From Terriglobia bacterium (GTDB lineage Bacteria > Acidobacteriota > Terriglobia > Terriglobales > Acidobacteriaceae), in assembly GCA_020073165.1 (NCBI GenBank), contig JAIQFP010000004.1, forward strand, positions 124,001-188,000: a DNA stretch of 64,000 bases. The letters are read 5' to 3'. A program made the translations under genes and the position numbers. Below the pieces are notes generated by a model. It was not told the DNA's origin. It did no database searches and worked only from the letters and a program-made list of their open reading frames with translations. This document shows, piece after piece, positions 1-64,000 of the stretch; position 1 is the stretch's first letter, and the number at the start of each line of letters is the position of its first letter.

Positions 1-2
1 CG

Positions 3-413
3 CTTCTCGGCGGTCTGCGTGAATGGGTCTACTTTCTGCCGTTCGGCCTCGGCTTGGGAGCCGTGCTGAGTTTCATCCACTTCCATCCCCACATTCCCCC
101 GGCCAAAGGTGTTGCCGCCGGCATGCTCATTACTTTCTTGCTGGTCGCGATTCCCGAGGAGATGTTCTTTCGCGGAATTCTGCAGAACCTGCTGGAAACC
201 CGCTCCAGGCCGTGGATCGCACTGGTCATAGCCGCCGTGCTGTTTGGCCTGAGTCATTTCAACAAGGGTGCCAGCTTCAACTGGCGCTATGTGCTGTTGG
301 CGGCGATTGCCGGAGTCTTCTACGGGCGGGCGTGGCGGGAGCAGCGGGAGTTGCTGGCCTCCATCATCACCCACACTGCCGTCGATGTGGTCTGGTCATT
401 GTGGTTTCGATGA
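3..413 (+). CDS. CPBP family intramembrane metalloprotease, 5'-truncated by window edge
   Basis: The frame is open from the first bases of the window, so the start lies upstream and only the C-terminal 136 residues are seen. They contain the CPBP (Abi/Rce1-like) signature: an EEMFFR motif (EExxxR) inside a membrane helix, followed by a FGLSH segment that supplies the conserved histidine, and a final helix with ITHTAVD. This family comprises multi-pass membrane proteases related to CAAX prenyl endopeptidases; the substrate here is unknown. The gene ends with TGA just before a STAS-domain gene on the same strand. Family assignment is secure; the role is not. Confidence 0.85.
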   Translation, partial: LLGGLREWVYFLPFGLGLGAVLSFIHFHPHIPPAKGVAAGMLITFLLVAIPEEMFFRGILQNLLETRSRPWIALVIAAVLFGLSHFNKGASFNWRYVLLAAIAGVFYGRAWREQRELLASIITHTAVDVVWSLWFR

Positions 414-526
414 TTAGGACAGATGACGGTAAACCAGCGTCGACCCCGGCTGCTGTTTCCCTGTTCAAGTCGGCATTTCCCCATTACAATGCAGGCGCAA
501 CTCCCAGTGTGGAGTGGCGTAGCCCT

Positions 527-1228
527 ATGCGTCTCAAGCTCACAAGCCGGGCCCTCGGCGACGTGCTGGTGGTGCAGTGCGCAGGGCGCATTGTGGCTGG
601 CTCCGAGACCGAGACGCTGCAACAGCGCCTGAAGCAAGCCATCCCGGAAACCCCCGACATCGTGTTAAGCCTTGACCAATTGGAGTTCATCGACAGCAGC
701 GGTCTGGGCGCGCTGGTGCGCTTGGCCTGCAATGCGCGGGCCGTGGGTGGAGACATCAAGCTGTGCGCACTGCCGGCTCCGATCCTGAAGGTTCTGCGCA
801 TCACCAATCTGCATCGGGTGTTTGAGACCCACGACAGCGAATCGGATGCAGTGGCGGCATCCTACCAGCGGAACTCACATGCGGGAACAGCGGCGGCGGC
901 GCGTAGTGCGAAGACGGTTCTGTGCGTAGAGGAATCTCCCGATCTGCTCGCTTATTTGTCGGAAGTCCTGCGGGGCGTGGGTTTGTGCCCGCTGACCGGG
1001 CGCAACCTGCCCGACGCCATCGTGCTGTGCAAGGCCACCAAGCCTGCGGCGGTGATCATCGGTCCCGGCGTGCCGACGTGCAGTGGCAAACCTGCCCGGG
1101 AGCGCCTGGCAGAAATCAATCCTGCGATTCCGATCCTTGCCCTGGATGAAGGTTTCTCGTCGATTGACGCCGGCGAAGCTGGAATGCACCTTTTGGAAAA
1201 GCTGCGCGGCGTGATATCAGAGGCCTAG
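527..1228 (+). CDS. STAS-domain anti-sigma factor antagonist fused to a degenerate receiver domain
   Basis: Residues 1-100 form a STAS domain with the IDSSGLGALV motif, whose serine is the usual phosphorylation site of SpoIIAA-type anti-anti-sigma factors. After a short Ala-rich linker, residues about 125-230 look like a CheY-type receiver: a VLCVEES acidic pair on strand 1 and the alternating strand/helix pattern. The strand-3 phosphoacceptor aspartate is replaced (VIIGPG), so this is a pseudo-receiver. I chose the ATG at 527 because the STAS domain begins there and GGAG lies 12 bases upstream. The frame stays open further upstream without domain content. The role is probably partner switching; the partner kinase is not in the window. 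Confidence 0.8.
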   Translation: MRLKLTSRALGDVLVVQCAGRIVAGSETETLQQRLKQAIPETPDIVLSLDQLEFIDSSGLGALVRLACNARAVGGDIKLCALPAPILKVLRITNLHRVFETHDSESDAVAASYQRNSHAGTAAAARSAKTVLCVEESPDLLAYLSEVLRGVGLCPLTGRNLPDAIVLCKATKPAAVIIGPGVPTCSGKPARERLAEINPAIPILALDEGFSSIDAGEAGMHLLEKLRGVISEA

Positions 1229-1284
1229 GTGCCCCGGCGGCGATTGGGCCAGGGGCGTCAACTGCAGTAGAATTTCCACCCGCC

Positions 1285-3982
1285 ATGTCTTTGGCGCCCG
1301 GCACCAAACTCGGCCCCTACGAAATCCAGTCGCCGCTGGGAGCCGGTGGTATGGGCGAGGTGTACCGGGCGCGTGACACGCGCCTGGAACGCACCGTTGC
1401 CATCAAGATTCTCCCTGCTCATCTCTCGGACAGCCCTGAAGCCAGACAGCGCTTCGAGCGCGAGGCGCGGGCCATTTCGTCCCTTAGCCATCCCAATATC
1501 TGCACCTTGTTCGACGTCGGCCAGCAGGAGGGCACGAGCTATCTGGTGATGGAGTGCCTGGAAGGGGAGACGCTGGCAGACCGGCTGCGCAAGGGGCCTC
1601 TGCCCCTTGGGCAGGTTCTGAAATACGGAATCGAAATCTGCGAAGGCCTGGAGAAGGCACATCGCAGCGGCGTGGTGCATCGCGACCTGAAGCCCGGCAA
1701 CATCATGCTGACCAAGACCGGCGCGAAATTGATGGACTTCGGCCTGGCTAAGTCTGCATCCGCTGTCAATCCGCTTTCTTCGGGCCTGTCCGCCACCATG
1801 GCTGGCGATGCGGGACCGCTCACAGCGCGAGGAATGATCGTGGGGACATTTCAGTACATGTCTCCAGAGCAGGTGGAGGGTCGAGACGCGGATGCGCGGA
1901 GCGACATTTTCTCGCTCGGCGCCGTCCTCTACGAGATGATCGCGGGCAAACGGGCCTTTGAGGGGAAGACCGCTGCCAGCACGATTGCCGCAATCCTCGC
2001 AGCCGAGCCCCAACCGGTGTCCAGCATTCAGCCACTGACACCGTCAGCGCTCGATCAAATTATCCGGACATGCCTGGCTAAGGACCCGGATGAACGCTGG
2101 CAAAGCAGCGGCGATATCGCCCGACAGTTGCGATGGCTTTCTAAAGGTCCGCAGGGACCAACCCTCGCAGCCCCGATCGCAACCCGTCGTCGCGCCCTCT
2201 TTTGGGCCGGAATGGTTCTGCTGGCGGCAGTTGCAGCGTTCTTGCTCGGAAGTCGATGGGCCGAGGTTCCTTTGCCAACCACGCAATTTGAGGTGAACCC
2301 ACCGGCAAACACGTACTTCAACTTTCGGGGACTGTCGGGACCTCCGGTTCCATCTCCGGACGGAAGCAAGATCGCGTTTGTTGCTTTTAACCAGGGAAAA
2401 ACCGGGATTAAAGCCCTATGGTTACGCTCGCTGGACTCAAGCGAAGCCCGCCTACTTCCGGGAACGGAAGGGGCAATGTATCCCTTCTGGTCTCCCGATG
2501 GACGGTTCCTGGCATTCTTCGCAGCCGGAAAACTGAAAAAACTCGACCCGGCAGGTAGCAGCGCGATTCCGATATGCGACGTCGCCGAGGGCCGGGGTGG
2601 CGCCTGGTCTACTGACGGCGTCATTTTATTCGGCAACCGCACCGACAGCCTGTTCCGCGTGGCGGCGTCGGGTGGCAAGCCGGTCCAGCTCACCAAGCTT
2701 GACGAGGGACGCCACGAGACTAGCCACCGCTGGCCCCAGTTCTTCCCCGATCAAAAGCATTTCCTGTTTGTAGCTCAGTCTCCGGCGATTCCGGCTTCAC
2801 ACATGTTCGTCGCTGCCCTGGATGCTCCCCAGGCAGTGCCGCTGGAAGACGTGATTTCCAATGCAACGTATTCCAACCGCAACCTGGTGTACGTGCAGGA
2901 CAACAGCTTGCTGGTGCGGCCCTTCGATGCCAGCCGCCTGCAGTTCACTGGCGAGCCCGTAGCTCTGGCCGAGCACATACAGAACGACCCACAATTCAAC
3001 TACGCCGCCTTTTCGGTGTCGGACTCCACTCTGATCTACCAGACAGGGGCGGTGGTCGCGGGCACACGCCTGGTTTCTTACGACCGCAGCGGCAAATCAA
3101 CTGTGCTCAGCGATGAGCAGGACCTGATTCAAACCGTGGTACTTTCCCCGAAAGGAAGACCAGTTGGCTGCTTCCCTGGGGATCGCCTCCGGGCAGCTTA
3201 ACGACATCTGGATTTACGATCTCCGCAGGAACGCCAAGACCAAGCTCACATTCGACCAGCGCTCTTTTTCACCGGTGTGGTCTCCGGATGGGAGGCGGCT
3301 GGCTTTCGACCGGGTTAGCGCCGACAAGGATGAAATTGTTGTCAAAGACGTTTCTGGCAGCGGCGCAGCGGAGGTCTTGTTCCAGGCTGCCAGCCAGGGC
3401 GCGGCCGGCGGCCGGACGTCGACGCCGCAAAAATTGTACCCTCTGGCGTGGACGACGGACGGGAAGTATCTCATCTACCGAACCGATCATGGCGACATCA
3501 ACGCACTCTCGCTGATCGGAGAACACAAGTCCTTCACCCTGCTGAACACCAAGGTCGCCTGGTCGGGGGCCGCCTTGTCTCCCGACGCCAAGTGGCTGGC
3601 CTATACCTCGACCGAGACAGGCATCCCGGAAGTCTACGTTGTTCCTTTTCGCACCGGGCCTGACGGAACACCCAACATTTCCGGCGGCAAGTGGCAGGTC
3701 TCCGAAGGCGGAGGAACCCAAGCCATGTGGCGCGGCGACGGCAAGGAGATGTTCATCTCCAACAGTTCCTTCAACACACTCATGTCGGTGCAGGTGAATG
3801 CGACTGCGGAGCGCTTCGACAGCGACAAGCCCCAATATCTCTTCGACCTTGACGCACACCCGGTCGGCAGCTTTTACGCGGTTACGCGAGACGGACAAGA
3901 GATTTACATGACGACTTACGGGCCGGGCAGCACGGCGCCGATCACGGTCACCACGAACTGGATGGAGATGCTTCGAAAATGA
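1285..3982 (+). pseudogene. Ser/Thr protein kinase with PD40/TolB propeller, disrupted by a +1 frameshift near 3156
   Basis: The first frame (1285-3201) encodes a Hanks-type kinase: glycine loop LGAGGMGEVY, VAIKI lysine, HRDLKPGN catalytic loop and DFG. A single membrane helix at about residues 305-322 and the first half of an extracytoplasmic PD40 propeller follow. Reading then shifts: the second frame (TTG at 3164 to 3982) continues the propeller without loss. Removing one A from GGAAG at about 3153-3157 restores LSPKGDQLAAS and gives an 898-residue protein, matching its two downstream paralogues (894 and 883). The 3' end overlaps the next start by four bases. It is either a recent mutation or a sequencing error; the undamaged remainder favours the latter. 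Confidence 0.85.
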
Positions 3983-6663
3983 GCCTGGCGGCAGGAATCA
4001 AACTCGGCCCCTATGAAATCATCTCGCCGCTCGGCGCGGGCGGGATGGGGGAAGTGTATCGCGCCCGCGACACGCGGCTCGATCGCACGGTAGCGATCAA
4101 GATTCTTCCCTCGCATCTTTCTGACAATCCTGAGGCCCGGCAGCGCTTCGACCGCGAGGCGCGGGCGATTTCTTCGCTGAACCACCCCAACATCTGCACT
4201 CTCCATGACGTGGGGCACCAGGAGGGGACCGACTACCTGGTAATGGAGTTTCTAGAGGGGGAGACCCTGGCCGACCGGTTGGCGAAAGGGCCGTTGCCAC
4301 CGGAGCAGGTGCTGAAGTACGGGATCGAAATCTGTGAAGGACTGGAGAAAGCGCACCGCAGCGGAGTGGTACACCGGGACTTGAAGCCCGGCAACGTCAT
4401 GCTGACCAAGACCGGGGCCAAGCTGATGGATTTCGGACTGGCGAAGGCGGTGACGGCGGGGGCGCCACCGTCCTCGGGAATGACAGCAACGCTGATGTCG
4501 CCGGGAGGCAGTCATCCGCTGACGGCGCAGGGGACGGTAGTAGGGACGTTCCAGTACATGTCGCCGGAGCAGGTAGAAGGGAAAGAAGCGGATGTGCGGG
4601 GCGACATTTTTGCGCTGGGAGCGGTGCTGTACGAGATGGTGACAGGCAAACGGGCGTTCACGGGGAAGAGTCAGGCGAGCATTGTGGCAGCGATTCTGGC
4701 CTCGGAGCCACAGCCGATCTCGGCGGTGCAGCCGATGTCACCGCTCGCGCTGGACCGTGTGGTCAAGACCTGCCTGGCGAAAGATCCGGACGAACGGTTC
4801 CAGACCGTGCACGACCTGAAGCTGCAATTGAAGTGGATTGCGGAGGGCGGATCGCAAACCGGCGCGCCCGCACCGGTGGCGGTTCGCCGCCGGAACCGCG
4901 AGCGGCTGGCGTGGGCCGCAGTATTGGCGTTGATCGTGATCGCCGTGGTGCTGATGCGGATATGGGCGGGGCCGGAAGCTGCATCCAATGGTGCGATCCA
5001 GTCTTACCTGCCGGCTCCTGAGAACGCCACCTTCATTCTGTCGGATGACGACACCGCCGGGCCAGTGGTGATCTCGCCGAACGGAACCTACGTCGCGTTC
5101 GTGGCGATGGAGAAAGACGGGACAAAACGAGTCTGGGTGCGGGCGCTGAGCGAGTCGTCGGCCAAGGCCTTAACCGGCACTGAGGGGGGCACCTACCCGT
5201 TCTGGTCTCCGGACGAGAAGTGGGTGGGCTTCTTCGCCGACGGGAAGATGAAGAAAGCGCCGGTGAAGGGTGGGCCTGTCCTGGTGCTGGCGGATGCGCC
5301 GCGCGCCCGCGGTGGGAGCTGGGGCGAGAACGGAATGATTCTGTTCACGTCCACGACGCAATCGGGGGTGTCCGAAGTCGCGGCCACTGGGGGCACAGCG
5401 AAGGCGGTCACGCAACTGGAGCAAGGCGTGCACACCACGCACCGCTGGCCGGTCTGGCTGCCGGGAGACAAGAGGTTTTTGTACCTGGCGACGAACCACG
5501 AAAATCCCGCCGCCAGTGAGCGCAACGGCATCTACGTGGCTACGCCCGATGGACGGGAAAACCGTTTTCTCATGCCGGCTGATGCCAACGTGGTCGTCAC
5601 CCCGGATTACCTGCTTTATACGCAGAATGGGACGGTGATGGCGCAGCCGTTCGACCCCCGCCGGGCCGAACTGAAAGGCGACGCCGTCCCGGTGGCGGAA
5701 AGCGCCATTCGCAACGCTGGTACCTGGCGGGCTGCATTCGACGCTTCACAAAACGGAATCCTGGTTTACCAGGCTGGCGCCAGTTCGCGCGGTTCGCAGT
5801 TGGTGTGGATGACGCCGGATGGCAAGCCGCCCACCCCATTCGGTGAGGCAGCTTGGCTCGGCGAAATGAGGATGTCGCCTGATGGACAGAAGCTGGCCGT
5901 CATTGTCGGGGACCCAACACATACCCTGTGGATCTACGACATCGCGCGTGGGCTGCGCACGCGCTTTACCTTTGAGGGCAACACCGACGCCACCCCAGTA
6001 TGGTCGCCCGATGGGAAGCGCATCGCGTTTGCCCAGGCCCACGGAACCACGTTGGACATCTACGTGAAGGACGCGAGCGGTTCCGGGAAGCAGGAACTGC
6101 TTTTCTCGGACAATCATGACAAGCCGCTGGCGGACTGGTCGCCTGACGGCCAATACCTTTTGTATACCTCTAATCCCACCTCGCTAGCCTCTTCCATGTG
6201 GCTGCTGCCGCTTATCGGCGACCGCAAGCCGCGGCCATTCCTGCAGGGCGCGGGCCTGAGCTATATCCTCGCGGGTGCGTTCTCGCCAGACGGGAAGTGG
6301 GTGGCTTATGGATCGCGCGAGAGTGGCAGGTCCGAGGTCTACCTGACCAACTTCCCGCAGGCGACCGGGAAGTGGCAGGTTTCGACCGCCGGAGGAAGCC
6401 AACCGCACTGGGGGCACGGCGGCAAGACCCTGATGTACATGAGCATCGACCGCACCCTGATGGAAGCACCCATTGCCGTCAAGGGAGACGTGGTCGAGAT
6501 TGGCGCGGTTCACCCCTACGCTAGAACCAACGCGCTCACGCTACGGTGGGGTGGTGCCTACGACCTTGCGCGGGACGGGCGCGTGCTGGTCAATAGCACA
6601 TTGGGAGAAGACACACGGACCATCAATATGGTGGTGAACTGGACGGCGGGACTGAAGAGATGA
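3979..6663 (+). CDS. Membrane Ser/Thr protein kinase with C-terminal PD40/TolB-like propeller
   Basis: 894 residues. The kinase domain (about 10-275) has GAGGMGEVY, VAIKIL, HRDLKPGN, DFGLAK and a GTFQYMSPEQ activation segment. A hydrophobic helix at about 308-328 crosses the membrane. The rest is a six-bladed-type propeller built from PD40 repeats of the form FSPDGKWVAY. The arrangement predicts a cytoplasmic kinase with a periplasmic sensor. The start codon overlaps the previous stop (ATGA), and the next kinase starts the same way, so the three genes should be translationally coupled. Such kinase-propeller fusions are common in Acidobacteriota; ligand and targets are unknown. Confidence 0.93.
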   Translation: MSLAAGIKLGPYEIISPLGAGGMGEVYRARDTRLDRTVAIKILPSHLSDNPEARQRFDREARAISSLNHPNICTLHDVGHQEGTDYLVMEFLEGETLADRLAKGPLPPEQVLKYGIEICEGLEKAHRSGVVHRDLKPGNVMLTKTGAKLMDFGLAKAVTAGAPPSSGMTATLMSPGGSHPLTAQGTVVGTFQYMSPEQVEGKEADVRGDIFALGAVLYEMVTGKRAFTGKSQASIVAAILASEPQPISAVQPMSPLALDRVVKTCLAKDPDERFQTVHDLKLQLKWIAEGGSQTGAPAPVAVRRRNRERLAWAAVLALIVIAVVLMRIWAGPEAASNGAIQSYLPAPENATFILSDDDTAGPVVISPNGTYVAFVAMEKDGTKRVWVRALSESSAKALTGTEGGTYPFWSPDEKWVGFFADGKMKKAPVKGGPVLVLADAPRARGGSWGENGMILFTSTTQSGVSEVAATGGTAKAVTQLEQGVHTTHRWPVWLPGDKRFLYLATNHENPAASERNGIYVATPDGRENRFLMPADANVVVTPDYLLYTQNGTVMAQPFDPRRAELKGDAVPVAESAIRNAGTWRAAFDASQNGILVYQAGASSRGSQLVWMTPDGKPPTPFGEAAWLGEMRMSPDGQKLAVIVGDPTHTLWIYDIARGLRTRFTFEGNTDATPVWSPDGKRIAFAQAHGTTLDIYVKDASGSGKQELLFSDNHDKPLADWSPDGQYLLYTSNPTSLASSMWLLPLIGDRKPRPFLQGAGLSYILAGAFSPDGKWVAYGSRESGRSEVYLTNFPQATGKWQVSTAGGSQPHWGHGGKTLMYMSIDRTLMEAPIAVKGDVVEIGAVHPYARTNALTLRWGGAYDLARDGRVLVNSTLGEDTRTINMVVNWTAGLKR

Positions 6664-9311
6664 GCCTGGCGAGTGGCAGCAAACTCGGGCCGTACGAGAT
6701 CGTCGCGCCCCTCGGTGCGGGCGGCATGGGCGAGGTCTACCGAGCGCGGGACACCCGTTTGGAGCGCGACGTCGCCATCAAAGTTCTACCGGCCAACCTG
6801 TCCTCTGATCCCAGTCTGCGGCAGCGGTTGGATCGCGAAGCCAAGGCCGTTTCCAAGCTCTCTCATCCCCACATCTGCACGTTGCACGACATAGGACACC
6901 AGGATGGAGTGGATTTCCTGGTGATGGAGTTGGTGGAAGGCGAAACCCTGGAGCAGCGCCTGATCAAGGGCCCGCTGCCTCCGGATCAGACCGCGCGGGT
7001 TGCCGCCCAGATTGCCGACGCCTTGGCCAAGGCGCATAAGCAGGGCGTCACCCATCGTGACCTGAAGCCGGCGAACGTCATGCTGACCAGGGCAGGCGCC
7101 AAGCTGATGGATTTCGGGCTGGCGAAGCAGGCCGAGACCGCGCCGTTGGCGGCTGCGCTGACTGAGATGACCATGGAGCAGTCGAAGTTGACCGGCGAAG
7201 GGACGATCGTCGGCACTTTCCAATACATGGCGCCGGAGCAGTTGGAAGGGAAAGAGGCGGATGCGCGGACGGACATCTTCGCGCTGGGTGAACTGATATA
7301 CGAGATGGCGACGGGCAAACCCGCATTCGCAGGCAAGAGCCGGGCAAGCCTGATCGCGTCGATTCTGACCAACGACCCGCCTCCGATTACCCAGTTGCAG
7401 CCGATGACGCCGGTGGCGCTCGAGCGCGTGGTAAGGAAGTGTCTGGCCAAGGATCCCGAAGAGCGCTGGCAAAGCGCGAGTGACCTGGCCAGCGAACTGA
7501 AATGGATTCTGGAAGGTGGATCGTCCGCATCCCTGCCGCTTCCAGGCACGAATGGAAAGCGACGCAACCGGGCCGCCTGGGTGAGCACGATCGTGGCCAG
7601 CTTGGCAGCTCTGGTTTTCGCGGCCCTGTATTTTTGGTCTCCGGGGCAACCGCCGCATCCCATTCGGACCTTCATTCCTCCGCCGGAGGACACCGCATTC
7701 ATCTTCTTTGGCGATGCGGCTGGGCCGCTGGTGCTGTCGCCGGACGGAAGAAACATGGTTTTCCTAGCGTCGACCATCAACGGCACTCCCCGGCTTTACT
7801 TGCGGCCGCTCGATGCGCTTGAGGCGCACCCGCTTCCCGGTACCGAGAATGCTATGTTTCCGTTCTGGTCGCCGGATGGCCGCATGATCGGTTTTTTTGC
7901 CGACGGCAAGCTGAAGACCACTGATATTCAAGGCGGAGGCGCGATTCCGATTTGCGACGCCCCCAACAGCCGCGGTGGAAGCTGGGGGCCCGACGGGACC
8001 ATCCTGTTCGCCCCAGAGTTTCGCAGCGTCCTGTATCGGGTGCCGGCTGGGGGTGGCACTCCGGTGCCGGTCACGAAGATGGATGACTCCAAACACACCT
8101 CGCATCGCTGGCCGTTCTTCTTGCCGGACGGCAAACACTTTCTTTATCTGGCAATCAATCACCAGAATCCGCAGGATGAGAACGACGCAATTTACTACGC
8201 GTCGTTGGACGGCAAGCAGAACCAACTTCTGTTGCACGCTTTCAGCAACGCGCAATATGCATCCGGACTTCTCTTGTACCTGCGGAATGGAGTGTTGGAA
8301 GCACAGTCGTTTGCGCCGGAAAGTGGCAAGTTGGCTGGGGACCCGCATCCAGTGGCCAGTGGTGTGACCGACGACAGTTCGACCTGGCGCGGCATTTTCA
8401 CGGTCTCCTCCAACGGCATGCTGGCCTATTCCGGGGGCGCACAGTCACAATCCCAACTGGCCTGGTTCGACCGCTCCGGTAAGCAGTTGGGTACGGTGGG
8501 TGAGAAGGTTCCTGGACTCGGCGGTGGCACGATTCGTTTGTCCCCCACCGGTGACCGGGTTGCGTTTCCCATCCAGGGGAGCGTTACCGATATCTGGGTG
8601 ATGGACGTCATCCGGGGGGTGCGTACCCGGCTGACCTTCGGACCTGTGGGAAACGGTAATCCAGCCTGGTCCCCGGATGGGAAATGGATCGCGTATGACA
8701 CCATCTCCAAGCAAGGCAGCTTGATCAACCGCCGCCCGGCAGCGGGGGGAGGCGAAGAGGTCGTGCTTCCCGAAGAAAGCGGGCCGCGGAACCTGGCGGA
8801 CTGGTCACGAGACGGCAAGTATCTGCTCTACCAGAAGGGTGCTTTGGGGACCCGGCAGGAGATCTGGGCCGCTTCCTTGTCTGGCGGCCAGCAACCCTTC
8901 CATGTGGTGCCGCCGGGGGCCTTCTATAGCAATTCTCCACGCTTCTCGCCGGACGGAAGGTGGGTGGCGTACCAGTCCAACGAGTCAGGTCGGGTCGAAA
9001 TCTATATCGTTCCGTTTCGCGGTGGGCAAGGCAAGTGGCAGGTTTCCACCAGCGGCGGGGCGTTTCCGGTCTGGCGGGGCGACGGCAAGGAGATTTTTTA
9101 CGTAAGCGCGGATGGCTTGCTCACCGCCGTGCCCATTGTCGCTACCCCTGATCAGATTCAACCGGGCAAACCACAACCGCTGTTCCGGGCGGCGGCCGAT
9201 GCCTACGACATTTCGCCGGACGGGAAGAGATTTCTGCTGGACGTGGTGGGCGATCAAAACGTCAAGCCCGTCACCGTGGTGCTGAACTGGACGGCGGAAC
9301 TCGGAAAATAG
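6660..9311 (+). CDS. Membrane Ser/Thr protein kinase with C-terminal PD40/TolB-like propeller
   Basis: 883 residues and the third member of the tandem set, starting in an ATGA overlap. The kinase core has LGAGGMGEVY, VAIKVL, THRDLKPAN (Ala for the Gly seen in its neighbours) and DFGLAKQ. The membrane helix is at about residues 303-322, followed by PD40 blades (FSPDGRWVAY, SPDGKWIAY). It is the most diverged of the three in the activation segment (GTFQYMAPEQ). It ends 20 bases before a convergent gene, with no clear terminator hairpin. The three kinases probably arose by tandem duplication and share one transcript starting upstream of 1285. Confidence 0.93.
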   Translation: MSLASGSKLGPYEIVAPLGAGGMGEVYRARDTRLERDVAIKVLPANLSSDPSLRQRLDREAKAVSKLSHPHICTLHDIGHQDGVDFLVMELVEGETLEQRLIKGPLPPDQTARVAAQIADALAKAHKQGVTHRDLKPANVMLTRAGAKLMDFGLAKQAETAPLAAALTEMTMEQSKLTGEGTIVGTFQYMAPEQLEGKEADARTDIFALGELIYEMATGKPAFAGKSRASLIASILTNDPPPITQLQPMTPVALERVVRKCLAKDPEERWQSASDLASELKWILEGGSSASLPLPGTNGKRRNRAAWVSTIVASLAALVFAALYFWSPGQPPHPIRTFIPPPEDTAFIFFGDAAGPLVLSPDGRNMVFLASTINGTPRLYLRPLDALEAHPLPGTENAMFPFWSPDGRMIGFFADGKLKTTDIQGGGAIPICDAPNSRGGSWGPDGTILFAPEFRSVLYRVPAGGGTPVPVTKMDDSKHTSHRWPFFLPDGKHFLYLAINHQNPQDENDAIYYASLDGKQNQLLLHAFSNAQYASGLLLYLRNGVLEAQSFAPESGKLAGDPHPVASGVTDDSSTWRGIFTVSSNGMLAYSGGAQSQSQLAWFDRSGKQLGTVGEKVPGLGGGTIRLSPTGDRVAFPIQGSVTDIWVMDVIRGVRTRLTFGPVGNGNPAWSPDGKWIAYDTISKQGSLINRRPAAGGGEEVVLPEESGPRNLADWSRDGKYLLYQKGALGTRQEIWAASLSGGQQPFHVVPPGAFYSNSPRFSPDGRWVAYQSNESGRVEIYIVPFRGGQGKWQVSTSGGAFPVWRGDGKEIFYVSADGLLTAVPIVATPDQIQPGKPQPLFRAAADAYDISPDGKRFLLDVVGDQNVKPVTVVLNWTAELGK

Positions 9312-9331
9312 GCGTCGCCACCAACCGGTAG

Positions 9332-10102
9332 TTACTCCAGCACGCTGTCGTCCAGTTTTTTCTTTCCCCAGTCGGCGGCGGCCTGCACGAAGGCGATGAC
9401 CAGAGGGTGCGGCTTGCTGGGCTTGGAAGAAAGCTGGGGCTGGAACAAGGTGGCGATGTAGAAACGATGCGTAGGCGACTCGATGGCGCGTATCTCGCCC
9501 TGCGCACCGCGCGCCACGATCGGAAAGCCTGCCTCCATTGCTGCCCATTCGTACTCAGGATTGACCTCAAAATTGCAGAAAAACTCCTCGGTGGCTATGT
9601 CCTTCCCGTAAAAGCTCTGCAGGTAGGAGCCCGGACGAAGGCGGATCTCGGGTATTGGGCCGGACAGCTTGGGAGCGCCCTTCTTGCGGTGCGGCACCTC
9701 GCAGGCGACTGGGTAGATGACGATGTTCTTTGACCCGGAATTGTTCTCCGCGGTGTCGGCATCCTTGATCCCCAGCACATTGCGCGCACACTCGATCAGC
9801 GCATACTGGAAGCCCCCACAAGTGGCCAGGAAGGGCCAGTCACGACGGCGGGCGAACTCGATGCCCTTCAACATGCCGTCCATGCTCTGGTAGGGGCTCC
9901 CCGGGGCCGCCCACAGCCCATCGAAGCTCTCCAGCACCTTCTGTGCGCCAGGTTCGGCCAGCGTAGGCGTGGACAGCCATTGCGATTCGATGGTGAGCTT
10001 CACCTTGGCGGCAGCGTGCTTGAGCGCGTCGTTGGTGGCGTGATGAGAGCGGAATTCATGGTTGAAGTCGCCCAGGATTCCGATGCGGACGGCGTCGCTC
10101 AC
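9332..10102 (-). CDS. Stand-alone CTP-synthase-like class I glutamine amidotransferase domain
   Basis: 256 residues resembling the C-terminal GATase1 domain of CTP synthase (IGILGDFN at the start, GLWAAPGSPY, then LATCGGFQYAL at the nucleophile elbow). The elbow cysteine is kept. At the place where the family has the catalytic His and Glu (HPE type), this protein reads LFQPQ, so the Cys-His-Glu triad looks incomplete and glutaminase activity is doubtful. There is no synthetase domain, so it is not PyrG. The start is GTG at 10102. It is convergent with the kinase operon. Likely a CTP-synthase-like GATase homologue of unknown role. Confidence 0.75.
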   Translation of the reverse strand: MSDAVRIGILGDFNHEFRSHHATNDALKHAAAKVKLTIESQWLSTPTLAEPGAQKVLESFDGLWAAPGSPYQSMDGMLKGIEFARRRDWPFLATCGGFQYALIECARNVLGIKDADTAENNSGSKNIVIYPVACEVPHRKKGAPKLSGPIPEIRLRPGSYLQSFYGKDIATEEFFCNFEVNPEYEWAAMEAGFPIVARGAQGEIRAIESPTHRFYIATLFQPQLSSKPSKPHPLVIAFVQAAADWGKKKLDDSVLE

Positions 10103-10255
10103 GGTGCCATTCTACTGGACGGGATGTGTGGCTCGTGAGGCACGGGTGTGCTATGCGGTGACGAGCTTGGTGCGGGCATGTTGGTACCGCGCCCTGGGAA
10201 GCCTGGTTGAGCCTTTTTCCTCTGTGCCTCCGCGCCTCTGCGGTGAATCCGGAGT

Positions 10256-10828
10256 TTACTGCGCCGCTGCCCCGAAAGCCATTTTGACATCGGTCCTATC
10301 CGCCTCCTCAACCTTGAACATGGGGCGCGGTTGCACGCTCATGAAGCTGGCCACGAACGTGTCCGGCATCTGCTGGATGCGAATGTTGAAGCTGTTGACC
10401 GAGTCGTTGTAAAACTCGCGGCGGTCGGCGATCTGGCTCTCCAGCTCGGTGATGCGTTTCTGGAGCTGCATGAAATTATTGTTGGCTTTTAGGTCGGGGT
10501 AATTCTCGGCCACGGCGAAGAAGCCGCGCAGCGCCGAGGTCATGCTCTGGTCCGCCTGCGCCTTCTGGTCCATGGTGACCGCCTGTTGATACTGGCTGCG
10601 CGCCTGGGTAATCTTCTGCAGGGTGTCGCGCTCGTAGTCCATGTAGCCTTTGCAAACGTCGAGCAGCTTAGGGAGTTCGTCGTGGCGCTGCTTGAGCATG
10701 ATGTCAATGTTGGCCCAGGCTTTGTCGATGTCGTTCTTGAGCTCGATGATGCTGTTGTAAATGGTGACGAAATACCACAAGGCGCCTGCGATAGCGAATC
10801 CGAATGCCAGCAGAATTACGGTGTTCAT
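10256..10828 (-). CDS. LemA family protein
   Basis: 190 residues: one N-terminal membrane helix (VILLAFGFAIAGALWYF) and a long helical body with the LemA hallmark YNSIIELKNDIDKAWANIDIML and later AENYPDLKAN. LemA proteins are small membrane-anchored helical bundles, often next to envelope proteins of unknown role. The ATG at 10828 has a GGAGA ribosome-binding site that overlaps the stop of the upstream GIDE-domain gene (12 bases apart), so the two are one operon. A second, different LemA gene lies 8 kb away at 18020-18565. Confidence 0.9.
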   Translation of the reverse strand: MNTVILLAFGFAIAGALWYFVTIYNSIIELKNDIDKAWANIDIMLKQRHDELPKLLDVCKGYMDYERDTLQKITQARSQYQQAVTMDQKAQADQSMTSALRGFFAVAENYPDLKANNNFMQLQKRITELESQIADRREFYNDSVNSFNIRIQQMPDTFVASFMSVQPRPMFKVEEADRTDVKMAFGAAAQ

Positions 10829-10840
10829 GCGGTTTCTCCG

Positions 10841-11962
10841 TTACAGCCAACCGAAATACGCCGCCAGGATGTAAACACACAGCAGGGTGAGCGCGGGCCC
10901 GCCCCAGATCATGGCGGCAGATTTCCAGCCCAGCGATTGCACAACATCTTTCTGGCTGCGCCACGAGATGAAGAAAGCAGGATTGTGGGCCCCCTTCATC
11001 AGCGCCACCGAAGGGTGCAGATCGAATCCATCAGCCGACGGAGCGAGCGCGGCTGCTGCGCCGGCACTGCCCGAAGATGAAGCGGACGTACTGGTTACGT
11101 TCAAGGCGTGCGTAGAGGTAGCGGGACCAGCGACTCCCGCTGCCGCCCAGGCAGCCGGGCTGGTGATTCCGGCCTTGGTTAGGGCGTCTGCGACCTTGGC
11201 TTGCTGTGAGAGATCAGTGGCGCTGCCCGGTTTTGCGTTGTTGGTGAAGCGGAGAACCTCTTGCGGTACGCCGTTCTTCACGCTCTTCACAATCACGGTT
11301 CGATTGACCGTAACTCCGGGTGTGGACCCCAGGCCGCCCAGGAGTGTGCCCTCCACGACGTTTGGCACGTTGAGGCTAAACCTGAGCTGGTGCGTGGACT
11401 CGCTACGTACTGGAGTAGCACTTACCTCCAAGCCGGGGTTTTGCGCCAGCGTGCCCAGGATAAACAGCGCGTTCTTGGGCTTGATGCAGTACTCCTCGAC
11501 CTTGAGCTTCCTATCGGTGGAAACACCGTGGCGGGAGAGAAAGGCGAAGACATTCGACGGCACGTCGGGACGGCTGGAGAAGAAGGAATTGCTGTACTCT
11601 TCGTGGAAGTCGCGATGGATGTCCATCTCCGCGCCTTGCGGATCGACCAGCACGCGCCCAGTGTTGTCATCCAGGTAGAAAGGCACGTGCAGGCCTTCGT
11701 CGGCCACCTTGACCCACTCGCTGTTCTTGCCCCTTTGCTGCCACTGCCACGCCATGCTGCGGTAGTAGTAGCAGGGCACCTGGGTGATGGGCGCCGTCAT
11801 GGTGTAAGGGCCGGTCGCCAGCCCATTGAGTTCGACCAAGCCCATGGAGGCGCTGCGAATCTTGGAGGATGGCGTGTCCATGATCAGGCGCTTGCGTTGC
11901 AACAGGCGGAAGCCATGGTAGAAGAGGTACACGCCGACAGCGGCACCGATGGCAGGCCACAT
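10841..11962 (-). CDS. GIDE-domain membrane protein (E3-ligase-like fold)
   Basis: The N-terminus from MWPAIGAAVG is a membrane helix, followed by a GIDE-type region (SMGLVELNGLA, then TQVPCYYYR) as in bacterial homologues of the mitochondrial MUL1/GIDE protein but without a RING finger. A second hydrophobic segment closes the protein (ALTLLCVYILAAYFGWL). The low-complexity Ala/Ser stretch before it is probably disordered. I place the start at the ATG at 11962, where the family's N-terminal helix begins; the frame also allows ATG at 12010 or GTG at 12034. It lies upstream of lemA in one operon, a pairing also known elsewhere. Function unknown. Confidence 0.75.
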   Translation of the reverse strand: MWPAIGAAVGVYLFYHGFRLLQRKRLIMDTPSSKIRSASMGLVELNGLATGPYTMTAPITQVPCYYYRSMAWQWQQRGKNSEWVKVADEGLHVPFYLDDNTGRVLVDPQGAEMDIHRDFHEEYSNSFFSSRPDVPSNVFAFLSRHGVSTDRKLKVEEYCIKPKNALFILGTLAQNPGLEVSATPVRSESTHQLRFSLNVPNVVEGTLLGGLGSTPGVTVNRTVIVKSVKNGVPQEVLRFTNNAKPGSATDLSQQAKVADALTKAGITSPAAWAAAGVAGPATSTHALNVTSTSASSSGSAGAAAALAPSADGFDLHPSVALMKGAHNPAFFISWRSQKDVVQSLGWKSAAMIWGGPALTLLCVYILAAYFGWL

Positions 11963-12229
11963 CAGGAACTCGCCGCTACTGGAACGGATGATTGCTACGC
12001 AAAGGGTCATCTTGGTCCACACCCCCGCCGTCACGCAGAGAGAGGGCGTCGGAGCGAGGGTAGCCGAGAGCGGGGTCGAGCGGCAGCAGAAAAGGTTGGG
12101 TCGGGCTTACTTCAGTAACTGCAAATCTGCAAGACGGGATGTTCCCAAAACGCGAACGACATACCACCGCGCGCCAGATCCTTCGCTTCGCTCAGGATGA
12201 CGCCAGCTTTCCAAGGACGCGCCAGAAAA

Positions 12230-13405
12230 CTATCGTGTCGCGACAGCGCGCTCCTTCAGAATTTCTTCGACGGCTGCGATGGCCGTCTCCAACTCTGCAT
12301 CCGTGTTGTAGAAGTGTGGCGACATGCGCACCCCGGCCTTGGGTCGGTAATCCACCAGAATCTCGCGGGCGATGAGCTCGCGGCAGACGTCTTGCGCGTC
12401 GGGCATGTCGATGGAGACGGTTCCGCCACGCTTCTCCGGGTCGCGGGGCGTGTTCACGCGCCAGCCGTGCTTTTCGGCCAGAGCAATCAGCTGCGTGGTC
12501 TGGCGCTTTGATTTTTCGCGAATTCGCTCCACGCCAACCTCGGTGATGATCTTGAGCCCGGGAACCGCCGCTTCGAGCGATGGGATGTGGGAGGTGCCGT
12601 TCATGAAACGAAACGGCGGATCGGTGTAGCGGATCGGGCCAACTTCAAACCCGAAAGGATTCTGGTGCGCGAACCACCCAGTGAACTTGGGCTGGAGCTT
12701 TTTCCCCAGATCAGGACGCACGTAGAGATACGCTACTCCCGGCCCGCCGCACAGCCACTTGAGCACTCCCCCGCAGGCGAAATCGGTATTCAGTGCGGTG
12801 ACGTCCACCGGCACCGTGCCCAGCGACTGGAAGGTGTCAAGGACCACGTGCGCGCCGACTTTGTGAGCTTTTTCGATGATCGCTTTGGCGTCATTGATGT
12901 ACGCGCTGCGGAAAATCACATGCGACACCGGCACCAGCAGAGTTTGCTCGTCGATGGCGTCCAGCAGTCGCTGGGTGGGGACGGTGATGCCGTCGTCGGT
13001 CTTCACCATGTGGACGCGGGCGCCGTTGGCTTGCTGTGCCTCCCAGAAATACATGACCGAGGGGAAATTCATGTCGCTGTAAACAACCTTGTTGCGCTTG
13101 CCGGAGAAATCGAAGCACGATGCCACAACTTGCTGGCAGGTGGTCACATTCTGGTGTGTGGAGACCGAGCCTTTGGGTGCGTTCATCAGCGCGCCAATCT
13201 GGTCACCGACCTCGACAGCCAGCATCCACCATCTTTCTTCCCAGGCGCGCACGCCACGGGTGGCCCAGGTGTCGGCGTAGCCTTTCATGGCGTCGTATAC
13301 GCCGCGGGGCATGGCGCCCAGCGAGTTGCTGATCAAGTAGGTGGTCCGGTCCAGGATGGGGAACTCGGAACGGTAGCGAAGCAGGTCGTCGATCATGAGG
13401 AACAT
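12230..13405 (-). CDS. Kynureninase-like PLP-dependent enzyme (aminotransferase class V fold)
   Basis: 391 residues of the fold-type I PLP family. The order of motifs fits kynureninase: an early YLISNSLGAMP substrate loop, VLDTFQSLGTVPVDV with the PLP-ring aspartate, and CGGVLKWLCGGPG with the Schiff-base lysine (kynureninases have KYLNGGPG there), then the HQNPFGF and GTSHIPS segments. Kynureninase cleaves kynurenine to anthranilate and alanine, but no other kynurenine-pathway gene is nearby, so substrate is inferred only at family level. Two in-frame ATGs (13405, 13396) are possible; neither has a strong ribosome-binding site. A membrane-protein gene lies 27 bases upstream. Confidence 0.75.
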   Translation of the reverse strand: MFLMIDDLLRYRSEFPILDRTTYLISNSLGAMPRGVYDAMKGYADTWATRGVRAWEERWWMLAVEVGDQIGALMNAPKGSVSTHQNVTTCQQVVASCFDFSGKRNKVVYSDMNFPSVMYFWEAQQANGARVHMVKTDDGITVPTQRLLDAIDEQTLLVPVSHVIFRSAYINDAKAIIEKAHKVGAHVVLDTFQSLGTVPVDVTALNTDFACGGVLKWLCGGPGVAYLYVRPDLGKKLQPKFTGWFAHQNPFGFEVGPIRYTDPPFRFMNGTSHIPSLEAAVPGLKIITEVGVERIREKSKRQTTQLIALAEKHGWRVNTPRDPEKRGGTVSIDMPDAQDVCRELIAREILVDYRPKAGVRMSPHFYNTDAELETAIAAVEEILKERAVATR

Positions 13406-13432
13406 TGTACTGCGATGCGAGCCAAATACCGG

Positions 13433-14011
13433 CTAGCCGGCAGCCCTGGCTCGGGCTGAATACAAGGTTAAGCGACTGGTCAGCCGGAGCAGGAGCGCGA
13501 TCCCAAGGGGAACCGCCAACAGCCGCAGAGGCTTGACCGGGTGCCTAAGATAGGCCGCGAAAAAGATAAGGAACACGATGTACAGCGTGACCCCGTGAAT
13601 GCCGGTGTAGAGGCGGGAGGCCCGTGGCGTGGCCGTCAGCCCGGCAGTGAGCACAGCGCCCGCGCCGATGAGCACCGTCGCGGTGACCTCAACCGGATTC
13701 TGTGTGACGCGCGCCCACTCGAATATCGTCAGCAGCAGGCCGACCGTGGCAAAGTGTACCAGGTGAGCAGAGACAAAGGCTTGGATGAGCCTCGTTTCTG
13801 GAGGCAGGGTACGCATGAAGCGCACCAGCCCAGGCGCGGCAAATCCTACAGTTAGCCAGATCAAGGAAAAGCGCGCCGTGTTGCGCGCGGCCGCGTGCGC
13901 CGCCGCCGCATTCCATCCGAAAACGGCATAAGTGGCAGCCGCCACCACGCAGTTGCCGGCCACGGCGATCCAGATCGGTGTGCGGCCACCCATGGGTTCC
14001 CCACCTCGCAA
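13433..14011 (-). CDS. Multi-pass membrane protein of unknown function
   Basis: 192 residues with about six hydrophobic segments (WIAVAGNCVVAAATYAVFG, WLTVGFAAPGLV, FATVGLLLTIFEWA, VLIGAGAVLTAGL, LYIVFLIFFAAYL, LLAVPLGIALLLRL). Histidines sit in two helices (SAHLVHF and GIHGV), as in haem-binding ferric-reductase-like membrane domains, but this is only a resemblance. An alternative ATG lies at 13993. It is probably co-transcribed with the kynureninase-like gene downstream and is divergent from the PilZ-like gene. I do not recognise the family. Confidence 0.6.
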   Translation of the reverse strand: MRGGEPMGGRTPIWIAVAGNCVVAAATYAVFGWNAAAAHAAARNTARFSLIWLTVGFAAPGLVRFMRTLPPETRLIQAFVSAHLVHFATVGLLLTIFEWARVTQNPVEVTATVLIGAGAVLTAGLTATPRASRLYTGIHGVTLYIVFLIFFAAYLRHPVKPLRLLAVPLGIALLLRLTSRLTLYSARARAAG

Positions 14012-14148
14012 GACCTGCCAAATTATGTCATAGGGATGACCCGGAAGTCCGCTGCGCGGCTCCGGAGACCCATTGGGTCATGGCCTATCGGCCACTGCTC
14101 ATCCCGACCGGGGACACCGCCCTCTGGACTCAGATTACCGGTTCCTTT

Positions 14149-14170
14149 GTAATCTGCCACCGCAGATTAC
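14149..14170. promoter_or_regulatory. Perfect 8-bp inverted repeat, with a third copy of the half-site upstream
   Basis: GTAATCTG at 14149-14156 and CAGATTAC at 14163-14170 form perfect arms around a 6-base spacer. A third half-site CAGATTAC lies at 14131-14138. The cluster is 23-62 bases before the start of the PilZ-like gene and within the divergent interval, so it looks like an operator for one or both genes. No T-run follows, so it is unlikely to be a terminator. The regulator is unknown. Confidence 0.5.
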
Positions 14171-14192
14171 TGCGTGGCATAGTCGTATCCGA

Positions 14193-14816
14193 ATGGCCCT
14201 TTCCCCCCAACTGTATTCCCGAACGCGCGCTCCTCGGGTCAAGCTGGCCGGCTCGGTTTTGGCCCTGCTCCGGATGGAAAATTGCCGTCAGGTGCAAGCC
14301 CGGCTGCACCAGCTTTCCATCACCGGTGGGCTCTTGCACTTGCCCGAACCCCTGGAAGAGCAGGTCTCGGTGGAGATCATGTTTCACCTCGGCTCGACCA
14401 CGGTGCGCGCTCGTGCCGAGACCATCTTCCCCATGTGGGCCACGCAGGGTTGCCTCCAGCCCTTCCGCTTCACCGAACTGCCAGACCACGACCGCGACAA
14501 ACTGGACACCGACTTGCTACGGCTTCTGGGTAGACTGCCTTCAAGACACGGGCCAGCAGAGGTCTACGAAGCCCGGCGCCCACCCGCTGTACCCAGTGAG
14601 GTGGTTCTCTACTTCGACCGCCAGGAAGACGCGCTTCACTTAGCCCTGTCGTTGAGTTCGGTGATGTTCGGTGACAGGGTGCCCTGCACTCGCGAAGAGG
14701 CCGTCACACTGGCCCGCGAAATCAGCAAGGTAAGCCGTGTGACCACCAAGGGTGTTTTGCAGCCCGCGCACCTCTCAGACGAAGACCCGGCTCCTTACTT
14801 GCTGCAGCCGAACTAG
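14193..14816 (+). CDS. PilZ-like domain protein
   Basis: 207 residues from the ATG at 14193. The N-terminus has the PilZ-like order: a basic stretch with R-x-x-R spacing (YSRTRAPRVKL), then LHQLSITGGLLHL, which matches the [D/N]hSxxG position although the usual Asp is Gln here. A beta-barrel-like segment follows. This family often binds cyclic di-GMP; the altered motif makes binding uncertain. The C-terminal half (residues 120-207) is not recognised. The frame is open further upstream to 14073, but the domain begins at 14193. Three copies of an 8-bp site lie just upstream. Confidence 0.6.
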   Translation: MALSPQLYSRTRAPRVKLAGSVLALLRMENCRQVQARLHQLSITGGLLHLPEPLEEQVSVEIMFHLGSTTVRARAETIFPMWATQGCLQPFRFTELPDHDRDKLDTDLLRLLGRLPSRHGPAEVYEARRPPAVPSEVVLYFDRQEDALHLALSLSSVMFGDRVPCTREEAVTLAREISKVSRVTTKGVLQPAHLSDEDPAPYLLQPN

Positions 14817-14869
14817 AGCGCCCTCGGAGATGCACGGGTACGCGATGGAGGGGCGGCTCGCCAGGCGGC

Positions 14870-15355
14870 TTACTTTGCTTCGCCCTTTTCCTCCATCTGA
14901 GTGGCTAGGTAGTTTTCGATGCCGGTATCGCTGATGGCCTGCAGCTGCGACTCCAGGTAGAGCGAGTGCCGCTCCTCGTCCTCAATCATTTCCTCAAACA
15001 GTTCGCGGCTGCCGTTGTCGCCTTCCTTCACGCAGACCGCTACCGACGCGTTGTATTGCTTGACGGCATCGAGTTCGTCGGCGAGATCGGTGACGAGGTG
15101 CGCCTTGACGTCCTTGCCGATGCGGGGCGCGAGCCCGACCGCAACTTCTGGAGTGGCATCGAAAAAGATAATGCGCTCGATCAGGCCTTCGGCGTGGCGC
15201 ATCTCCTCGATGGCGCGCCTCTTGGTCACAGCGCCCAACCCTTTGTACCCCCAGTTGTTGTGCATCTCGGACTGGACCATGTACTGCACGATAGCGGTCA
15301 ACTCCGAACTCAACGCGGCGTTGAGTTCTTTGATGACTTTCGCATTTCCCTTCAT
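14870..15355 (-). CDS. bfr: Bacterioferritin
   Basis: 161 residues, the usual length. The di-iron ferroxidase ligands are present: Glu in SSELTAIVQY, Glu and His in EEMRHAE, Glu in ADELDAVKQYN, and Glu and His in EDEERH. The Met in EEMRHAE occupies the haem-ligand position of bacterioferritin, which separates it from ferritin. It should form a 24-subunit shell that oxidises and stores iron in the cytoplasm. GGGAGGA precedes the ATG at 15355 by six bases. It is a single gene, with no bacterioferritin-associated ferredoxin beside it. Confidence 0.95.
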   Translation of the reverse strand: MKGNAKVIKELNAALSSELTAIVQYMVQSEMHNNWGYKGLGAVTKRRAIEEMRHAEGLIERIIFFDATPEVAVGLAPRIGKDVKAHLVTDLADELDAVKQYNASVAVCVKEGDNGSRELFEEMIEDEERHSLYLESQLQAISDTGIENYLATQMEEKGEAK

Positions 15356-15560
15356 GAAGTCCTCCCTGGCAAGAATGATGACGAAGAAGGATCAGGCTAC
15401 TGAAAACAGGGATGGGGCGCAAGGGACGGGTTCGCGGCCGCGCCTTCTCAGGGCAGATCCCAGCCGAGTGAAAACTGCGTCTGTTACCAAGCCGGAACAC
15501 GGACATCGGCATGGGTGAGGTGGTCTGCTATCCTCTTTTCACTGTTCGTCACAAGGAGCC

Positions 15561-16058
15561 ATGCACAAACCAGTCGGATCGGCGCACGAGCAACAGGTAT
15601 CCGCGCTGCGGACGGCGAAGAACCGGCTGGAGTATCTCACCCCCAACGACTGGTCACTCATCCTCGACAAGAGCAAACCGCAGACCTTCAAGAAGGGAGA
15701 ACGGCTGGTTGAGCAGGGGAAGCAGACCCGGGCGCTATATCTGCTGGGCAGCGGGAAGGTCAACATCAGCGTTGCCGGAGTTCGCATAGCCCAGATCGGC
15801 CCGGGGGAGGTTTGCGGGGACATGGCATTTCTGGAGAACAGCGTTCCCAGCGCGACCGCGGTCGCGGACGAAGACGTCGAGGCCTATACCTTGGAGTGGT
15901 CGAGCCTGGAGAGTCTGTTTGAACTCTTTCCTCATCTGGCCTCGCGGTTCTACCGCTCCCTGGCGGTCAATCTGTCGCGCCGGCTGCGTGATCAGATTGG
16001 CGCCCAGCGCAGTGTAAAACAGACAGCGGTCCCGCAACGGGAACCGTCTGGCAAATAG
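15561..16058 (+). CDS. Cyclic-nucleotide-binding domain protein without a DNA-binding domain
   Basis: 165 residues with one Crp/cNMP-type jelly roll: FKKGERLVEQGKQ, YLLGSGKVNIS, then IGPGEVCGDMAFLENSVPSATAVA, which is the phosphate-binding cassette position. After the C-helix the protein ends; the helix-turn-helix of Crp/Fnr regulators is missing. An AAGGAG site lies five bases before the ATG. It may act through protein contacts. Whether it still binds a nucleotide is unclear because the cassette lacks the usual RxA arginine (PSATA). Confidence 0.8.
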   Translation: MHKPVGSAHEQQVSALRTAKNRLEYLTPNDWSLILDKSKPQTFKKGERLVEQGKQTRALYLLGSGKVNISVAGVRIAQIGPGEVCGDMAFLENSVPSATAVADEDVEAYTLEWSSLESLFELFPHLASRFYRSLAVNLSRRLRDQIGAQRSVKQTAVPQREPSGK

Positions 16059-16216
16059 CCGCTCGGCCAGGGGCGCCAGCCCGTCCAGGGTGCGCCGATG
16101 ATTCCCGTCTTCAAAGTCTGCAAAGCCCGGGCATGCGGCAGGGAGCCGCTTTGACGAGAAGCAGCTCTCGGATGTCAGTTCTCGGTTCTCAGTTACGAAA
16201 CGATGGCTGATGGCGT

Positions 16217-18016
16217 TTAGAAGGCGCTCCCCCCACCGCCGCCGAAGCCTCCTCCGGAGAAGCCCCCTCCACCACCGAAGCCCCCGCCGCCAAAGCCTGA
16301 GCCCGTCGAACTGGCGCGGGGGGCAGAAACGAAAACCTGGTGCATATCCGTGGCCATGCTGTGCATGGAGTTGGAGAAGAAGATCGGATTGAAGCCCATG
16401 GGGTAACCGGTGGGAGAAGCGTACCAGGTGGGCGGGTTCTGGATGATTCCGGCGAACTTCTGCGCCCAGGTGTGTTCGACGCCGAGGGCCATGGCGAAGG
16501 GAAGATACTTTTCAAACGTGTCAGGCGGCATGCGTTTGAGGCGGTCGGCGTCCACGCGGTTCATGAATTCCTGAAAGCCGAGGATGGCGACGCGGGTGCG
16601 CCCGCCTTTCACGGTGCGGGCTTTCATCTCGCGGGCAAACAGCCACCAGATGATGGCGGAAATGATGCCGGAGACAATGAGGGGGCCGGCCGAGCTGAAG
16701 ACGTCTTTGTACCCGGTGAACTGGGCGATAGCGAAGGGCGCGATGATGAGGACGGCGGCGCCGATGCTGTAAGCGTTGGCGGACTCGGGATCGAGCAGGT
16801 ACATGCCCTTGGAGCGAAGAGCGGACATGATGTCCCGGCGGATGACGGGAAGCGCGGTGTAGAAGTGGTTCTTGAGGCTGGAGAGACGGGTCTCGGAGCC
16901 TCCAGCAAAAACATTTTCAAGCATCACGCGCTCGTGGGGGGCGAGACCGGTCCACTGCTCGCGTGGTTTCAGCAGGTGGAAGATGTAGTCCTTGTGATGG
17001 AAGAGGAGGCCTTTGTCCTCGACCTCTTCGATCTTGATATAGCCGCGCACGGCCAGGTCCACCAGGGTACAGGTGATGTCGCGCGGGTCAATCCTGTCGT
17101 CGATGAGAGTGCCAGCCTCGGCGGGTGAGATGCCCGGTGGGGGCTCGTACATGGCGGCGACGGAGAGGCCAGGATCCGGATCGCGTCCTTTGTACCACCA
17201 AAAGACGAACATCACGCCGAAGGTGAGGAATGGCATGAACACGATAGGGTTGCTGCCCAGAAACCACATCGCTTTCGTGAAGGCGCTGGGCTCTTTGAGT
17301 ATCCCTTTGGGGATGAAGATATCGATGGTGAGTCCGCCGCGCATGGGCAGCGGGTTGGTGGTCTCGAACGAAACATCCGAACCTTTGACATCGGCAGTGG
17401 CCTCGCGTCCGGTAGAGCCGTAGACCCCGGTGAAAGCCTGGGCGCGCAGCGATCCGGCGGAGGCGCTGGGCAGTTGGACGAGGGCAGAGACGTGATCAAT
17501 GGGAACGGGCCAGTCATTGCCGGTGACGTTCCAGTAGAACTCGTCGTGGTCTTCGAAGTAGCGGACGGCGTTGCGGAGCGTGTAGTTGATCTCGACGGTG
17601 CGGGTGGTGTCAACCGCGTCGGGAATCAGAATCTTGAGGTCGCGGTAGCCATTGGAAGTGCCGGATTCGTAGTCCAGTCTCCGGCCGTTGCCATCGGTGA
17701 CGCCTGTGACAGCGAGGTAGAGGGTGTAGTTGGTGCCGCGGGGACCGGGATACTCAACCGGAATGGTGCGATGGATTCCGTGCCACTCTCCAATGAACAC
17801 CAGGGTGAGACGCTCGTGTACAGCGGTGGAACCATCAGCGCTGACGGTGATGGTGTCGGTGAACTCGGCGATGCGCCAGGAGCGAGCCGCGGCGGGCAGG
17901 GATGCGCAGAACGCGAAGATTGCAGCAAACAGGAAATATCTGCCGAACCGCGGTCGGCTGGACGGGCGTGGGGCCCCGTCCCCACACGAGTCTTGCCGGC
18001 GTGGAGTGTAATTCAT
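16217..18016 (-). CDS. DUF2207 membrane protein with Gly-rich tail
   Basis: 599 residues. A signal segment (RYFLFAAIFAFCASLPAAA) leads into the DUF2207 extracytoplasmic beta domain (residues about 45-245), then two hydrophobic regions near 250-275 and 410-460, a cytoplasmic stretch, and a tail of GGGFGGGG repeats. The family is typically encoded next to LemA, and here the LemA gene ends three bases upstream. The first 26 residues are encoded by a dispersed palindromic repeat (17960-17990) and sit before the hydrophobic core, so the true start may differ. Function unknown; probably an envelope component. Confidence 0.85.
   Translation of the reverse strand: MNYTPRRQDSCGDGAPRPSSRPRFGRYFLFAAIFAFCASLPAAARSWRIAEFTDTITVSADGSTAVHERLTLVFIGEWHGIHRTIPVEYPGPRGTNYTLYLAVTGVTDGNGRRLDYESGTSNGYRDLKILIPDAVDTTRTVEINYTLRNAVRYFEDHDEFYWNVTGNDWPVPIDHVSALVQLPSASAGSLRAQAFTGVYGSTGREATADVKGSDVSFETTNPLPMRGGLTIDIFIPKGILKEPSAFTKAMWFLGSNPIVFMPFLTFGVMFVFWWYKGRDPDPGLSVAAMYEPPPGISPAEAGTLIDDRIDPRDITCTLVDLAVRGYIKIEEVEDKGLLFHHKDYIFHLLKPREQWTGLAPHERVMLENVFAGGSETRLSSLKNHFYTALPVIRRDIMSALRSKGMYLLDPESANAYSIGAAVLIIAPFAIAQFTGYKDVFSSAGPLIVSGIISAIIWWLFAREMKARTVKGGRTRVAILGFQEFMNRVDADRLKRMPPDTFEKYLPFAMALGVEHTWAQKFAGIIQNPPTWYASPTGYPMGFNPIFFSNSMHSMATDMHQVFVSAPRASSTGSGFGGGGFGGGGGFSGGGFGGGGGSAF
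17960..17990. repeat. Dispersed palindromic repeat, copy 1 (at the 5' end of the DUF2207 gene)
   Basis: GGACGGG (17960-17966) and CCCGTCC (17975-17981) form arms and are followed by CCACACGAG. The same core and tail occur at 38870-38899, and a diverged copy at 62067-62090. This copy is read through as the N-terminal residues of the DUF2207 protein. Confidence 0.75.
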
Positions 18017-18019
18017 CTT

Positions 18020-18565
18020 CTAGAACTTCACGGCGACCGGCTCGCGGTCGGCAGCGGCGACTTCGAAGAACTGGCGTTGCTGGAAACCGAACATGCCGGC
18101 GATCAGATTGGTCGGGAAAGATTGAATCTTGGTATTCAGATCGCGCACGACGGCGTTGTAGTAACGGCGGGCGTTCTGAATGGTGTCTTCGGTTTGGCTC
18201 AGCGAACCCTGCAGCTGGGTGAATTCCTCGGATGCCTTGAGTTCTGGATAATTCTCCGCCACCGCGAACAGGCTCTTCAACGCGCCAGTGAGTTGGTTCT
18301 CAGCGGCGGCTTTGTCGCCCGGCGTCGTGGCTTGCATGGCCATCGAGCGGAACTTGGCGATGTTCTCGAACGTCCCTTTTTCGTGAGCGGCGTATCCTTT
18401 GACGGTTTCAACCAGGTTGGGGATGAGGTCGTGGCGGCGCTTGAGTTGCACGTCGATGTCGGACCAGGAGTTGTCGCAGCGCACGCGCAACTGCACCAGG
18501 CTGTTGTACATGCCGATCAGCAGGAAGGCGATGAGGATAAGGACGCCCAGGAAAATCCAGGCCAT
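18020..18565 (-). CDS. LemA family protein
   Basis: 181 residues from the ATG at 18565, which has GGGAGAA six bases upstream; the frame extends to 18631 without domain content. One N-terminal membrane helix (AWIFLGVLILIAFLLIG) precedes the LemA body: MYNSLVQLRVRCDNSWSDIDVQL and AENYPELKAS. It is upstream of, and three bases from, the DUF2207 gene, the classical LemA-DUF2207 pair. It is clearly paralogous to the LemA at 10256-10828 but in a different gene context. Confidence 0.92.
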   Translation of the reverse strand: MAWIFLGVLILIAFLLIGMYNSLVQLRVRCDNSWSDIDVQLKRRHDLIPNLVETVKGYAAHEKGTFENIAKFRSMAMQATTPGDKAAAENQLTGALKSLFAVAENYPELKASEEFTQLQGSLSQTEDTIQNARRYYNAVVRDLNTKIQSFPTNLIAGMFGFQQRQFFEVAAADREPVAVKF

Positions 18566-18743
18566 TGCGTTTCTCCCTCGCTTGCAAAGTGGAATCAAGG
18601 GGACGGTATCACAGGGGGAAAGCGGGTGCAAACGCCGGGCACGGGGGTGGTCTGGGCTCTGGCCCCCGAGGCCTCAGGTCTTTAGTAAGCTTTCTGAGCA
18701 CCACGAGCGAGCCCAGTGACATCGTAGAATGCAGGTAAGGCTT

Positions 18744-19751
18744 ATGACGACTTGCCATGCACGGTCTCTCCGCTGGTTCATGGTCTTGATGCCGTTCCTG
18801 CTGGTCGGGGCAGCGGGGGCGCAGTCGTGTGCGACCGCGAGCGACATGGAGGATGCAACCCGGGTGGGACTGCTGACTACGGCCCAGCGTTATTTCGACA
18901 TGGCGGCGCGGGGCGACTCTGGTGCGCTCAAGCAAAACGCGATTGCCAGTGTGGCTGCGGATTTCTCAGGCATTGAGACGGCGGTCAAGGACCACCAGGC
19001 GATCCTGGCCGGGGCGCAAGCGGCGCCGCGGCCGCCTTTCCTGCTGAAGCAGGATAGTACCGAGCCTCTGGAACGAGCGGAGTTCTTGTGTGGTGTATTT
19101 GGCAAGAGCGGTCAGACTGCCAACAGCGCCGTATTCGTCATTCCCAACCTGCCGCCGGGAAATTATGCAGTGGACACGCTCGATGTCGGCGGAGCGAAGG
19201 GGACGTACACAGTTTCATTCGTACTGCAGCAGCAAGGAACCGATTGGAAACTGGGCGGACTCTATGTGAAGGAAACCCAGGCCGGGGGACACGATGGCAA
19301 CTGGTACGCGGACCGGGCAGGGCAGTTCAAGGCCAAGGGACAGCTTCACAACGCCTGGCTATACAATTTAGAAGCGCGTGATCTTCTAGCGCCGGTGCCG
19401 TTCATGAGTACGCTGGCGACGGACAAGCTATACGACGAAATGCAGAGTTTGAATCTTACGGACCTGCCCACGAAAAGCAGTCCTGTAGATCTGGTGGCGG
19501 GTGGCAAGAGCTACAAGCTGACTGATATTTTTCTGCAAGCGGTAGAGCACGATCTGGACCTGGTGGTGAAATATCAGACGAGCAGCGTGGCCGACACCAA
19601 GCAGACGTTTCAGGACAACATGGCGGTGATCAAAGGGGTGGTGGCGAGATATCCCGAGTACCGTGATGGCTTTGATGGCGTGGTGGCGCGGGCGGTGGAG
19701 CCGTCGGGAAACGACTACGGCAGCTTGCTGCCGATGAAAGAGATTAAATAG
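18744..19751 (+). CDS. Secreted protein of unknown function
   Basis: About 335 residues. The N-terminus has arginines, a hydrophobic core (FMVLMPFLLVGAAGA) and a likely signal peptidase I site before QSC, so the protein is exported. The mature part has an NTF2/DUF4019-like feel around LQQQGTDWKLGGLYVKE but I do not recognise the family. I prefer the ATG at 18744, with AGGTAAGG in front; 18729 is also in frame. It is divergent from the LemA operon and convergent with ligD. Confidence 0.65.
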   Translation: MTTCHARSLRWFMVLMPFLLVGAAGAQSCATASDMEDATRVGLLTTAQRYFDMAARGDSGALKQNAIASVAADFSGIETAVKDHQAILAGAQAAPRPPFLLKQDSTEPLERAEFLCGVFGKSGQTANSAVFVIPNLPPGNYAVDTLDVGGAKGTYTVSFVLQQQGTDWKLGGLYVKETQAGGHDGNWYADRAGQFKAKGQLHNAWLYNLEARDLLAPVPFMSTLATDKLYDEMQSLNLTDLPTKSSPVDLVAGGKSYKLTDIFLQAVEHDLDLVVKYQTSSVADTKQTFQDNMAVIKGVVARYPEYRDGFDGVVARAVEPSGNDYGSLLPMKEIK

Positions 19752-19787
19752 TACCGAGTACCGAGCAGCCCACGTCTTAACAGGTTT

Positions 19788-21665
19788 CTACCCCTCGCCT
19801 TGCTCCTCCAGCGTGCAGTCCTTTGGATCTTTGTCGTCTCGGAGGCGGAGAAATACCGGGGCGCGGAGTTTGGGGCCCCCTTCAGAAGTTTCGTGGGTCC
19901 ATTCGGAGAACCTGATCTCGGCTACCAGATCGGGTTTGACCCAATGCACCTTGCGCAGGGCGTCGACTTCGCCGTGGAAGGGGCTGCGTTTGGATTCGCG
20001 CGGATGGAACAACTCCCACATCTGCTTTAACGTTCTGTGATCGAATCCGCTACCCGCCTGGCCGACGTGAATCAGTTGACCTTTCTGGTCATAGAGTCCG
20101 AGCACGATGGAGCCAAAATACTCGCGGCTGCCTTCAGGATCGGTGTAGCCGCCGATGACGCAATCCACGGTGTGGGTAATTTTGATCTTGAGCCAGTCGT
20201 GGCTGCGCCGCTCCTCGTAAACGCTGGAGCGCCGTTTGGCGAGGATTCCCTCGAGTCCCTTTTCCCTGGCCGCCTCGAACAAAGTCATCCCCTGGGGGAA
20301 GTGATCGGAGTAGCGCACCAGCGGGTTGGGCACAATCAGTTTGGCGAGTATGGCTTTGCGGTCCTCGAGCGCAACCCGGCGCAGGTCGTATCCGTCGAGA
20401 TAAAGCAGGTCGAACAGGTAGTAGACGATGGGGACGTCGGCACGCGGGGCGGTACGGCGGCCAGCACTGCGCAGGCCCGTGCGCTGCTGCATCAGGCTGA
20501 AGGAAGAGCGGCCCTCGTCGTCGAGCGCAACCACTTCTCCGTCGAGCACAGCGGTGCGGGCTTTGACAAATGTGGGGAGTTCCTGCAATTCAGGATACTG
20601 TCCCGTCAAATTGTTCTGGTTGCGGGAGACCAGGCGGGACTTGCCGCCCTCGATGAAAGCAACGGCGCGGTAACCATCCCATTTGATTTCGAAAAGCCAC
20701 TCCGGATCGTCAAAAGGCTTTTCAACGGGTGTGGCTAGCATGGGGTGGATAGCGGCGGGCATGGCGGTCTTGCGGGCGCCTTCAAGTTTGGAAACCGAGG
20801 CCGGCGAAACCAAAACCGCAGAGGACGCCGAGGACGTTGCTTTCCCTCTTTGCCGGACGGCAGTGGTTTCTGCAGCCCGAGAAGGGCCAGCTGCGGTCTT
20901 TGGCTTCCTCTCCTTTGAAGACTCGGTGTCCTCCACAGCCTCGCCGGTTTTCATTCTTCGTTTTTTTTTGTCCAGCCGGGCCAACGTATCGGACAGCCAG
21001 GCAGCTTTCACTTTCCCCCGAGAGGCGGGGCGGCTGCTCTTCCATTCCGCCGAATCCTGGTCACCACCGATCTGGGTCATAGTGCGCTGGGTGAGGACAG
21101 AACTGTCGTACTGCTCGATGTCATAGCCTTCGACGACAGCGTCATCGTGTTTCTTGATCAGCAGCCACTCGTTGCCTTTGCTTCCCGGCCGCCGCGCCTT
21201 GATGTGCACCAGCGCGAAGTCGCCTTTTAGCCGCTTGCCCTGCAGACGAAATTTCAGGTCTCCCTTGGCCAGCATGGCGGCGGCTTCTTTCTCCGTACCG
21301 GGAACGTACTTGCCATTCACCGGAACCGGCGAGAGCGGCTGCCAGGTGCCGACGTCCCACACCATCACGCTGCCGGCGCCGTAATTGCCTTCGGGAATGG
21401 TGCCTTCAAAATCGAAGTAGGAGACGGGGTGATCTTCTACCTGCATGGCGAGGCGTTTGTCGGCGGGATCGAGCGAAGGACCCCTTGGAACAGCCCAGGA
21501 CTTGAGCACACCTTCCATCTCCAGGCGGAAGTCATAGTGCAGGCGAGTGGCGCGGTGCTTCTGAACCACGAAGCGGTGAGCGGACTTCTTTTCGACTTTG
21601 GGCGGGGGCTCGGGGGTGTTCTCGAAGCGGCGATTGCGTTTGTATTCTTCCAGGGCCACGGCCAC
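19788..21665 (-). CDS. ligD: ATP-dependent DNA ligase D with phosphoesterase and ligase domains, no polymerase domain
   Basis: 625 residues. Residues about 20-195 form the 3'-phosphoesterase domain (HRFVVQKHRATRLHYDFRLE, then HPVSYFDFEGTIPEGNYGAG). Residues 200-310 are a basic, Ser/Ala-rich linker. Residues 315-625 are the ligase, with the nucleotidyl-lysine motif EIKWDGYRA, a LDGEVVALDD motif and a C-terminal OB fold. LigD works with Ku in bacterial non-homologous end joining. The primase-polymerase domain found in many LigDs is absent and no ku gene is in the window, so both may lie elsewhere. The linker contains sequence resembling intergenic repeats. Confidence 0.93.
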   Translation of the reverse strand: MAVALEEYKRNRRFENTPEPPPKVEKKSAHRFVVQKHRATRLHYDFRLEMEGVLKSWAVPRGPSLDPADKRLAMQVEDHPVSYFDFEGTIPEGNYGAGSVMVWDVGTWQPLSPVPVNGKYVPGTEKEAAAMLAKGDLKFRLQGKRLKGDFALVHIKARRPGSKGNEWLLIKKHDDAVVEGYDIEQYDSSVLTQRTMTQIGGDQDSAEWKSSRPASRGKVKAAWLSDTLARLDKKKRRMKTGEAVEDTESSKERKPKTAAGPSRAAETTAVRQRGKATSSASSAVLVSPASVSKLEGARKTAMPAAIHPMLATPVEKPFDDPEWLFEIKWDGYRAVAFIEGGKSRLVSRNQNNLTGQYPELQELPTFVKARTAVLDGEVVALDDEGRSSFSLMQQRTGLRSAGRRTAPRADVPIVYYLFDLLYLDGYDLRRVALEDRKAILAKLIVPNPLVRYSDHFPQGMTLFEAAREKGLEGILAKRRSSVYEERRSHDWLKIKITHTVDCVIGGYTDPEGSREYFGSIVLGLYDQKGQLIHVGQAGSGFDHRTLKQMWELFHPRESKRSPFHGEVDALRKVHWVKPDLVAEIRFSEWTHETSEGGPKLRAPVFLRLRDDKDPKDCTLEEQGEG

Positions 21666-21761
21666 ATTCTAGCTATGGAAGGCGCTAAGCGGAAAAACTT
21701 ACGATTGATCGAAATTGGATAGCCCCGGCACGGGGCAGGGAACGCGCCGGGGCATCTCCGA

Positions 21762-22085
21762 TCACGCTGCCCGGGAGACGGCGATGCGATGGGTAGTGGA
21801 AGTATCGACGGTGTAGTTGTTGATCTGGGGATCGCGCTTCAGCATGGGCCGGAGCATGTCCACGATGCGGTTGTAGTGCTCGCGATGGTAGCGCTCGGCA
21901 TCTTCCTTGGTGTTCCAGAAGCTGACCGAAAGCACGCGCTCGGGCTCGGTTTCGGAAGTGAGGCCGATCAGGTCCACAAAGCCCGGCTGCTTCTGCAGGA
22001 CTGGCAGCACGTCGTTGCGCAACTTGTTGGTGAGATCCTCCCTTTTTTCCGGTGTCACGTGGCATTCCACAATGCGGGTAAACAT
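21762..22085 (-). CDS. Antibiotic biosynthesis monooxygenase (ABM) domain protein
   Basis: 107 residues of ferredoxin-like ABM fold: MFTRIVECHVTPEKREDL at the first strand, PGFVDLIGL in the middle, and SVSFWNTKEDAERY. Such small dimeric proteins include quinol monooxygenases, haem-degrading enzymes and many of unknown substrate. The ATG at 22085 has AAAGGAG eight bases upstream, a near-ideal site, so I prefer it to the longer frame from 22154. The gene stands alone. Confidence 0.8.
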   Translation of the reverse strand: MFTRIVECHVTPEKREDLTNKLRNDVLPVLQKQPGFVDLIGLTSETEPERVLSVSFWNTKEDAERYHREHYNRIVDMLRPMLKRDPQINNYTVDTSTTHRIAVSRAA

Positions 22086-22303
22086 GGGGGAAACTCCTTT
22101 CGCATTTTTTCGGAAGGTGAAGGTTCCGGCCCGCCGGCAAACAGCTCGAAGCACAGCCAGACACGGCGGGGATGGATTGGTGACTGCTGTTGGTTTACTT
22201 GGAGACGATAATCCAAATTATATGGCTGGGAAGGGCAGGAGTTTTGCACAGAAGCGGAATTTGTTTAGAATCGCCGCGTGTGTTAGATCGCCTGCGAGGG
22301 AAG

Positions 22304-22795
22304 ATGCGGCTGAGGTTGGCGCAAGGACTGGTTGTGCTGCTCGGGTTGGGGATGGGTTTGGCAGCGCCTGCGCAGACTGCTAAGGAAAGCCGTACGCCGA
22401 CGCAGGCCAGCGACTCTGAAGTCAAGACTGCGAAGTTCAGCGACGCGGACGCGGCCCGGGTGCTCGATCGATTCCGGCAGGCGTTGGAGTCCTACAACCA
22501 GCGGGGGCTGCTGAAGCTATTTGATGCGGGAAAGATGCCCGACTACCCTGCATTCCGCGACCAGGTGCAACAGTTCTTCGACAAGTACGAGGCGTTCCAG
22601 GTGCAATACCGCATCACCCAGGTTTCGGACGAAGAGCACGTCGGGGTGGCGCTGGCGGATTTTCAGGTGGAAGCCACGCCCAACGAAGAGGCTTCTCCGA
22701 ATGTGCGCCGGCAGGTACAACTACGGCTGGTGCTGGCCTGGGAGGAGAAGAAGTGGAAGATTGTGGATCTGGCGCCGCGTGGGTTGTTCAACTAG
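22304..22795 (+). CDS. Secreted NTF2/SnoaL-like protein
   Basis: 163 residues from the ATG at 22304, directly after GAGGGAAG. A signal peptide (hydrophobic core LVVLLGLGMGLA, cleavage after APA) is followed by a domain with the NTF2-like pattern: ARVLDRFRQALESYN, FDKYEAFQVQYRI, and a final EEKKWKIVDLAP strand. These folds bind small ligands or act as scaffolds; no catalytic residue can be named. A GTG at 22280 is an alternative start. The Nudix gene follows 43 bases later and may share its transcript. Confidence 0.7.
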   Translation: MRLRLAQGLVVLLGLGMGLAAPAQTAKESRTPTQASDSEVKTAKFSDADAARVLDRFRQALESYNQRGLLKLFDAGKMPDYPAFRDQVQQFFDKYEAFQVQYRITQVSDEEHVGVALADFQVEATPNEEASPNVRRQVQLRLVLAWEEKKWKIVDLAPRGLFN

Positions 22796-22838
22796 CCATC
22801 AGCCACGCGTACTTGATCCCTTCGGTTCGGCGAAATCA

Positions 22839-23270
22839 ATGAAAAGAGAATATCCGGAAACGCCGCTGGTGGGAGTGGGTGCGATCATCATCGAAGACGG
22901 GCGCGTGGTGCTGGTGAAGCGTGGGCATCCGCCGCTCGCGGGCGAGTGGTCGATTCCAGGAGGCATGCTGGAAGTAGGAGAGATGCTGCGCACGGCTGCG
23001 GTGCGCGAGGCGCACGAAGAGACAGGACTCACGGTGGAGGCCACGGAATTGTTGGGCGTGTATGACCGGGTGCTGCGCGACAACGGGGGCCGGACTCTTT
23101 ACCACTATGTGCTGATTGATTTCCTGTGCCGGCGCGTCGCAGGGAAACCGAAGGCCGCGGGCGACGCCATGGAGGCGCGCTGGTTCACCCGGGAAGAAGC
23201 TGGGAGGCTTGGGCTGGCAGACGACACGGCGGAGGTGGTGCGGAAGGGATTCGAAAGAGTCGAGCGGTGA
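22839..23270 (+). CDS. Nudix hydrolase
   Basis: 143 residues with a perfect Nudix box starting at GMLEVGE and ending REAHEETGL (G-x5-E-x7-REUxEExGU). The glutamates of REAHEE bind the catalytic metal. The N-terminal VGVGAIIIEDGRVVLVKRG and the WSIPGG lead-in are typical of ADP-ribose or nucleotide pyrophosphohydrolases, but the substrate cannot be read from the sequence. The ATG at 22839 is the first that covers the domain; the frame is open for another 300 bases upstream, inside the preceding gene. No strong ribosome-binding site is seen. Confidence 0.9.
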   Translation: MKREYPETPLVGVGAIIIEDGRVVLVKRGHPPLAGEWSIPGGMLEVGEMLRTAAVREAHEETGLTVEATELLGVYDRVLRDNGGRTLYHYVLIDFLCRRVAGKPKAAGDAMEARWFTREEAGRLGLADDTAEVVRKGFERVER

Positions 23271-23322
23271 GCGCCTGACAACTCCGTTCGATGGCGAATC
23301 CCTCGCCTTTACGCTCCCAGCG

Positions 23323-23346
23323 AGAGACGCAGCAAGCTGCGTCTCT
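23323..23346. repeat. Perfect 11-bp hairpin of the GAGACGCAGC...CTAC family
   Basis: AGAGACGCAGC (23323-23333), two bases, then GCTGCGTCTCT (23336-23346), followed by ACC. It lies between the convergent Nudix and SnoaL-like genes. A sister copy occurs at 32319-32340. It could help stop transcription but has no T-run. Confidence 0.7.
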
Positions 23347-23365
23347 ACCGTATGGGGATGCGGCT

Positions 23366-23821
23366 CTACACTTTGCCGGTCGAGGTCTGCTGGCTGGCGA
23401 CGCATTGCCACTGGCCGTTGGGCATCTTCACCCAGGTATCGGTCCAGCGTTCACGGCGGTCAACCTTGCTGCCGTCGCCGTCGACTCCTTTGCCCGCCCA
23501 AGCCCCGGTGGCGATGGCGATGTCGCCATAGACGGTAACTTTCACGTCACTGATGCCGTTCTGTTCCCAGGTTCCTCCCTTGAGGTCGGAAAGCAGCTTG
23601 GCTTTGCCGTAGGTCTGGCCATCGGCGTCGGTATTGACGAAGGTGTCCGCCAGCATGGGGGCGACCACAGAAGCCTTGCCGTCACGCTGAGCGACAGCCC
23701 ACTGGTTCTCCAATTCGGTGATTGTTTTCTCGATGCTGCGGTTGTTGGTCTGTGCCGACGCCGGAAGGACGAGGATCGTGGATAGGGCGAAAAACAGCGC
23801 TACTGTAAAGAGTCGTTTCAT
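23366..23821 (-). CDS. Secreted DUF4440/SnoaL-like protein
   Basis: 151 residues from the ATG at 23821, which has GGAGA seven bases upstream. A signal peptide (LFTVALFFALSTILVLPASA, cleaved before QTN) leads a cone-shaped NTF2-like domain of DUF4440 type: ITELENQWAVAQRDGKASVVAPMLADTFV and DTWVKMPNGQWQCVASQQT. It is likely periplasmic, with unknown ligand. Upstream on the same strand lie a terminator-like hairpin and a structured RNA region with a micro-ORF, so expression may depend on read-through from that element. Confidence 0.8.
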   Translation of the reverse strand: MKRLFTVALFFALSTILVLPASAQTNNRSIEKTITELENQWAVAQRDGKASVVAPMLADTFVNTDADGQTYGKAKLLSDLKGGTWEQNGISDVKVTVYGDIAIATGAWAGKGVDGDGSKVDRRERWTDTWVKMPNGQWQCVASQQTSTGKV

Positions 23822-23852
23822 GGAATCTCCTGGGAAGTTGGTAAAAGAGAAC

Positions 23853-23881
23853 GGCCCGCGCACGGTTTAGGCGCGCGGGCC
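23853..23881 (-). terminator. Terminator-like hairpin at the end of the structured RNA
   Basis: Arms 23873-23881 and 23853-23861 make a 9-bp GC stem (GGCCCGCGC) with an 11-base loop. On the minus strand it is followed by TTCTCTTTT. It sits just upstream of the DUF4440 gene, so it may end the RNA or act as an attenuator. Confidence 0.6.
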
Positions 23882-24062
23882 GCCGGTGGTACTGTTTGGG
23901 ATTGACCAAGAGGTGGTCACTCTACGTGGCCTCTACGGCAACTCCGGGTCCCGGCGCGACCGACGCCGGGCGGATCGAATCCAAACTTACCGGTTAGTGT
24001 GCGGGCTGTAGCTTCCCTGCGCCGCAAGGGCGTCAGGAAAGCCCCGCTTAGAGCGACCGGCT

Positions 24063-24125
24063 CTAAGTCTCAGCCACCTCACCTGGTCTTTTGAAGCACC
24101 TACTACTACCATCTGAACTTGTCAT
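24063..24125 (-). CDS. 20-codon micro-ORF with an ideal ribosome-binding site
   Basis: The ORF starts ATG at 24125 and ends TAG at 24063, encoding a 20-residue peptide that begins MTSSDGSSRC and ends PGEVAET. AAAGGAGGTGG lies directly upstream (about 24130-24142), one of the strongest Shine-Dalgarno sequences in the window. The start codon falls in the loop of a small TCTGA/TCAGA hairpin. Its stop overlaps the first stem of the hairpin chain, as in leader-peptide attenuators. It has no run of one amino acid that would indicate a sensed tRNA. Not recognised; it may be a leader peptide or a small protein. Confidence 0.5.
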   Translation of the reverse strand: MTSSDGSSRCFKRPGEVAET

Positions 24126-24245
24126 CAGACCACCTCCTTTCCGGTGTAAAGCCACATTACCCGAAAACATACCCGCGGGCAAATAGCACGATAGTGGGTG
24201 CCGGAAATGTCAACAGCAGTCCGGCGTTATCGTCACGCGGCTCCA

Positions 24246-24353
24246 CTGGGCGTCATCCCGAAGCCCGGCGCAGTTCAGCCGGGCGAGGGATCTGGCGTGG
24301 GCGGCAGGCCTGCCACGGCGCGCAAGGTCCTTCGCTACGCTCAGGATGACGCC
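24246..24353. repeat. GTCATCC...GGATGAC dispersed repeat
   Basis: The stretch begins GTCATCCCGAAG and ends CCTTCGCTACGCTCAGGATGAC, so its ends are inverted copies of GTCATCC. A second partial copy, CCTTCGCTTCGCTCAGGATGAC, lies at about 12180-12201. It lies between the RNA element and the DUF711 gene. It is a repeat of unknown function and contains no gene. Confidence 0.65.
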
Positions 24354-24360
24354 ATCGTAG

Positions 24361-25596
24361 TCACGGCAGCTTCTGGATAACCGCATCTACCAGATGCGGG
24401 TTGTTGAACTCTGTTTTTTCGCCCGCCTTCTTGCCGGCGACGGGTTGCAGACGAGCCGAAAGCGGCTTTCGCCATTTGTAGGCCAGCGTTGCCATGTCGC
24501 CGATGATGCGGGCAAGCTGGTCTTCGGTGACGTCGCCGGGCAGAGGGACGGTGTCGAGGCCGGTGCCGCAAACTGCCGAGTACGCGAGGAGTGAGTCGAT
24601 GTTGAAAGCTCCCTCACTCCAGCGCCGGGCTAGAGTGCTGTCTTCGAGCACAGGAACCATCAAGCCGGAATAGCCAACTTGTTTCACGGGGACAGACTTC
24701 ACCGCCCGGGTGATCATGGCCGCGGCAGTCATAGTGCCGCTCGACCCGAACTTGGCTCCGGTGAATTTTTCGATTGCATCTCCTATGGAAATTTCTCCGG
24801 CCGGCGCGGGGGTGGGATCGAGGCCGGCATAAGTCCAGCCGGAGCGTTTCTCGATCTCACGGGCAATCTGCTCGCATTCCACGTCATAACGGCTGAGTTC
24901 GGCAGCGAGCGCTTTCTCCGCAGCCTCGATGTTACTGGGATGCGCGGCGAGTGCTGACTGGACCACGTTGGCCGCTTCGAGTCCGACCGAGAACTGGTGG
25001 CCGGCCCCGGTGTGATAGGAACCGGGAAAGAACGGGCCATAAGGGCCGAGCATGGCGGTGGCCACGAAGCGAAAATTGCCGTCGCTGTGGGGAGTGTGCT
25101 CCGAGAGATACTTCATCACCGCGGCCGCTGCCCGGACCGCGGGCCAGCGAATGCCGTCCTCCTGGGCGACGATGACGCTGCTCTCAAGTTGGTCATTCTC
25201 CGCGAGGATGCGTGCGAGTTGGTCAGGGCGCGGCGGATCGGCCGGGTTGAGCATGGCAGGGCCGATGTTGGGAATGAAAGACTCGCGGGTGGCCAGCGCG
25301 TTCAGGGCGTGGAAGAACTGCGCGGATTCTGTTTCGCTGAGTCCCTGGATGATTTCCGAAAAAGGTTGAGTCGTGATGCGAATGGTTTGGACTTCGTATC
25401 CGCGCTGCTCGTAGGCACGCTTGGCATCGCGGAGCATGGTGAGCGCGTCGCCGATCTGCGCTTCGAAATGGGCGCTGTCGATGCGTACAAAGGCGGTGAG
25501 GGCGCGGACTTTGGGCTTGGCGGTCTGGGCGGGCAGAGGCAGCGAACAAAATGCGAGCACACAGCAGAGTGATACCAGTTTGCGGACGCCGAGCAT
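24361..25596 (-). CDS. DUF711 family protein, secreted
   Basis: 411 residues from the ATG at 25596, which has GGAG six bases upstream; longer in-frame starts lack this. A signal peptide (LVSLCCVLAFCSLPLPAQT) precedes the DUF711 body: TAFVRID, QTIRITTQPF, FIPNIGPAMLN, then AVCGTGLDTVPLPGDV. Related UPF0210 proteins are cytoplasmic, so an exported DUF711 is a notable variant. The domain is related by fold to glycyl-radical or PFL-like barrels, but no activity is established. Monocistronic. Confidence 0.8.
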   Translation of the reverse strand: MLGVRKLVSLCCVLAFCSLPLPAQTAKPKVRALTAFVRIDSAHFEAQIGDALTMLRDAKRAYEQRGYEVQTIRITTQPFSEIIQGLSETESAQFFHALNALATRESFIPNIGPAMLNPADPPRPDQLARILAENDQLESSVIVAQEDGIRWPAVRAAAAVMKYLSEHTPHSDGNFRFVATAMLGPYGPFFPGSYHTGAGHQFSVGLEAANVVQSALAAHPSNIEAAEKALAAELSRYDVECEQIAREIEKRSGWTYAGLDPTPAPAGEISIGDAIEKFTGAKFGSSGTMTAAAMITRAVKSVPVKQVGYSGLMVPVLEDSTLARRWSEGAFNIDSLLAYSAVCGTGLDTVPLPGDVTEDQLARIIGDMATLAYKWRKPLSARLQPVAGKKAGEKTEFNNPHLVDAVIQKLP

Positions 25597-25695
25597 GGGA
25601 ATCTCCATATCAGGATCAGGCGGCAATTATAGAGTCACGAAGTCCGGCCAAATGCCGAAACGGACTACAATTACTCCGATGCGAGGCGCGTCTCG

Positions 25696-26145
25696 ATGAC
25701 CAAGCGCATGAATGCCGTGCTTTTTTTTGTTGCCACTGCCTGCATTGCAATGGCTGCGCAGAACGATGAACCCCTGCTGACTACAGTGAACATACCGAAA
25801 TATCCACCTTTGGCTCGCGCAGCCCGTGTAGAAGGAGTAGTGAAATTAGCTTTTACCCTTCCCGCGAATGCCGGGAAACCAACGAATGTCGAGGTGCTAT
25901 CTGGCCATCCAATGTTGAAAGGGCCAGCGGCTGACAACGTGAAAACTTGGATACTTGAAAACCGTTACGCGGTGGACCGCAGGTATGAAGCGACCTTCAG
26001 GTATCGGATATCAGAAGTAGAAGTTCCGGCCCCGACACGAGACAGGGTCACGTTTGACTCGTTTCACGACGTTGAGGTCGTGACTGACCTAGTGAAGGGA
26101 ACGATTCAATATGAGTGTTCGGATGGGCCGTGTCCAGAGCAATAA
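25696..26145 (+). CDS. Secreted TonB C-terminal-like domain protein
   Basis: 149 residues: a signal peptide (AVLFFVATACIAMAAQ) and a TonB-C-like domain, recognised from PKYPPLARAARVEGVVKLAFTL and the following VEVLSGHPMLKGPAADNVKTW. There is no N-terminal membrane anchor with a Pro-rich spacer as in true TonB, so energy transduction is unlikely. Acidobacteriota carry many such short proteins. An alternative ATG lies four codons in. The cysteine pair near the C-terminus (ECSDGPC) may form a disulfide. Confidence 0.75.
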   Translation: MTKRMNAVLFFVATACIAMAAQNDEPLLTTVNIPKYPPLARAARVEGVVKLAFTLPANAGKPTNVEVLSGHPMLKGPAADNVKTWILENRYAVDRRYEATFRYRISEVEVPAPTRDRVTFDSFHDVEVVTDLVKGTIQYECSDGPCPEQ

Positions 26146-26208
26146 CTGGTGCAAAATCGCCATCTCACTAACAACCGCAATTACTCTAACGCGAAGTGTC
26201 GCCGACCC

Positions 26209-26598
26209 TCACCGGTTGCCCAGCGTCGCAATCTCTCCCAGCCCAAGCAGGCTGGCGTCGGCGGTGACCAGAGTTAAATCTAGAACTTGTGCGGTGGCGG
26301 CGAGAAAGCGGTCTGCCGGGTCGGGGTGCAAAAGAGGCAACTGCCGGGCCGCAAGGGCAATCTCGTGGGTGAGCGGAGCTTCATGAAACGGAGCCGTGGC
26401 GCGACCGACCCACTCCGAGAGGTTTCCGTGCAGCCGAATTCTGCCCTTGGCGTTCAGCGTTAGCGCTTCCCAGGTGCTGATCGGCGACAGCCAAAGTTCG
26501 TTCTCAGAGTTCTTCAGTTCGCGCTGAATTCTCTGTCCTAGCCTTCCCGGATCCTGAAGGCTCCATAGCCAGATGTGGGTGTCGAGCAGCAGCTTCAA
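26209..26598 (-). CDS. PIN-domain toxin (VapC-like)
   Basis: 129 residues with the PIN acidic residues: Asp in LLLDTHIWLW, Glu in STWEALTL, Asp in HPDPADRFLAATA, and Asp in LVTADASLL. The family consists of metal-dependent ribonucleases that cleave tRNA or rRNA. Its ATG overlaps the stop of the upstream Phd-type antitoxin by four bases, which fixes the start and shows an operon. The combination Phd antitoxin plus PIN toxin is a known hybrid type II module. Confidence 0.92.
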   Translation of the reverse strand: MKLLLDTHIWLWSLQDPGRLGQRIQRELKNSENELWLSPISTWEALTLNAKGRIRLHGNLSEWVGRATAPFHEAPLTHEIALAARQLPLLHPDPADRFLAATAQVLDLTLVTADASLLGLGEIATLGNR

Positions 26599-26834
26599 TC
26601 CCGCAGCGCCTCCCAGTCGCCTTCTTCGTTCGCCGGGGAGATGATGTCACCCAGGATTTCAATGCTTTCTTTCATCGATCCCATCCAGTCCGGCGGTGCG
26701 GTTGACGTCGGCGGGACGACTTCTGCGACTGGCTTGCCATGCCGGGTGATCCGCAGGGGCTTCCTGGTCTTCTGCACCTGATCCAGCAGATCCAGGCACT
26801 TGGCCTTGAATTCGGAGATGGCTACCTCTTTCAT
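26595..26834 (-). CDS. Phd/YefM-type antitoxin
   Basis: 79 residues. The N-terminus (EVAISEFKAKCLDLLDQVQKT) and RITRHGKPVAEVVP form the DNA-binding Phd/YefM fold; the C-terminal 30 residues, rich in Glu and Asp, should wrap the toxin. It is the first gene of the pair. An inverted repeat and a promoter end at its start codon, predicting autorepression and a leaderless mRNA. Confidence 0.92.
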   Translation of the reverse strand: MKEVAISEFKAKCLDLLDQVQKTRKPLRITRHGKPVAEVVPPTSTAPPDWMGSMKESIEILGDIISPANEEGDWEALRD

Positions 26835-26869
26835 TAAGTAATTAAACCATAGTCATAATTTATGGTCAA
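26834..26869 (-). promoter_or_regulatory. Toxin-antitoxin promoter with operator in the spacer; leaderless start
   Basis: On the minus strand TTGACC (26869-26864) is followed after 17 bases by TTTAAT (26846-26841). The antitoxin ATG begins seven bases beyond, at 26834, where transcription should begin. ACCATA (26846-26851) and TATGGT (26861-26866) form an inverted repeat with a 9-base spacer covering the promoter, suitable for repression by the antitoxin. Confidence 0.6.
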
Positions 26870-26981
26870 TTGCTAACGTCCCCCGCGGTCGTATTCCCTT
26901 CGTTATCTGTCCCTGAGACGGCGGATATTCCACACTTAGAGTCGGTGGCGGGAATCGGGTAGGGCGTAACTCTTTGATCTT

Positions 26982-27584
26982 TCAGCCTTTCCAGCGGTAT
27001 GCGTCAGGCTGCAGAAGGCCGATGTGGGCGAGGACGCGGTTGGCGAACTCGCGGGCCATGACATCCAAGCTAGTAGGGCGGTTATAGAAGGCCGGGATGA
27101 GGGGGAAGACCGTGGCGCCGGCGTCGGCGGCCCGGTACATGTTGCGGATGTGAATTTTGTTGAGCGGGGTCTCGCGGACGCACAGCACCAGGGGACGTTT
27201 TTCCTTGAGGCAGACGTCGGCGGCGCGCTCGATTAATTGTGCGGCAATGCCATTGGCAATACGGGCAAGCGTACCGACGCTGCATGGGATCACCACCATG
27301 GCGTCGGCGGGATAGGAGCCGCTGGCGATGTTGGCCCCGATATCGGCGTTGGCCTGCGGGTGAATTTTGCGCGAGGCCTTGCCCAGGATCTGGCCGACCA
27401 GGTTGCTGCGGCCGCGCAGGCTGAGTTCTTCCGCCATGACGCGCAGAGCGCTGTCGGAGGCGATGAAGTTCACGGTCTGGACGCGCTGGTCGCGTTCGAC
27501 CGCGAGCAGGAAGTGCTTGAGAAACAGAGATCCGCTGGCGCCGGTGGTGGCGACGGTCAGGTTCTGCGGTGGAGAGTTCGGCAA
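26982..27584 (-). CDS. ubiX: UbiX family flavin prenyltransferase
   Basis: 200 residues. UbiX makes prenylated FMN, the cofactor of UbiD-type decarboxylases. The TVATTGASGSLF nucleotide-binding start, MVVIPCSVGTLARIANG, CVRETPLNKIHIRNM and IPAFYNRP motifs are all present. I start it at TTG 27584 because GGAG lies five bases upstream and the fold begins nine residues later. The frame runs on to 27923 but includes intergenic repeat DNA. No ubiD is nearby. Divergent from the ChaN-like gene. Confidence 0.9.
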   Translation of the reverse strand: MPNSPPQNLTVATTGASGSLFLKHFLLAVERDQRVQTVNFIASDSALRVMAEELSLRGRSNLVGQILGKASRKIHPQANADIGANIASGSYPADAMVVIPCSVGTLARIANGIAAQLIERAADVCLKEKRPLVLCVRETPLNKIHIRNMYRAADAGATVFPLIPAFYNRPTSLDVMAREFANRVLAHIGLLQPDAYRWKG

Positions 27585-27670
27585 GAGGGCTCCGTTGCTG
27601 TTCTGGAGTTCTGAGCATAGGGAGGGCGAGGCGGGCAAGTCAAGGACGCGGTCGTTGTAGCTCGTCGCTA

Positions 27671-27736
27671 GTCGGTGGTCGTTAGTCGTTGGCCGACCAT
27701 GACCAAAGTTCTTGCCAACGACTAACGACCAACGAC
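27671..27736. repeat. 23-bp inverted repeat between ubiX and the ChaN-like gene
   Basis: Left arm 27671-27693 and right arm 27714-27736 are reverse complements at 22 of 23 positions, with a 20-base loop. Each arm is itself built from degenerate copies of a GTCGTTAGTCG-like unit. It lies in the divergent promoter interval, 14 bases before the ATG at 27751. It would form a very stable hairpin in DNA or RNA. Confidence 0.8.
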
Positions 27737-27750
27737 CAACGACAGAAATC

Positions 27751-29301
27751 ATGGCATCAGCTACCCATTTACGATCGCGGCGCAGTGCGGCGCAGCACTT
27801 CGCCCTGGCGGGGGTGCAGCGCGAAATTCGGGCCCAGGATTCCAGCAACCAGCGCAAATACTTGCGGGAGTTCAGCCAGGCCTTCCGCTCGTACGAGTCA
27901 GTGATTGATTCCCAGGAATTCAAAGCCCAGGTGAGCGCGGCGGATGTGGTTTTGATCGGGGATTATCACGCGCTCTCAGCTTCGCAACGCTTTGCCGCGA
28001 GTCTGCTGGAAGGACGGGCGCAGCCGGGGGATCGTCCGGTGGTGCTGGGGCTGGAGACCATCTTTGCGCGCGACCAGCACATTCTCGACGAATGGTGGCG
28101 GCGGGAGATCGACGAAGAAGAGCTGCGGCAGCGCATTCGCTTTGATTTCGACTGGGGCTACGACTGGACGCCTTTTTACGAGTTGCTGGTAACGGCCCGC
28201 GAGCATGCCGAGGGGATTTACGGCCTGGATTGCATGCCGCGGGAGGACTTGCGCAAGATCGGTGCGCGGGACCGCCATGCCGCGCACAAGATTGGCGAAA
28301 TTCGCCAGCGCCATCCCAATGCCGTGATCATGGTGCTGTTCGGCGAGTCGCACCTGGCTCCGGGACACCTTCCTCGTGAATTGCGCCAGCAGTTGAAAGA
28401 CGAACGTGTGCTCACCGTCCTGCAGAATGTGGACGCACTTTACTGGCGCGCCGCCGGCGAGCAGTCCAATCAAGTGGAAGCGGTACGTGTGCGGGACGAT
28501 GTGGTGTGCGTCTTCAACTCTACGCCCCTGGAGAAATACGAGAACTACCGACTCCATCTGAGCCGCTGGGGACGAAGCGAAGAGGAAGGGCCGGACCTGG
28601 CCCCCACTATCTATAACCTGGTGGACAGCCTGCTACGTTTTCTCGGGATCAACCGCTACGCCTCGCACAACGGCACCCAGCCCAAGTTCCTGGTCGACCT
28701 GTTGCCGGAGGTTTACGGTGCGGCGTCGGGTGCGCGGCTAAGCCGTCTGCTGATGCGCAAGGGGGCCAGCGAGGAGGCGATTACCGCCATGCTGCGCCAA
28801 GTCGAGGAAAGAGGCTGCGTGTACCTGGCGCGGGCCAATGCTTTCTACGTTGGCGAATTTCAGATGATGTACGCCGGGGAAGAGGTGGCGCGTTTTCTGC
28901 ATCACGCCTGCCGGGGTCTGCCGCAGCGTAACAACGGGGAGCATCGCCGCGACATGGCAGACCGCTTCTACACGCGGACGGTAGAAAACGCGCTGGGCTA
29001 TCTCGGTTCCCGGGTGCTGTATCCGGCAAGGCCGTCGGCTACCGACGGGGATCATCGCCAGTTGCTGCATGTGACGCCGGAATCCGAGCGGAAGAAGTTC
29101 GATGCCAGCTCCCAGTTGCTGGGCTACATGCTGGGCAACGCGGTGTACGATGCCTACCTCGAGGGGCGGGTGACCACGAGCATGTTGCGCCGCGTGTTCC
29201 TGACCCGCCTGGAAGAACCGGGCAAGGCGAGGGAAGTGTACCTCGAGCTGGCGGGCAAGGTGCGGCGCAAGAAGGCGCGAGGGGCAGGGGCGGATTCGTA
29301 G
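27751..29301 (+). CDS. ChaN-like (TIKI-fold) protein
   Basis: 516 residues. The N-terminal 270 residues match the ChaN/haem-binding-uptake family: ADVVLIGDYHALSASQRFAASLLE near the start, VVLGLETIF, and VIMVLFGESHLAPGHLP with the paired acidic and His residues of the TIKI/EreA-like fold. In Campylobacter and relatives ChaN binds haem. Here there is no signal peptide or lipobox, and a 250-residue C-terminal extension is not recognised. The ATG at 27751 follows the inverted repeat; the frame opens earlier but only within repeat DNA. The role is open. Confidence 0.7.
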   Translation: MASATHLRSRRSAAQHFALAGVQREIRAQDSSNQRKYLREFSQAFRSYESVIDSQEFKAQVSAADVVLIGDYHALSASQRFAASLLEGRAQPGDRPVVLGLETIFARDQHILDEWWRREIDEEELRQRIRFDFDWGYDWTPFYELLVTAREHAEGIYGLDCMPREDLRKIGARDRHAAHKIGEIRQRHPNAVIMVLFGESHLAPGHLPRELRQQLKDERVLTVLQNVDALYWRAAGEQSNQVEAVRVRDDVVCVFNSTPLEKYENYRLHLSRWGRSEEEGPDLAPTIYNLVDSLLRFLGINRYASHNGTQPKFLVDLLPEVYGAASGARLSRLLMRKGASEEAITAMLRQVEERGCVYLARANAFYVGEFQMMYAGEEVARFLHHACRGLPQRNNGEHRRDMADRFYTRTVENALGYLGSRVLYPARPSATDGDHRQLLHVTPESERKKFDASSQLLGYMLGNAVYDAYLEGRVTTSMLRRVFLTRLEEPGKAREVYLELAGKVRRKKARGAGADS

Positions 29302-29414
29302 CAGCCCGTAGGATTTCACGATCAATTGAACCTCCACGAAGTGATCAGCGGCACATCCCTATGGATCGGCTGCAGGCGAAGCTTGTGGAAGTAAGACAGA
29401 CGCCTGCTCAAGCA

Positions 29415-29530
29415 CGCTTCATTGCCACTGGTGCCGTCCCTGACGGGACTCAATCGTCTGTGCCTGCGCTTACCCGGCACTTCCGTGCCGGGCTTTCCTA
29501 TGCGGCTGCTACGCGGCTGCGATGCGTTCC
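29415..29530. repeat. Mosaic of GC hairpins, with a likely terminator
   Basis: The gap between the ChaN-like gene and larB (29302-29582) carries a GTCCC-TGAC-GGGAC hairpin (about 29437-29450), a CCCGGCAC-TTCC-GTGCCGGG hairpin (29473-29492) followed by CTTTCC, and a CGGCTGCTACGCGGCTG element. Near 29551-29578 it also has degenerate GCTGAATGCTGA-type repeats. The second hairpin can end the ChaN-like transcript. No gene is seen. Confidence 0.6.
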
Positions 29531-29582
29531 AAGTGCTACTCTAGACGGGCTGAATGCTGAATGCTGACGGCTGAGTGCTGCT

Positions 29583-30329
29583 TTGAACGCCGATTCCATC
29601 CGCAAATTGTTCGAACAGGTGCGCAAGGGCAGGCTCTCGCCCGATGAGGCGGTGGAGCGCCTGCGGCACCTGCCGTTTGAGGACCTGGGGTTTGCCAAGG
29701 TGGACCATCACCGGCGGCTGCGGGTGGGAATGCCCGAGGTGGTGTTTGGGCAGGGCAAGACGCCGGCGCAGATGGCGGAGATCTTCACGCGTTTGGCGAA
29801 ACATGGCGGCAACGTTCTGGCTACGCGCGCCAGTGAGGAGCAGTTTGCCGCGGTGAAGAAGAAGCTGCGTCGTGCCGAGTATCGTGAACTGGCGCGGGCC
29901 ATCGTGCTGCAGCAGGACAGAAAAAAGTACGGCAAGGGGACAGTGGCCGTGGTCTCGGCGGGAACCAGCGACATTCCGGTGGCGGAAGAGGCAGTCGTGA
30001 CCGCGGAGATCATGGGGAATGATGTGGAGCATCTTTATGACGTTGGAGTGGCCGGCATTCATCGTCTGCTGGCAAACCGGGCGAGCTTGACCCGAGCGCG
30101 AGTGATCATCGTCTGCGCGGGAATGGAAGGCGCCCTCCCCAGCGTTGTCGGCGGGCTGGTGGGAGTTCCGGTGATTGCGGTGCCGACCAGCGTCGGTTAT
30201 GGGGCGGCGTTCAAGGGCGTTGCGGCGTTGCTGGGAATGATGAACTCCTGCGCGTCGAATGTGAGTGTGGTCAATATTGACAATGGATTTGGGGCGGGGT
30301 ACGTGGCGGCGCTGATTAATCGGCTGTAA
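29583..30329 (+). CDS. larB: LarB, nickel-pincer cofactor biosynthesis carboxylase
   Basis: 248 residues. LarB carboxylates and hydrolyses nicotinic acid adenine dinucleotide, the first step of the nickel-pincer cofactor of lactate racemase and relatives. The C-terminal AIR-carboxylase-like domain is clear: [47 protein letters not shown] and [27 protein letters not shown]. The start is TTG at 29583. No larA, larC or larE is nearby. It ends in front of a strong bidirectional terminator. Confidence 0.92.
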
Positions 30330-30361
30330 CCCTGTAACGCAGGCGTACTCTCAAAGAAGAG

Positions 30362-30387
30362 AAAGGCACGGCTCGCTCCGTGCCTTT
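30362..30387. terminator. Bidirectional terminator between larB and the BON gene
   Basis: AAAGGCACGG (30362-30371), loop CTCGCT, CCGTGCCTTT (30378-30387): ten perfect pairs. On the minus strand CTCTTCTTT follows; on the plus strand CCCCTCTGT. It serves two convergent genes. Confidence 0.8.
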
Positions 30388-30406
30388 CCCCTCTGTCACC
30401 GCTGGG

Positions 30407-31162
30407 TTACGACTTCTTGGCTACTTCCAGGTTGTTTTGCACGCTGAACACGCCAGAGATCTGTCCGGCGCGGATGCCGGCCACATTCTTGTCCATTGTG
30501 TTTTCCACCGTACCGTACAGGATCAGCTTGCCATTGCTGACCACGATGCGGATCGGGGCTGCGGGGTCACTGGCGTAGCGGCCCAGCACCGGGTCGCGGT
30601 AAATCACACGCAGGGCCCGCAAGCGGATGTCGTCATCAAAGTTCGATACCGGGGCCACCCGGATATCGTTGACCACCTCCTTGACGCCGGGCATGTTGCC
30701 GGCGATCCACAGCGCCGAGTCGCGGTCCACGTCGGTTCGGGTCTCACCGCTCAGGGTGGCGACACCATCCTGCACCGAGGCCGTGATGTAGTTGAACTGG
30801 TTGCCGTAGCCAATTCGGTCGAAATACAGCTTGCGATCCAGTTGGGCCGCCAGCTGCGCGTCGAGCGCAGTGCTACTGACCTCGATCAAGTTGCGCACGC
30901 CCTGCACCTTGTCCATCTTCCGGACCTTCTTGGCCGCATCCAGCTTCTGCTGATAGAGGTCGACGGACCCGGTCAGGGTCACGATGCCGTCGTCTACGCT
31001 GGATTGCAGGTTGCGAAATTCTTTTTTGTCTGCCAACTGCTGCGCTACCCGAGACTGAATGTCCCGGTCATAGCGCGCGGCGCTGCTGGTCTGCGCCACC
31101 AGGGTTACACTCAGGATCCCCACCACCACCAACGAACCCAGGGTCTTCAAAAAGCCTTTCAT
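30407..31162 (-). CDS. Secreted protein with three BON domains
   Basis: 251 residues: a signal peptide (LGSLVVVGILSVTLVAQTSSA) and three BON modules recognised by the repeated VDDGIVTLTGSV, VQDGVATLSGET and VSNGKLILYGTV strands, each followed by a helix. BON domains bind phospholipid or act in envelope maintenance (OsmY, DolP). The ATG at 31162 has GAGGAG nine bases upstream. The promoter region shared with the divergent MarR gene holds a TAACCGGTTA palindrome near 31191-31200, so it may be regulated. Confidence 0.88.
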   Translation of the reverse strand: MKGFLKTLGSLVVVGILSVTLVAQTSSAARYDRDIQSRVAQQLADKKEFRNLQSSVDDGIVTLTGSVDLYQQKLDAAKKVRKMDKVQGVRNLIEVSSTALDAQLAAQLDRKLYFDRIGYGNQFNYITASVQDGVATLSGETRTDVDRDSALWIAGNMPGVKEVVNDIRVAPVSNFDDDIRLRALRVIYRDPVLGRYASDPAAPIRIVVSNGKLILYGTVENTMDKNVAGIRAGQISGVFSVQNNLEVAKKS

Positions 31163-31310
31163 GGGAGTTGCTCCTCAAGGCCGGTTTACTAACCGGTTAG
31201 TTAATTAATTGGATGAGGGCGTTCGGCAGAAGGATGTACAAAGAAATTCCTCCCGGCGACAATGGAGAACTCATTTAGTATGAGCAACTTAAGCTGAGGC
31301 ATTGCGAGAT

Positions 31311-31346
31311 TTGACAATGGTCGTTATAACGACTAGATTGCGGATG
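31311..31346 (+). promoter_or_regulatory. MarR gene promoter with a 14-bp palindromic operator in the spacer; leaderless start
   Basis: TTGACA (31311-31316) and TAGATT (31334-31339) are 17 bases apart. The perfect palindrome GTCGTTATAACGAC (31320-31333) fills almost the whole spacer. The GTG start at 31346 lies seven bases after the -10 box, so the mRNA should begin at or next to the start codon. This is a typical layout for autorepression. Confidence 0.65.
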
Positions 31347-31816
31347 TGGCCAGGGGACTCGATGCCGACGCGAAACCAAGCAAGCCCATTCTCAGCGTGG
31401 AGGAGCAAGCTTTCGTCGCCCTGCAACGCACCGCCGACCGGTTGGCCGGTCGCATCTCAGAGATGCTCAAGCAGCACGGGCTTTCGGCGACGCAATACAA
31501 CGCGCTGCGGATTCTGCGCGGGGCAGGGCCGCAGGGGCTGGCGTGCAGCGAGATTGGAGAGCGCATGATCACCCGTGATCCCGACATCACTCGGCTAGTG
31601 GACCGCCTGGAGCGCCGCGGGTTCGTCGAGCGCAGCCGCGAGCAGAAAGACCGGCGCGTGATCACGACACGCATCACGCCGGCGGGACTGCAAACCCTCA
31701 AAGACCTGGACCGGCCCATTCATGAGTATCACCACCAACTGCTCGGTCATCTGGGAGAGCAGCGATTGCATTCCCTGATCCGGTTGCTGGAGGCGGCCCG
31801 GGAGCATGCGGTGTAA
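31346..31816 (+). CDS. MarR family transcriptional regulator
   Basis: 156 residues with the MarR winged helix: LSATQYNALRILRGAGPQGLACSEIGERM, then DPDITRLVDRLERRGFVERSREQKDRRVITTRITPAG, where the DxRxx wing is DRRV. MarR proteins are dimeric repressors released by small phenolic or oxidising compounds. The GTG start has no ribosome-binding site and fits a leaderless transcript. A DoxX gene follows 77 bases downstream and is the likely target; the divergent BON gene may be another. Confidence 0.9.
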   Translation: MARGLDADAKPSKPILSVEEQAFVALQRTADRLAGRISEMLKQHGLSATQYNALRILRGAGPQGLACSEIGERMITRDPDITRLVDRLERRGFVERSREQKDRRVITTRITPAGLQTLKDLDRPIHEYHHQLLGHLGEQRLHSLIRLLEAAREHAV

Positions 31817-31893
31817 TCTGTCATCTCCAAAGCATTCAGAACAGAACCCGGTTCTTCGGAAGCCGCGACCTGTGGCAGAGAGGGGAAAGGAAC

Positions 31894-32304
31894 ATGAGTA
31901 ACAGCTCGAGCCTGCAGTCCTGGGGCATAACCTTGCTGCGTGTGATCGTCGGGATCGTGTTCGTGATGCACGGTGGGGAGAAGCTGTTTGTCTACGGAAT
32001 TCATCATGTGGTGGGATACTTCGGCAGCATAGGCGTTCCATCTCCCGCGCTCTTTGCCCCGGTGGTCACGGCGGTCGAGTTTCTGGGGGGATTGGCGATG
32101 ATATTGGGACTGGGAACGCGGTGGGCCGCGGTCTTGCTCATCTTCGACATGATCGGGGTGATCCTTGCGGCCAAGCTCAGCGGTGGCTTTTTTGCGCCGG
32201 CAGGATTTGAATACGAACTGACCCTGTTGGTCGCCAATCTCTCCCTGCTGTTGACGGGCCCGGGGGCAGCCTCGCTGGATGCGAGGATCAGGAAACGGAG
32301 TTGA
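31894..32304 (+). CDS. DoxX family membrane protein
   Basis: 136 residues with four membrane helices. The DoxX pattern is clear: LLRVIVGIVFVMHGGEKLF, then FGSIGVPSPALFAPVVTAVEFLGGLAMILGLGTRWAA, and the closing ELTLLVANLSLLLTGPG. Family members are linked to thiol or redox stress and detoxification. AAAGGAA lies just before the ATG at 31894. It is downstream of the MarR gene, probably in the same operon. Confidence 0.92.
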   Translation: MSNSSSLQSWGITLLRVIVGIVFVMHGGEKLFVYGIHHVVGYFGSIGVPSPALFAPVVTAVEFLGGLAMILGLGTRWAAVLLIFDMIGVILAAKLSGGFFAPAGFEYELTLLVANLSLLLTGPGAASLDARIRKRS

Positions 32305-32318
32305 AGCTGAAACCGGTG

Positions 32319-32340
32319 GAGACGCAGCGATCTGCGTCTC
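32319..32340. repeat. Hairpin of the GAGACGCAG...CTAC family
   Basis: GAGACGCAG (32319-32327), four bases, CTGCGTCTC (32332-32340), then TAC. It is the sister of the copy at 23323-23346 and lies between the convergent doxX and adenosine-kinase-like genes, where it may act as a transcription barrier. Confidence 0.7.
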
Positions 32341-32353
32341 TACAGGACGTCTC

Positions 32354-32838
32354 TTACCGCTTGTAACCGATCTTGCGCAGGAATTCCTTGCGCGCAGTGA
32401 TATCGACTGGGCCCTCGATACCTTTCGGCGAGCTGCCGTCGATCACGCCCATCACCCCGCGTCCCTGAGCGGTTTTCGCCACGATCACCTCCACGGGTTG
32501 GCGCTGGCGCAGAAAATCGAACACACCTCCGGGATATTCTGCACCACGTTCAGCAGGTTGATGGGATAGGCGTTGCGCAGGATGAGCACGAAGATGTGTC
32601 CGGCAGAGAGGGCCTGCGCGTTGCGGATGGCAGCCTGGCGAAGTTCGTCGTCGTTGCCTTCCGAGCGAGTGAGGCAGGGGCCGGAAGCTTCGTTGAAGGC
32701 CAGGCCGAACTTGCCCTGCGGGACGGTGTTGACTACGGCCTCGTACATATCTTCCACCGTCTTGATGAAATGAGTCTGGCCAACGATGATATTGGTGTCG
32801 GACGGAACTTCCAGGCGCACCGATTCGAACTCAAGCAT
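32354..32838 (-). pseudogene. Adenosine-specific kinase-like protein (DUF355), with a one-base deletion near 32490
   Basis: From the ATG at 32838 (GGAGG five bases upstream) the frame encodes the DUF355 fold: VPSDTNIIVGQTHFIKTVEDMYEA, FGLAFNEASGPCLTRSEGND, LNVVQNIPEVCSIFCASANP. It then hits a premature stop. If one G is restored (CCGTGG to CCGGTGG near 32490), the frame continues VEVIVAKTAQGRG to a stop at 32354, giving 161 residues, the family's normal length, with an intact C-terminal GSSPKGIEGP. So the gene is whole except for one base: an assembly error or a recent mutation. It lies 14 bases after purB and should share its transcript. Confidence 0.8.
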
Positions 32839-32852
32839 AGTGGCCTCCGGCG

Positions 32853-34202
32853 CTACCTTCCGCGCTTCTTCTTGGCGGCAGTCTTGGCCCGCCGTGCACC
32901 GCCTCCGCTCCCCGGAAATACCCGTGCGAAGATCTTGTCGATGTTGCGCAGTTGGCGCTTCAGATCGAAGGCGTGCTCGAGCTGTTGGCGTGGGACTCGG
33001 CTGGTGATGTCTTTGTCCTTGAGTACCAAGGCGTGGAAGTTCAGGCCTTCCTTCCACGCGCGCATAGCGTGGTGTTGCACCATGCGGTAGGCGTCTTCGC
33101 GGGAGACGCCGTGTTCCACCAGGTCGAGCAGAAGCTGGCCGCTAAAGACCAGGCCGCCGCTACTCTCCAGGTTTGCCTTCATGCGCTCCGGATAAACGAA
33201 CAGGGTGTCCACGACGTTGGCGGTTTTCTGGAGGAGGTAATCCACCAGGGTGGCGGAGTCAGGGATGATGATGCGCTCGACCGAAGAATGCGAGATGTCG
33301 CGCTCGTGCCATAGCGCGACGTTTTCAAATGCCGCCTGGGCGTTGGAGCGCACTACGCGGGCCAGGCCGCTGATCTGTTCGCAGGTGACGGGGTTGCGCT
33401 TGTGCGGCATGGCGGAAGAGCCCTTCTGCTTTTCGCTGAAGTACTCTTCGGCTTCGCGCACCTCAGTGCGCTGTAGGTGGCGGATCTCGGTGGCGATCTT
33501 GTCCAAGGTGGAGGCGATGACGGCCAGGGTTGCGAGATATGCGGCATGGCGGTCGCGCTGAATGACCTGGGAAGAAATGGCGGCGGCCTGTAATCCGAGC
33601 CGGGCGCAGATCTTTTCCTCGAGTTCAGGGCTGAGGTGGGCAAAGGTGCCCACGGCGCCGGAGAACTTTCCGACCCGCATATCCTCGGCGGCTCGTTCGA
33701 AGCGGGCGATGCCGCGCTGCACCTCGGAATACCAGTTCGCCAGCTTGAAGCCGAAGGTGATGGGCTCGGCGTGGACGCCGTGGGTGCGGCCGACCATGGG
33801 GGTGTCTTTGAACTCCCAGGCGCGGCGCTTGAGCACGTCGGAGAGACGTTCAAGGTCGTCGGCGATGATGGCAGACGCCTGGCCGATGAGCAGGGCCTGG
33901 GCAGTGTCCACCACATCGTTGGAAGTCAGGCCGTAGTGAAACCAGCGGGCCTGGGGGCCTACGATCTCGGCCACCGCGGTGGTGAAGGCAATCACGTCGT
34001 GGCGGACTTCAGCTTCGATCTCCTGAATGCGCTCCAGGTCGAAGTCGGCGCGCTCGCGGATCGCCTTGGCAGCGTCCTTGGGCACCAGGCCGGCTTCGGC
34101 CAGGGTCTCGGTGGCGGCCACTTCGACCGCCAGCCAGGTGCGGAAGCGATTCTCGTCGCTCCAGATGCGGCCCATGTCAGGGCGTGTATAGCGTGGAATC
34201 AA
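32853..34202 (-). CDS. purB: Adenylosuccinate lyase
   Basis: 449 residues. PurB catalyses two steps of purine synthesis, cleaving SAICAR and adenylosuccinate to release fumarate. The fumarase/aspartase signature GSSAMPHKRNP is intact, with TSNDVVDTAQ, GRTHGVHAEP and the catalytic His region. A short Gly-rich, Lys/Arg-rich tail ends the protein. The start is TTG at 34202 with GAGAGG seven bases upstream. It is divergent from the MarR-ClC operon and upstream of the adenosine-specific kinase-like gene, a sensible purine-linked pair. Confidence 0.95.
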   Translation of the reverse strand: MIPRYTRPDMGRIWSDENRFRTWLAVEVAATETLAEAGLVPKDAAKAIRERADFDLERIQEIEAEVRHDVIAFTTAVAEIVGPQARWFHYGLTSNDVVDTAQALLIGQASAIIADDLERLSDVLKRRAWEFKDTPMVGRTHGVHAEPITFGFKLANWYSEVQRGIARFERAAEDMRVGKFSGAVGTFAHLSPELEEKICARLGLQAAAISSQVIQRDRHAAYLATLAVIASTLDKIATEIRHLQRTEVREAEEYFSEKQKGSSAMPHKRNPVTCEQISGLARVVRSNAQAAFENVALWHERDISHSSVERIIIPDSATLVDYLLQKTANVVDTLFVYPERMKANLESSGGLVFSGQLLLDLVEHGVSREDAYRMVQHHAMRAWKEGLNFHALVLKDKDITSRVPRQQLEHAFDLKRQLRNIDKIFARVFPGSGGGARRAKTAAKKKRGR

Positions 34203-34405
34203 GGCTGCGCCTCTCGGATGCCGGTGAAAATTGCGGGACTAAGGATTCTAAATGGGGAAGTGTCTAGTGACCAGTGGGCAGTGGGTTTTAGTCCACGCTC
34301 AGCCGGCCTTGGCCAAGGGCAGGGAGTTCCGGGCCGGCTACGAGCCGCTTCCCAATCCACAATACATCGTGATACGATATGTAAAGAATTATGGTCGCGG
34401 TACGA

Positions 34406-34419
34406 TATAATCCGCGGCA
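34406..34419 (+). promoter_or_regulatory. Consensus -10 box directly upstream of a leaderless marR start
   Basis: TATAAT (34406-34411) ends seven bases before the ATG at 34419, so the transcript should start at the start codon. The region before it has TACGATAT repeated twice (about 34372 and 34401) and an ATCGT-GAT-ACGAT inverted repeat near 34365-34378, likely operator sites. No good -35 box is seen. Confidence 0.55.
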
Positions 34420-34886
34420 TGACAGCCCAACTCACGCTGGCGGATTACCAGGCGCTGGCGGAACTGCGCTACCAGATTCGCCGCTTTCTCTACTTTAGCG
34501 AGCAGGCTGCCCGGGCTGCCGCGCTGGAGCCACGGCAGCATCAGTTGATGCTGGCGCTCAAAGGATTGCCCGAGGGCGTGCGGCCGCGGATCGGGGAACT
34601 GGCCGAGCGTCTGCAGATCCAGCACCACAGTACAGTGGAGCTGGTGAATCGGCTGGCGGCCGGCGGGTATGTCCGGCGGCAGCGCGGAGGCGAGGACCGG
34701 CGTGAAGTGCTGCTCTCGCTGACTCCCAAAGGGGAGAAGGTGTTGCGGGAACTCTCGCTGCATCACAAAGCAGAACTGCGAATGCAAGGGCCGGCGCTGG
34801 TCGGTGCACTCAAACGCGCGATGCAGACACGGGAAGAAGCCGCAAGGACGCGGCCGGACCCGGCAAGAAAAAGGAGAAGTGGTTAG
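34419..34886 (+). CDS. MarR family transcriptional regulator linked to a ClC channel
   Basis: 155 residues with a MarR winged helix: PRQHQLMLALKGLPEGVRPRIGELAERLQIQHHSTVELVNRLAAGGYVRRQRGGEDRREVLLSLTPKG. The wing is DRREV and the dimer helices flank it. The ATG at 34419 has a consensus -10 box seven bases upstream and no ribosome-binding site, suggesting a leaderless mRNA. The frame is open over 780 bases upstream, but that part is antisense to purB. The ClC gene starts three bases after its stop, so both form an operon and the channel is the likely regulated partner. Confidence 0.88.
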   Translation: MTAQLTLADYQALAELRYQIRRFLYFSEQAARAAALEPRQHQLMLALKGLPEGVRPRIGELAERLQIQHHSTVELVNRLAAGGYVRRQRGGEDRREVLLSLTPKGEKVLRELSLHHKAELRMQGPALVGALKRAMQTREEAARTRPDPARKRRSG

Positions 34887-34889
34887 AGC

Positions 34890-36764
34890 ATGGCGGAAGC
34901 GGGGGGCCGGGACCTGTCCGGCGCGAATGGTGATGGCGTGAGCGGGGACCGGAACTTCCCGCGGGCTGCGCTTGAAATCAACGGCACGAAGAGAACTATT
35001 CCCGAGCCAGCGACCTTCCGCATGGTCATGGTTTCGTTCCTCGCGGCCGCCATTGGGCTGCTGGCCGGCGCGGTCGCCTTCGCGCTGTACAAACTCATCG
35101 GGCTGTTCACCAACCTCGCCTTCTATCATCGCTGGGCCGCTGACTTCACCAGCGCCCGCTTCAACACCCTGGGACCGTGGGTGATCGTCGTTCCCGTGAT
35201 CGGCGGCATCATCGTCGGTTTCATGGCCAAGTACGGTAGCGACAAGATCAAGGGACACGGCATTCCCGAGGCCATGGAGGCGGTGCTGATCAACCGCAGC
35301 CGCATCCAGCCGCGAGTGGCGATCCTGAAGCCGATCTCCGCGGCGATTGCCATTGGCACCGGCGGCCCGTTCGGCGCCGAGGGCCCCATCATCCAGACGG
35401 GCGGCGCGGTGGGTTCGCTCATTGGCCAGGCGTTCCACACTACGGCGGCGGAGCGCAAAGTTCTGTTGGCTTGCGGCGCGGCTGCGGGCATGTCTGCTAC
35501 CTTCAACACTCCGATTGCAGGCGTGATTCTCGCCATTGAGTTGCTGCTGTTCGAATTCAAGTCCCGGTCGTTCATTCCGTTGGTGGTTGCCAGCAGCTTG
35601 GCGACCGCGGTCCACATGCAGCTCCTGGGCGCCGGGCCCATGTTTTCGGTGGCCCCCGTGGACTTCGGCATTCCCCGCGCGGTTCCGTTCTACCTGGTGC
35701 TGGGGGTGATCTGCGGGTTGGCTGCGGTGGCTTTCAGCAAGGCTCTGTACTGGACCGAGGACCAGTTCGAGAAGTTGCCGGTGGACGAGTTGTGGTGGCC
35801 GGCAATTGGCGCATTGGGGCTGGGGATCATCGGTTACTTCGTGCCGCGTGTGCTGGGCGTTGGGTATGACACCATCGGCGACATCCTGAACGCGCACCTT
35901 GCCTTGAAACTGCTGTTGATCGTGATGGTGGCCAAGGCGGTAGCGCTGGTGGTCTCGCTGGGATCGGGAACTTCTGGTGGACTGCTGGCGCCCATGTTCA
36001 TGTCGAGCGCGGCTCTGGGCGGAGTGTTTGCGATGGGCATGAATCAGATCTTTCCCGGCGCGAACCTGGCTCCAGGGGCGTTTGCCTTGGTGGCGATGGG
36101 GGCGGTTTTCGGAGCGGCCTCGCGGGCGACGTTCTCGTTCATCATCTTTGCCTTTGAAATCACGCGCGATTACAACTCCGTGTTGCCACTGATGCTGGTC
36201 AGCGTGATCGCCGACGGCGTAGCCATGCTGCTCATGCCCAAGGCCTCCATCATGACCGAAAAGCTGGCACGGCGCGGGCTGCGCATTCATCAGGATTACG
36301 AAGCGGACGTGCTGCAGCAGGTCATGGTGGCGGAGACGATGGATTCTGAGGTGCCGGCGATTCCAGCGGAAATGGGAGTGGGTGAACTGGCGGAGCGCAT
36401 TGCGCGCCGCGATCCGGAGGTGTGCCGCCACCAGGGGATGATCATCGTGGACAAAGAGGGAAAGCTGGCAGGCCTGATTACTCGCGGCGATGTGCTGCGG
36501 GCGCTCGACCAGGATCCAGCCGGAGCGATGAGCGTGCTCCAAGCCGGCTCGCGTGAGCTAGTGGTGACCTATCCCGATGAAGTGCTGCACGAAGCGTCCA
36601 ACAAAATGCTGCGCCACAACATAGGCCGGTTGCCCGTCGTGGATCGAGACGATCCGCGGCGCGTAGTCGGATACCTGGGACGGCCGGGAGTCATGGCGGC
36701 GCGCCTGCGCCGGATGGAAGAGGAGCACGTGCGGGAGCCGGGGTGGATTGGGAGGCTGTTGTAG
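34890..36764 (+). CDS. ClC family chloride channel or antiporter with CBS domains
   Basis: 624 residues: a roughly 450-residue ClC membrane core and a C-terminal CBS pair (about residues 480-615: GMIIVDKEGKLAGLITRGDVLRAL, NIGRLPVVDRDDPRRVVGYL). The selectivity signatures are GHGIPEAM (usually GSGIP), GPFGAEGPII with the gating glutamate, and GSGTSGGLLAP. The His in place of the pore serine suggests altered anion preference; that is inference. The gating Glu is kept, consistent with proton coupling. The CBS pair may sense nucleotides. Co-transcribed with the MarR gene. Confidence 0.92.
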   Translation: MAEAGGRDLSGANGDGVSGDRNFPRAALEINGTKRTIPEPATFRMVMVSFLAAAIGLLAGAVAFALYKLIGLFTNLAFYHRWAADFTSARFNTLGPWVIVVPVIGGIIVGFMAKYGSDKIKGHGIPEAMEAVLINRSRIQPRVAILKPISAAIAIGTGGPFGAEGPIIQTGGAVGSLIGQAFHTTAAERKVLLACGAAAGMSATFNTPIAGVILAIELLLFEFKSRSFIPLVVASSLATAVHMQLLGAGPMFSVAPVDFGIPRAVPFYLVLGVICGLAAVAFSKALYWTEDQFEKLPVDELWWPAIGALGLGIIGYFVPRVLGVGYDTIGDILNAHLALKLLLIVMVAKAVALVVSLGSGTSGGLLAPMFMSSAALGGVFAMGMNQIFPGANLAPGAFALVAMGAVFGAASRATFSFIIFAFEITRDYNSVLPLMLVSVIADGVAMLLMPKASIMTEKLARRGLRIHQDYEADVLQQVMVAETMDSEVPAIPAEMGVGELAERIARRDPEVCRHQGMIIVDKEGKLAGLITRGDVLRALDQDPAGAMSVLQAGSRELVVTYPDEVLHEASNKMLRHNIGRLPVVDRDDPRRVVGYLGRPGVMAARLRRMEEEHVREPGWIGRLL

Positions 36765-36792
36765 GTTCCGTCCCTCGTCCACAGAGAGCTGC

Positions 36793-37776
36793 TCACCGCA
36801 AGGAAGCGTTTTGAGGCTGGCTGATCGGTGCGCTCTTCTTCTGCGCGGCAGTGATCAGTGGCCGCAAGGCCTCGACTGAGATGCCCATGGTGCCGCCGGA
36901 GAAACCGTCGAGGTAGGCCGCGTTGATGCCAATTACCTGGCCGCGCGAGTTGAAGACCGGGCCGCCGCTGCCGCCGTGGGCGGTAGGGGCGTCGTAAATG
37001 AGCTTGTCGCCGACTACGTCCCCCAGGTGCCCGCAGGTGGCCGAGGGCCGGATCAGCGAAAGCGCCGCGAGCTCGCTGGCTGCGCCGATGTCGTCATGGC
37101 GCAGGGCCAATCTTTGATAGACCGCCGGCGGCGACTTCGCCACCATACCCAACACGCCCATGGGATAGCCAATCACCGCCACCAGTTCTCCGGGATTAGG
37201 CGTTTCCGGGGCCAGAGGCAACGGCCGAAGCTGGTGGACGCCATGGGCGTCCTCGATGGTCAGTACCGCAACATCTCCATTCGCCGAGAAGGCGACCGGG
37301 GTGATGGTCACTGGAGCGGGTACTCCCGGGAAGAAAGCTACCAGCTTTTCCAGCTGTGGACTCGCTCCCTTCTTGATCAGGGCATCCGACTCCGGGTCTT
37401 GATACCAGGGCTCGGCCACATGACGGTTGGTGGCCAGCAGGCCATCGGCGACCACGAATCCGGTTCCCGAGATGCGGGCGCGCAGAGCCGGTTTCTGATT
37501 GGGAAAGCCCACCTGGTAGACCCCGAAGATGTAGCAAATGGAATCGCGATAGCGGTTGAGCACCATCGCGGGCATGGCTTGTTCCTGCTTGAGCTGGCTC
37601 ACCTGGCGAGTGAGCTCCTGCACCTCTTCCCGAAGGTTACTCATCGGAGGTGGGGCGTAATGGTCGACCAGGAACCCGCTACCCACAATCAGCACGATCC
37701 CCAGCAACCACTGCAGCATCGTAGACCAGGTGGTACTGACAGGTTCTTCTTCGGGATGGTAATCGTTCTCGGCCAT
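36793..37776 (-). CDS. Membrane-anchored trypsin-like serine protease
   Basis: 327 residues. An N-terminal cytoplasmic stretch and membrane helix (LQWLLGIVLIVGSGFLV) are followed by a short coiled coil (SNLREEVQELTRQVSQLKQE) and a chymotrypsin-fold domain. The triad is visible: His in LATNRHVAEPW, Asp in GDVAVLTIED, Ser in AHGGSGGPVFNSRGQVIGIN. There is no PDZ domain, unlike HtrA. It should act in the periplasm. Single gene, convergent with the ClC gene. Confidence 0.88.
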   Translation of the reverse strand: MAENDYHPEEEPVSTTWSTMLQWLLGIVLIVGSGFLVDHYAPPPMSNLREEVQELTRQVSQLKQEQAMPAMVLNRYRDSICYIFGVYQVGFPNQKPALRARISGTGFVVADGLLATNRHVAEPWYQDPESDALIKKGASPQLEKLVAFFPGVPAPVTITPVAFSANGDVAVLTIEDAHGVHQLRPLPLAPETPNPGELVAVIGYPMGVLGMVAKSPPAVYQRLALRHDDIGAASELAALSLIRPSATCGHLGDVVGDKLIYDAPTAHGGSGGPVFNSRGQVIGINAAYLDGFSGGTMGISVEALRPLITAAQKKSAPISQPQNASLR

Positions 37777-37918
37777 GAGGAAAACGGGCTGCGCTGCCGG
37801 CAGGGGAGAGAACTGCTGGGCCAGTCAGGCGGGCCTGTGAGGTCTTATTGTGGCGCTGGGGAGAGGCGGTTACCACGGTACGGAGGACGATGTCCAATGG
37901 TGCCCGGACGCGCTGAGG

Positions 37919-38176
37919 CTAAGGCTCGGTCAGACCCAGACGTTTCGCCATCTCTTCGTAGAGGAATCCCTCGCCGGGGCGGTAGGGCTGAACCCATTCG
38001 CCGTCGATCACGAACTGGGGAATGGCACGCTTGCCAGTGCGCGCGACGACTTCCTCGGCGGCGCCGGGGGTGGTTTCGATGTCGATGTCTGTGTATGGGA
38101 TGTTATGGCGCTGCAGGAAGCGCTTGGCCTCGCGGCAGTCGGGGCACCAGAAGGCGCAGTAGACGGTAATCTCCAT
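37919..38176 (-). CDS. Glutaredoxin family protein
   Basis: 85 residues. ITVYCAFWCPDCREAKRFL holds the redox motif CPDC, with the RAIPQFVIDG cis-proline loop. The CPDC dipeptide differs from the classical CPYC. It is probably a thiol-disulfide oxidoreductase of the NrdH/glutaredoxin type. I choose ATG 38176; a TTG at 38191 is in frame and also possible. The cupin gene lies 33 bases upstream on the same strand. Confidence 0.88.
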   Translation of the reverse strand: MEITVYCAFWCPDCREAKRFLQRHNIPYTDIDIETTPGAAEEVVARTGKRAIPQFVIDGEWVQPYRPGEGFLYEEMAKRLGLTEP

Positions 38177-38209
38177 AGGGCCAAGTTTCAAGGTTTCAGA
38201 GTTTCAAAG

Positions 38210-38569
38210 TCAAACCCGATCCAATTCGTGCAGTGTCATCTCGTTTTCGACGTTGCCGGTGTTCAGCGTCGAGGCCGGCTCAAACAGCAGGAGCCAGCAT
38301 TCTTCCTCGGCCACCGGCTTGTGCTCAACCCCACGTGGTACCACGATGAATTCGCCTTCTTCGATCCATACTTGCCGGTCGCGGAATTCCATGCGGAAGC
38401 GGCCTTTGACCACCAGGAACATCTCGTCTTCGTTGGCGTGGTGATGGAACACAAACTCACCCTTGAGCTTGTCCAGTTTGACATGCTGGCCGTTAAGCTC
38501 GGCGGCGATGTAGGGCTTCCAGTACTCGGAAATCCTGGAGAACTTCTGAGCGATGTTGACCTTGTCCAT
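38210..38569 (-). CDS. Small cupin protein
   Basis: 119 residues with a single cupin barrel: GEFVFHHHANEDEMFLVVKGRFRMEF carries the HxH and Glu metal ligands of motif 1, and EFIVVPRGVEHKP the His of motif 2. Such metal-binding small cupins are often isomerases or sensors. The ATG at 38569 has AGAGGA five bases upstream; the frame is open further up but only through repeat DNA. Confidence 0.88.
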   Translation of the reverse strand: MDKVNIAQKFSRISEYWKPYIAAELNGQHVKLDKLKGEFVFHHHANEDEMFLVVKGRFRMEFRDRQVWIEEGEFIVVPRGVEHKPVAEEECWLLLFEPASTLNTGNVENEMTLHELDRV

Positions 38570-38760
38570 GAATTCCTCTCGGAAAGATATGCGCTGCCGG
38601 TGTCTTCCATAAGATTGAAATCTAACCCCGAAAGTCGCAAAAAACACGTAGAGACGGCCGCCTCGGCAGTCCAACCGCGCGAGAAGGCGCATCGCGAACG
38701 CCCAAGTACCCGTGGAGGGAAAGAATCCTGCGAATTCAGCGCCGACTTGCCAGTTCGGTA

Positions 38761-38779
38761 GACAGCCGAGGCGGCTGTC
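38761..38779. repeat. Hairpin of the GACAGCCG...CGGCTGTCGCTACG family
   Basis: GACAGCCG (38761-38768), AGG, CGGCTGTC (38772-38779), then GCTACGTG. A near-identical copy with AAG in the loop lies at 45161-45179. It lies in the gap between cupin and clpC, among other repeats. Confidence 0.75.
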
Positions 38780-38815
38780 GCTACGTGGGCATGGGTAGTT
38801 CCCCGATCAAGCAAA

Positions 38816-38839
38816 AGCCGCCAGCTTGCGCTGGCGGCT
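38816..38839 (-). terminator. Terminator downstream of clpC
   Basis: AGCCGCCAGC and GCTGGCGGCT form ten pairs with a 4-base loop. On the minus strand the stem is followed by TTTTGCTTG. It is 60 bases past the clpC stop, a good rho-independent terminator. Confidence 0.75.
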
Positions 38840-38869
38840 GATAGCTAAAGCGGCCTCGCTTCGCTCGGT

Positions 38870-38899
38870 GGACGGGTCAGAGACCCGTCCCCACACGAG
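38870..38899. repeat. Dispersed palindromic repeat, copy 2 (abuts clpC stop)
   Basis: GGACGGG (38870-38876), CCCGTCC (38884-38890) and the tail CCACACGAG (38891-38899), directly next to the clpC stop at 38900. The tail is identical to that of the copy at 17960-17990. Confidence 0.75.
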
Positions 38900-41344
<2,445 letters not shown>

Positions 41345-41528
41345 ATAGCCCTTCTCCCCTGAGCTCTCAGGGAGACCAGCGCGCCGATGCGGCCAGCCCT
41401 ACCCCTGGGGAACCCCTTGGCCCAGAATACATTATGCAATCAAGGTGCCAACGGCCCCAAGTCCAAATCCTGCGTTTGGAACCTGAAATCCGTTACCAAA
41501 GACACCTGAGTTTTACCTGTCCGCAAGC

Positions 41529-41587
41529 GGTTGCAACATTGCAACCTTTCTTGCGCTCATTCCATTAGCTGTACAGCCAATTGTCAA
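41529..41587 (-). promoter_or_regulatory. clpC promoter and 18-bp palindrome
   Basis: On the minus strand TTGACA (41587-41582) is 17 bases from TGGAAT (41564-41559). Just after the expected start is GGTTGCAA-TG-TTGCAACC (41529-41546), perfect 8-bp arms. It is neither a CIRCE element (TTAGCACTC type) nor a CtsR site, so the regulator is unknown. The leader to the ATG at 41344 is about 200 bases. Confidence 0.5.
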
Positions 41588-41600
41588 TCCCACTAACGAC

Positions 41601-42311
41601 CTACGCCGGCAGCGACTCTGGGGCGACCTCCTCCAGTTTGCCGTGTTGCAACCGCAGCACGCGGTGACAACGGCGGGCGAAAGCGGAGTTGTGTGTGGCA
41701 ATCAATGAGGTCAGCTGGTAGTCGCGATGTAAAGTGGCGATCAATTCAAAAACCGAGTCCGCCGTGCGGCTGTCGAGGTCTCCGGTGGGCTCATCGGCCA
41801 GCAACAACTTGGGCTGGGTGATGAGCGCTCGGGCCAGGGCTACACGCTGCTGCTCCCCGCCGGAGAGTTCCCCCGAACGGTGATGCGCACGCTGTCCCAG
41901 TCCGACCTCGCGCAGCCAACGCGAAGCTTCCCCTTGTGCCTCCTGCCAGGGACGGCCCCGGAGCAGGAGCGGCATGGCCACATTCTCCAATGCCGTAAAT
42001 TCCGGCAACAGGTAGTGGAACTGCCAGACGAAGCCGACATCGCGGTTACGAAAATCGGCGGCGTCGTCCTGCGAAAGCGAACTCAACCGCAAGTGGGCGC
42101 AGTATACGTCACCGGCGGAAGCGCTATCAAGAGCGCCCAGGATGTGCAACAAGGTACTCTTGCCGGCACCTGATTCGCCAACAATCGCCAGCATCTCCCC
42201 CTTGGCTACCTGGAATGAGAGGTTGTCAAAGAGCACCAGGTCCGATTCCCCGGAGCGAAAGACCTTCTTGAGGCCCTCGATCCTTAACATCACTTGCTCG
42301 ATTGGATGCAA
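41601..42311 (-). CDS. ABC transporter ATP-binding protein, LolD-like
   Basis: 236 residues: Walker [10 protein letters not shown], signature [15 protein letters not shown], Walker [13 protein letters not shown], and H-loop IATHN. The MacB/LolD subfamily fits its pairing with the FtsX-like permease 318 bases upstream. LolCDE extracts lipoproteins from the inner membrane of Gram-negative bacteria. Alternative starts are 42311 and ATG 42290. Confidence 0.9.
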
Positions 42312-42629
42312 CCGGCGTGCTCCTCGGTTCAGGGTTCAGAGGCCATCCGCCATGCTAGCCCTGGGCAGGATGCCTGTTAACCATTAAAACACGAGCCGTG
42401 CACTTGGTCGCAGCTTCCATTTCGGGAAGCATCTAAGCCGAACTGTATACCCGTTCCGCACCAACGCAATGTGACATAGGTCACCAATAGGGGTACGAGT
42501 GGGTGCGGGCGGGCGGGTGGGGGTGAACGGAAACCGGGACGAAGGGTGACAAGAAAAGGGGGAAGAATTGTGGCGCCGCTGTCTGCCCCAAAACAAGGTC
42601 GGGTTACGATATTTTGTAGATTTTGCAGG
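42312..42629. other. Gap between permease and lolD: G-rich tract and CRP-like site, no gene
   Basis: The 318-base interval has no coding region. It holds TGTGACATAGGTCACC (42470-42485), close to the CRP/FNR pattern TGTGA-N6-TCACA. A G-run at 42501-42523 (five G-tracts of at least three, spaced by 1-3 bases) meets the quadruplex pattern on the plus strand. Both may affect lolD, whose start is 160-210 bases away on the minus strand. Confidence 0.5.
42470..42485. promoter_or_regulatory. Candidate CRP/FNR-type site
   Basis: TGTGA and TCACC, 6 bases apart, form a near-match to the consensus with arms GTGAC/GTCAC. No Crp-family regulator with a DNA-binding domain is in the window, so this rests only on sequence. 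Confidence 0.4.
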
Positions 42630-43946
42630 TTATTCGTAGCGCAGGGCTTCGGCGGGCAGAATGCGGGCTGCAGACCAGCTGGGATACACCGTCGCGATGA
42701 AAGAAATTCCGATGGCGATCAAGGCCACCAGAAAGCCGTCCATGGAGCGGGGGGCGAAGGGGACATAGTCGATGGAATAGACCTCGGGCGCAAGCGAGAG
42801 CAGGTGGTAGTGTCCGCCGGCCCAGGAGAGCGCGTATCCCAGGACGAGGCCCGTGGCGGTGCCGATTACGCCGATCAGCAGGCCTTGCGCGATGAAGAGG
42901 CGACGCACCTGCGACTTGCGCGTGCCCATAGACATGAGCACGGCGATGTCGCGAGTTTTCTCCATGACCATCATGGTGAGCGAAATGAGGATGTTCAGGG
43001 CGGCGACGAAGACGATCAGGCCGATGGTGATGAAGGTAACGACGCGCTCCAGGCGCAGGGCGCGGAAGATGGCCTTGTTCTGTTCCATCCAGCTGGTGGC
43101 CATGAAGCCCTTGCCGGCTGCCTCTTCGATTTGCTTGGCCACCTGGTCGGCCTGGTAAATGTCGTCCAATTTGAACTCCAGGACAGAGATGAGGTCGCCG
43201 AGTCCGAAAAGGCGTTGCGCGTCTGAGAGGCGGGTGAAAGCCCAGGAGCTGTCGTAGTCGTAGAAGCCGGAGTTAAAAATTCCTACCACGCGAAAGCGGT
43301 TGTACTTGGGCACCATGCCGAAGGGAGTGAGTTCGCCTTGCGGGCTGGTGACCAGCACGATCGAACCGACCGTCGCGCCGAGTTCGGCGGCCATGTCTTT
43401 GCCGAGAATGATGGGCGGCATGGCAGCGACGCGCTGCCCGACGCCTTCCAGCGCCGTAGGAGATTCATCAGGTGGTGTAGCGCGGGCGCCCTCGCCCGCG
43501 GTTTGGGGAGCTTCCGCAGGTTCCTCCAGAGCATCCGCTGAACCAAGGGTCACAGTTTTCAGCAGGTCGCTGACTCTGCGCTCAGCGGCGGGAATCATGC
43601 CCTTGAGCACGGCACCGCGGGCGCGCGGCCCGCGCGAGATCAGTACCTGCTCGTAGATGGCGGGGGCGGCGGCGACCACGTGCGGTTCTTTCGAGAGACG
43701 GTCCATCAGCGGCTGCCAGTCCTTGATGCCGTCGCTCTGGATGCGCAGCAGGTTCACGTGCGAGGTGGAACCGAGCAAGCGATCTTGCAGGTCCTGGCGA
43801 AAGCCGTTGTTGATGGCGAGCGCGATGATGAGCGAAGCCACTCCGGCGGCAACACCCAGAATCGAAATGCCGGTGATGACGCCGATGACCGCCTGGCGAC
43901 GCTTGGCGCGGAGGTAGCGGGTTGCGACGAAGAGTTCGAATTTCAT
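42630..43946 (-). CDS. LolC/LolE-like ABC transporter permease with a repeat-derived insert
   Basis: 438 residues with the LolC/E layout: one N-terminal helix (AVIGVITGISILGVAAGVASL), a periplasmic MacB-PCD domain, then three C-terminal helices (FITIGLIVFVAALNILIS, GLLIGVIGTATGLVLG, FLVALIAIGISF). FATRYLRAKR-type N-terminus and the FtsX domain support the call. In the periplasmic domain, about residues 145-165 (AEAPQTAGEGARATPPDESP) are encoded by a palindromic repeat at 43475-43503 and disrupt otherwise conserved sequence. The frame remains open. Confidence 0.88.
   Translation of the reverse strand: MKFELFVATRYLRAKRRQAVIGVITGISILGVAAGVASLIIALAINNGFRQDLQDRLLGSTSHVNLLRIQSDGIKDWQPLMDRLSKEPHVVAAAPAIYEQVLISRGPRARGAVLKGMIPAAERRVSDLLKTVTLGSADALEEPAEAPQTAGEGARATPPDESPTALEGVGQRVAAMPPIILGKDMAAELGATVGSIVLVTSPQGELTPFGMVPKYNRFRVVGIFNSGFYDYDSSWAFTRLSDAQRLFGLGDLISVLEFKLDDIYQADQVAKQIEEAAGKGFMATSWMEQNKAIFRALRLERVVTFITIGLIVFVAALNILISLTMMVMEKTRDIAVLMSMGTRKSQVRRLFIAQGLLIGVIGTATGLVLGYALSWAGGHYHLLSLAPEVYSIDYVPFAPRSMDGFLVALIAIGISFIATVYPSWSAARILPAEALRYE
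43481..43500. repeat. Palindrome inserted in frame in the LolC/E gene
   Basis: CGCGGGCG-CCCT-CGCCCGCG, perfect 8-bp arms, preceded by GTGTAG. On the minus strand it reads GGGCG...GCGCTACACC, so it has the same GCTAC tail as other hairpins in the window. It adds codons to the permease without breaking the frame. Confidence 0.7.
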
Positions 43947-44030
43947 TCGAGCCGTCGGCCGTTGACGAACAGAGCACTCAACATCCAGCCAACTCGGATT
44001 ATAGCGGTCACCCGGTGCAGGGATGCGGGA

Positions 44031-44510
44031 TTACTCTTCAACAACCGAGTAGTAGGGCGCGTAACGTACGACTCTGGGGTGCAAATTCGGGTGGAGACAA
44101 TCTCTGACTTTCAACACTTGCTTCTCGTCCACTCGAATTACTCCTGTGATGCTAAGCAGGCCCAGCCGATCTTCGCACTTGCCAGCAATCACAGCCAGGG
44201 CTATGGCCTTTACTGCTTCCAAGATCATTTCGAAGCTAGCATCGTTGGGCAGTTTCGCTTCCCAAGGAAGTTCGAAGGTGGTTCCGCGACCGAAGCTCAC
44301 GTCAACCAGGGCATAGCCGTCTTCTGTGTGCGCACTGAACTCGGCGGATTCTCTGTTCGCAGGCCTGAGCCATACGATCGTGCCACGGTCATCGCGAGTT
44401 CTCCTCGCCTCCAAGATCGCAACTCCTGCTGGCAGTCCGGCCAAGATGTCCTCAAACAGTTGGACTAGTCGCCTCCCGTTTTCATCGAAAATATCACTGG
44501 CTTTCGTCAC
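44031..44510 (-). CDS. Protein of unknown function
   Basis: 159 residues from GTG 44510, which overlaps the stop of the upstream methyltransferase gene by four bases (GTGA), predicting translational coupling. The sequence is mixed alpha/beta and charged, without a signal peptide or membrane segment. It begins TKASDIFDENGRRLVQLFED and has a LGLLSITGVIRVDEKQ strand. I do not recognise it. The single base-pair overlap fixes the start well. Confidence 0.6.
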   Translation of the reverse strand: MTKASDIFDENGRRLVQLFEDILAGLPAGVAILEARRTRDDRGTIVWLRPANRESAEFSAHTEDGYALVDVSFGRGTTFELPWEAKLPNDASFEMILEAVKAIALAVIAGKCEDRLGLLSITGVIRVDEKQVLKVRDCLHPNLHPRVVRYAPYYSVVEE

Positions 44511-45088
44511 GCGCGCACCCTCGGCAAGACGGCCGGAACCTGCTCGCGGTAAGCAACGTACTCCTTGCCGAACCGCTGCTCCAGTTCCACGTCCTCCATC
44601 GCGATCATAATGGCACCGGTGACAATGGCGAACACTGTCAATCCGTAGCAGACCACCAACCCCGTGCCGATGCTCCAGCCCAGCATCTCGCACAGGTGAG
44701 CGAGGTAGACGGGATGGCGGACGCGGGCGCGAATGCCGGTTGTGACCAAGCGCTGCTCACGGTGGTTGGAAAGGACCTCCGGCATGCCGCCGAGTTGGGC
44801 GCGGCTGAAGTGCTTCCCGGATTGCGAGTACAGGTAAAGGCCCGTGGCGAACAGAAGAATGGCAGGGAGCCACGGCCACAGCGTGTCGTAGAGCACCATG
44901 TGGCGCCATGGTGCGGTGATTGCGGCAAGCACGATCCACATGGCGATCCAGAGCGGTACCAGCACGCGATAGGGGGAGCGCGGGCGCGACCGCCAGTAGT
45001 CCACGCGCGGATGGATGACCAGCCAGAAGGACGGAATGGTGGAGTAGACGACGCAGGCCAGCCAGCCCAGCGTTTGAAGAATATGCAC
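44507..45088 (-). CDS. Isoprenylcysteine methyltransferase-like membrane protein
   Basis: About 193 residues with four to five membrane helices. The C-terminal signature of the ICMT/phospholipid methyltransferase superfamily is present: LVTTGIRARVRHPVYLAHL (the RHPxY SAM-binding motif) and EDVELEQRFGKEYVAYREQVPAVLP. Substrate unknown. The start is uncertain: GTG 45088 is the first plausible codon before the first helix. The frame continues to 45220, but that part lies in hairpin repeats. Confidence 0.75.
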   Translation of the reverse strand: MHILQTLGWLACVVYSTIPSFWLVIHPRVDYWRSRPRSPYRVLVPLWIAMWIVLAAITAPWRHMVLYDTLWPWLPAILLFATGLYLYSQSGKHFSRAQLGGMPEVLSNHREQRLVTTGIRARVRHPVYLAHLCEMLGWSIGTGLVVCYGLTVFAIVTGAIMIAMEDVELEQRFGKEYVAYREQVPAVLPRVRA

Positions 45089-45160
45089 GCGCGCGATTCT
45101 AGCAGTCAGGTCAGCGCGGGCGAAATGCCTTTGGGTCGCGCTGCCTCGCTTCGCTCGGTG

Positions 45161-45179
45161 GACAGCCGAAGCGGCTGTC
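45161..45179. repeat. Hairpin of the GACAGCCG...CGGCTGTCGCTACG family
   Basis: GACAGCCG, AAG, CGGCTGTC, then GCTACGTG. It is preceded by GCCTCGCTTCGCTCGGTG, which also precedes the repeat at 38870. It lies between the methyltransferase and propeller genes. Confidence 0.75.
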
Positions 45180-45193
45180 GCTACGTGATTGGG

Positions 45194-45215
45194 GGACGGG
45201 CGAGGACGCCCGTCC
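45194..45215. repeat. GGACGGGCG hairpin
   Basis: GGACGGGCG (45194-45202), AGGA, CGCCCGTCC (45207-45215): nine perfect pairs. It lies just after the 45161 hairpin and before the propeller-gene stop at 45234, and may terminate transcription. Confidence 0.7.
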
Positions 45216-45233
45216 TCCATCGGCCTGCGAAAG

Positions 45234-47492
45234 CTACTTTCCGCGGATGACGGTCTTTGCCGAATTCATGTTGTCAAACCGGTCGTAAGCCCGGACCACG
45301 ACCACGTGTTCGAGCTGGCCAGCAGAGTTGTTCGCTGCGCCCCGATAGGCAGAGTCTGCGGGAATGACGGCGCGGAACTCGTAGCTTTCGGTCTTGGAAT
45401 CCGCGATCTGGCCCACCGGTTCGACGAACTGCCAGTCGCTGGCGTCGATGGAATACTCCGCGCGCTTGATGGACGAAAAGCCATCCACGGCACGGAAGTT
45501 GACGTGCATCGTGCCACCTTCCACTGCAGCGGTAAGGCCTTCGATCTGGGGCGGAGTGGTGTCCACCTCGAAGCGCAGGCTCTCTTTCTCCGCGGTCAGG
45601 GCCTGGTCGGGCGAGTGCGAAGGTGCGTCGGAGGCCATTACCTTGATGGTGTAACCACCGTCGGGTAGAAGCGAGGCGTCGAAGGAGTAGAACTTGTCGG
45701 TCAGGTCGTCTTTGAGCAGCAGCCAGCGTGTCTCGCCGTCCCCACGGTAGAAGACCGAGTAGGTCATCTGGTCGTCATTGTCGTCGTGCACGGTCCACTT
45801 GACGCCGATGGAGTCACGATCGCGCACCTGCGGCGGAGGAATGTTGGCCATGGCAGAAGTATCACCACCCACCTGCTTGGGGAGCGCCTGGTAGTGCACA
45901 CCGATCTGCACCGTCACGTCGTCAAAATCCGGAGCCACGTTCTTGGGCAGGTAGTTGAGCAGCACGCTGTCCACGCGGGGAGCCGGATCGCCCACGCGCA
46001 GCACAGCCTTCCACTGGATGAAGCGGGCGGGAGGCACCATGACCTCGGCGCCTTTGAGCAGATCCACTTTCTTCCATGGACTCCAATTGCGGTCGGGATT
46101 ATCCACGTTGCCGCTGCGGGCAGAGAGTTCCACATTGCCGCCCCCTCGGTACTCGGCGCGTCCCCAGCGAGAAAAAATCTTTGCGTCAAAAACGTCGCTC
46201 TCGTAGGTACCTTCGGGCGCGGGAGCGGCGGCCAGCAGAAAGACCTTGCCGAGGTTGCTGGTGGAAGCGTAAAGCCCTCCATTGGGAGCCTTGGCGAAAG
46301 CCGTGACCTGGGTGGCGCTGGCCTTGAGGAGATCGGTGAACGCATCTTCGCCGCTGATGGCAAAAATGTGACCGCGATTGCCGGTACCGGCGAGCAGTTG
46401 TCCACGTGGGTCAAAAGCCAATGCGTAAACCAGGTCTTCGCGGGAACTCCAGATGCTGGTGGGTGAGCCGTCGGGCGCAATGCGGTAGATTTCAGAGCCA
46501 CCCGTCGCGCCTGCTCCCGGGGCGGGGAAACTGCTCATCACCGGCTGCGAAGGCGTGATGTTGGTGATCACGATGCCCCCCTGTGGTCCTGGCGAAGGCG
46601 CGGTCGAAGACGACGGCGGCGGTGGGGCAGGGTACCCGGCGGGAGCGGCGCCGGCGTGCTTCTCTCCCGCACCCGCCGCGTAGATGTTACCGGCTTGGTC
46701 GATGGCGAGGGCGGTGATTTCCTTCTTGGGCGCGCTGTAGAGCACGAAGGCGTCCCCGCCGGGCGAGATCCTGTACACCAGCCCGCTGCCGTCGGAGCCG
46801 GCGATCAGGTTACCCTTGGGATCGAAGGCGAGGACGCGAATGTGGGCTTCGTCACTCTTGAAAAAGACGGAGTGCTCCCCCTTTGGCGTGACCTTGTAAA
46901 TCTCGCCGTGATCTCCGGTGGCGACGTAAAGATTGCCCTCGCTGTCCAGCTCGACATCCCAGATGTACTTGGTGCCGGGATCGAAGTACACCGACGAACT
47001 CCAGGAATCGGCCACCGAACCGGCTTTTGCGTCCGCACCCTTGGGCGCTCCGGCTGAGGCGGCACGATGTTCGAGGCGATAAACCTTGCCGTCGGGGTTG
47101 GTGGCCGCGTAAATCAGGCCGCCGGGGGCGACGACCAGAGCTTGTACCTGCAACTCCTGGGGCTCGAAAATCACGCTGGACTGGCCGTCGGGGGTGATGC
47201 GATACACACGCGCCGGTGCCCCGGTGGCGGCGTAGAGATTGCCAGCCAGGTCGGAGGCGATCGACCAGATGTAGGTGGAAGGAGTCGTGGTGAGGGCCTT
47301 GAAGGCGGGAGCGAGTTCGAGGCCTCCCCTGCTCCGGATGGCCACACCCTGGGCCGTGCCGCGGATGAGGTCGTCAAACTTCGATTGCTCCCAGGTGCGT
47401 GTGCCCTCGCCCAACGCGAACTGCGCGACCAGGAGCACAAAAAGACCAAAGATGATGACGGACAGCTTACACGGACGGATTGGCAAGGTCAT
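45234..47492 (-). CDS. Secreted beta-propeller protein with C-terminal Ig/Fn3-like region
   Basis: 752 residues. A signal peptide (LSVIIFGLFVLLVAQFALG) precedes about 13 YWTD/NHL-like repeats (GNLYAATGA.ARVYRITPDG, GNLYVATGDHGEIYKVTPKG, GNIYAAGAGE and others). A Pro-rich loop (residues about 285-320) splits the propeller. The last 200 residues contain two beta-sandwich repeats (PPQIEGLTAAVEGG...). It is probably surface or periplasmic with a binding role. It is not recognised as an enzyme. It precedes the S55-protein gene's end on the same strand. Confidence 0.7.
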   Translation of the reverse strand: MTLPIRPCKLSVIIFGLFVLLVAQFALGEGTRTWEQSKFDDLIRGTAQGVAIRSRGGLELAPAFKALTTTPSTYIWSIASDLAGNLYAATGAPARVYRITPDGQSSVIFEPQELQVQALVVAPGGLIYAATNPDGKVYRLEHRAASAGAPKGADAKAGSVADSWSSSVYFDPGTKYIWDVELDSEGNLYVATGDHGEIYKVTPKGEHSVFFKSDEAHIRVLAFDPKGNLIAGSDGSGLVYRISPGGDAFVLYSAPKKEITALAIDQAGNIYAAGAGEKHAGAAPAGYPAPPPPSSSTAPSPGPQGGIVITNITPSQPVMSSFPAPGAGATGGSEIYRIAPDGSPTSIWSSREDLVYALAFDPRGQLLAGTGNRGHIFAISGEDAFTDLLKASATQVTAFAKAPNGGLYASTSNLGKVFLLAAAPAPEGTYESDVFDAKIFSRWGRAEYRGGGNVELSARSGNVDNPDRNWSPWKKVDLLKGAEVMVPPARFIQWKAVLRVGDPAPRVDSVLLNYLPKNVAPDFDDVTVQIGVHYQALPKQVGGDTSAMANIPPPQVRDRDSIGVKWTVHDDNDDQMTYSVFYRGDGETRWLLLKDDLTDKFYSFDASLLPDGGYTIKVMASDAPSHSPDQALTAEKESLRFEVDTTPPQIEGLTAAVEGGTMHVNFRAVDGFSSIKRAEYSIDASDWQFVEPVGQIADSKTESYEFRAVIPADSAYRGAANNSAGQLEHVVVVRAYDRFDNMNSAKTVIRGK

Positions 47493-47573
47493 ACCTCATG
47501 CGGATTGATGAGCGGAAGAATCAGGGTAACACGGGCTCGCAGCTCGGACGACCAGTCAGCGACCAGGCGCCGG

Positions 47574-49367
47574 CTACTTGATCGTAATGGTGAGCACCTG
47601 GGCGCCGGAGACCACGTAATCGAGGGGCGCGGTAGCAGCTTCATTGACCGAGGACTCTCCCACCACGACCATCTCCTGGGTGCCTCTCATGCCATCCATG
47701 ACGTTCATGATGGAAAGCGGGAGCGTGGGCATGACCTTGTCAGCCACCCTGACTTCGGGATCAGCTTCCAGCAGGGAAACATAGATGCGGTTGTTGCCGT
47801 GCTGCTTGTTCAGCAAGGCGATGGTGGAGGCCAGGTCCAGCTTGCGGCCAAACATGGGCGCGCCTTGACGGATGCGGTCGAGCGTGTCGCCATCGCTGAC
47901 CAGGATGCGCAACGGCCCTTTGGAGGTGGAAGTCGGAATGTGGATGGGAATCTGCTGCACCATGCCCTCGCCGCGGTAGGGACGAAGCACGGTTTCGATG
48001 GTGATGTCATCCCCGGGGCGGGCCTCGGTCAGGTCGGTGCGTGCAGTCTCCAGACGGGCCCAGCGGCGGTCGTGGACAATGTCGAAATCAAGTTCCACAT
48101 CCCGAACGTCGGGCACGTTGTAGGGATTATCGTAAATGCGGCCAAAGCGATCACCGATGGAGAGCGCGGCCAGAACTGCCGCCGGTTGGCCGCCATCGGC
48201 GGGCGCAAACATGTTGTCCAACGCCAGATCAGGGTAACCATTCACGCTGATGCGCCCGTTCATGCGATAGGTGGTCTCTTCTCCGTACTCATTTATGCCG
48301 TGGAGGGCGTTGAATACGGTGGCCATCATGGCCACGGGGCTGAGGCGGGCGTTGTTGAGCACCTCGTAGTGGAACTGCTTGGTGGTGGCTCCACTGTGGA
48401 GGTTCAGAGTAACGGGTATCATGTCCGGCTTCTTGCCGAACTCGCCCATGATGCCGGTGTGGCGATCCTGCACGAAGGCGCCGACCATCTCGGTGGAATT
48501 CACAATCTTGAATGCGTTCAGCGGCGAAGCCAGAGTAGCGACCACGTCGGCCTTGGTCATGGGAATGTCCACCATGCCAAACTGCAGCAGCGGGTGGCCG
48601 CAAGCCAACAGATGTTGCGCGTCCATATAAGTGACAGTGCAGGTGGCGGCAATATCCATGTCGCCACGCACCAGCACGGCGCTGACCGCGGAGCCGGGCT
48701 CAAGCGGTTCGGGTTGCTTGGCATCGCTGACTGAGCCGACGCCCATCACGGGTACGATGCCGGCTTCGGCAAACTGGGGAGCAAAGCGGCGGACGGCCTC
48801 TTCCGAAAAGCCGCTGAACACCAACGGAGCTTCGATCGGTTTCAGGTAATTGGCAAAGTCTTGGACCGGCAGGCCGGCGACGCCCGGGCCTGAGGTCTTG
48901 CTGGGCGTGGTCACAACGGCTTTGGCTTGACCGGGAGCGGCCACCGGACTGCGATCCATGGCGTTGATCTCGAGCATTTCCGCGATCGGGGTCACGCCAG
49001 CGATGGGTTCCTTGGAAAATTCCCCAATGCGAAAAGCCAGCGCTCCGGCGAGCTTGCCCTCGAGATACACCGGGCTGCCGCTCATGCCGGCGACCACGCC
49101 GGTGTACTCAGCCTTTTCCCCATGCAAGCGAACCAGAATGACGTCTCCCTTGGGCCCATTAACATTTTTCAGGATGCCGAGCACCTCGACGTCCATGGAC
49201 TCAGGTTTGGTCCCCTGGAACACGGTGTAGGCGACGCCCCGCATACCTGCGTGAATCTGGGCGAGGGGGATGGTCTCGATTGGCTGGGGAGTTTCAGCGT
49301 AAATCCCTGGGGAGAATAGAAAGGTGCAGACTACCGCACACGCGAGAACCGCTTGTCTCATGAACAT
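47574..49367 (-). CDS. SpoIVB-type S55 peptidase domain protein, secreted
   Basis: 597 residues: signal peptide (LACAVVCTFLFSPGIYA), then an S55 domain with the AGMSGSPVYLEGKLAGAL serine motif and the preceding GMRGVAYTVFQGT. In Bacillus, SpoIVB activates pro-sigma-K processing; Acidobacteriota homologues are not sporulation proteins. The remaining 350 residues form beta-rich regions (GDMDIAATCTVTYMD, and a region resembling a PDZ-like or adhesion fold). The acid residue and His of the triad cannot be assigned by eye. It is divergent from the VWA gene, with about 140 bases between. Confidence 0.8.
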   Translation of the reverse strand: MFMRQAVLACAVVCTFLFSPGIYAETPQPIETIPLAQIHAGMRGVAYTVFQGTKPESMDVEVLGILKNVNGPKGDVILVRLHGEKAEYTGVVAGMSGSPVYLEGKLAGALAFRIGEFSKEPIAGVTPIAEMLEINAMDRSPVAAPGQAKAVVTTPSKTSGPGVAGLPVQDFANYLKPIEAPLVFSGFSEEAVRRFAPQFAEAGIVPVMGVGSVSDAKQPEPLEPGSAVSAVLVRGDMDIAATCTVTYMDAQHLLACGHPLLQFGMVDIPMTKADVVATLASPLNAFKIVNSTEMVGAFVQDRHTGIMGEFGKKPDMIPVTLNLHSGATTKQFHYEVLNNARLSPVAMMATVFNALHGINEYGEETTYRMNGRISVNGYPDLALDNMFAPADGGQPAAVLAALSIGDRFGRIYDNPYNVPDVRDVELDFDIVHDRRWARLETARTDLTEARPGDDITIETVLRPYRGEGMVQQIPIHIPTSTSKGPLRILVSDGDTLDRIRQGAPMFGRKLDLASTIALLNKQHGNNRIYVSLLEADPEVRVADKVMPTLPLSIMNVMDGMRGTQEMVVVGESSVNEAATAPLDYVVSGAQVLTITIK

Positions 49368-49509
49368 TGCCCCGGAGGACCGCCATCGGGTCCACCAAAA
49401 TTTCCTGAACTCCGCGTTGCGCTTTGCTGGGCAGGAGGAGGGTCAAGCAAAACATCCCAATCGCGAAGCCGTGCGTCTATACTAGCATAGGGTTCTGCGA
49501 AGAGGTTCC

Positions 49510-50724
49510 ATGTTTTCCCATCATTTTCCGCAACTAGGCTCACGGCTGCGCCAGCGTTTGGGCGCAATCACTTTGCTGGCGCTGGCCTTGGAAGTGCTTG
49601 TCTGGCAGGCGGTTCCGCTGCGGGCGCAGGACCAGTCGGCGCCCGCGCCATCCAGTCCACAGAAGCAGGAAGTGCCACCGGAGGCGGGTGGTCCACAAAG
49701 CGATGTCGGGCCGATGGCGATTCCGAAGAAGACGGAAGAGCCGCCCCCGCCCCCGCCGGAACGTCCCAAGAAGATCGAAAACATGCCGGATTATTCCATC
49801 CGGGTGGACGTGCCCCTGGTGAACGTGGACGTGCTGGTCACGACCAAGGATGGACAGTTCATCCCCAATTTGAGGAAAGATAATTTCCGCGTCACAGAAG
49901 ATGGCGTGCCGCAGACAGTGACCAACTTCGACGTGTCACAAGCGCCAATCACCGCCGTGCTGCTGGTGGAATTTACCGCCGGCGATTACTACTTCTTCGA
50001 TGACCTTCTCACTGGCGCCTACGCGTTCGCCAACAGTCTGAAGAAGGATGACTGGGTGGCAGTGACGTATTACGACATCAAGCCCCACATCCTCACCGAT
50101 TTTACGCAAGACAAAGGCGAGATCCAGGGCGCGCTAGGACAGTTGCGAGTTCCAGGCTTCTCCGAGAGTAATCTATTCGACGCTTTGTATGACACCCTTG
50201 ACCGACTGGACCGCATCCAGGGCCGCAAGTATGTCATCTTGGTGACCACGGGAGTGGACACCTTCAGCAAGATCAATCTCGATCAGATCATGAAGAAGAT
50301 CAAGATCACAAAGGATGTGACCATCTTCCCCGTGAGCGTGGGTTTTGCCGTGCGGACCTACTGCGAAATGCATAATTGTGGATACACGCACGGCATCGGG
50401 ATTCCAGTGACTAACATGGATTACCTGCAGGCCGACAATGAGATGAACACCTTTGCCCGCATGACCGGGGGGCGCGCGTACTTCCCGCGGTTCAAAGCGG
50501 AATTTCACGGGATCTTCCAAGACATCGTGGGTGACATCCGCAACCAATACAACCTGGCCTACCATCCCACCAACCCCAAGTTGGATGGCACCTATCGCAA
50601 GCTGAAAGTGGAAGTGGTGGCGCCCGATGGGGGGGCGCTAAAGGTGAGGGACCAGCACGGCAAGGATGTGAAGTACCAGGTCATCGCGCGCGAGGGATAC
50701 ACGGCGAAGCATACGGTGGAGTGA
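49510..50724 (+). CDS. VWFA-related acidobacterial protein
   Basis: 404 residues. An N-terminal signal peptide (ITLLALALEVLVWQAVPLRAQ) and a long Pro/Glu linker lead to the domain. It begins YSIRVDVPLVNVDVLVTTKDGQFIPNLRKDNF and continues TAVLLVEFTAGDYYFFDD, which is the position of the VWA MIDAS (DxSxS, here degenerate: EFTAG). It ends with RNQYNLAYHP. This arrangement defines the large VWFA-related family described for Acidobacteria. TATACT at 49478-49483 may be its -10 box, and GAGG lies before the ATG at 49510. Probably exported; function unknown. Confidence 0.88.
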   Translation: MFSHHFPQLGSRLRQRLGAITLLALALEVLVWQAVPLRAQDQSAPAPSSPQKQEVPPEAGGPQSDVGPMAIPKKTEEPPPPPPERPKKIENMPDYSIRVDVPLVNVDVLVTTKDGQFIPNLRKDNFRVTEDGVPQTVTNFDVSQAPITAVLLVEFTAGDYYFFDDLLTGAYAFANSLKKDDWVAVTYYDIKPHILTDFTQDKGEIQGALGQLRVPGFSESNLFDALYDTLDRLDRIQGRKYVILVTTGVDTFSKINLDQIMKKIKITKDVTIFPVSVGFAVRTYCEMHNCGYTHGIGIPVTNMDYLQADNEMNTFARMTGGRAYFPRFKAEFHGIFQDIVGDIRNQYNLAYHPTNPKLDGTYRKLKVEVVAPDGGALKVRDQHGKDVKYQVIAREGYTAKHTVE

Positions 50725-50884
50725 GTACCGAGTTGCGAGTACGGGGTGAACATCCCGCGACATTCCGTCCCCCTGAAAAGTCTTGAAGCAGCAACCCGGA
50801 GCGGGTATCTCGAGGTTGGCGTATCGCACGCCTTCGCTCGCTACTAGGTGCTCGGTACTGCCTGCTGGTATTCTGCTTCCGCCC

Positions 50885-51619
50885 ATGCACCACCCTATCC
50901 TAGTCAGCATTTTGCTGGGGTTGACCGCGGCCGCCGCCAATGTCTTCGGCGGGGCCATCATCGTCCAAAGGCGTTGGGAACGCGCCTACCTGAACTACTT
51001 CGTCGCCTTGGGCGCGGGCTTTATGCTGGCCACGGCGCTGGTGGAGATGGTGCCCGCCAGCCTGAGCCTGCGCGGCAGCGGGGCGGGATTCCTGGTGCTG
51101 CTGGGATACCTGATCATCCATTTCTTCGAGCACACCGTCACGCCCCACTTTCATTTTGGAGAGGAAACCCACGAGGACGAGTTCGTGCAGTCGCACAAGG
51201 GCTACTCGGTCTTGATGGGACTGGTGATCCACACGTTTTTCGACGGGATCGCCATCGCGTCCGGCTTCATCGTGTCGGACTGGCTGGGATGGATCATTTT
51301 CACCGCGGTGTTCCTGCACAAGATTCCGGAGGGATTCACCGTGGCCTCGGTGATGCTGGCCAGCGGGCGGAGTCGTGGAATCGCCTGGGGTTCCTCCATC
51401 ATCTTGGGTGCTGCGACTTTGGCGGGCGTGCTGGTGATGGCAGCTTTGCGGCATGAGGTCGCGTTTGGGCTGCCATTGTCAGCAGGTGTGACGATCTACG
51501 TGGCGGCTTCGGACCTCATACCGGAAGTGAACAAAGAACCAGGCGTGAAGATGGCTTTGCTGGTTTTTGTGGGTGTGGCGTTTCTATTTGTGCTGGACCG
51601 TTTTTTTCACCTTCACTAA
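50885..51619 (+). CDS. ZIP family metal transporter
   Basis: 244 residues, about eight membrane helices. Two metal-site helices are visible: VIHTFFDGIAIASGF (HxxxDG) and VFLHKIPEGFTVASVM (HKxPEG), the classical ZIP signatures. A His-rich loop (PHFHFGEETHEDE) lies between helices 3 and 4. It imports a divalent cation such as zinc or iron. The ATG at 50885 is followed directly by the first helix; the frame continues upstream through repeat DNA. No ribosome-binding site stands out. Confidence 0.92.
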   Translation: MHHPILVSILLGLTAAAANVFGGAIIVQRRWERAYLNYFVALGAGFMLATALVEMVPASLSLRGSGAGFLVLLGYLIIHFFEHTVTPHFHFGEETHEDEFVQSHKGYSVLMGLVIHTFFDGIAIASGFIVSDWLGWIIFTAVFLHKIPEGFTVASVMLASGRSRGIAWGSSIILGAATLAGVLVMAALRHEVAFGLPLSAGVTIYVAASDLIPEVNKEPGVKMALLVFVGVAFLFVLDRFFHLH

Positions 51620-51620
51620 T

Positions 51621-52105
51621 CAGTTCTCAGCTCTCAGTTCCCGGTTCTCAGTTCACGCTGCGGGTTTGATGGAGGCGGCCAGGCCGTTCAGGATCTTGCC
51701 TAACTCCGCTGCTTTATCCAGCAATCTCTCCGCTTGTTCGGCGCTGATGTAATTGAGATTCTTGGCGATAAGCAGTTCGGTTTCGACCTCCACCAGCGAT
51801 CCGCGGGCACGCCCCAGAAAGAAATGAAACTCCTGGGGAGAGTAGCGGGCCTGCCCTTCAGCGATGTTGGTTGGAACGAACACAGCTGCTTTTCTCAGTT
51901 GGCCGGCGAGGGCGTAGACCTCGTCGCGTGGGAAGGTCTTGGTTGCGGTGTAAACATGCATCACGAAATCCATGGCCTTCTGCCATGCAATCAATTCTCG
52001 GTAAGACTGTCCCATGATTCCCTCCAGGCACAATGCTGGCAGTGTGTTTTCCACAAAGCTGTGACGTCTGAACACTGAGAACAGGGAACTGAGAAGCGAG
52101 AACTG
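51621..52105. repeat. 33-bp imperfect inverted repeats flanking the four-helix-bundle gene
   Basis: Left arm 51621-51653 and right arm 52073-52105 match as reverse complements at 28 of 33 positions. Each is built from CAGTTCTC-like units, and the gene's stop lies at the inner edge of the left arm. A similar single unit occurs near 16176-16194. The pair bounds a 485-base unit with one gene. Confidence 0.75.
51653..52015 (-). CDS. Four-helix-bundle protein (S23/IVP-like family)
   Basis: 120 residues. The first helix YRELIAWQKAMDFVMHVYTAT, the loop after ALAGQLRKAAVFVPTNIAEGQ and the SPQEFHFFLGRARGSLVEVETELLIAKNL helix match the four-helix-bundle family first found in 23S rRNA intervening sequences and later as accessory proteins of diversity-generating elements. 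GGAGG lies eight bases before the ATG at 52015, so I reject the longer frame to 52075. No reverse transcriptase is nearby. It sits inside a pair of inverted repeats. Confidence 0.85.
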   Translation of the reverse strand: MGQSYRELIAWQKAMDFVMHVYTATKTFPRDEVYALAGQLRKAAVFVPTNIAEGQARYSPQEFHFFLGRARGSLVEVETELLIAKNLNYISAEQAERLLDKAAELGKILNGLAASIKPAA

Positions 52106-52109
52106 GGGT

Positions 52110-53195
52110 TTAACCCGAATGGCGAATGTGCATCACATCACCGTCCTGGACAATGTAGTCTTTGCCTTCCAAACGCAGTGTGCCCTTGGCGCGGGCGTTG
52201 GCTTCGGACCCGGCGTCGAGCAGTTGGTCCCAGCGGATGGTTTCGGCGCGGATGAAGTGCTTCTCCAGGTCGGAGTGGATGGCGCCGGCGGCTTCGACCG
52301 CGCGCGTGTGGATGGGAATCGTCCAGGCACGGCATTCATCTTCACCGGCCGTGAAAAAGGAAATCAGACCCATTAAGTGGTAGGTCGTACGGATCAGGCG
52401 CACCAGGCCGCTCTCTTTCAGACCATAGCTGGCGAGGAATTCAGCGGCGTCCGAGTCGCTCATTTCGGCGAGTTCGGCTTCCACCTTGCCGCAAATAGTG
52501 GCAGCCGCGGCGTTGGGACGAGAGGCCGCGTCGTTAAGTTTGTACTTGCCGACTGCCTCTTCGAGCTCCTTGCCAAGTTCTGTGCTCTCGCTGACGTTCA
52601 GCACGTAGAGGATGGGCTTTTCACTGAGAAACATGAAGCCCCGCAGGCGCTTCTTGTCCTCAGGAGTCATTTCCATTTCGCGCAGCGGGCGCTCTGATCC
52701 GAGATGCGTGTTGGCGCGCTTGAGCAGGTCGAACTCTTTCTCGAGTTCTGCGGTCTTCATCTTCTTGAGATCTTTTTCCACGCGCTCCAGGCGTTTTTCG
52801 ATCTGGCCGAGGTCGCTGACCATGAGGTCGAACTCAACATTCTTGATATCGCGCAAAGGATCGATGGGGCCCACGTGAGGAATGGAGGGATCGTCGAAGG
52901 TACGCACCACGTGAGCGAGGGCATCCACGTTGCGCAGGTGGCCGATGTAGGCGGTTTCCTTGAGCGCCTCCTGGCCGATGGCGCCCACATCCACGTATTC
53001 CACGGAAGCGTGCGTGAGTTTTTTGGGATTGTAGAGAGCGGCCAAGCGGTCCAGGCGGTTATCGGGCACCTTGGCGACGCCGATGTGGGCCTCGCGCGGG
53101 TTGGAATAGGCCGCATCGGAAAGATGCGCCTTGGTCAGGATGCGAAACAGGGATGTCTTGCCTACCTGGGGCAGGCCGATGATGCCGGTTTTCAT
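52110..53195 (-). CDS. ychF: Ribosome-binding GTPase/ATPase YchF
   Basis: 361 residues. GLPQVGKTSLF is the P-loop, with the YVDVGAIG switch II and NVSES in place of NKxD, which gives Obg-family YchF its ATP preference. The central coiled coil (IEKRLERVEKDLKKMK) and the C-terminal TGS domain (RAWTIPIHTRAVEAAGAIHSDLEKHFIRAE, GTLRLEGKDYIVQDGDVMHIRH) are complete. Such proteins are universal and linked to ribosome and redox stress. ATG at 53195. Confidence 0.95.
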   Translation of the reverse strand: MKTGIIGLPQVGKTSLFRILTKAHLSDAAYSNPREAHIGVAKVPDNRLDRLAALYNPKKLTHASVEYVDVGAIGQEALKETAYIGHLRNVDALAHVVRTFDDPSIPHVGPIDPLRDIKNVEFDLMVSDLGQIEKRLERVEKDLKKMKTAELEKEFDLLKRANTHLGSERPLREMEMTPEDKKRLRGFMFLSEKPILYVLNVSESTELGKELEEAVGKYKLNDAASRPNAAAATICGKVEAELAEMSDSDAAEFLASYGLKESGLVRLIRTTYHLMGLISFFTAGEDECRAWTIPIHTRAVEAAGAIHSDLEKHFIRAETIRWDQLLDAGSEANARAKGTLRLEGKDYIVQDGDVMHIRHSG

Positions 53196-53296
53196 AAGAA
53201 AGCTGCTAGCTACTGGCTCCTAGCGATATAAGGACAATCAAAGATGATAACAGGCGGAGTGGGGCACGACCGGCTCGTGATATTCTCAGCACCGCA

Positions 53297-54175
53297 GTGC
53301 TGTCTGGCATCTTGAAATCCCGCCTCGTTCCGCGACCGCTCCGCATCGTTCTCCTGCTGGGTCTTCTGACTGCGTGTGCCGCCGCCCAGGCTCAGTTTCG
53401 GGTGTTGGACCGCCAAGTGATCGAAGCGCGGCTGGAGGGCTTCTCCAGGAAGAATGACAAGCGGGAAGCGATCCTCAAGCAGATGTTCGTGCAGTCCGGC
53501 TGCAAGGACGACAAGCTGTCGGAGGAAACCGTGAGTACGAAGCTCCCGCCGAACCTGATTTGCGTTTTGCCGGGAGAGACGGACGAAATCATTCTGGTGG
53601 GTGCGCACTCCGACCATGTCGAGGCCGGAGACGGCGTGGTGGACAACTGGAGTGGAGCGTCCCTGCTGCCCAGCTTGTACTACAGCTTAAGCGCGGTCTC
53701 GCGGCGGCATACATTTGTGTTTGTCGGTTTCACTGCGGAGGAGAAGGGAATGCTCGGATCGGATTTCTATGCCGGCAGGCTCAGTCCGGAGCAACGTGCC
53801 AGGATCAAGGCGATGATCAACATGGACACGCTGGGGCTGGGTCCCACAGAAGTCTGGGCAACGCATGCTGACAGGAGTCTGCTGAATGCGCTGGACAACC
53901 TGGCGCATGCCATGAAGCTGCCGGTTTCTGTCATGAACGTGGACCAGGTGGGCTCCAGTGACTCCGAATCCTTTGCCAAATACAAAATTCCCCGGATCAC
54001 GATTCATAGCGTCACGCAGGAGACCTGGCCCATTCTGCACTCCACCAAGGACAAGCTGGACGAGATAAAGATGGATGATTACTACGCGAGCTACCGTCTG
54101 ATGGCGGGGTATCTGGCGTTTCTGGACACTGATCTGGGACAGACCGCAACGCCGCAGGAGAAGTCGAGCCACTAG
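53297..54175 (+). CDS. M28 family zinc peptidase, secreted
   Basis: 292 residues. A signal peptide (RIVLLLGLLTACAAAQA) precedes an M28 domain with the two-zinc ligands in order: His in VGAHSDHVE, bridging Asp in VVDNWSGASLL, catalytic Glu in FVGFTAEEKG, Asp in NMDTLG, and a late His in ITIHSVTQET. The domain is short but complete. The start is GTG 53297. It should cleave periplasmic peptides as an aminopeptidase. Convergent with the DUF4149 gene. Confidence 0.88.
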   Translation: MLSGILKSRLVPRPLRIVLLLGLLTACAAAQAQFRVLDRQVIEARLEGFSRKNDKREAILKQMFVQSGCKDDKLSEETVSTKLPPNLICVLPGETDEIILVGAHSDHVEAGDGVVDNWSGASLLPSLYYSLSAVSRRHTFVFVGFTAEEKGMLGSDFYAGRLSPEQRARIKAMINMDTLGLGPTEVWATHADRSLLNALDNLAHAMKLPVSVMNVDQVGSSDSESFAKYKIPRITIHSVTQETWPILHSTKDKLDEIKMDDYYASYRLMAGYLAFLDTDLGQTATPQEKSSH

Positions 54176-54200
54176 GTTTGCGAGGCCGACATCCAAGAGG

Positions 54201-54214
54201 CCGGCGGACGCCGG
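54201..54214. repeat. CCGGCG-GA-CGCCGG hairpin with GCTAC tail
   Basis: Six perfect pairs followed by AGCTACG. It lies between the convergent M28 and DUF4149 genes. It is a short member of the GCTAC-tailed family. Confidence 0.55.
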
Positions 54215-54216
54215 AG

Positions 54217-54696
54217 CTACGTCTTCAAGGCCTGTGCCGTCAGGTACACCAAAGCCAATCCCAGGAAAAATACGCCGCCCTCCAACCGGGTGGACCAAAC
54301 GTGCAGCGCGTCGAACTGCACGCGGGCGGGATCGTTGAGGGCAATAGTGTCGATCTCACCCATGGAGGCGCGGAGCGTTGCCATCTTCGGCGAAATGCCG
54401 AACTGCGAGATTAGAGTCAGCGCCAGCATGATGTAGAGCAGAACGTGCCGACCGGCGAATGGATGCAACGAACCGGAAGTGACCCGGGCGTAGATCATCG
54501 AGCAAACCAGGAATACGAGGCCGGAGACAATGCCCATCCAGTGCAACGCGGTGAGCGAGCGGCTGACCACGTTTCCCGCCAGGTGACGCGTGGGCAGCAC
54601 CGTGAAGACCGTGGGCGCGAGTACAAACGAGAAGAAGATCAGCCCGCCCAGCCAGACCACCAGCGACAGCAGCATCAGATAGCGCAGGAATGACAT
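54217..54696 (-). CDS. DUF4149-like membrane protein
   Basis: 159 residues with four membrane helices, starting LRYLMLLSLVVWLGGLIFFSFVLAPTVF, which is the DUF4149 signature (WxGGxxFFxxxxAP), and ALHWMGIVSGLVFLVCS. The function is not known. I prefer the ATG at 54696; TTG 54714 is in frame. The M48 gene begins 44 bases from the start, same strand, upstream. Confidence 0.8.
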   Translation of the reverse strand: MSFLRYLMLLSLVVWLGGLIFFSFVLAPTVFTVLPTRHLAGNVVSRSLTALHWMGIVSGLVFLVCSMIYARVTSGSLHPFAGRHVLLYIMLALTLISQFGISPKMATLRASMGEIDTIALNDPARVQFDALHVWSTRLEGGVFFLGLALVYLTAQALKT

Positions 54697-54739
54697 AGTG
54701 TGCTCAGGCTCCAAACTTGTAGAACGGTTTCTCCAACAC

Positions 54740-55678
54740 TTACTGCTGGCTGGTCAGCTCGACCAACCGGGTCCGTACGCCGTCGAACTCCGCCGTGTTG
54801 ACGATGCTCTGCTCGCGCGTCGGCAGGAATCTTTGGGCACCAAGCTCAATGTTGCGGATGCGCTCACGGCAGGTTGGAAAGGCCATACCCGCGCACGTGC
54901 TCTCCCCGTCCTCGCGCTGCACTTTCTGCAGGAATGCCGGGAACTCGCGGACGTCATAGCCTGCTGCGTATTGATATTCCATGCCCAACAGGTCCGCCTC
55001 GCGCTCTGAGTTGCGACGGATCCTTAACAAAAGTATTGGGCGGAGCTTCTGCAAGATATACGCGACCGGTCCGGGTAAGAAATGTGTGGCGGTCAGCGCC
55101 CCGTCCACAAGCCCTTGTTTGGACGAGTTCCTGGTCGTGTGCCGGGACTCAACATGCGCAATTTCATGGGCAATCACCGCTGCCAGTTGCGCCTCATTCA
55201 CTGCCGCCAGGATTGCGCCGGAGTTCAAGTAGATAAATCCACCCGGAAGGGTGACAGCATTCACGTTGTCGTCGAGAACGACCTTTATTGTGAGCGGTGG
55301 TTGCGCATCTGAGTTCTGCACCAATCTCTGCGCGATCCGGGCAAGGTATGCATCTACGGCAGGATCCTGCAGGACACGATCATCCTGGTCCAGTTGGCGT
55401 GCCAATTCCTGACCTAGTGCGCGCTCTTTGGCGGGGGAGTAGAAGTTCAGCCCGCGACCGATACCCCGTTTCCGGATACGGCTGAGATCGTATTTTTCGG
55501 GGGCATGGCGGGAACCGGGAAGGCCCTCCTCCATGGCCGACAGAGCTTCTTTCGACACGGTGTTCTCGCGTGCGGATGCGGGAACTGGAAGGAGCGCCGC
55601 AGCGCTGGCTGCCATTGCCAAGAAAAACAACACGGGGCTACGGTGTCTCGCACGCGCGCCCGAATTTCGGGAATACAC
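54740..55678 (-). CDS. M48 family zinc metalloprotease, secreted
   Basis: 312 residues. A signal peptide (VLFFLAMAASAAALLPVPASA) precedes an M48 domain: VIAHEIAHVESRH (HExxH) and NSEREADLLG (third ligand Glu). The PGGFIYLNSGAI strand is the edge strand of the active site. It resembles BepA/LoiP-type periplasmic proteases that maintain outer-membrane assembly, but without the TPR tail. The start is GTG 55678. Near the DUF4149 gene. Confidence 0.88.
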   Translation of the reverse strand: MYSRNSGARARHRSPVLFFLAMAASAAALLPVPASARENTVSKEALSAMEEGLPGSRHAPEKYDLSRIRKRGIGRGLNFYSPAKERALGQELARQLDQDDRVLQDPAVDAYLARIAQRLVQNSDAQPPLTIKVVLDDNVNAVTLPGGFIYLNSGAILAAVNEAQLAAVIAHEIAHVESRHTTRNSSKQGLVDGALTATHFLPGPVAYILQKLRPILLLRIRRNSEREADLLGMEYQYAAGYDVREFPAFLQKVQREDGESTCAGMAFPTCRERIRNIELGAQRFLPTREQSIVNTAEFDGVRTRLVELTSQQ

Positions 55679-56026
55679 GCACTAACTCCAATCAACTTGG
55701 TAATTCAGGATTCCTCGCCAGCATTGGGTGGGCTTAGACGCGGAGCTGCCGATCCCCTGTTGCGCTGTAGTATGCACGAGAACACGACGTGGATGGAAGA
55801 AAAAATTTTCTTCGGAGGGCAACTGACCCCTGTTGCGCCAGCAGAAACGCATCACACGGGAGAGTGCCCCTTATCACTGACACTCGCAAGCCGGAAGACC
55901 ACTGTTGGGAGGGTGCCGGTTATGCCTTGGCGCCATCTCCTCAGGCTGACCAGCCTCGAACCCTGGTTCAGGCACACCCGCAGCCAGGTACTCGGAACCC
56001 AGACTCTTAAAGGAGGGAGAACTCAA
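55679..56026. other. Gene-free interval with a duplicated leader sequence
   Basis: No gene is seen. From about 55826 to 56026 the sequence is a diverged copy of 57703-57901: both run from CCCCTGTTGCGCC through GGGAGAGTGCCCCTTATCACTGACA to GAGGGAGAACTCAAATG. Both precede DUF4410-like genes, so this is a shared leader or promoter. It does not fold into one clear conserved stem by eye. Confidence 0.6.
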
Positions 56027-56308
56027 ATGTGACAGAGAGTTATATTCACAGCCAACATGCTCGTGCTGACGCTGTTGCTCGGGACAGTGTGTCTCGCCCA
56101 GCACGCGAAAAAGGGACTTGACCTGTCCAAGACGGCCGTGGTGCTGCCGTTTGAAGCGGCGGTAAAGGGTGCGACGGGGCTTCCGGAAGCTGCCCGCGCT
56201 TCCGTTATTCAGCAACTGAAGGATGAAGGAGTGTTCGCCGCCGTGCTGACGCCAGAAGAGGCGAAAGACAAGGACAAGGCTACCTTAGCCTGTGCGGTGG
56301 AACAGTGA
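56027..56308 (+). pseudogene. Broken DUF4410-like gene (nonsense at codon 2, truncated C-terminus)
   Basis: This copy aligns base by base with the intact gene at 57902-58426, from its leader on. Its ATG (56027) is followed at once by TGA, where the intact copy has CGA, and its last half is missing: after KDKDKAT it runs into ACAVEQ and a stop. Translation could resume at ATG 56057, giving 83 residues with a weak signal peptide. It is a degraded duplicate, interrupted by or adjacent to the PD40-repeat gene that starts eight bases on. Confidence 0.8.
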
Positions 56309-56315
56309 GGTTCGT

Positions 56316-57584
56316 ATGAAAAGCTGGAAGGCGGCCCTCGGTCCCAGAAACACACCGCTCTTTGTCGTTGCTACTGTTGGTCTGCTCCTGTGGGTCCCCG
56401 CGACATCGAGGGCACAGATAACCGTGTCCGCCGGCAGCAGGGCGCGGTGCGACAGGGCCGCACCCAGAGTTTCTTTTGAGGAGAAACTGCTGGCCACCAT
56501 CCCGGAGGATTTCAAAGTGCCTGCGTTTGGCTGGTGGGCTACCTTCAGCTGCGATGGATCGCGGGTGGCGTATGTGGCCAAGCAGAACGGCAAAGAATCT
56601 CTCGTCGTTGAGGGCAAGAGAGGACCGAATTTCGACATCCTCCCCCTCCATTCACTGGTGTTCAGCCCCGATGGAAACACAGTCGCCTACCTCGGCGTGA
56701 ACTGGAATGTTATCTACGTTGTGATCGGCGAAAAGAGGGCGTTGGTCCAGACTGGGGGGATAAAAGCCGGGCCGCTGGGTGGCCTGCTCCACGAGACTGA
56801 ACCGCTGGATCTCTGGGCGCCCGAATTCAGTCCCGATGGAACGAAGGTGGCTTACCCCCGAACGAGGGAGCTCATGCTCCCGGGGCTCCCGGGGAAGATG
56901 TCGATTGCCATCGTGGATGACAAAAGCGCGGAATACAAGAGCCTGGAAAAGGGAGAGGACTTTACTATCGTCCTCGGCCATAGCGGGCCGGAGTTCCATG
57001 AAGTGGCTTCGCCCGTCTTCAGCCCCGACGGCAAGACGGTCGCTTACACAGCCGATCTGCATCACAAATCGTTCATCGTGGTGGGAGGCAACCGGGGACC
57101 GGAGTTCGACAAAGTTGGGGTGCCTGTCTTCAGCCCCGACGGCAAGACCGTCGCCTACGGAGCGACGCTGCACAACAAATGGTTCATCGTGGTGGGAGAC
57201 AACCGGGGACCGGAGTTCGACAAAGTTGGCGTGCCTGTCTTCAGCCCCGACGGCAAGACCGTCGCTTACGAAGCTAGGCTGCACAAAGAATATTTCATCG
57301 TGGTGGGAGACAACCGGGGACCGAAGTTCAACGCCGTTGGCCTGCCTGTCTTCAGCCCCGACGGCAAGACCGTCGCCTACTCGGCAAGACTAACCGTCCT
57401 CTACTCGGCAAGAGTAAAGGAGAAAATGAAGGAAACGGAGAAGGAGCTCATCGTGGTGGGAGACAACCGGGGACCGGAGTTCGACCACGTTGGCGTGCCT
57501 GTCTTCAGCCCGGAGGGCAAGAAAGTGGCTTATGGCGCCACACAGGGCCGGGAACTGTGGTGGAAAGTAGTGGACGTTTACTAG
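56316..57584 (+). CDS. Secreted PD40 beta-propeller protein with near-identical tandem repeats
   Basis: 422 residues: signal peptide (PLFVVATVGLLLWVPATSRA), then a propeller of PD40 units. Four units at about 57015-57460 are 37 residues (111 bp) each and almost identical at the DNA level (VFSPDGKTVAYGA.LHNKWFIVVGDNRGPEFDKVG), and a fifth has a 14-residue insert. This suggests recent repeat expansion. No enzyme motif is seen; the role may be ligand or protein binding. It lies between two DUF4410 copies. Confidence 0.8.
   Translation: MKSWKAALGPRNTPLFVVATVGLLLWVPATSRAQITVSAGSRARCDRAAPRVSFEEKLLATIPEDFKVPAFGWWATFSCDGSRVAYVAKQNGKESLVVEGKRGPNFDILPLHSLVFSPDGNTVAYLGVNWNVIYVVIGEKRALVQTGGIKAGPLGGLLHETEPLDLWAPEFSPDGTKVAYPRTRELMLPGLPGKMSIAIVDDKSAEYKSLEKGEDFTIVLGHSGPEFHEVASPVFSPDGKTVAYTADLHHKSFIVVGGNRGPEFDKVGVPVFSPDGKTVAYGATLHNKWFIVVGDNRGPEFDKVGVPVFSPDGKTVAYEARLHKEYFIVVGDNRGPKFNAVGLPVFSPDGKTVAYSARLTVLYSARVKEKMKETEKELIVVGDNRGPEFDHVGVPVFSPEGKKVAYGATQGRELWWKVVDVY
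57015..57540 (+). repeat. 111-bp tandem coding repeats
   Basis: GTCTTCAGCCCCGACGGCAA recurs at 57015, 57126, 57237 and 57348, exactly 111 bases apart, and in altered form at 57501 (a further 153 bases). The copies encode successive propeller blades. High identity suggests slippage or recombination. Confidence 0.85.
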
Positions 57585-57901
57585 CCGCATGACGCTTCCG
57601 CTGGCCTTGATGCTGCCGGCGCGCTTGGAGGTTTGCCGATTCTCGGCAAGCATCGCACCTTGGCAATATCATTTTTTCCCTGGCAAGAGCCCGCACAGGG
57701 CTCCCCCTGTTGCGCCCAGCAAGGCATCACAAGGGAGAGTGCCCCTTATCACTGACAGTCGCAAGGCGGGAGACCATTGTTGGAAGGGTGCCGCTTACGG
57801 GTCTTGCCTTTAGTGCCATCTCCTCAGCCTTGAACCCTGGTCCCGACACACCCCGAAGCCTGGCACTCGGAACCCAGACCCTTAAGGGAGGGAGAACTCA
57901 A

Positions 57902-58426
57902 ATGCGACACAGAGTGATCTTCACGGTCAGCACGCTGGTGCTGACGCTGTTGCTCGGGGCGGTGTGCCTTGCCCAGCATTCAAAAAAGGGCGTTGACCTG
58001 TCCAAGACGGCCGTGGTGCTGCCGTTTGAAGGGACGATAAAAGGTGCGACGGGTCTTCCGGAAGCAACCCGCGCGTCGATTATTCAACAGATGAAGGATG
58101 AAACAGTGTTTGCAGCCGTGCTAACGCCAGAAGAGGCGAAGGACAAGGACAAGGCCACGCTAGTTGAGATCACCGGGCGGCTGGTTGATTTCGCACCAGG
58201 CAACGCGGCGTCGCGTCTGTTGGTTGGTTTCGGCAGCGGTCGTGCGCACGCGGGATTCGAGTTCACCGTGAAAGACTCTTCCACGGGAAACATTCTGTGG
58301 AAGAAGACGATTAAGCAAACTGCCTCGTTCTGGTTCAATTCCACAACCTCCTCAGCTGCGGAGCGTGCGGAACTTCCAGACGGGCTGGCCAAGAAACTCA
58401 TACAGGAACTGAAGAAGGAAAAGTAG
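57902..58426 (+). CDS. DUF4410-like secreted protein
   Basis: 174 residues: signal peptide (LVLTLLLGAVCLA) and a DUF4410-like domain (KTAVVLPFEGTIKGATGLPE, VEITGRLVDFAPGNAASRLLVGFGSGRAHAGFEFTVKD). The Gly-rich LVGFGSGRAHAG loop is the family mark. GGGAGGGAG lies before the ATG at 57902. It is the intact member of a tandem duplicate, with a duplicated leader. Function unknown; the domain is exported and probably binds something in the envelope. Confidence 0.75.
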   Translation: MRHRVIFTVSTLVLTLLLGAVCLAQHSKKGVDLSKTAVVLPFEGTIKGATGLPEATRASIIQQMKDETVFAAVLTPEEAKDKDKATLVEITGRLVDFAPGNAASRLLVGFGSGRAHAGFEFTVKDSSTGNILWKKTIKQTASFWFNSTTSSAAERAELPDGLAKKLIQELKKEK

Positions 58427-58655
58427 AGACCCAGTTCGTCGGCCGTCGAAACACAAGTATTCGGCTCTTCGTTGTGGGGGACGAGGGGGAAGGCTTGTGC
58501 CCGCAAGGCGAGCCGTAAGTCCTTCCTGTGCAATGACCGACGTCTGCTCCAGCATGGCCTGACCCCGCGAGCACAGACGCAAGACTAGGTTCTACGCTCG
58601 CTCAAAATGGCAAGGATTACTCGGAACGTGGGCAACTGACCGCTGGCAACCGCTG

Positions 58656-59615
58656 TTACACCGGCACCGGCACGCTGTCCACAATCTCCTGAATCACCTG
58701 CTCGGCCTGCTCAGATTTTTTCAAGGTGGAGGAGGCGGGTGCGTTGGCCACCACGCGGTGGGCGAAGACCGAGACCACCAAGGGCTTGAAGTCTTCGGGG
58801 ACACAGAAGTTGCGGCCGTCAAGGAAGGCCATGGCCTGGGCGGCGCGATAGAGCATCTGGGAGCCGCGGGGTGATACACCTAATGAAAAATGCTCCGACT
58901 CCCGGGTCTTGCGCACGATGGCCAAGGTGTAGTTGACCAGCGAGTCATCCACCCGCACCCGGGTGACGGCCTGCTGCATTTCCAGCACCTCCGCGCTCGT
59001 GAGCACAGGCTGCAGAATTTCCAGTTGTGCGGTGCCGGCCTCCGAGCGGAGAATCTCCCGCTCGGCGTTGCCGTCGGGGTAGCCCATGCGGACCCGCATC
59101 AGGAAGCGGTCCAGTTGCGACTCCGGCAAAGGATAGGTCCCGTGATGCTCGACCGGATTCTGGGTGGCGATGACCAGGAACGGCTGCGGCAGCGGGTAGG
59201 AGTGGGCGTCCACCGTGACCTGGCTCTCGTTCATGGCTTCGAGCAGGGCCGATTGCGTCTTGGGAGTGGTGCGGTTGATTTCGTCGGCCAGCAGGACGTT
59301 GCAGAACACCGGGCCGCGCTTGAACTCGAATTGCTGCTCGACGGCGGAGTAAATCGAGATTCCGATCACGTCGGAAGGCAGCATGTCGCTGGTGAACTGT
59401 ACCCGCTGGAAGCTGCAGTCCAGGGCCCGCGCCAGTGCCTGGCCGAGCGTGGTCTTGCCCACTCCGGGGACGCCCTCGATGAGCAGGTGCCCGCGCGCCA
59501 GCATGGAGACCAGGGCCAGGCGGATGACATCATCCTTACCACGAATGACCTTGCGGAGTGCCTGCTCCAGGAGGGTCGCACGATTGGAGACGGCGGTGGC
59601 GGTTTCAGGGGGCAT
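58656..59615 (-). CDS. MoxR family AAA+ ATPase
   Basis: 319 residues. HLLIEGVPGVGKTTLGQAL is Walker A, NVLLADEINRTTPKTQSALLEAMNE is Walker B with sensor, and YPLPESQLDRFLMRVRMGYP is the MoxR signature. MoxR ATPases assist maturation of complexes with VWA and DUF58 proteins. No DUF58 gene follows; the next gene is convergent. So it may act with partners elsewhere, for instance the VWA protein in this window, but that is only a guess. Confidence 0.92.
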   Translation of the reverse strand: MPPETATAVSNRATLLEQALRKVIRGKDDVIRLALVSMLARGHLLIEGVPGVGKTTLGQALARALDCSFQRVQFTSDMLPSDVIGISIYSAVEQQFEFKRGPVFCNVLLADEINRTTPKTQSALLEAMNESQVTVDAHSYPLPQPFLVIATQNPVEHHGTYPLPESQLDRFLMRVRMGYPDGNAEREILRSEAGTAQLEILQPVLTSAEVLEMQQAVTRVRVDDSLVNYTLAIVRKTRESEHFSLGVSPRGSQMLYRAAQAMAFLDGRNFCVPEDFKPLVVSVFAHRVVANAPASSTLKKSEQAEQVIQEIVDSVPVPV

Positions 59616-59802
59616 TCACTTGATTCTACTATGCTGAATTGAGCGAGGAGCGGTTACCGTGGTCATGGGGCGACTCAGCCTTGGTTGTCGGTCAATCGCA
59701 CACCATTAAGAATGCAATCCGCTCTCCTCTTTGCGCCGAAATGTGCGAAGCCATGTTTGACGCTGAGGTCTGAGCGCTGATGTCTGATGACTGATGCCGG
59801 TC

Positions 59803-60630
59803 TTACTGCGTAAACTCCGCCGGCCGTCCTGTCAGCCGCTCGATCCGCTTCGCGATCGGCGGGTGAGTCGAGAACAGGCTGCCGAAGCTCATTCCCAGAA
59901 GCGGCTGAATGATGAACAGGTGTGCCGTCGATGGCGTGGCAACCATGGGTCGGCGGCGCGAGTAGGCATCCAGTTTGGCCAGCGCGCTGGCCAGGGCATA
60001 CGGGTTCCCGGTCATGTGGGCGCCTGTGGCATCCGCCTGGTATTCGCGCGAACGCGAGACCGCAAGCTGAATCAGCATGGCCGCGAACGGGGCCAGGATC
60101 AGCATGAGCAGGCCGCCACGGCGGTCGTCGCGGTCGCCAAAGAAGAAGCCGAAGCGCGCCAGAAAAGTGACGGCGCCGGCGATGGTGGCCGCAATCGAGC
60201 TGATCAGGATGTCCCGGTTGTTGACATGTCCCAGTTCGTGGGCCAGCACGCCTTCTAGTTCTTCGTCGTTGAGCAAGCCGAGGATGCCCTGCGTGACCGC
60301 AACTGAAGCATGCTTCGGATTGCGTCCGGTGGCGAAGGCGTTGGGTGAGTCGGTCGGGATGACGAAGATCTTCGGCATGGGCAGCCCGATTCGCTGGGTC
60401 ATGCGCTCGACAACTTCGTAAACGCGAGGCAACTCTTCGCGTGTGACCGGCTGCGCGCGGTAAGTCGCGAGCGCGATTTTGTCGGAGTAGAAATACGCGA
60501 TGAAGTTGGTGACAGCAGCGAAGGCCAGGGCCAACAGCATGCCGCTCTGGCCACCGAAGGCGCGGCCGATGGCCATGAGCAGCAGCGTCAACGCGGTCAA
60601 TAGAAACGCGGTCTTAAAAGTGTTTCCCAT
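59803..60630 (-). CDS. htpX: Zinc metalloprotease HtpX
   Basis: 275 residues, normal length. Two N-terminal helices (FLLTALTLLLMAIGRAF, MLLALAFAAVTNFIAYFY) are followed by the catalytic site LAHELGHVNNRD (HExxH), a second helix pair (ISSIAATIAGAVTFLARFG, LLMLILAPFAAMLIQLAV) and REYQADATGA with the third ligand. HtpX degrades damaged inner-membrane proteins together with FtsH. It ends 18 bases after a TPP-type C-terminus; no neighbour on the strand is coupled. Confidence 0.95.
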   Translation of the reverse strand: MGNTFKTAFLLTALTLLLMAIGRAFGGQSGMLLALAFAAVTNFIAYFYSDKIALATYRAQPVTREELPRVYEVVERMTQRIGLPMPKIFVIPTDSPNAFATGRNPKHASVAVTQGILGLLNDEELEGVLAHELGHVNNRDILISSIAATIAGAVTFLARFGFFFGDRDDRRGGLLMLILAPFAAMLIQLAVSRSREYQADATGAHMTGNPYALASALAKLDAYSRRRPMVATPSTAHLFIIQPLLGMSFGSLFSTHPPIAKRIERLTGRPAEFTQ

Positions 60631-60773
60631 ACTAGAATACTCATCCTATTAGATGGTACGCCGGGCTGGGAGATTCAGGCGAGCGCGGCGGCCCTTTTCA
60701 CTGCAAAGGACAGCAAAGGATCACCGATGTTTTCCTTGGTGATCCACTTCTGTCCTCTGTGGTAAATCGGGTC

Positions 60774-62111
60774 TCAGGCTTTGGCCGATTCCCGCTTGAT
60801 GGCTCGTGACAGCGTCTGGTCGAGGGCGGCTTTGGCCTTCTCGTACTCCTGCTGCGAGATGCGGCCCTGCTTGTGTTCGACTTCGAGTTGAAACAGTTCT
60901 TCCTTCAGGGCTTCGAGCAGTAAGCCCGGACGGCCCGCAGGCGCAGCCTTGGGAACGGGCACCGCTGCAGGTACTTCGACGTCGGTCGGAGCGAAATCAG
61001 GAACTGCAGCAGTCTTGGAGCGGCCTGCGATGTAGAGCGCGCCGGCAGCCAGGATCACGGCGAATCCGCCCAGGAGATACCACCGGTATTTTTCCAGCGG
61101 ATCGGGAGCATCGATGGGCGGACCAAGTCCTCCACCGGGACGCGAATCTCGTCCCGCGGTGGCCCCGCCACCCTCGGTTGCACCTCCTCCACTTTCAGCC
61201 TGCAGCGTACCGGTGCCCGAAATCTTGAAGGCGAGCGGCTGGCCGAGTTGGGTATTGGATGCGACCTGGACCACGGAATCCGACTGTTGTGGGTCCTGCA
61301 TCGACTGAAAGCCCGCAGCCGAGCCGGCGCTGAACTGCATGCTCTTAGGCAGCATCACGACGAAATGCTGCGCCGGATAGAGAGGCTTGGGATCGATGCT
61401 GGCCTCCCCAGTGTAAGAAACGTGGAATGCCACCTGGAACTGGGTTTCGCCCGGCCGCAGCGGAAAGATGAAGGCGTAGCGGTTCTTCTCTTTCTGGGGT
61501 ACCGGAGCAGAGTTCACCGGCTGTCCCCCAGCGGTCTTGGCCAGCGAAGTGTCAATCTGGGCGCCCTCGGGCAGATAGAACTCGAAGTTCTGATCGTTCA
61601 TCTGGGTGCGCGGCGGGTCCGAGGTGTTGTTCACCGCGAACAGGCGAATGCCTTGCAGTTCGTTGCCCTGGGCCTGAAAACGCATCACATCGGCGGTAAC
61701 GCCGATGGCATCCACCTTCTTTGCGACGTCGTAGACCTCAACCTCAACCGAAGTAGTTCCCGGAGGGGCCATGTGATGGTAGGTCACGCCCTGGTGGATG
61801 ACGCGGACCAGGTGCGGAGAATTGCCGTCATCGAGCTTGAGGCTGAACTTGCCGCTGGCGTCGGTCTTGGACCGGCCGGATTCTTCCATGCCCTGACCCA
61901 GGCTGAGCAGCACCACGTCGTCGCCCGCAGCAGGCTTGCCGGTGGTGGCGTTCTTGACCGTGCCGGTGAGGTTTTCGGCGGAGGCGAGAGCGGCAAGAAG
62001 CAGCGTCAGGATAACGAGGATCCCAGCATGGCGGCTCACAGCAAAACTGCCGAGCTTGGCTCGGCCGGACGGGTCAAGAACCCGTTTCCGCATGGGTTGG
62101 GGTGAACTCAA
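60774..62111 (-). CDS. Secreted carboxypeptidase-regulatory-like protein in the Ccm operon
   Basis: 445 residues. The start is TTG 62111 with AAAGGAG seven bases upstream, and it overlaps the previous gene's stop by four bases. A signal peptide (GILVILTLLLAALASA) leads a carboxypeptidase-regulatory (CarbopepD_reg) beta-sandwich: LTGTVKNATTGKPAAGDDVVLLSL. A Gly-rich linker then precedes a membrane helix (WYLLGGFAVILAAGALYIAG) and a cytoplasmic coiled coil. Residues 7-20 are encoded by a dispersed palindromic repeat (62067-62090). The linkage to CcmH suggests an assembly or quality-control role in cytochrome c maturation; this is inference. Confidence 0.75.
   Translation of the reverse strand: MSSPQPMRKRVLDPSGRAKLGSFAVSRHAGILVILTLLLAALASAENLTGTVKNATTGKPAAGDDVVLLSLGQGMEESGRSKTDASGKFSLKLDDGNSPHLVRVIHQGVTYHHMAPPGTTSVEVEVYDVAKKVDAIGVTADVMRFQAQGNELQGIRLFAVNNTSDPPRTQMNDQNFEFYLPEGAQIDTSLAKTAGGQPVNSAPVPQKEKNRYAFIFPLRPGETQFQVAFHVSYTGEASIDPKPLYPAQHFVVMLPKSMQFSAGSAAGFQSMQDPQQSDSVVQVASNTQLGQPLAFKISGTGTLQAESGGGATEGGGATAGRDSRPGGGLGPPIDAPDPLEKYRWYLLGGFAVILAAGALYIAGRSKTAAVPDFAPTDVEVPAAVPVPKAAPAGRPGLLLEALKEELFQLEVEHKQGRISQQEYEKAKAALDQTLSRAIKRESAKA
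62067..62090. repeat. Dispersed palindromic repeat, copy 3 (diverged, within the Ccm-linked gene)
   Basis: GGACGGG (62067-62073), TCAAGAA, then CCCGTTT (62081-62087) with two mismatches to the arm. The preceding GCTCGGCC matches GCTCGGTG before the copy at 38870. It encodes part of the pre-signal N-terminus. Confidence 0.55.
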
Positions 62112-62428
62112 ACTCTGGCTCCTTTGCTATCGCGGATCACGGACGCGGCAGAGGAAGCGGCTTCTTCCAGGCGCGCGATCTCGGCCAGGACGGCGGCTGC
62201 TTCCTCCTCCAGCGAGGCTTTCAACGACAGGTAGTCTGCGTCGGGTACCTTGCCGGCCTTGTACTCGAAGTTGAGGTCGCGCAAATTCTCGTACACGGCT
62301 TCCTTGCGCTCGCGCAGATAGGAGAGCCGAGTCTTCTCCGGACCGAGGTACAGCTTGCCCGGAAGATAGAAGACATAAACCAGGGTTCCCAGCGTGATGA
62401 GGATGCAGGCCAAGACGGCAACGCTCAT
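62108..62428 (-). CDS. CcmI-like small membrane protein
   Basis: 106 residues: one N-terminal helix (VAVLACILITLGTLVYVFYL) and a coiled-coil region (RLSYLRERKEAVYENLRDLNFEYKAGKVPDADYLSLKASLEEEA). The layout matches the N-terminal part of CcmI, the haem-lyase partner that presents apocytochrome, but without its TPR half. It overlaps both neighbours by four bases (ATGA on each side). Confidence 0.7.
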   Translation of the reverse strand: MSVAVLACILITLGTLVYVFYLPGKLYLGPEKTRLSYLRERKEAVYENLRDLNFEYKAGKVPDADYLSLKASLEEEAAAVLAEIARLEEAASSAASVIRDSKGARV

Positions 62429-62913
62429 GTTTCGGTATCCTTCCTGGCTTCTTCGCGGAAGTGCTCCAGTTCGGCGCCACTGACAGGAGCAACAGCGTCA
62501 GCGCGCGGGACCAGCGGGCGATTCCTCCAGGTGCGCACGATCAGCACCATCGTGGTTAGCCCCAGTACCAACGCCAGGTAAGGCATAATCCATGCGACGC
62601 GGTTGAAGCCGGTGGTGGTAGGCGCGGCGATCACCGTTGTGCCGTATTTCTGTACAAAGGCCTGCAAGGCCAAATCGTCGCTATCGCCACGATCGAGCGC
62701 GGCCATCAGTTCGCCGCGCATGTTGTCAGAATACTTGCAGCCGACGTGGTTGCACTCGAGCAGTATCTGGCTGCAACCGCAGACACACATCATGCGGTGG
62801 CCGAGATCATTGAAGCGCGCGCCTTCGTCGCCCGCGCCCAGAAAAGTGAAGAGAGCACAGCAAAGCAGCGTCAACTGAGTTGCGCGCCGGAGAGTACCCT
62901 GCCGCACTCGCAT
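62425..62913 (-). CDS. ccmH: CcmH, cytochrome c maturation thiol-disulfide protein
   Basis: 162 residues. A signal peptide precedes the periplasmic domain with MMCVCGCSQILLECNH (the CxxC motif that reduces apocytochrome) and a C-terminal helix (VAWIMPYLALVLGLTTMVLIV). CcmH keeps the haem-binding cysteines reduced in cooperation with CcmF. The start at 62913 overlaps the ccmF stop by one base (TAATG). Confidence 0.9.
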   Translation of the reverse strand: MRVRQGTLRRATQLTLLCCALFTFLGAGDEGARFNDLGHRMMCVCGCSQILLECNHVGCKYSDNMRGELMAALDRGDSDDLALQAFVQKYGTTVIAAPTTTGFNRVAWIMPYLALVLGLTTMVLIVRTWRNRPLVPRADAVAPVSGAELEHFREEARKDTET

Positions 62914-64000
62914 TAATCCGCTCCTACCGGGGCCGCCTGCACTCTGGCGGGCGCCGTGAGGCGTACGGGCACGGCATTCGGCACCAACGCAATGATGGTT
63001 CCGAAAACCATTAACATCCAGCCTGCCCAGATCCACGGCACCATGGGATTCAAGTGTGCCTTGATGATAGGCCGGCCCGTGTCCTGGTTTAAGCCTTCAT
63101 AGACGAGATAAAGGTCTTTGACCAGGAGAAAATCCTCTTTCACCGTGGGGTGAATCTGCGGCATGGTCTGGGTTTGCTGGCTGGCTTTGTAGAAACGGCG
63201 CTCGGGGTACATGGTGTCGATCTGCTTGCCGTTCCGGAACACGTCAATAATGGCCCACTCACTGCCGTAGTTCGGTTTGTCTTCCTGGGTGTAGGAGCGG
63301 CACACCAGCGTGTACGGGCCAATCTGCATCTTGTCGCCGTAGCCCATCTCTTTTTCCTGGTCGAGATTGAAGGCCGAGCCCAGGAACCCGATGATCACCA
63401 CCGCCACGCCAAAATGCACGATGTAGCCCCCGTAACGGCGGGTGTTGCGGTGTCCCAGATGGACCATCGAGGCCAGCAGATTCTGGTGGGTGTGGCCCGA
63501 GATAACGCGGGCGCCACGGACAAATTCCGAAACCACGGTCAGTGCAACCAGGACGGCCAGCATGGCCGCCATCAGTGCGTAGAAGTAGGAAACATCAGCC
63601 CAGGGGCGCACCCCGAAAATCATCATCAGGACACCGACGAGAACCGCGCCGATCGCCGGCCACATGAAATTTCGCTTGATGCTCTCGGTGGAAGTCTTGC
63701 GCCACGCCAGCAGCGGGCCAACCGCGGTGAGCAGCAGCAGCAATAGCGCCACCGGAATTGCCACCTTGTTAAAGAAGGGCGGGCCGACCGTGACTTTCGT
63801 TCCTTGTACCCACTCCGAGAGGATGGGGAAAAGCGTTCCCCACAGCACCGTGAAACAGAACATCACAAACAGCAGATTATTGAACAGGAAGCTGGACTCG
63901 CGCGAAACGATCGACTCGAGTCTGTGCTCGCTGCGCAAATGAGTCCGGTTCTTCACGTAGAAGAAGGCGCACGTCGCAAAAATCAGGGCCAGGAAGCCGA
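62913..64000 (-). CDS. ccmF: CcmF, cytochrome c haem lyase, C-terminal part (cut by window edge)
   Basis: The open frame runs off the window end, so only the C-terminal 362 residues are visible: several membrane helices (VMFCFTVLWGTLFPILSEW, VAIPVALLLLLLTAVGPLLAW) and the periplasmic segment with HLGHRNTRRYGGYIVHFGVAVVI. The last helix is near residue 310. The catalytic WWD segment lies upstream of what is visible. CcmF joins haem to the apocytochrome with CcmH and CcmI. First gene of the operon in the window. Confidence 0.88.
   Translation of the reverse strand, partial: GFLALIFATCAFFYVKNRTHLRSEHRLESIVSRESSFLFNNLLFVMFCFTVLWGTLFPILSEWVQGTKVTVGPPFFNKVAIPVALLLLLLTAVGPLLAWRKTSTESIKRNFMWPAIGAVLVGVLMMIFGVRPWADVSYFYALMAAMLAVLVALTVVSEFVRGARVISGHTHQNLLASMVHLGHRNTRRYGGYIVHFGVAVVIIGFLGSAFNLDQEKEMGYGDKMQIGPYTLVCRSYTQEDKPNYGSEWAIIDVFRNGKQIDTMYPERRFYKASQQTQTMPQIHPTVKEDFLLVKDLYLVYEGLNQDTGRPIIKAHLNPMVPWIWAGWMLMVFGTIIALVPNAVPVRLTAPARVQAAPVGAD

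Follow-up and report, generated by a model that had tools for sequence, protein, structure and literature searches.

A conserved structured RNA with an embedded micro-ORF in Acidobacteriota, a candidate for a translation-gated switch

The RNA gene and its distribution

The window, i.e., the whole stretch of 64,000 nucleotides analyzed here, carries on its minus strand, from 24147 to 23843, what looks like one stand-alone RNA gene (ACACCGGAAAGGAGGTGGTCTGATG). In order, it shows a sigma70-like promoter, an extended Shine-Dalgarno (SD) sequence, an ORF of 20 codons, a pseudoknotted hairpin that includes its stop codon, a 3' box that is conserved, and a terminator; a variable structured part separates the stop-codon hairpin from the 3' box. 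The features are:

24154 to 24183, minus strand: sigma70-like promoter, -10 box TAATGT (24159-24154) and weak -35 box TTTGCC (24183-24178), spacing 18 nt
24147 to 23843, minus strand: whole RNA gene, about 305 nt, based on promoter geometry, conservation and fold (z -4.9), with the presumed 5' end at the A of ACAC and a presumed 3' end
24128 to 24140, minus strand: extended SD sequence AAAGGAGGTGGTC, pairing with the 16S 3' tail at 13 positions, one of them G-U
24063 to 24125, minus strand: micro-ORF ATG...TAG, 20 codons, MTSSDGSSRCFKRPGEVAET, frame kept in 213 of 213 loci; 272 homologues
24075 to 24080, minus strand: GAGGTG (Glu-Val codons), present in 269 of 272 homologues as a second SD-like motif whose end lies 9 nt ahead of the stop codon
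24048 to 24066, minus strand: stop-codon hairpin TTAGAGC/GCTCTAA, stem paired 7/7 in 122 of 164 distinct homologues
24058 to 24055 and 23918 to 23915, minus strand: pseudoknot, hairpin loop GGTC able to pair with GACC; the loop helix covaries in family members
23883 to 23920, minus strand: conserved 3' box GTGACCACCTCTTGGTCAATCCCAAACAGTACCACCGG, able to pair with the ORF end (24088-24068)
23843 to 23882, minus strand: intrinsic terminator CGGCCCGCGCGC-CTAAACC-GTGCGCGGGCCG, then TTCTCTTTT, from sequence and fold

Folding of 24150-23840 yields -142.2 kcal/mol, whereas 100 dinucleotide shuffles average -116.3 and none of them is as good (z -4.9). The predicted fold contains a number of hairpins and, at 23882-23843, a long GC stem with a T-run behind it. 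Hairpins and a terminator-like stem had been placed by the initial annotation at 23850-24146, limits that nearly coincide with the transcript we infer. The same annotation had seen AAAGGAGGTGG directly before a 20-codon ORF, and indeed AAAGGAGGTGG lies at 24140-24130 and ATG...TAG at 24125-24063. A profile of 203 distinct upstream regions of homologues reveals TTG and TA--T-like boxes, 17 or 18 nt apart, at a constant distance from ACAC. With rows lacking ACAC removed beforehand, the best -35/-10 score (maximum 12) is at least 8 in 137 of these 203 regions, compared with 17 of 609 mononucleotide shuffles. Terminator-like GC stems with T-runs are present in most homologues inspected by eye. An Rfam scan of the window returned no family at gathering score, and the RNA itself is without a match.

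Two further features were seen in the window. Between the RNA and the gene upstream of it, at 24200-24360, an inverted-repeat stretch (GTCATCCTGAGCG...GGGATGACGCC) has the appearance of a dispersed palindromic repeat and gave a chance microRNA match. At 26209-26834 on the minus strand, adjacent short ORFs presumably encode a PIN-domain toxin and a Phd/YefM-type antitoxin.

Homologues were collected at 265 loci; three copies of the window were set aside, twelve loci were without the ORF by our filter, and 209 are distinct. The twelve comprise chance pattern matches (L118-L120), intact ORFs failing the serine rule (L128, L129, L165, L225, and L228), a locus cut by the contig end (L179), one with ATC for ATG (L051), one with an N (L069), and one lacking its 5' part (L097). 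All homologue counts reported here are correlated through kinship.

By DNA similarity, the RNA was identified in 11 of 41 genomes, own genome counted, and in 116 of 300 genomes of the family. Profile R1, a sequence-only model for which 41 homologues were used, detects the RNA in 259 of 282 family genomes that are at least 90% complete, in single copy except for three genomes with two; the 23 genomes without an R1 match include the one further member of the window's genus that was searched. The initial annotation had staked its structured RNA on conservation of stems or peptide in related genomes, and conservation was found by both searches. Among the matches listed, the family form occurs on contigs of Granulicella, Terriglobus, Edaphobacter, Bryocella, Terracidiphilus, Occallatibacter, and Korobacter. 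Its presence in more than nine tenths of the nearly complete family genomes indicates that the RNA gene is likely to matter to the cell.

Moving to higher taxonomic levels, 156 of 299 genomes matched in a class-level search, the weakest matches having an E-value of 8e-4. Among genomes drawn across the phylum, profile R2 matched 58 of 336, one of which was judged false, and profile R3 matched 71 of 317; the 246 genomes without an R3 match may reflect absence as well as divergence. Of the R3-positive genomes, 31 lie outside the class and are spread over ten families, given here under anonymous labels (f12, f21, f24, f42, f44, f50, f51, f57, f73, and f76), in each of which at least one locus was read. 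L351 (E 6.7e-4) was judged a false match and excluded from the 63 rows found with the models. None of the top-ranked titles of the open literature describes the acidobacterial RNA, which may still be in print.

Some genomes deserve a separate remark. G300 (contigs C88 and C43), G713, and G719 carry two RNA-model matches each, duplication and mixed assembly not being separated. In the pair G930/G931, L198 bears a Verrucomicrobia title and L226 a Rhodanobacteraceae title, and their RNA places nearly equal those of the f1 genomes G300 and G691. Because an acidobacterial RNA stands at such places, either the titles look wrong or the bins are mixed.

In the Granulicella mallensis locus L201, two matches to Acido-Lenti-1 (RF01687) lie inverted about 100 bases apart (5369-5413, minus; 5513-5557, plus), perhaps as the ends of a repeat or of a mobile element.

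The micro-ORF, the stop hairpin and the 3' box

Measured between nucleotide landmarks, the frame from ATG to stop is kept in 213 of 213 distinct ATG-started loci, window included, which fall into eight length classes differing in steps of three. Three further rows have no ATG at this place; two of them show an in-frame GTG and one (L051) ATC. Since the stop end is set by the landmark pattern itself, what is tested is the variable middle, and because this middle differs only by multiples of three in all 213 loci, the comparison argues that the micro-ORF is translated. Frame and codon evidence together thus suggest the translated ORF that is expected of a dual-function regulatory sRNA. The 272 homologues have ORFs of 11 to 22 codons, starting with ATG (252) or GTG (20) and ending with TAG (236), TAA (27), or TGA (9). 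A stop specific for release factor 1, suggested by the exclusive use of TAG and TAA in the first 209 homologues, was rejected once TGA was found. The middles of the ORFs differ from one another in both length and letters, have a high A/T content relative to their genomes (GC 0.41 vs 0.60 downstream), and encode Ser/Cys/Asp-rich, Ala-poor peptides. Hence, the small protein considered in the initial annotation is supported as far as the frame goes but weakened by a freely varying middle and an end conserved as nucleotides; the peptide is apparently not a fixed product of the micro-ORF.

In 258 of 272 homologues, between 13 and 18 bases of the SD sequence can pair with the 3' tail of 16S rRNA, against 11 in one homologue and 8 in 13, with one bulge of 1 nt allowed; only 17 of 5,440 random 22-mers reach 10 pairs. 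For the tail we used the sequence which we take to be that of these bacteria, since neither a family search nor a pattern search matched a 16S tail in these genomes. Free-energy folding leaves the SD sequence just half open (mean unpaired 0.47).

Towards its end, the ORF appears to be constrained at the level of nucleotides. Glu-Val is encoded as GAG-GUG in 269 of 272 homologues, the other three, all of family f90, having GAG-GGU; among loci found without a pattern containing GAGGTG, the motif is present in 166 of 169. Earlier in the same ORFs, Glu is mostly GAA (57, against 9 GAG) and Val mostly GTA (31, against 7 GTG and 2 GTT), a difference with Fisher p-values of 2e-55 and 6e-38 when kinship is ignored. 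Fixed GAG-GUG, as opposed to GAA and GUA earlier on, therefore indicates that it is the nucleotides of the ORF end which are being kept. Three codons separate Glu-Val from the stop in 271 of 272 homologues; 209 of these rows were selected for this spacing, whereas 62 of the 63 model-found rows, which were not, have it as well. GAGGUG is complementary to the 16S anti-SD (CACCUC), and with the stop codon in the A site, geometry would place it 6 nt away from the codon in the P site. A correlation of internal SD sites with ribosome pauses has been reported (PMC4117421). The Glu that follows Glu-Val is also GAG in 217 of 219 cases (GAA in 2), so that the constraint may stem in part from pairing and not from a second SD motif. 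The residues after Glu-Val do change, in several families jointly with their pairing partners.

The stem of the stop-codon hairpin is fully paired in the above 122 homologues, where 3.6 would be expected from shuffles, and in most rows in which TAG has become TAA the change is matched on the other arm. The helices that the ORF end and the hairpin loop can form with the 3' box were assessed in 26 family members, window excluded, which were chosen for a short middle part and three of which use a register one base off, counted as misses. In these members, 82.9% of the cells are paired, compared with 34-46% when the strands are slid, and 37 cells have changed on both sides, compared with 7-20. In one of five measures, the number of pairs with two-sided change (6) is close to expectation (4.9) and was attained by 151 of 500 shuffles. 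An unsupervised column scan returned predicted pairs at 5 of its 30 top column pairs; the remainder looks like kinship.

Beyond the family, support becomes patchy. Pairing of the ORF end with the 3' part does not in general outdo shuffles; it exceeds them at p <= 0.05 in only 18 of 102 tested loci (out of 272, family rows included), with a mean z of -0.8. Support is moderate in family f5, where 12 of 22 loci reach at least 8 pairs, compared with 17% of shuffles, and only 7 of these have them at a consistent place. No convincing ORF-end/3' box pairing was found in f24, f42, f90, f94, and f97, the rows of f42 and f24 being without a convincing box, and in L338 and L369 the best pairing of the ORF end lies away from the box. 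Co-changing helices were recognized by eye in f21, f51, f57, f44, f50, f76, f12, Nocardia, and Nonomuraea. By eye, families with an evident box place GGUG opposite CACC, and the next bases change together: ORF end and box read GGUGGCUG/CAGUCACC in Nocardia (L362), GGUGGUUG/CAACCACC in Nonomuraea (L370), GGUGCCUG/CAGG-C-CACC in L346 and L349, and GGUGGCGA/UCGCCACC in L359 and L361.

The box itself carries CACC, an anti-SD look-alike, in several families, and that of the window and its closest kin could alternatively pair with the SD sequence. Its last 12 nt have a mean unpaired value of 0.49 on folding. Some of its letters are common to distant families such as f1, f24, and f42. In f5, f94, and f97 it is missing by eye and the ORF is kept; our box pattern was absent from 4 of the 209 distinct homologues.

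A possible switch and its competitors

Taken together, comparison backs the structured RNA with a micro-ORF behind a strong SD sequence that had been proposed initially. We tentatively favor reading it as an RNA switch gated by translation, where the 3' box and a ribosome standing at the stop codon compete with each other. The micro-ORF would then be translated mainly to place a ribosome and not for the sake of a particular peptide. Several steps of such a mechanism find support in the comparison: conserved promoter, SD sequence, and terminator delimit a single unit; between 13 and 18 bases of the 16S tail can pair with the SD sequence; ATG and stop stay in one frame; GAGGUG is fixed 9 nt before the stop codon; and in the window's family the ORF end pairs with the 3' box, which immediately precedes the terminator, the stop codon being part of a pseudoknotted hairpin. 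The remaining steps are conjectural. As long as no ribosome is present, the 3' box would hold the ORF end closed. An initiating ribosome would reach the stop codon with GAGGUG at a start-like spacing (6 nt) from its P site, would be held there by its anti-SD, and would displace both the 3' box and the pseudoknot. The RNA would assume a ribosome-occupied or a free shape, through which it might signal or buffer how many working ribosomes are available. Its most likely effect, in our view, would be a read-out of translation capacity, and the RNA may do a basic, ribosome-tied job. We counted the varied neighbors of the 209 homologues and the ribosome-protected reads on Ms_IGR-5 homologues for a stand-alone switch; against it we counted the Ser/Cys/Asp-rich middle, which could matter for a peptide, the half-open SD sequence, the alternative pairing of the latter with the 3' box in the window and its closest kin, and the patchy pairing beyond the family. 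The codon bias beyond GAGGUG lowers our confidence in the switch slightly and raises that in a leader and in a functional peptide by still less.

The surroundings of the RNA were surveyed in the 209 distinct family homologues by tblastn with seven neighbor proteins, of which one is an antisense frame of thiG; the gene names are those we assume from sequence. Of the 209, 67 have thiG downstream on the same strand, 34 have an opposite-strand NUDIX gene as their nearest checked downstream gene, and 100 have none of the checked gene families downstream. Also found were ruvC near the RNA (45), ubiX upstream of it (35), a pstB-type ABC gene (23), and a ChaN-like gene (25). Downstream ORFs on the opposite strand are often mechanical antisense frames of thiG, as in one cluster where 66 of 66 loci overlap this gene. 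Thus, thiG often accompanies the RNA in one section of the family, but not generally. With rpmE often 3' of the RNA in f5 and tsaD in f97, other families have other neighbors. The initial annotation had suggested a leader peptide with an attenuator for the DUF4440 gene, which is indeed next in the window, and same-strand thiG as well as rpmE in several f5 loci would fit a leader of some downstream gene. Yet a downstream gene conserved in the same direction was not found in the survey, same-strand thiG reaching only the count given above; moreover, a terminator stands between RNA and gene in the loci read. As the neighbors differ between clades and the RNA ends in its own terminator, we regard such a leader as very improbable.

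Two synteny observations stand on their own. The association of thiG (thiazole synthase), often with ruvC nearby, in one part of the family is a clade-level synteny, functional or not. In several f5 loci, such as L321, L326, and L352, rpmE (ribosomal protein L31, start MKAGIHPAY) comes directly after the RNA, an arrangement that is not general.

Nearest among the three initial guesses comes a dual-function sRNA, whose 3' box (CAAUCCCAACAG..ACCGG) would pair with target mRNAs in trans, the ORF being a second function. A conserved, partly unpaired box directly before the terminator, a promoter of its own, and box letters shared by f1, f24, and f42 all speak in its favor; but f5, f94, and f97 keep the ORF without the box by eye, the box is partly tied up with the ORF, and the anatomy suggests that translation itself is the regulatory event, so we consider it rather unlikely. 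Still lower we rate an RNA that sequesters ribosomes, its two SD-like motifs and structured stop retaining 30S or 70S particles, be it for storage or as a brake. In favor of this idea are the 13-18 pairs that 258 of 272 homologues can form with the presumed 16S tail, as well as a second motif, GAGGUG, whose distance to the stop codon is like that to a start. Yet the RNA, coming from a gene in single copy, would have to be very abundant to count in numbers, and sequestration alone does not explain the 3' box and the pseudoknot. An invariant frame (213 of 213), a Ser/Cys/Asp-rich and Ala-poor middle, and a similar pattern in Nocardia (MDSSRTREVAVR) would be in line with a functional micro-peptide for which the RNA is just the mRNA. 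We hold this to be improbable in view of the small size (11-22 codons) and free substitution in the middle, of an end conserved as GAG-GUG nucleotides, and of residues after Glu-Val that change, in several families together with their pairing partners.

Comparison with known RNAs

At gathering thresholds, no Rfam family matched at the RNA in 38 scanned loci. Acido-1 (RF01686) was without a match at the RNA in the window and in these loci; a search of the own genome was empty, its control being silent too. With tmRNA, the RNA shares an ORF inside a structured RNA, a stop codon in a helix, and a pseudoknot, but it has its own SD sequence and start codon and lacks a tRNA-like part. As a candidate, tmRNA (RF00023) was rejected: there is no Rfam match at the RNA, and a normal tmRNA lies on contig C33 of the same genome (G000), whose contig C8 carries the window.

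Other sRNAs with an ORF are SgrS and RNAIII. Yfr6 of cyanobacteria is likewise a stand-alone small RNA with a short ORF; in contrast, its 5' UTR alone is said to be conserved, while the acidobacterial RNA preserves, within the family, ORF, stop hairpin, 3' box, and terminator. 'Downstream-peptide' RNAs correspond to the yfr6 5' UTR, and for the ORFs that follow them, indels in multiples of three entered the published case (PMC2864571). Bacterial sRNAs often carry coding ORFs (PMC5521070), and extended SD sequences are reported from S. aureus (PMC13009471).

The closest resemblance is to Ms_IGR-5 (RF02471), an actinobacterial sRNA with an ACAC-like start, an extended SD sequence, a short ORF ending in Glu-Val plus three codons and a stop (consensus readable as ..CEVAAR*), a 3' box of the type GAAUAC..GGCA-CCACC that resembles the f21/f51/f57 box, and a GC-rich terminator. 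It differs in being treated as an sRNA for which the excerpts consulted describe no ORF. Ms_IGR-5 is listed as transcribed in Streptomyces lividans (PMC8079986), its transcript was found in S. avermitilis (PMC8780764), and homologues show ribosome-protected reads in M. abscessus and M. smegmatis (PMC4974804). Against its gathering score of 45 bits, the window gives no match and L335 and L342 reach 22.2 and 21.2 bits over the full model length. At a relaxed Rfam threshold, these two of six loci are matched exactly on the RNA (E 0.27 and 0.49, or 0.003 and 0.005 when 301 bases are searched), and the other weak matches of the relaxed scans look like chance, apart from CC2171.

In the plasmid collection, the Ms_IGR-5 consensus retrieved three records (Nocardia, Tsukamurella, and a chance match inside a Deinococcus gene) and that of CC2171 retrieved 21 alphaproteobacterial records; eight records from the two queries were read, plus one found with the Nocardia stretch, while queries with two acidobacterial RNAs gave nothing of note. 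The anatomy was read directly in Nocardia (L362, start ACAC) and Nonomuraea (L370, start TACGC), among three actinobacterial records taken as putative members of RF02471. The sequence is ACACGAGGAAGGAGGTGGTTCG..MDSSRTREVAVR*..GAATACCAGGCAGTCACCCGG in Nocardia farcinica and TACGCGGAAAGGAGGTGGTCCG..MVSHSRASEVVVR*..GAATACGAGGCAACCACCGG in Nonomuraea, compared with GGAATACCAGCAGGCCACCG in the acidobacterial L346 and L349. Trained on Acidobacteria alone, R3 scores Nocardia with 39.7 bits (E 8e-12), Nonomuraea with 30.3 (8e-10), and Tsukamurella with 26.4 (1e-7), where the E-values refer to small fetched loci and the Nocardia and Nonomuraea loci had been fetched with the Ms_IGR-5 consensus or its match. 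The family-only R1 still matches Nocardia (2e-6) and Nonomuraea (2e-5). Tsukamurella L369 has no R1 match, and its 3' part is unlike. On this Tsukamurella plasmid, L369:1499-1560 encodes MVNFRTEEVAAA* ahead of the different 3' part and is perhaps a mobile or decayed relative. The SD sequence alone could converge because it is complementary to 16S rRNA; the ORF end and the 3' box together could hardly do so. Judged from these sequences, common descent of the acidobacterial RNA with the Ms_IGR-5 type is likely.

CC2171 (RF01867), an sRNA of Caulobacter and other alphaproteobacteria, is a further candidate relative. Five of six records read have an extended SD sequence (AAAGGAGGUGAUCCAGUG) leading into an ORF of 24-26 codons ([V/M]SHC...), and in the Rfam consensus, bases of the ORF pair with a segment right ahead of the terminator; CC2171 differs in having no Glu-Val end. 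CC2171 appears as a table row in one source (PMC5596092), and one covarying pair was added to it in Rfam (PMC11701678). Its gathering score of 75 bits is far above L335 (24.7 bits; E 0.16, or 0.0016 in 301 bases) and L342 (16.7 bits). As R3 matches four of the six alphaproteobacterial records, at 13.8-17 bits and in the SD sequence alone, and two not at all, common descent is no more than possible.

The RNA is thus recognizable in other families and classes of its phylum and in actinobacteria, and no Rfam family covers the acidobacterial form. It is conceivable, though we remain doubtful, that a widespread housekeeping RNA has been filed as separate sRNAs (Ms_IGR-5, perhaps CC2171, and the acidobacterial form), and that it would pair with nearly the whole 16S 3' tail, make a throw-away peptide, and act as a translation-gated switch, its ribosome parked by a second SD motif for which the 3' box competes. 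If the switch reading held, the RNA would sense translation by an ordinary ribosome, not a ligand, and RNAs so far filed apart would be joined into one question.
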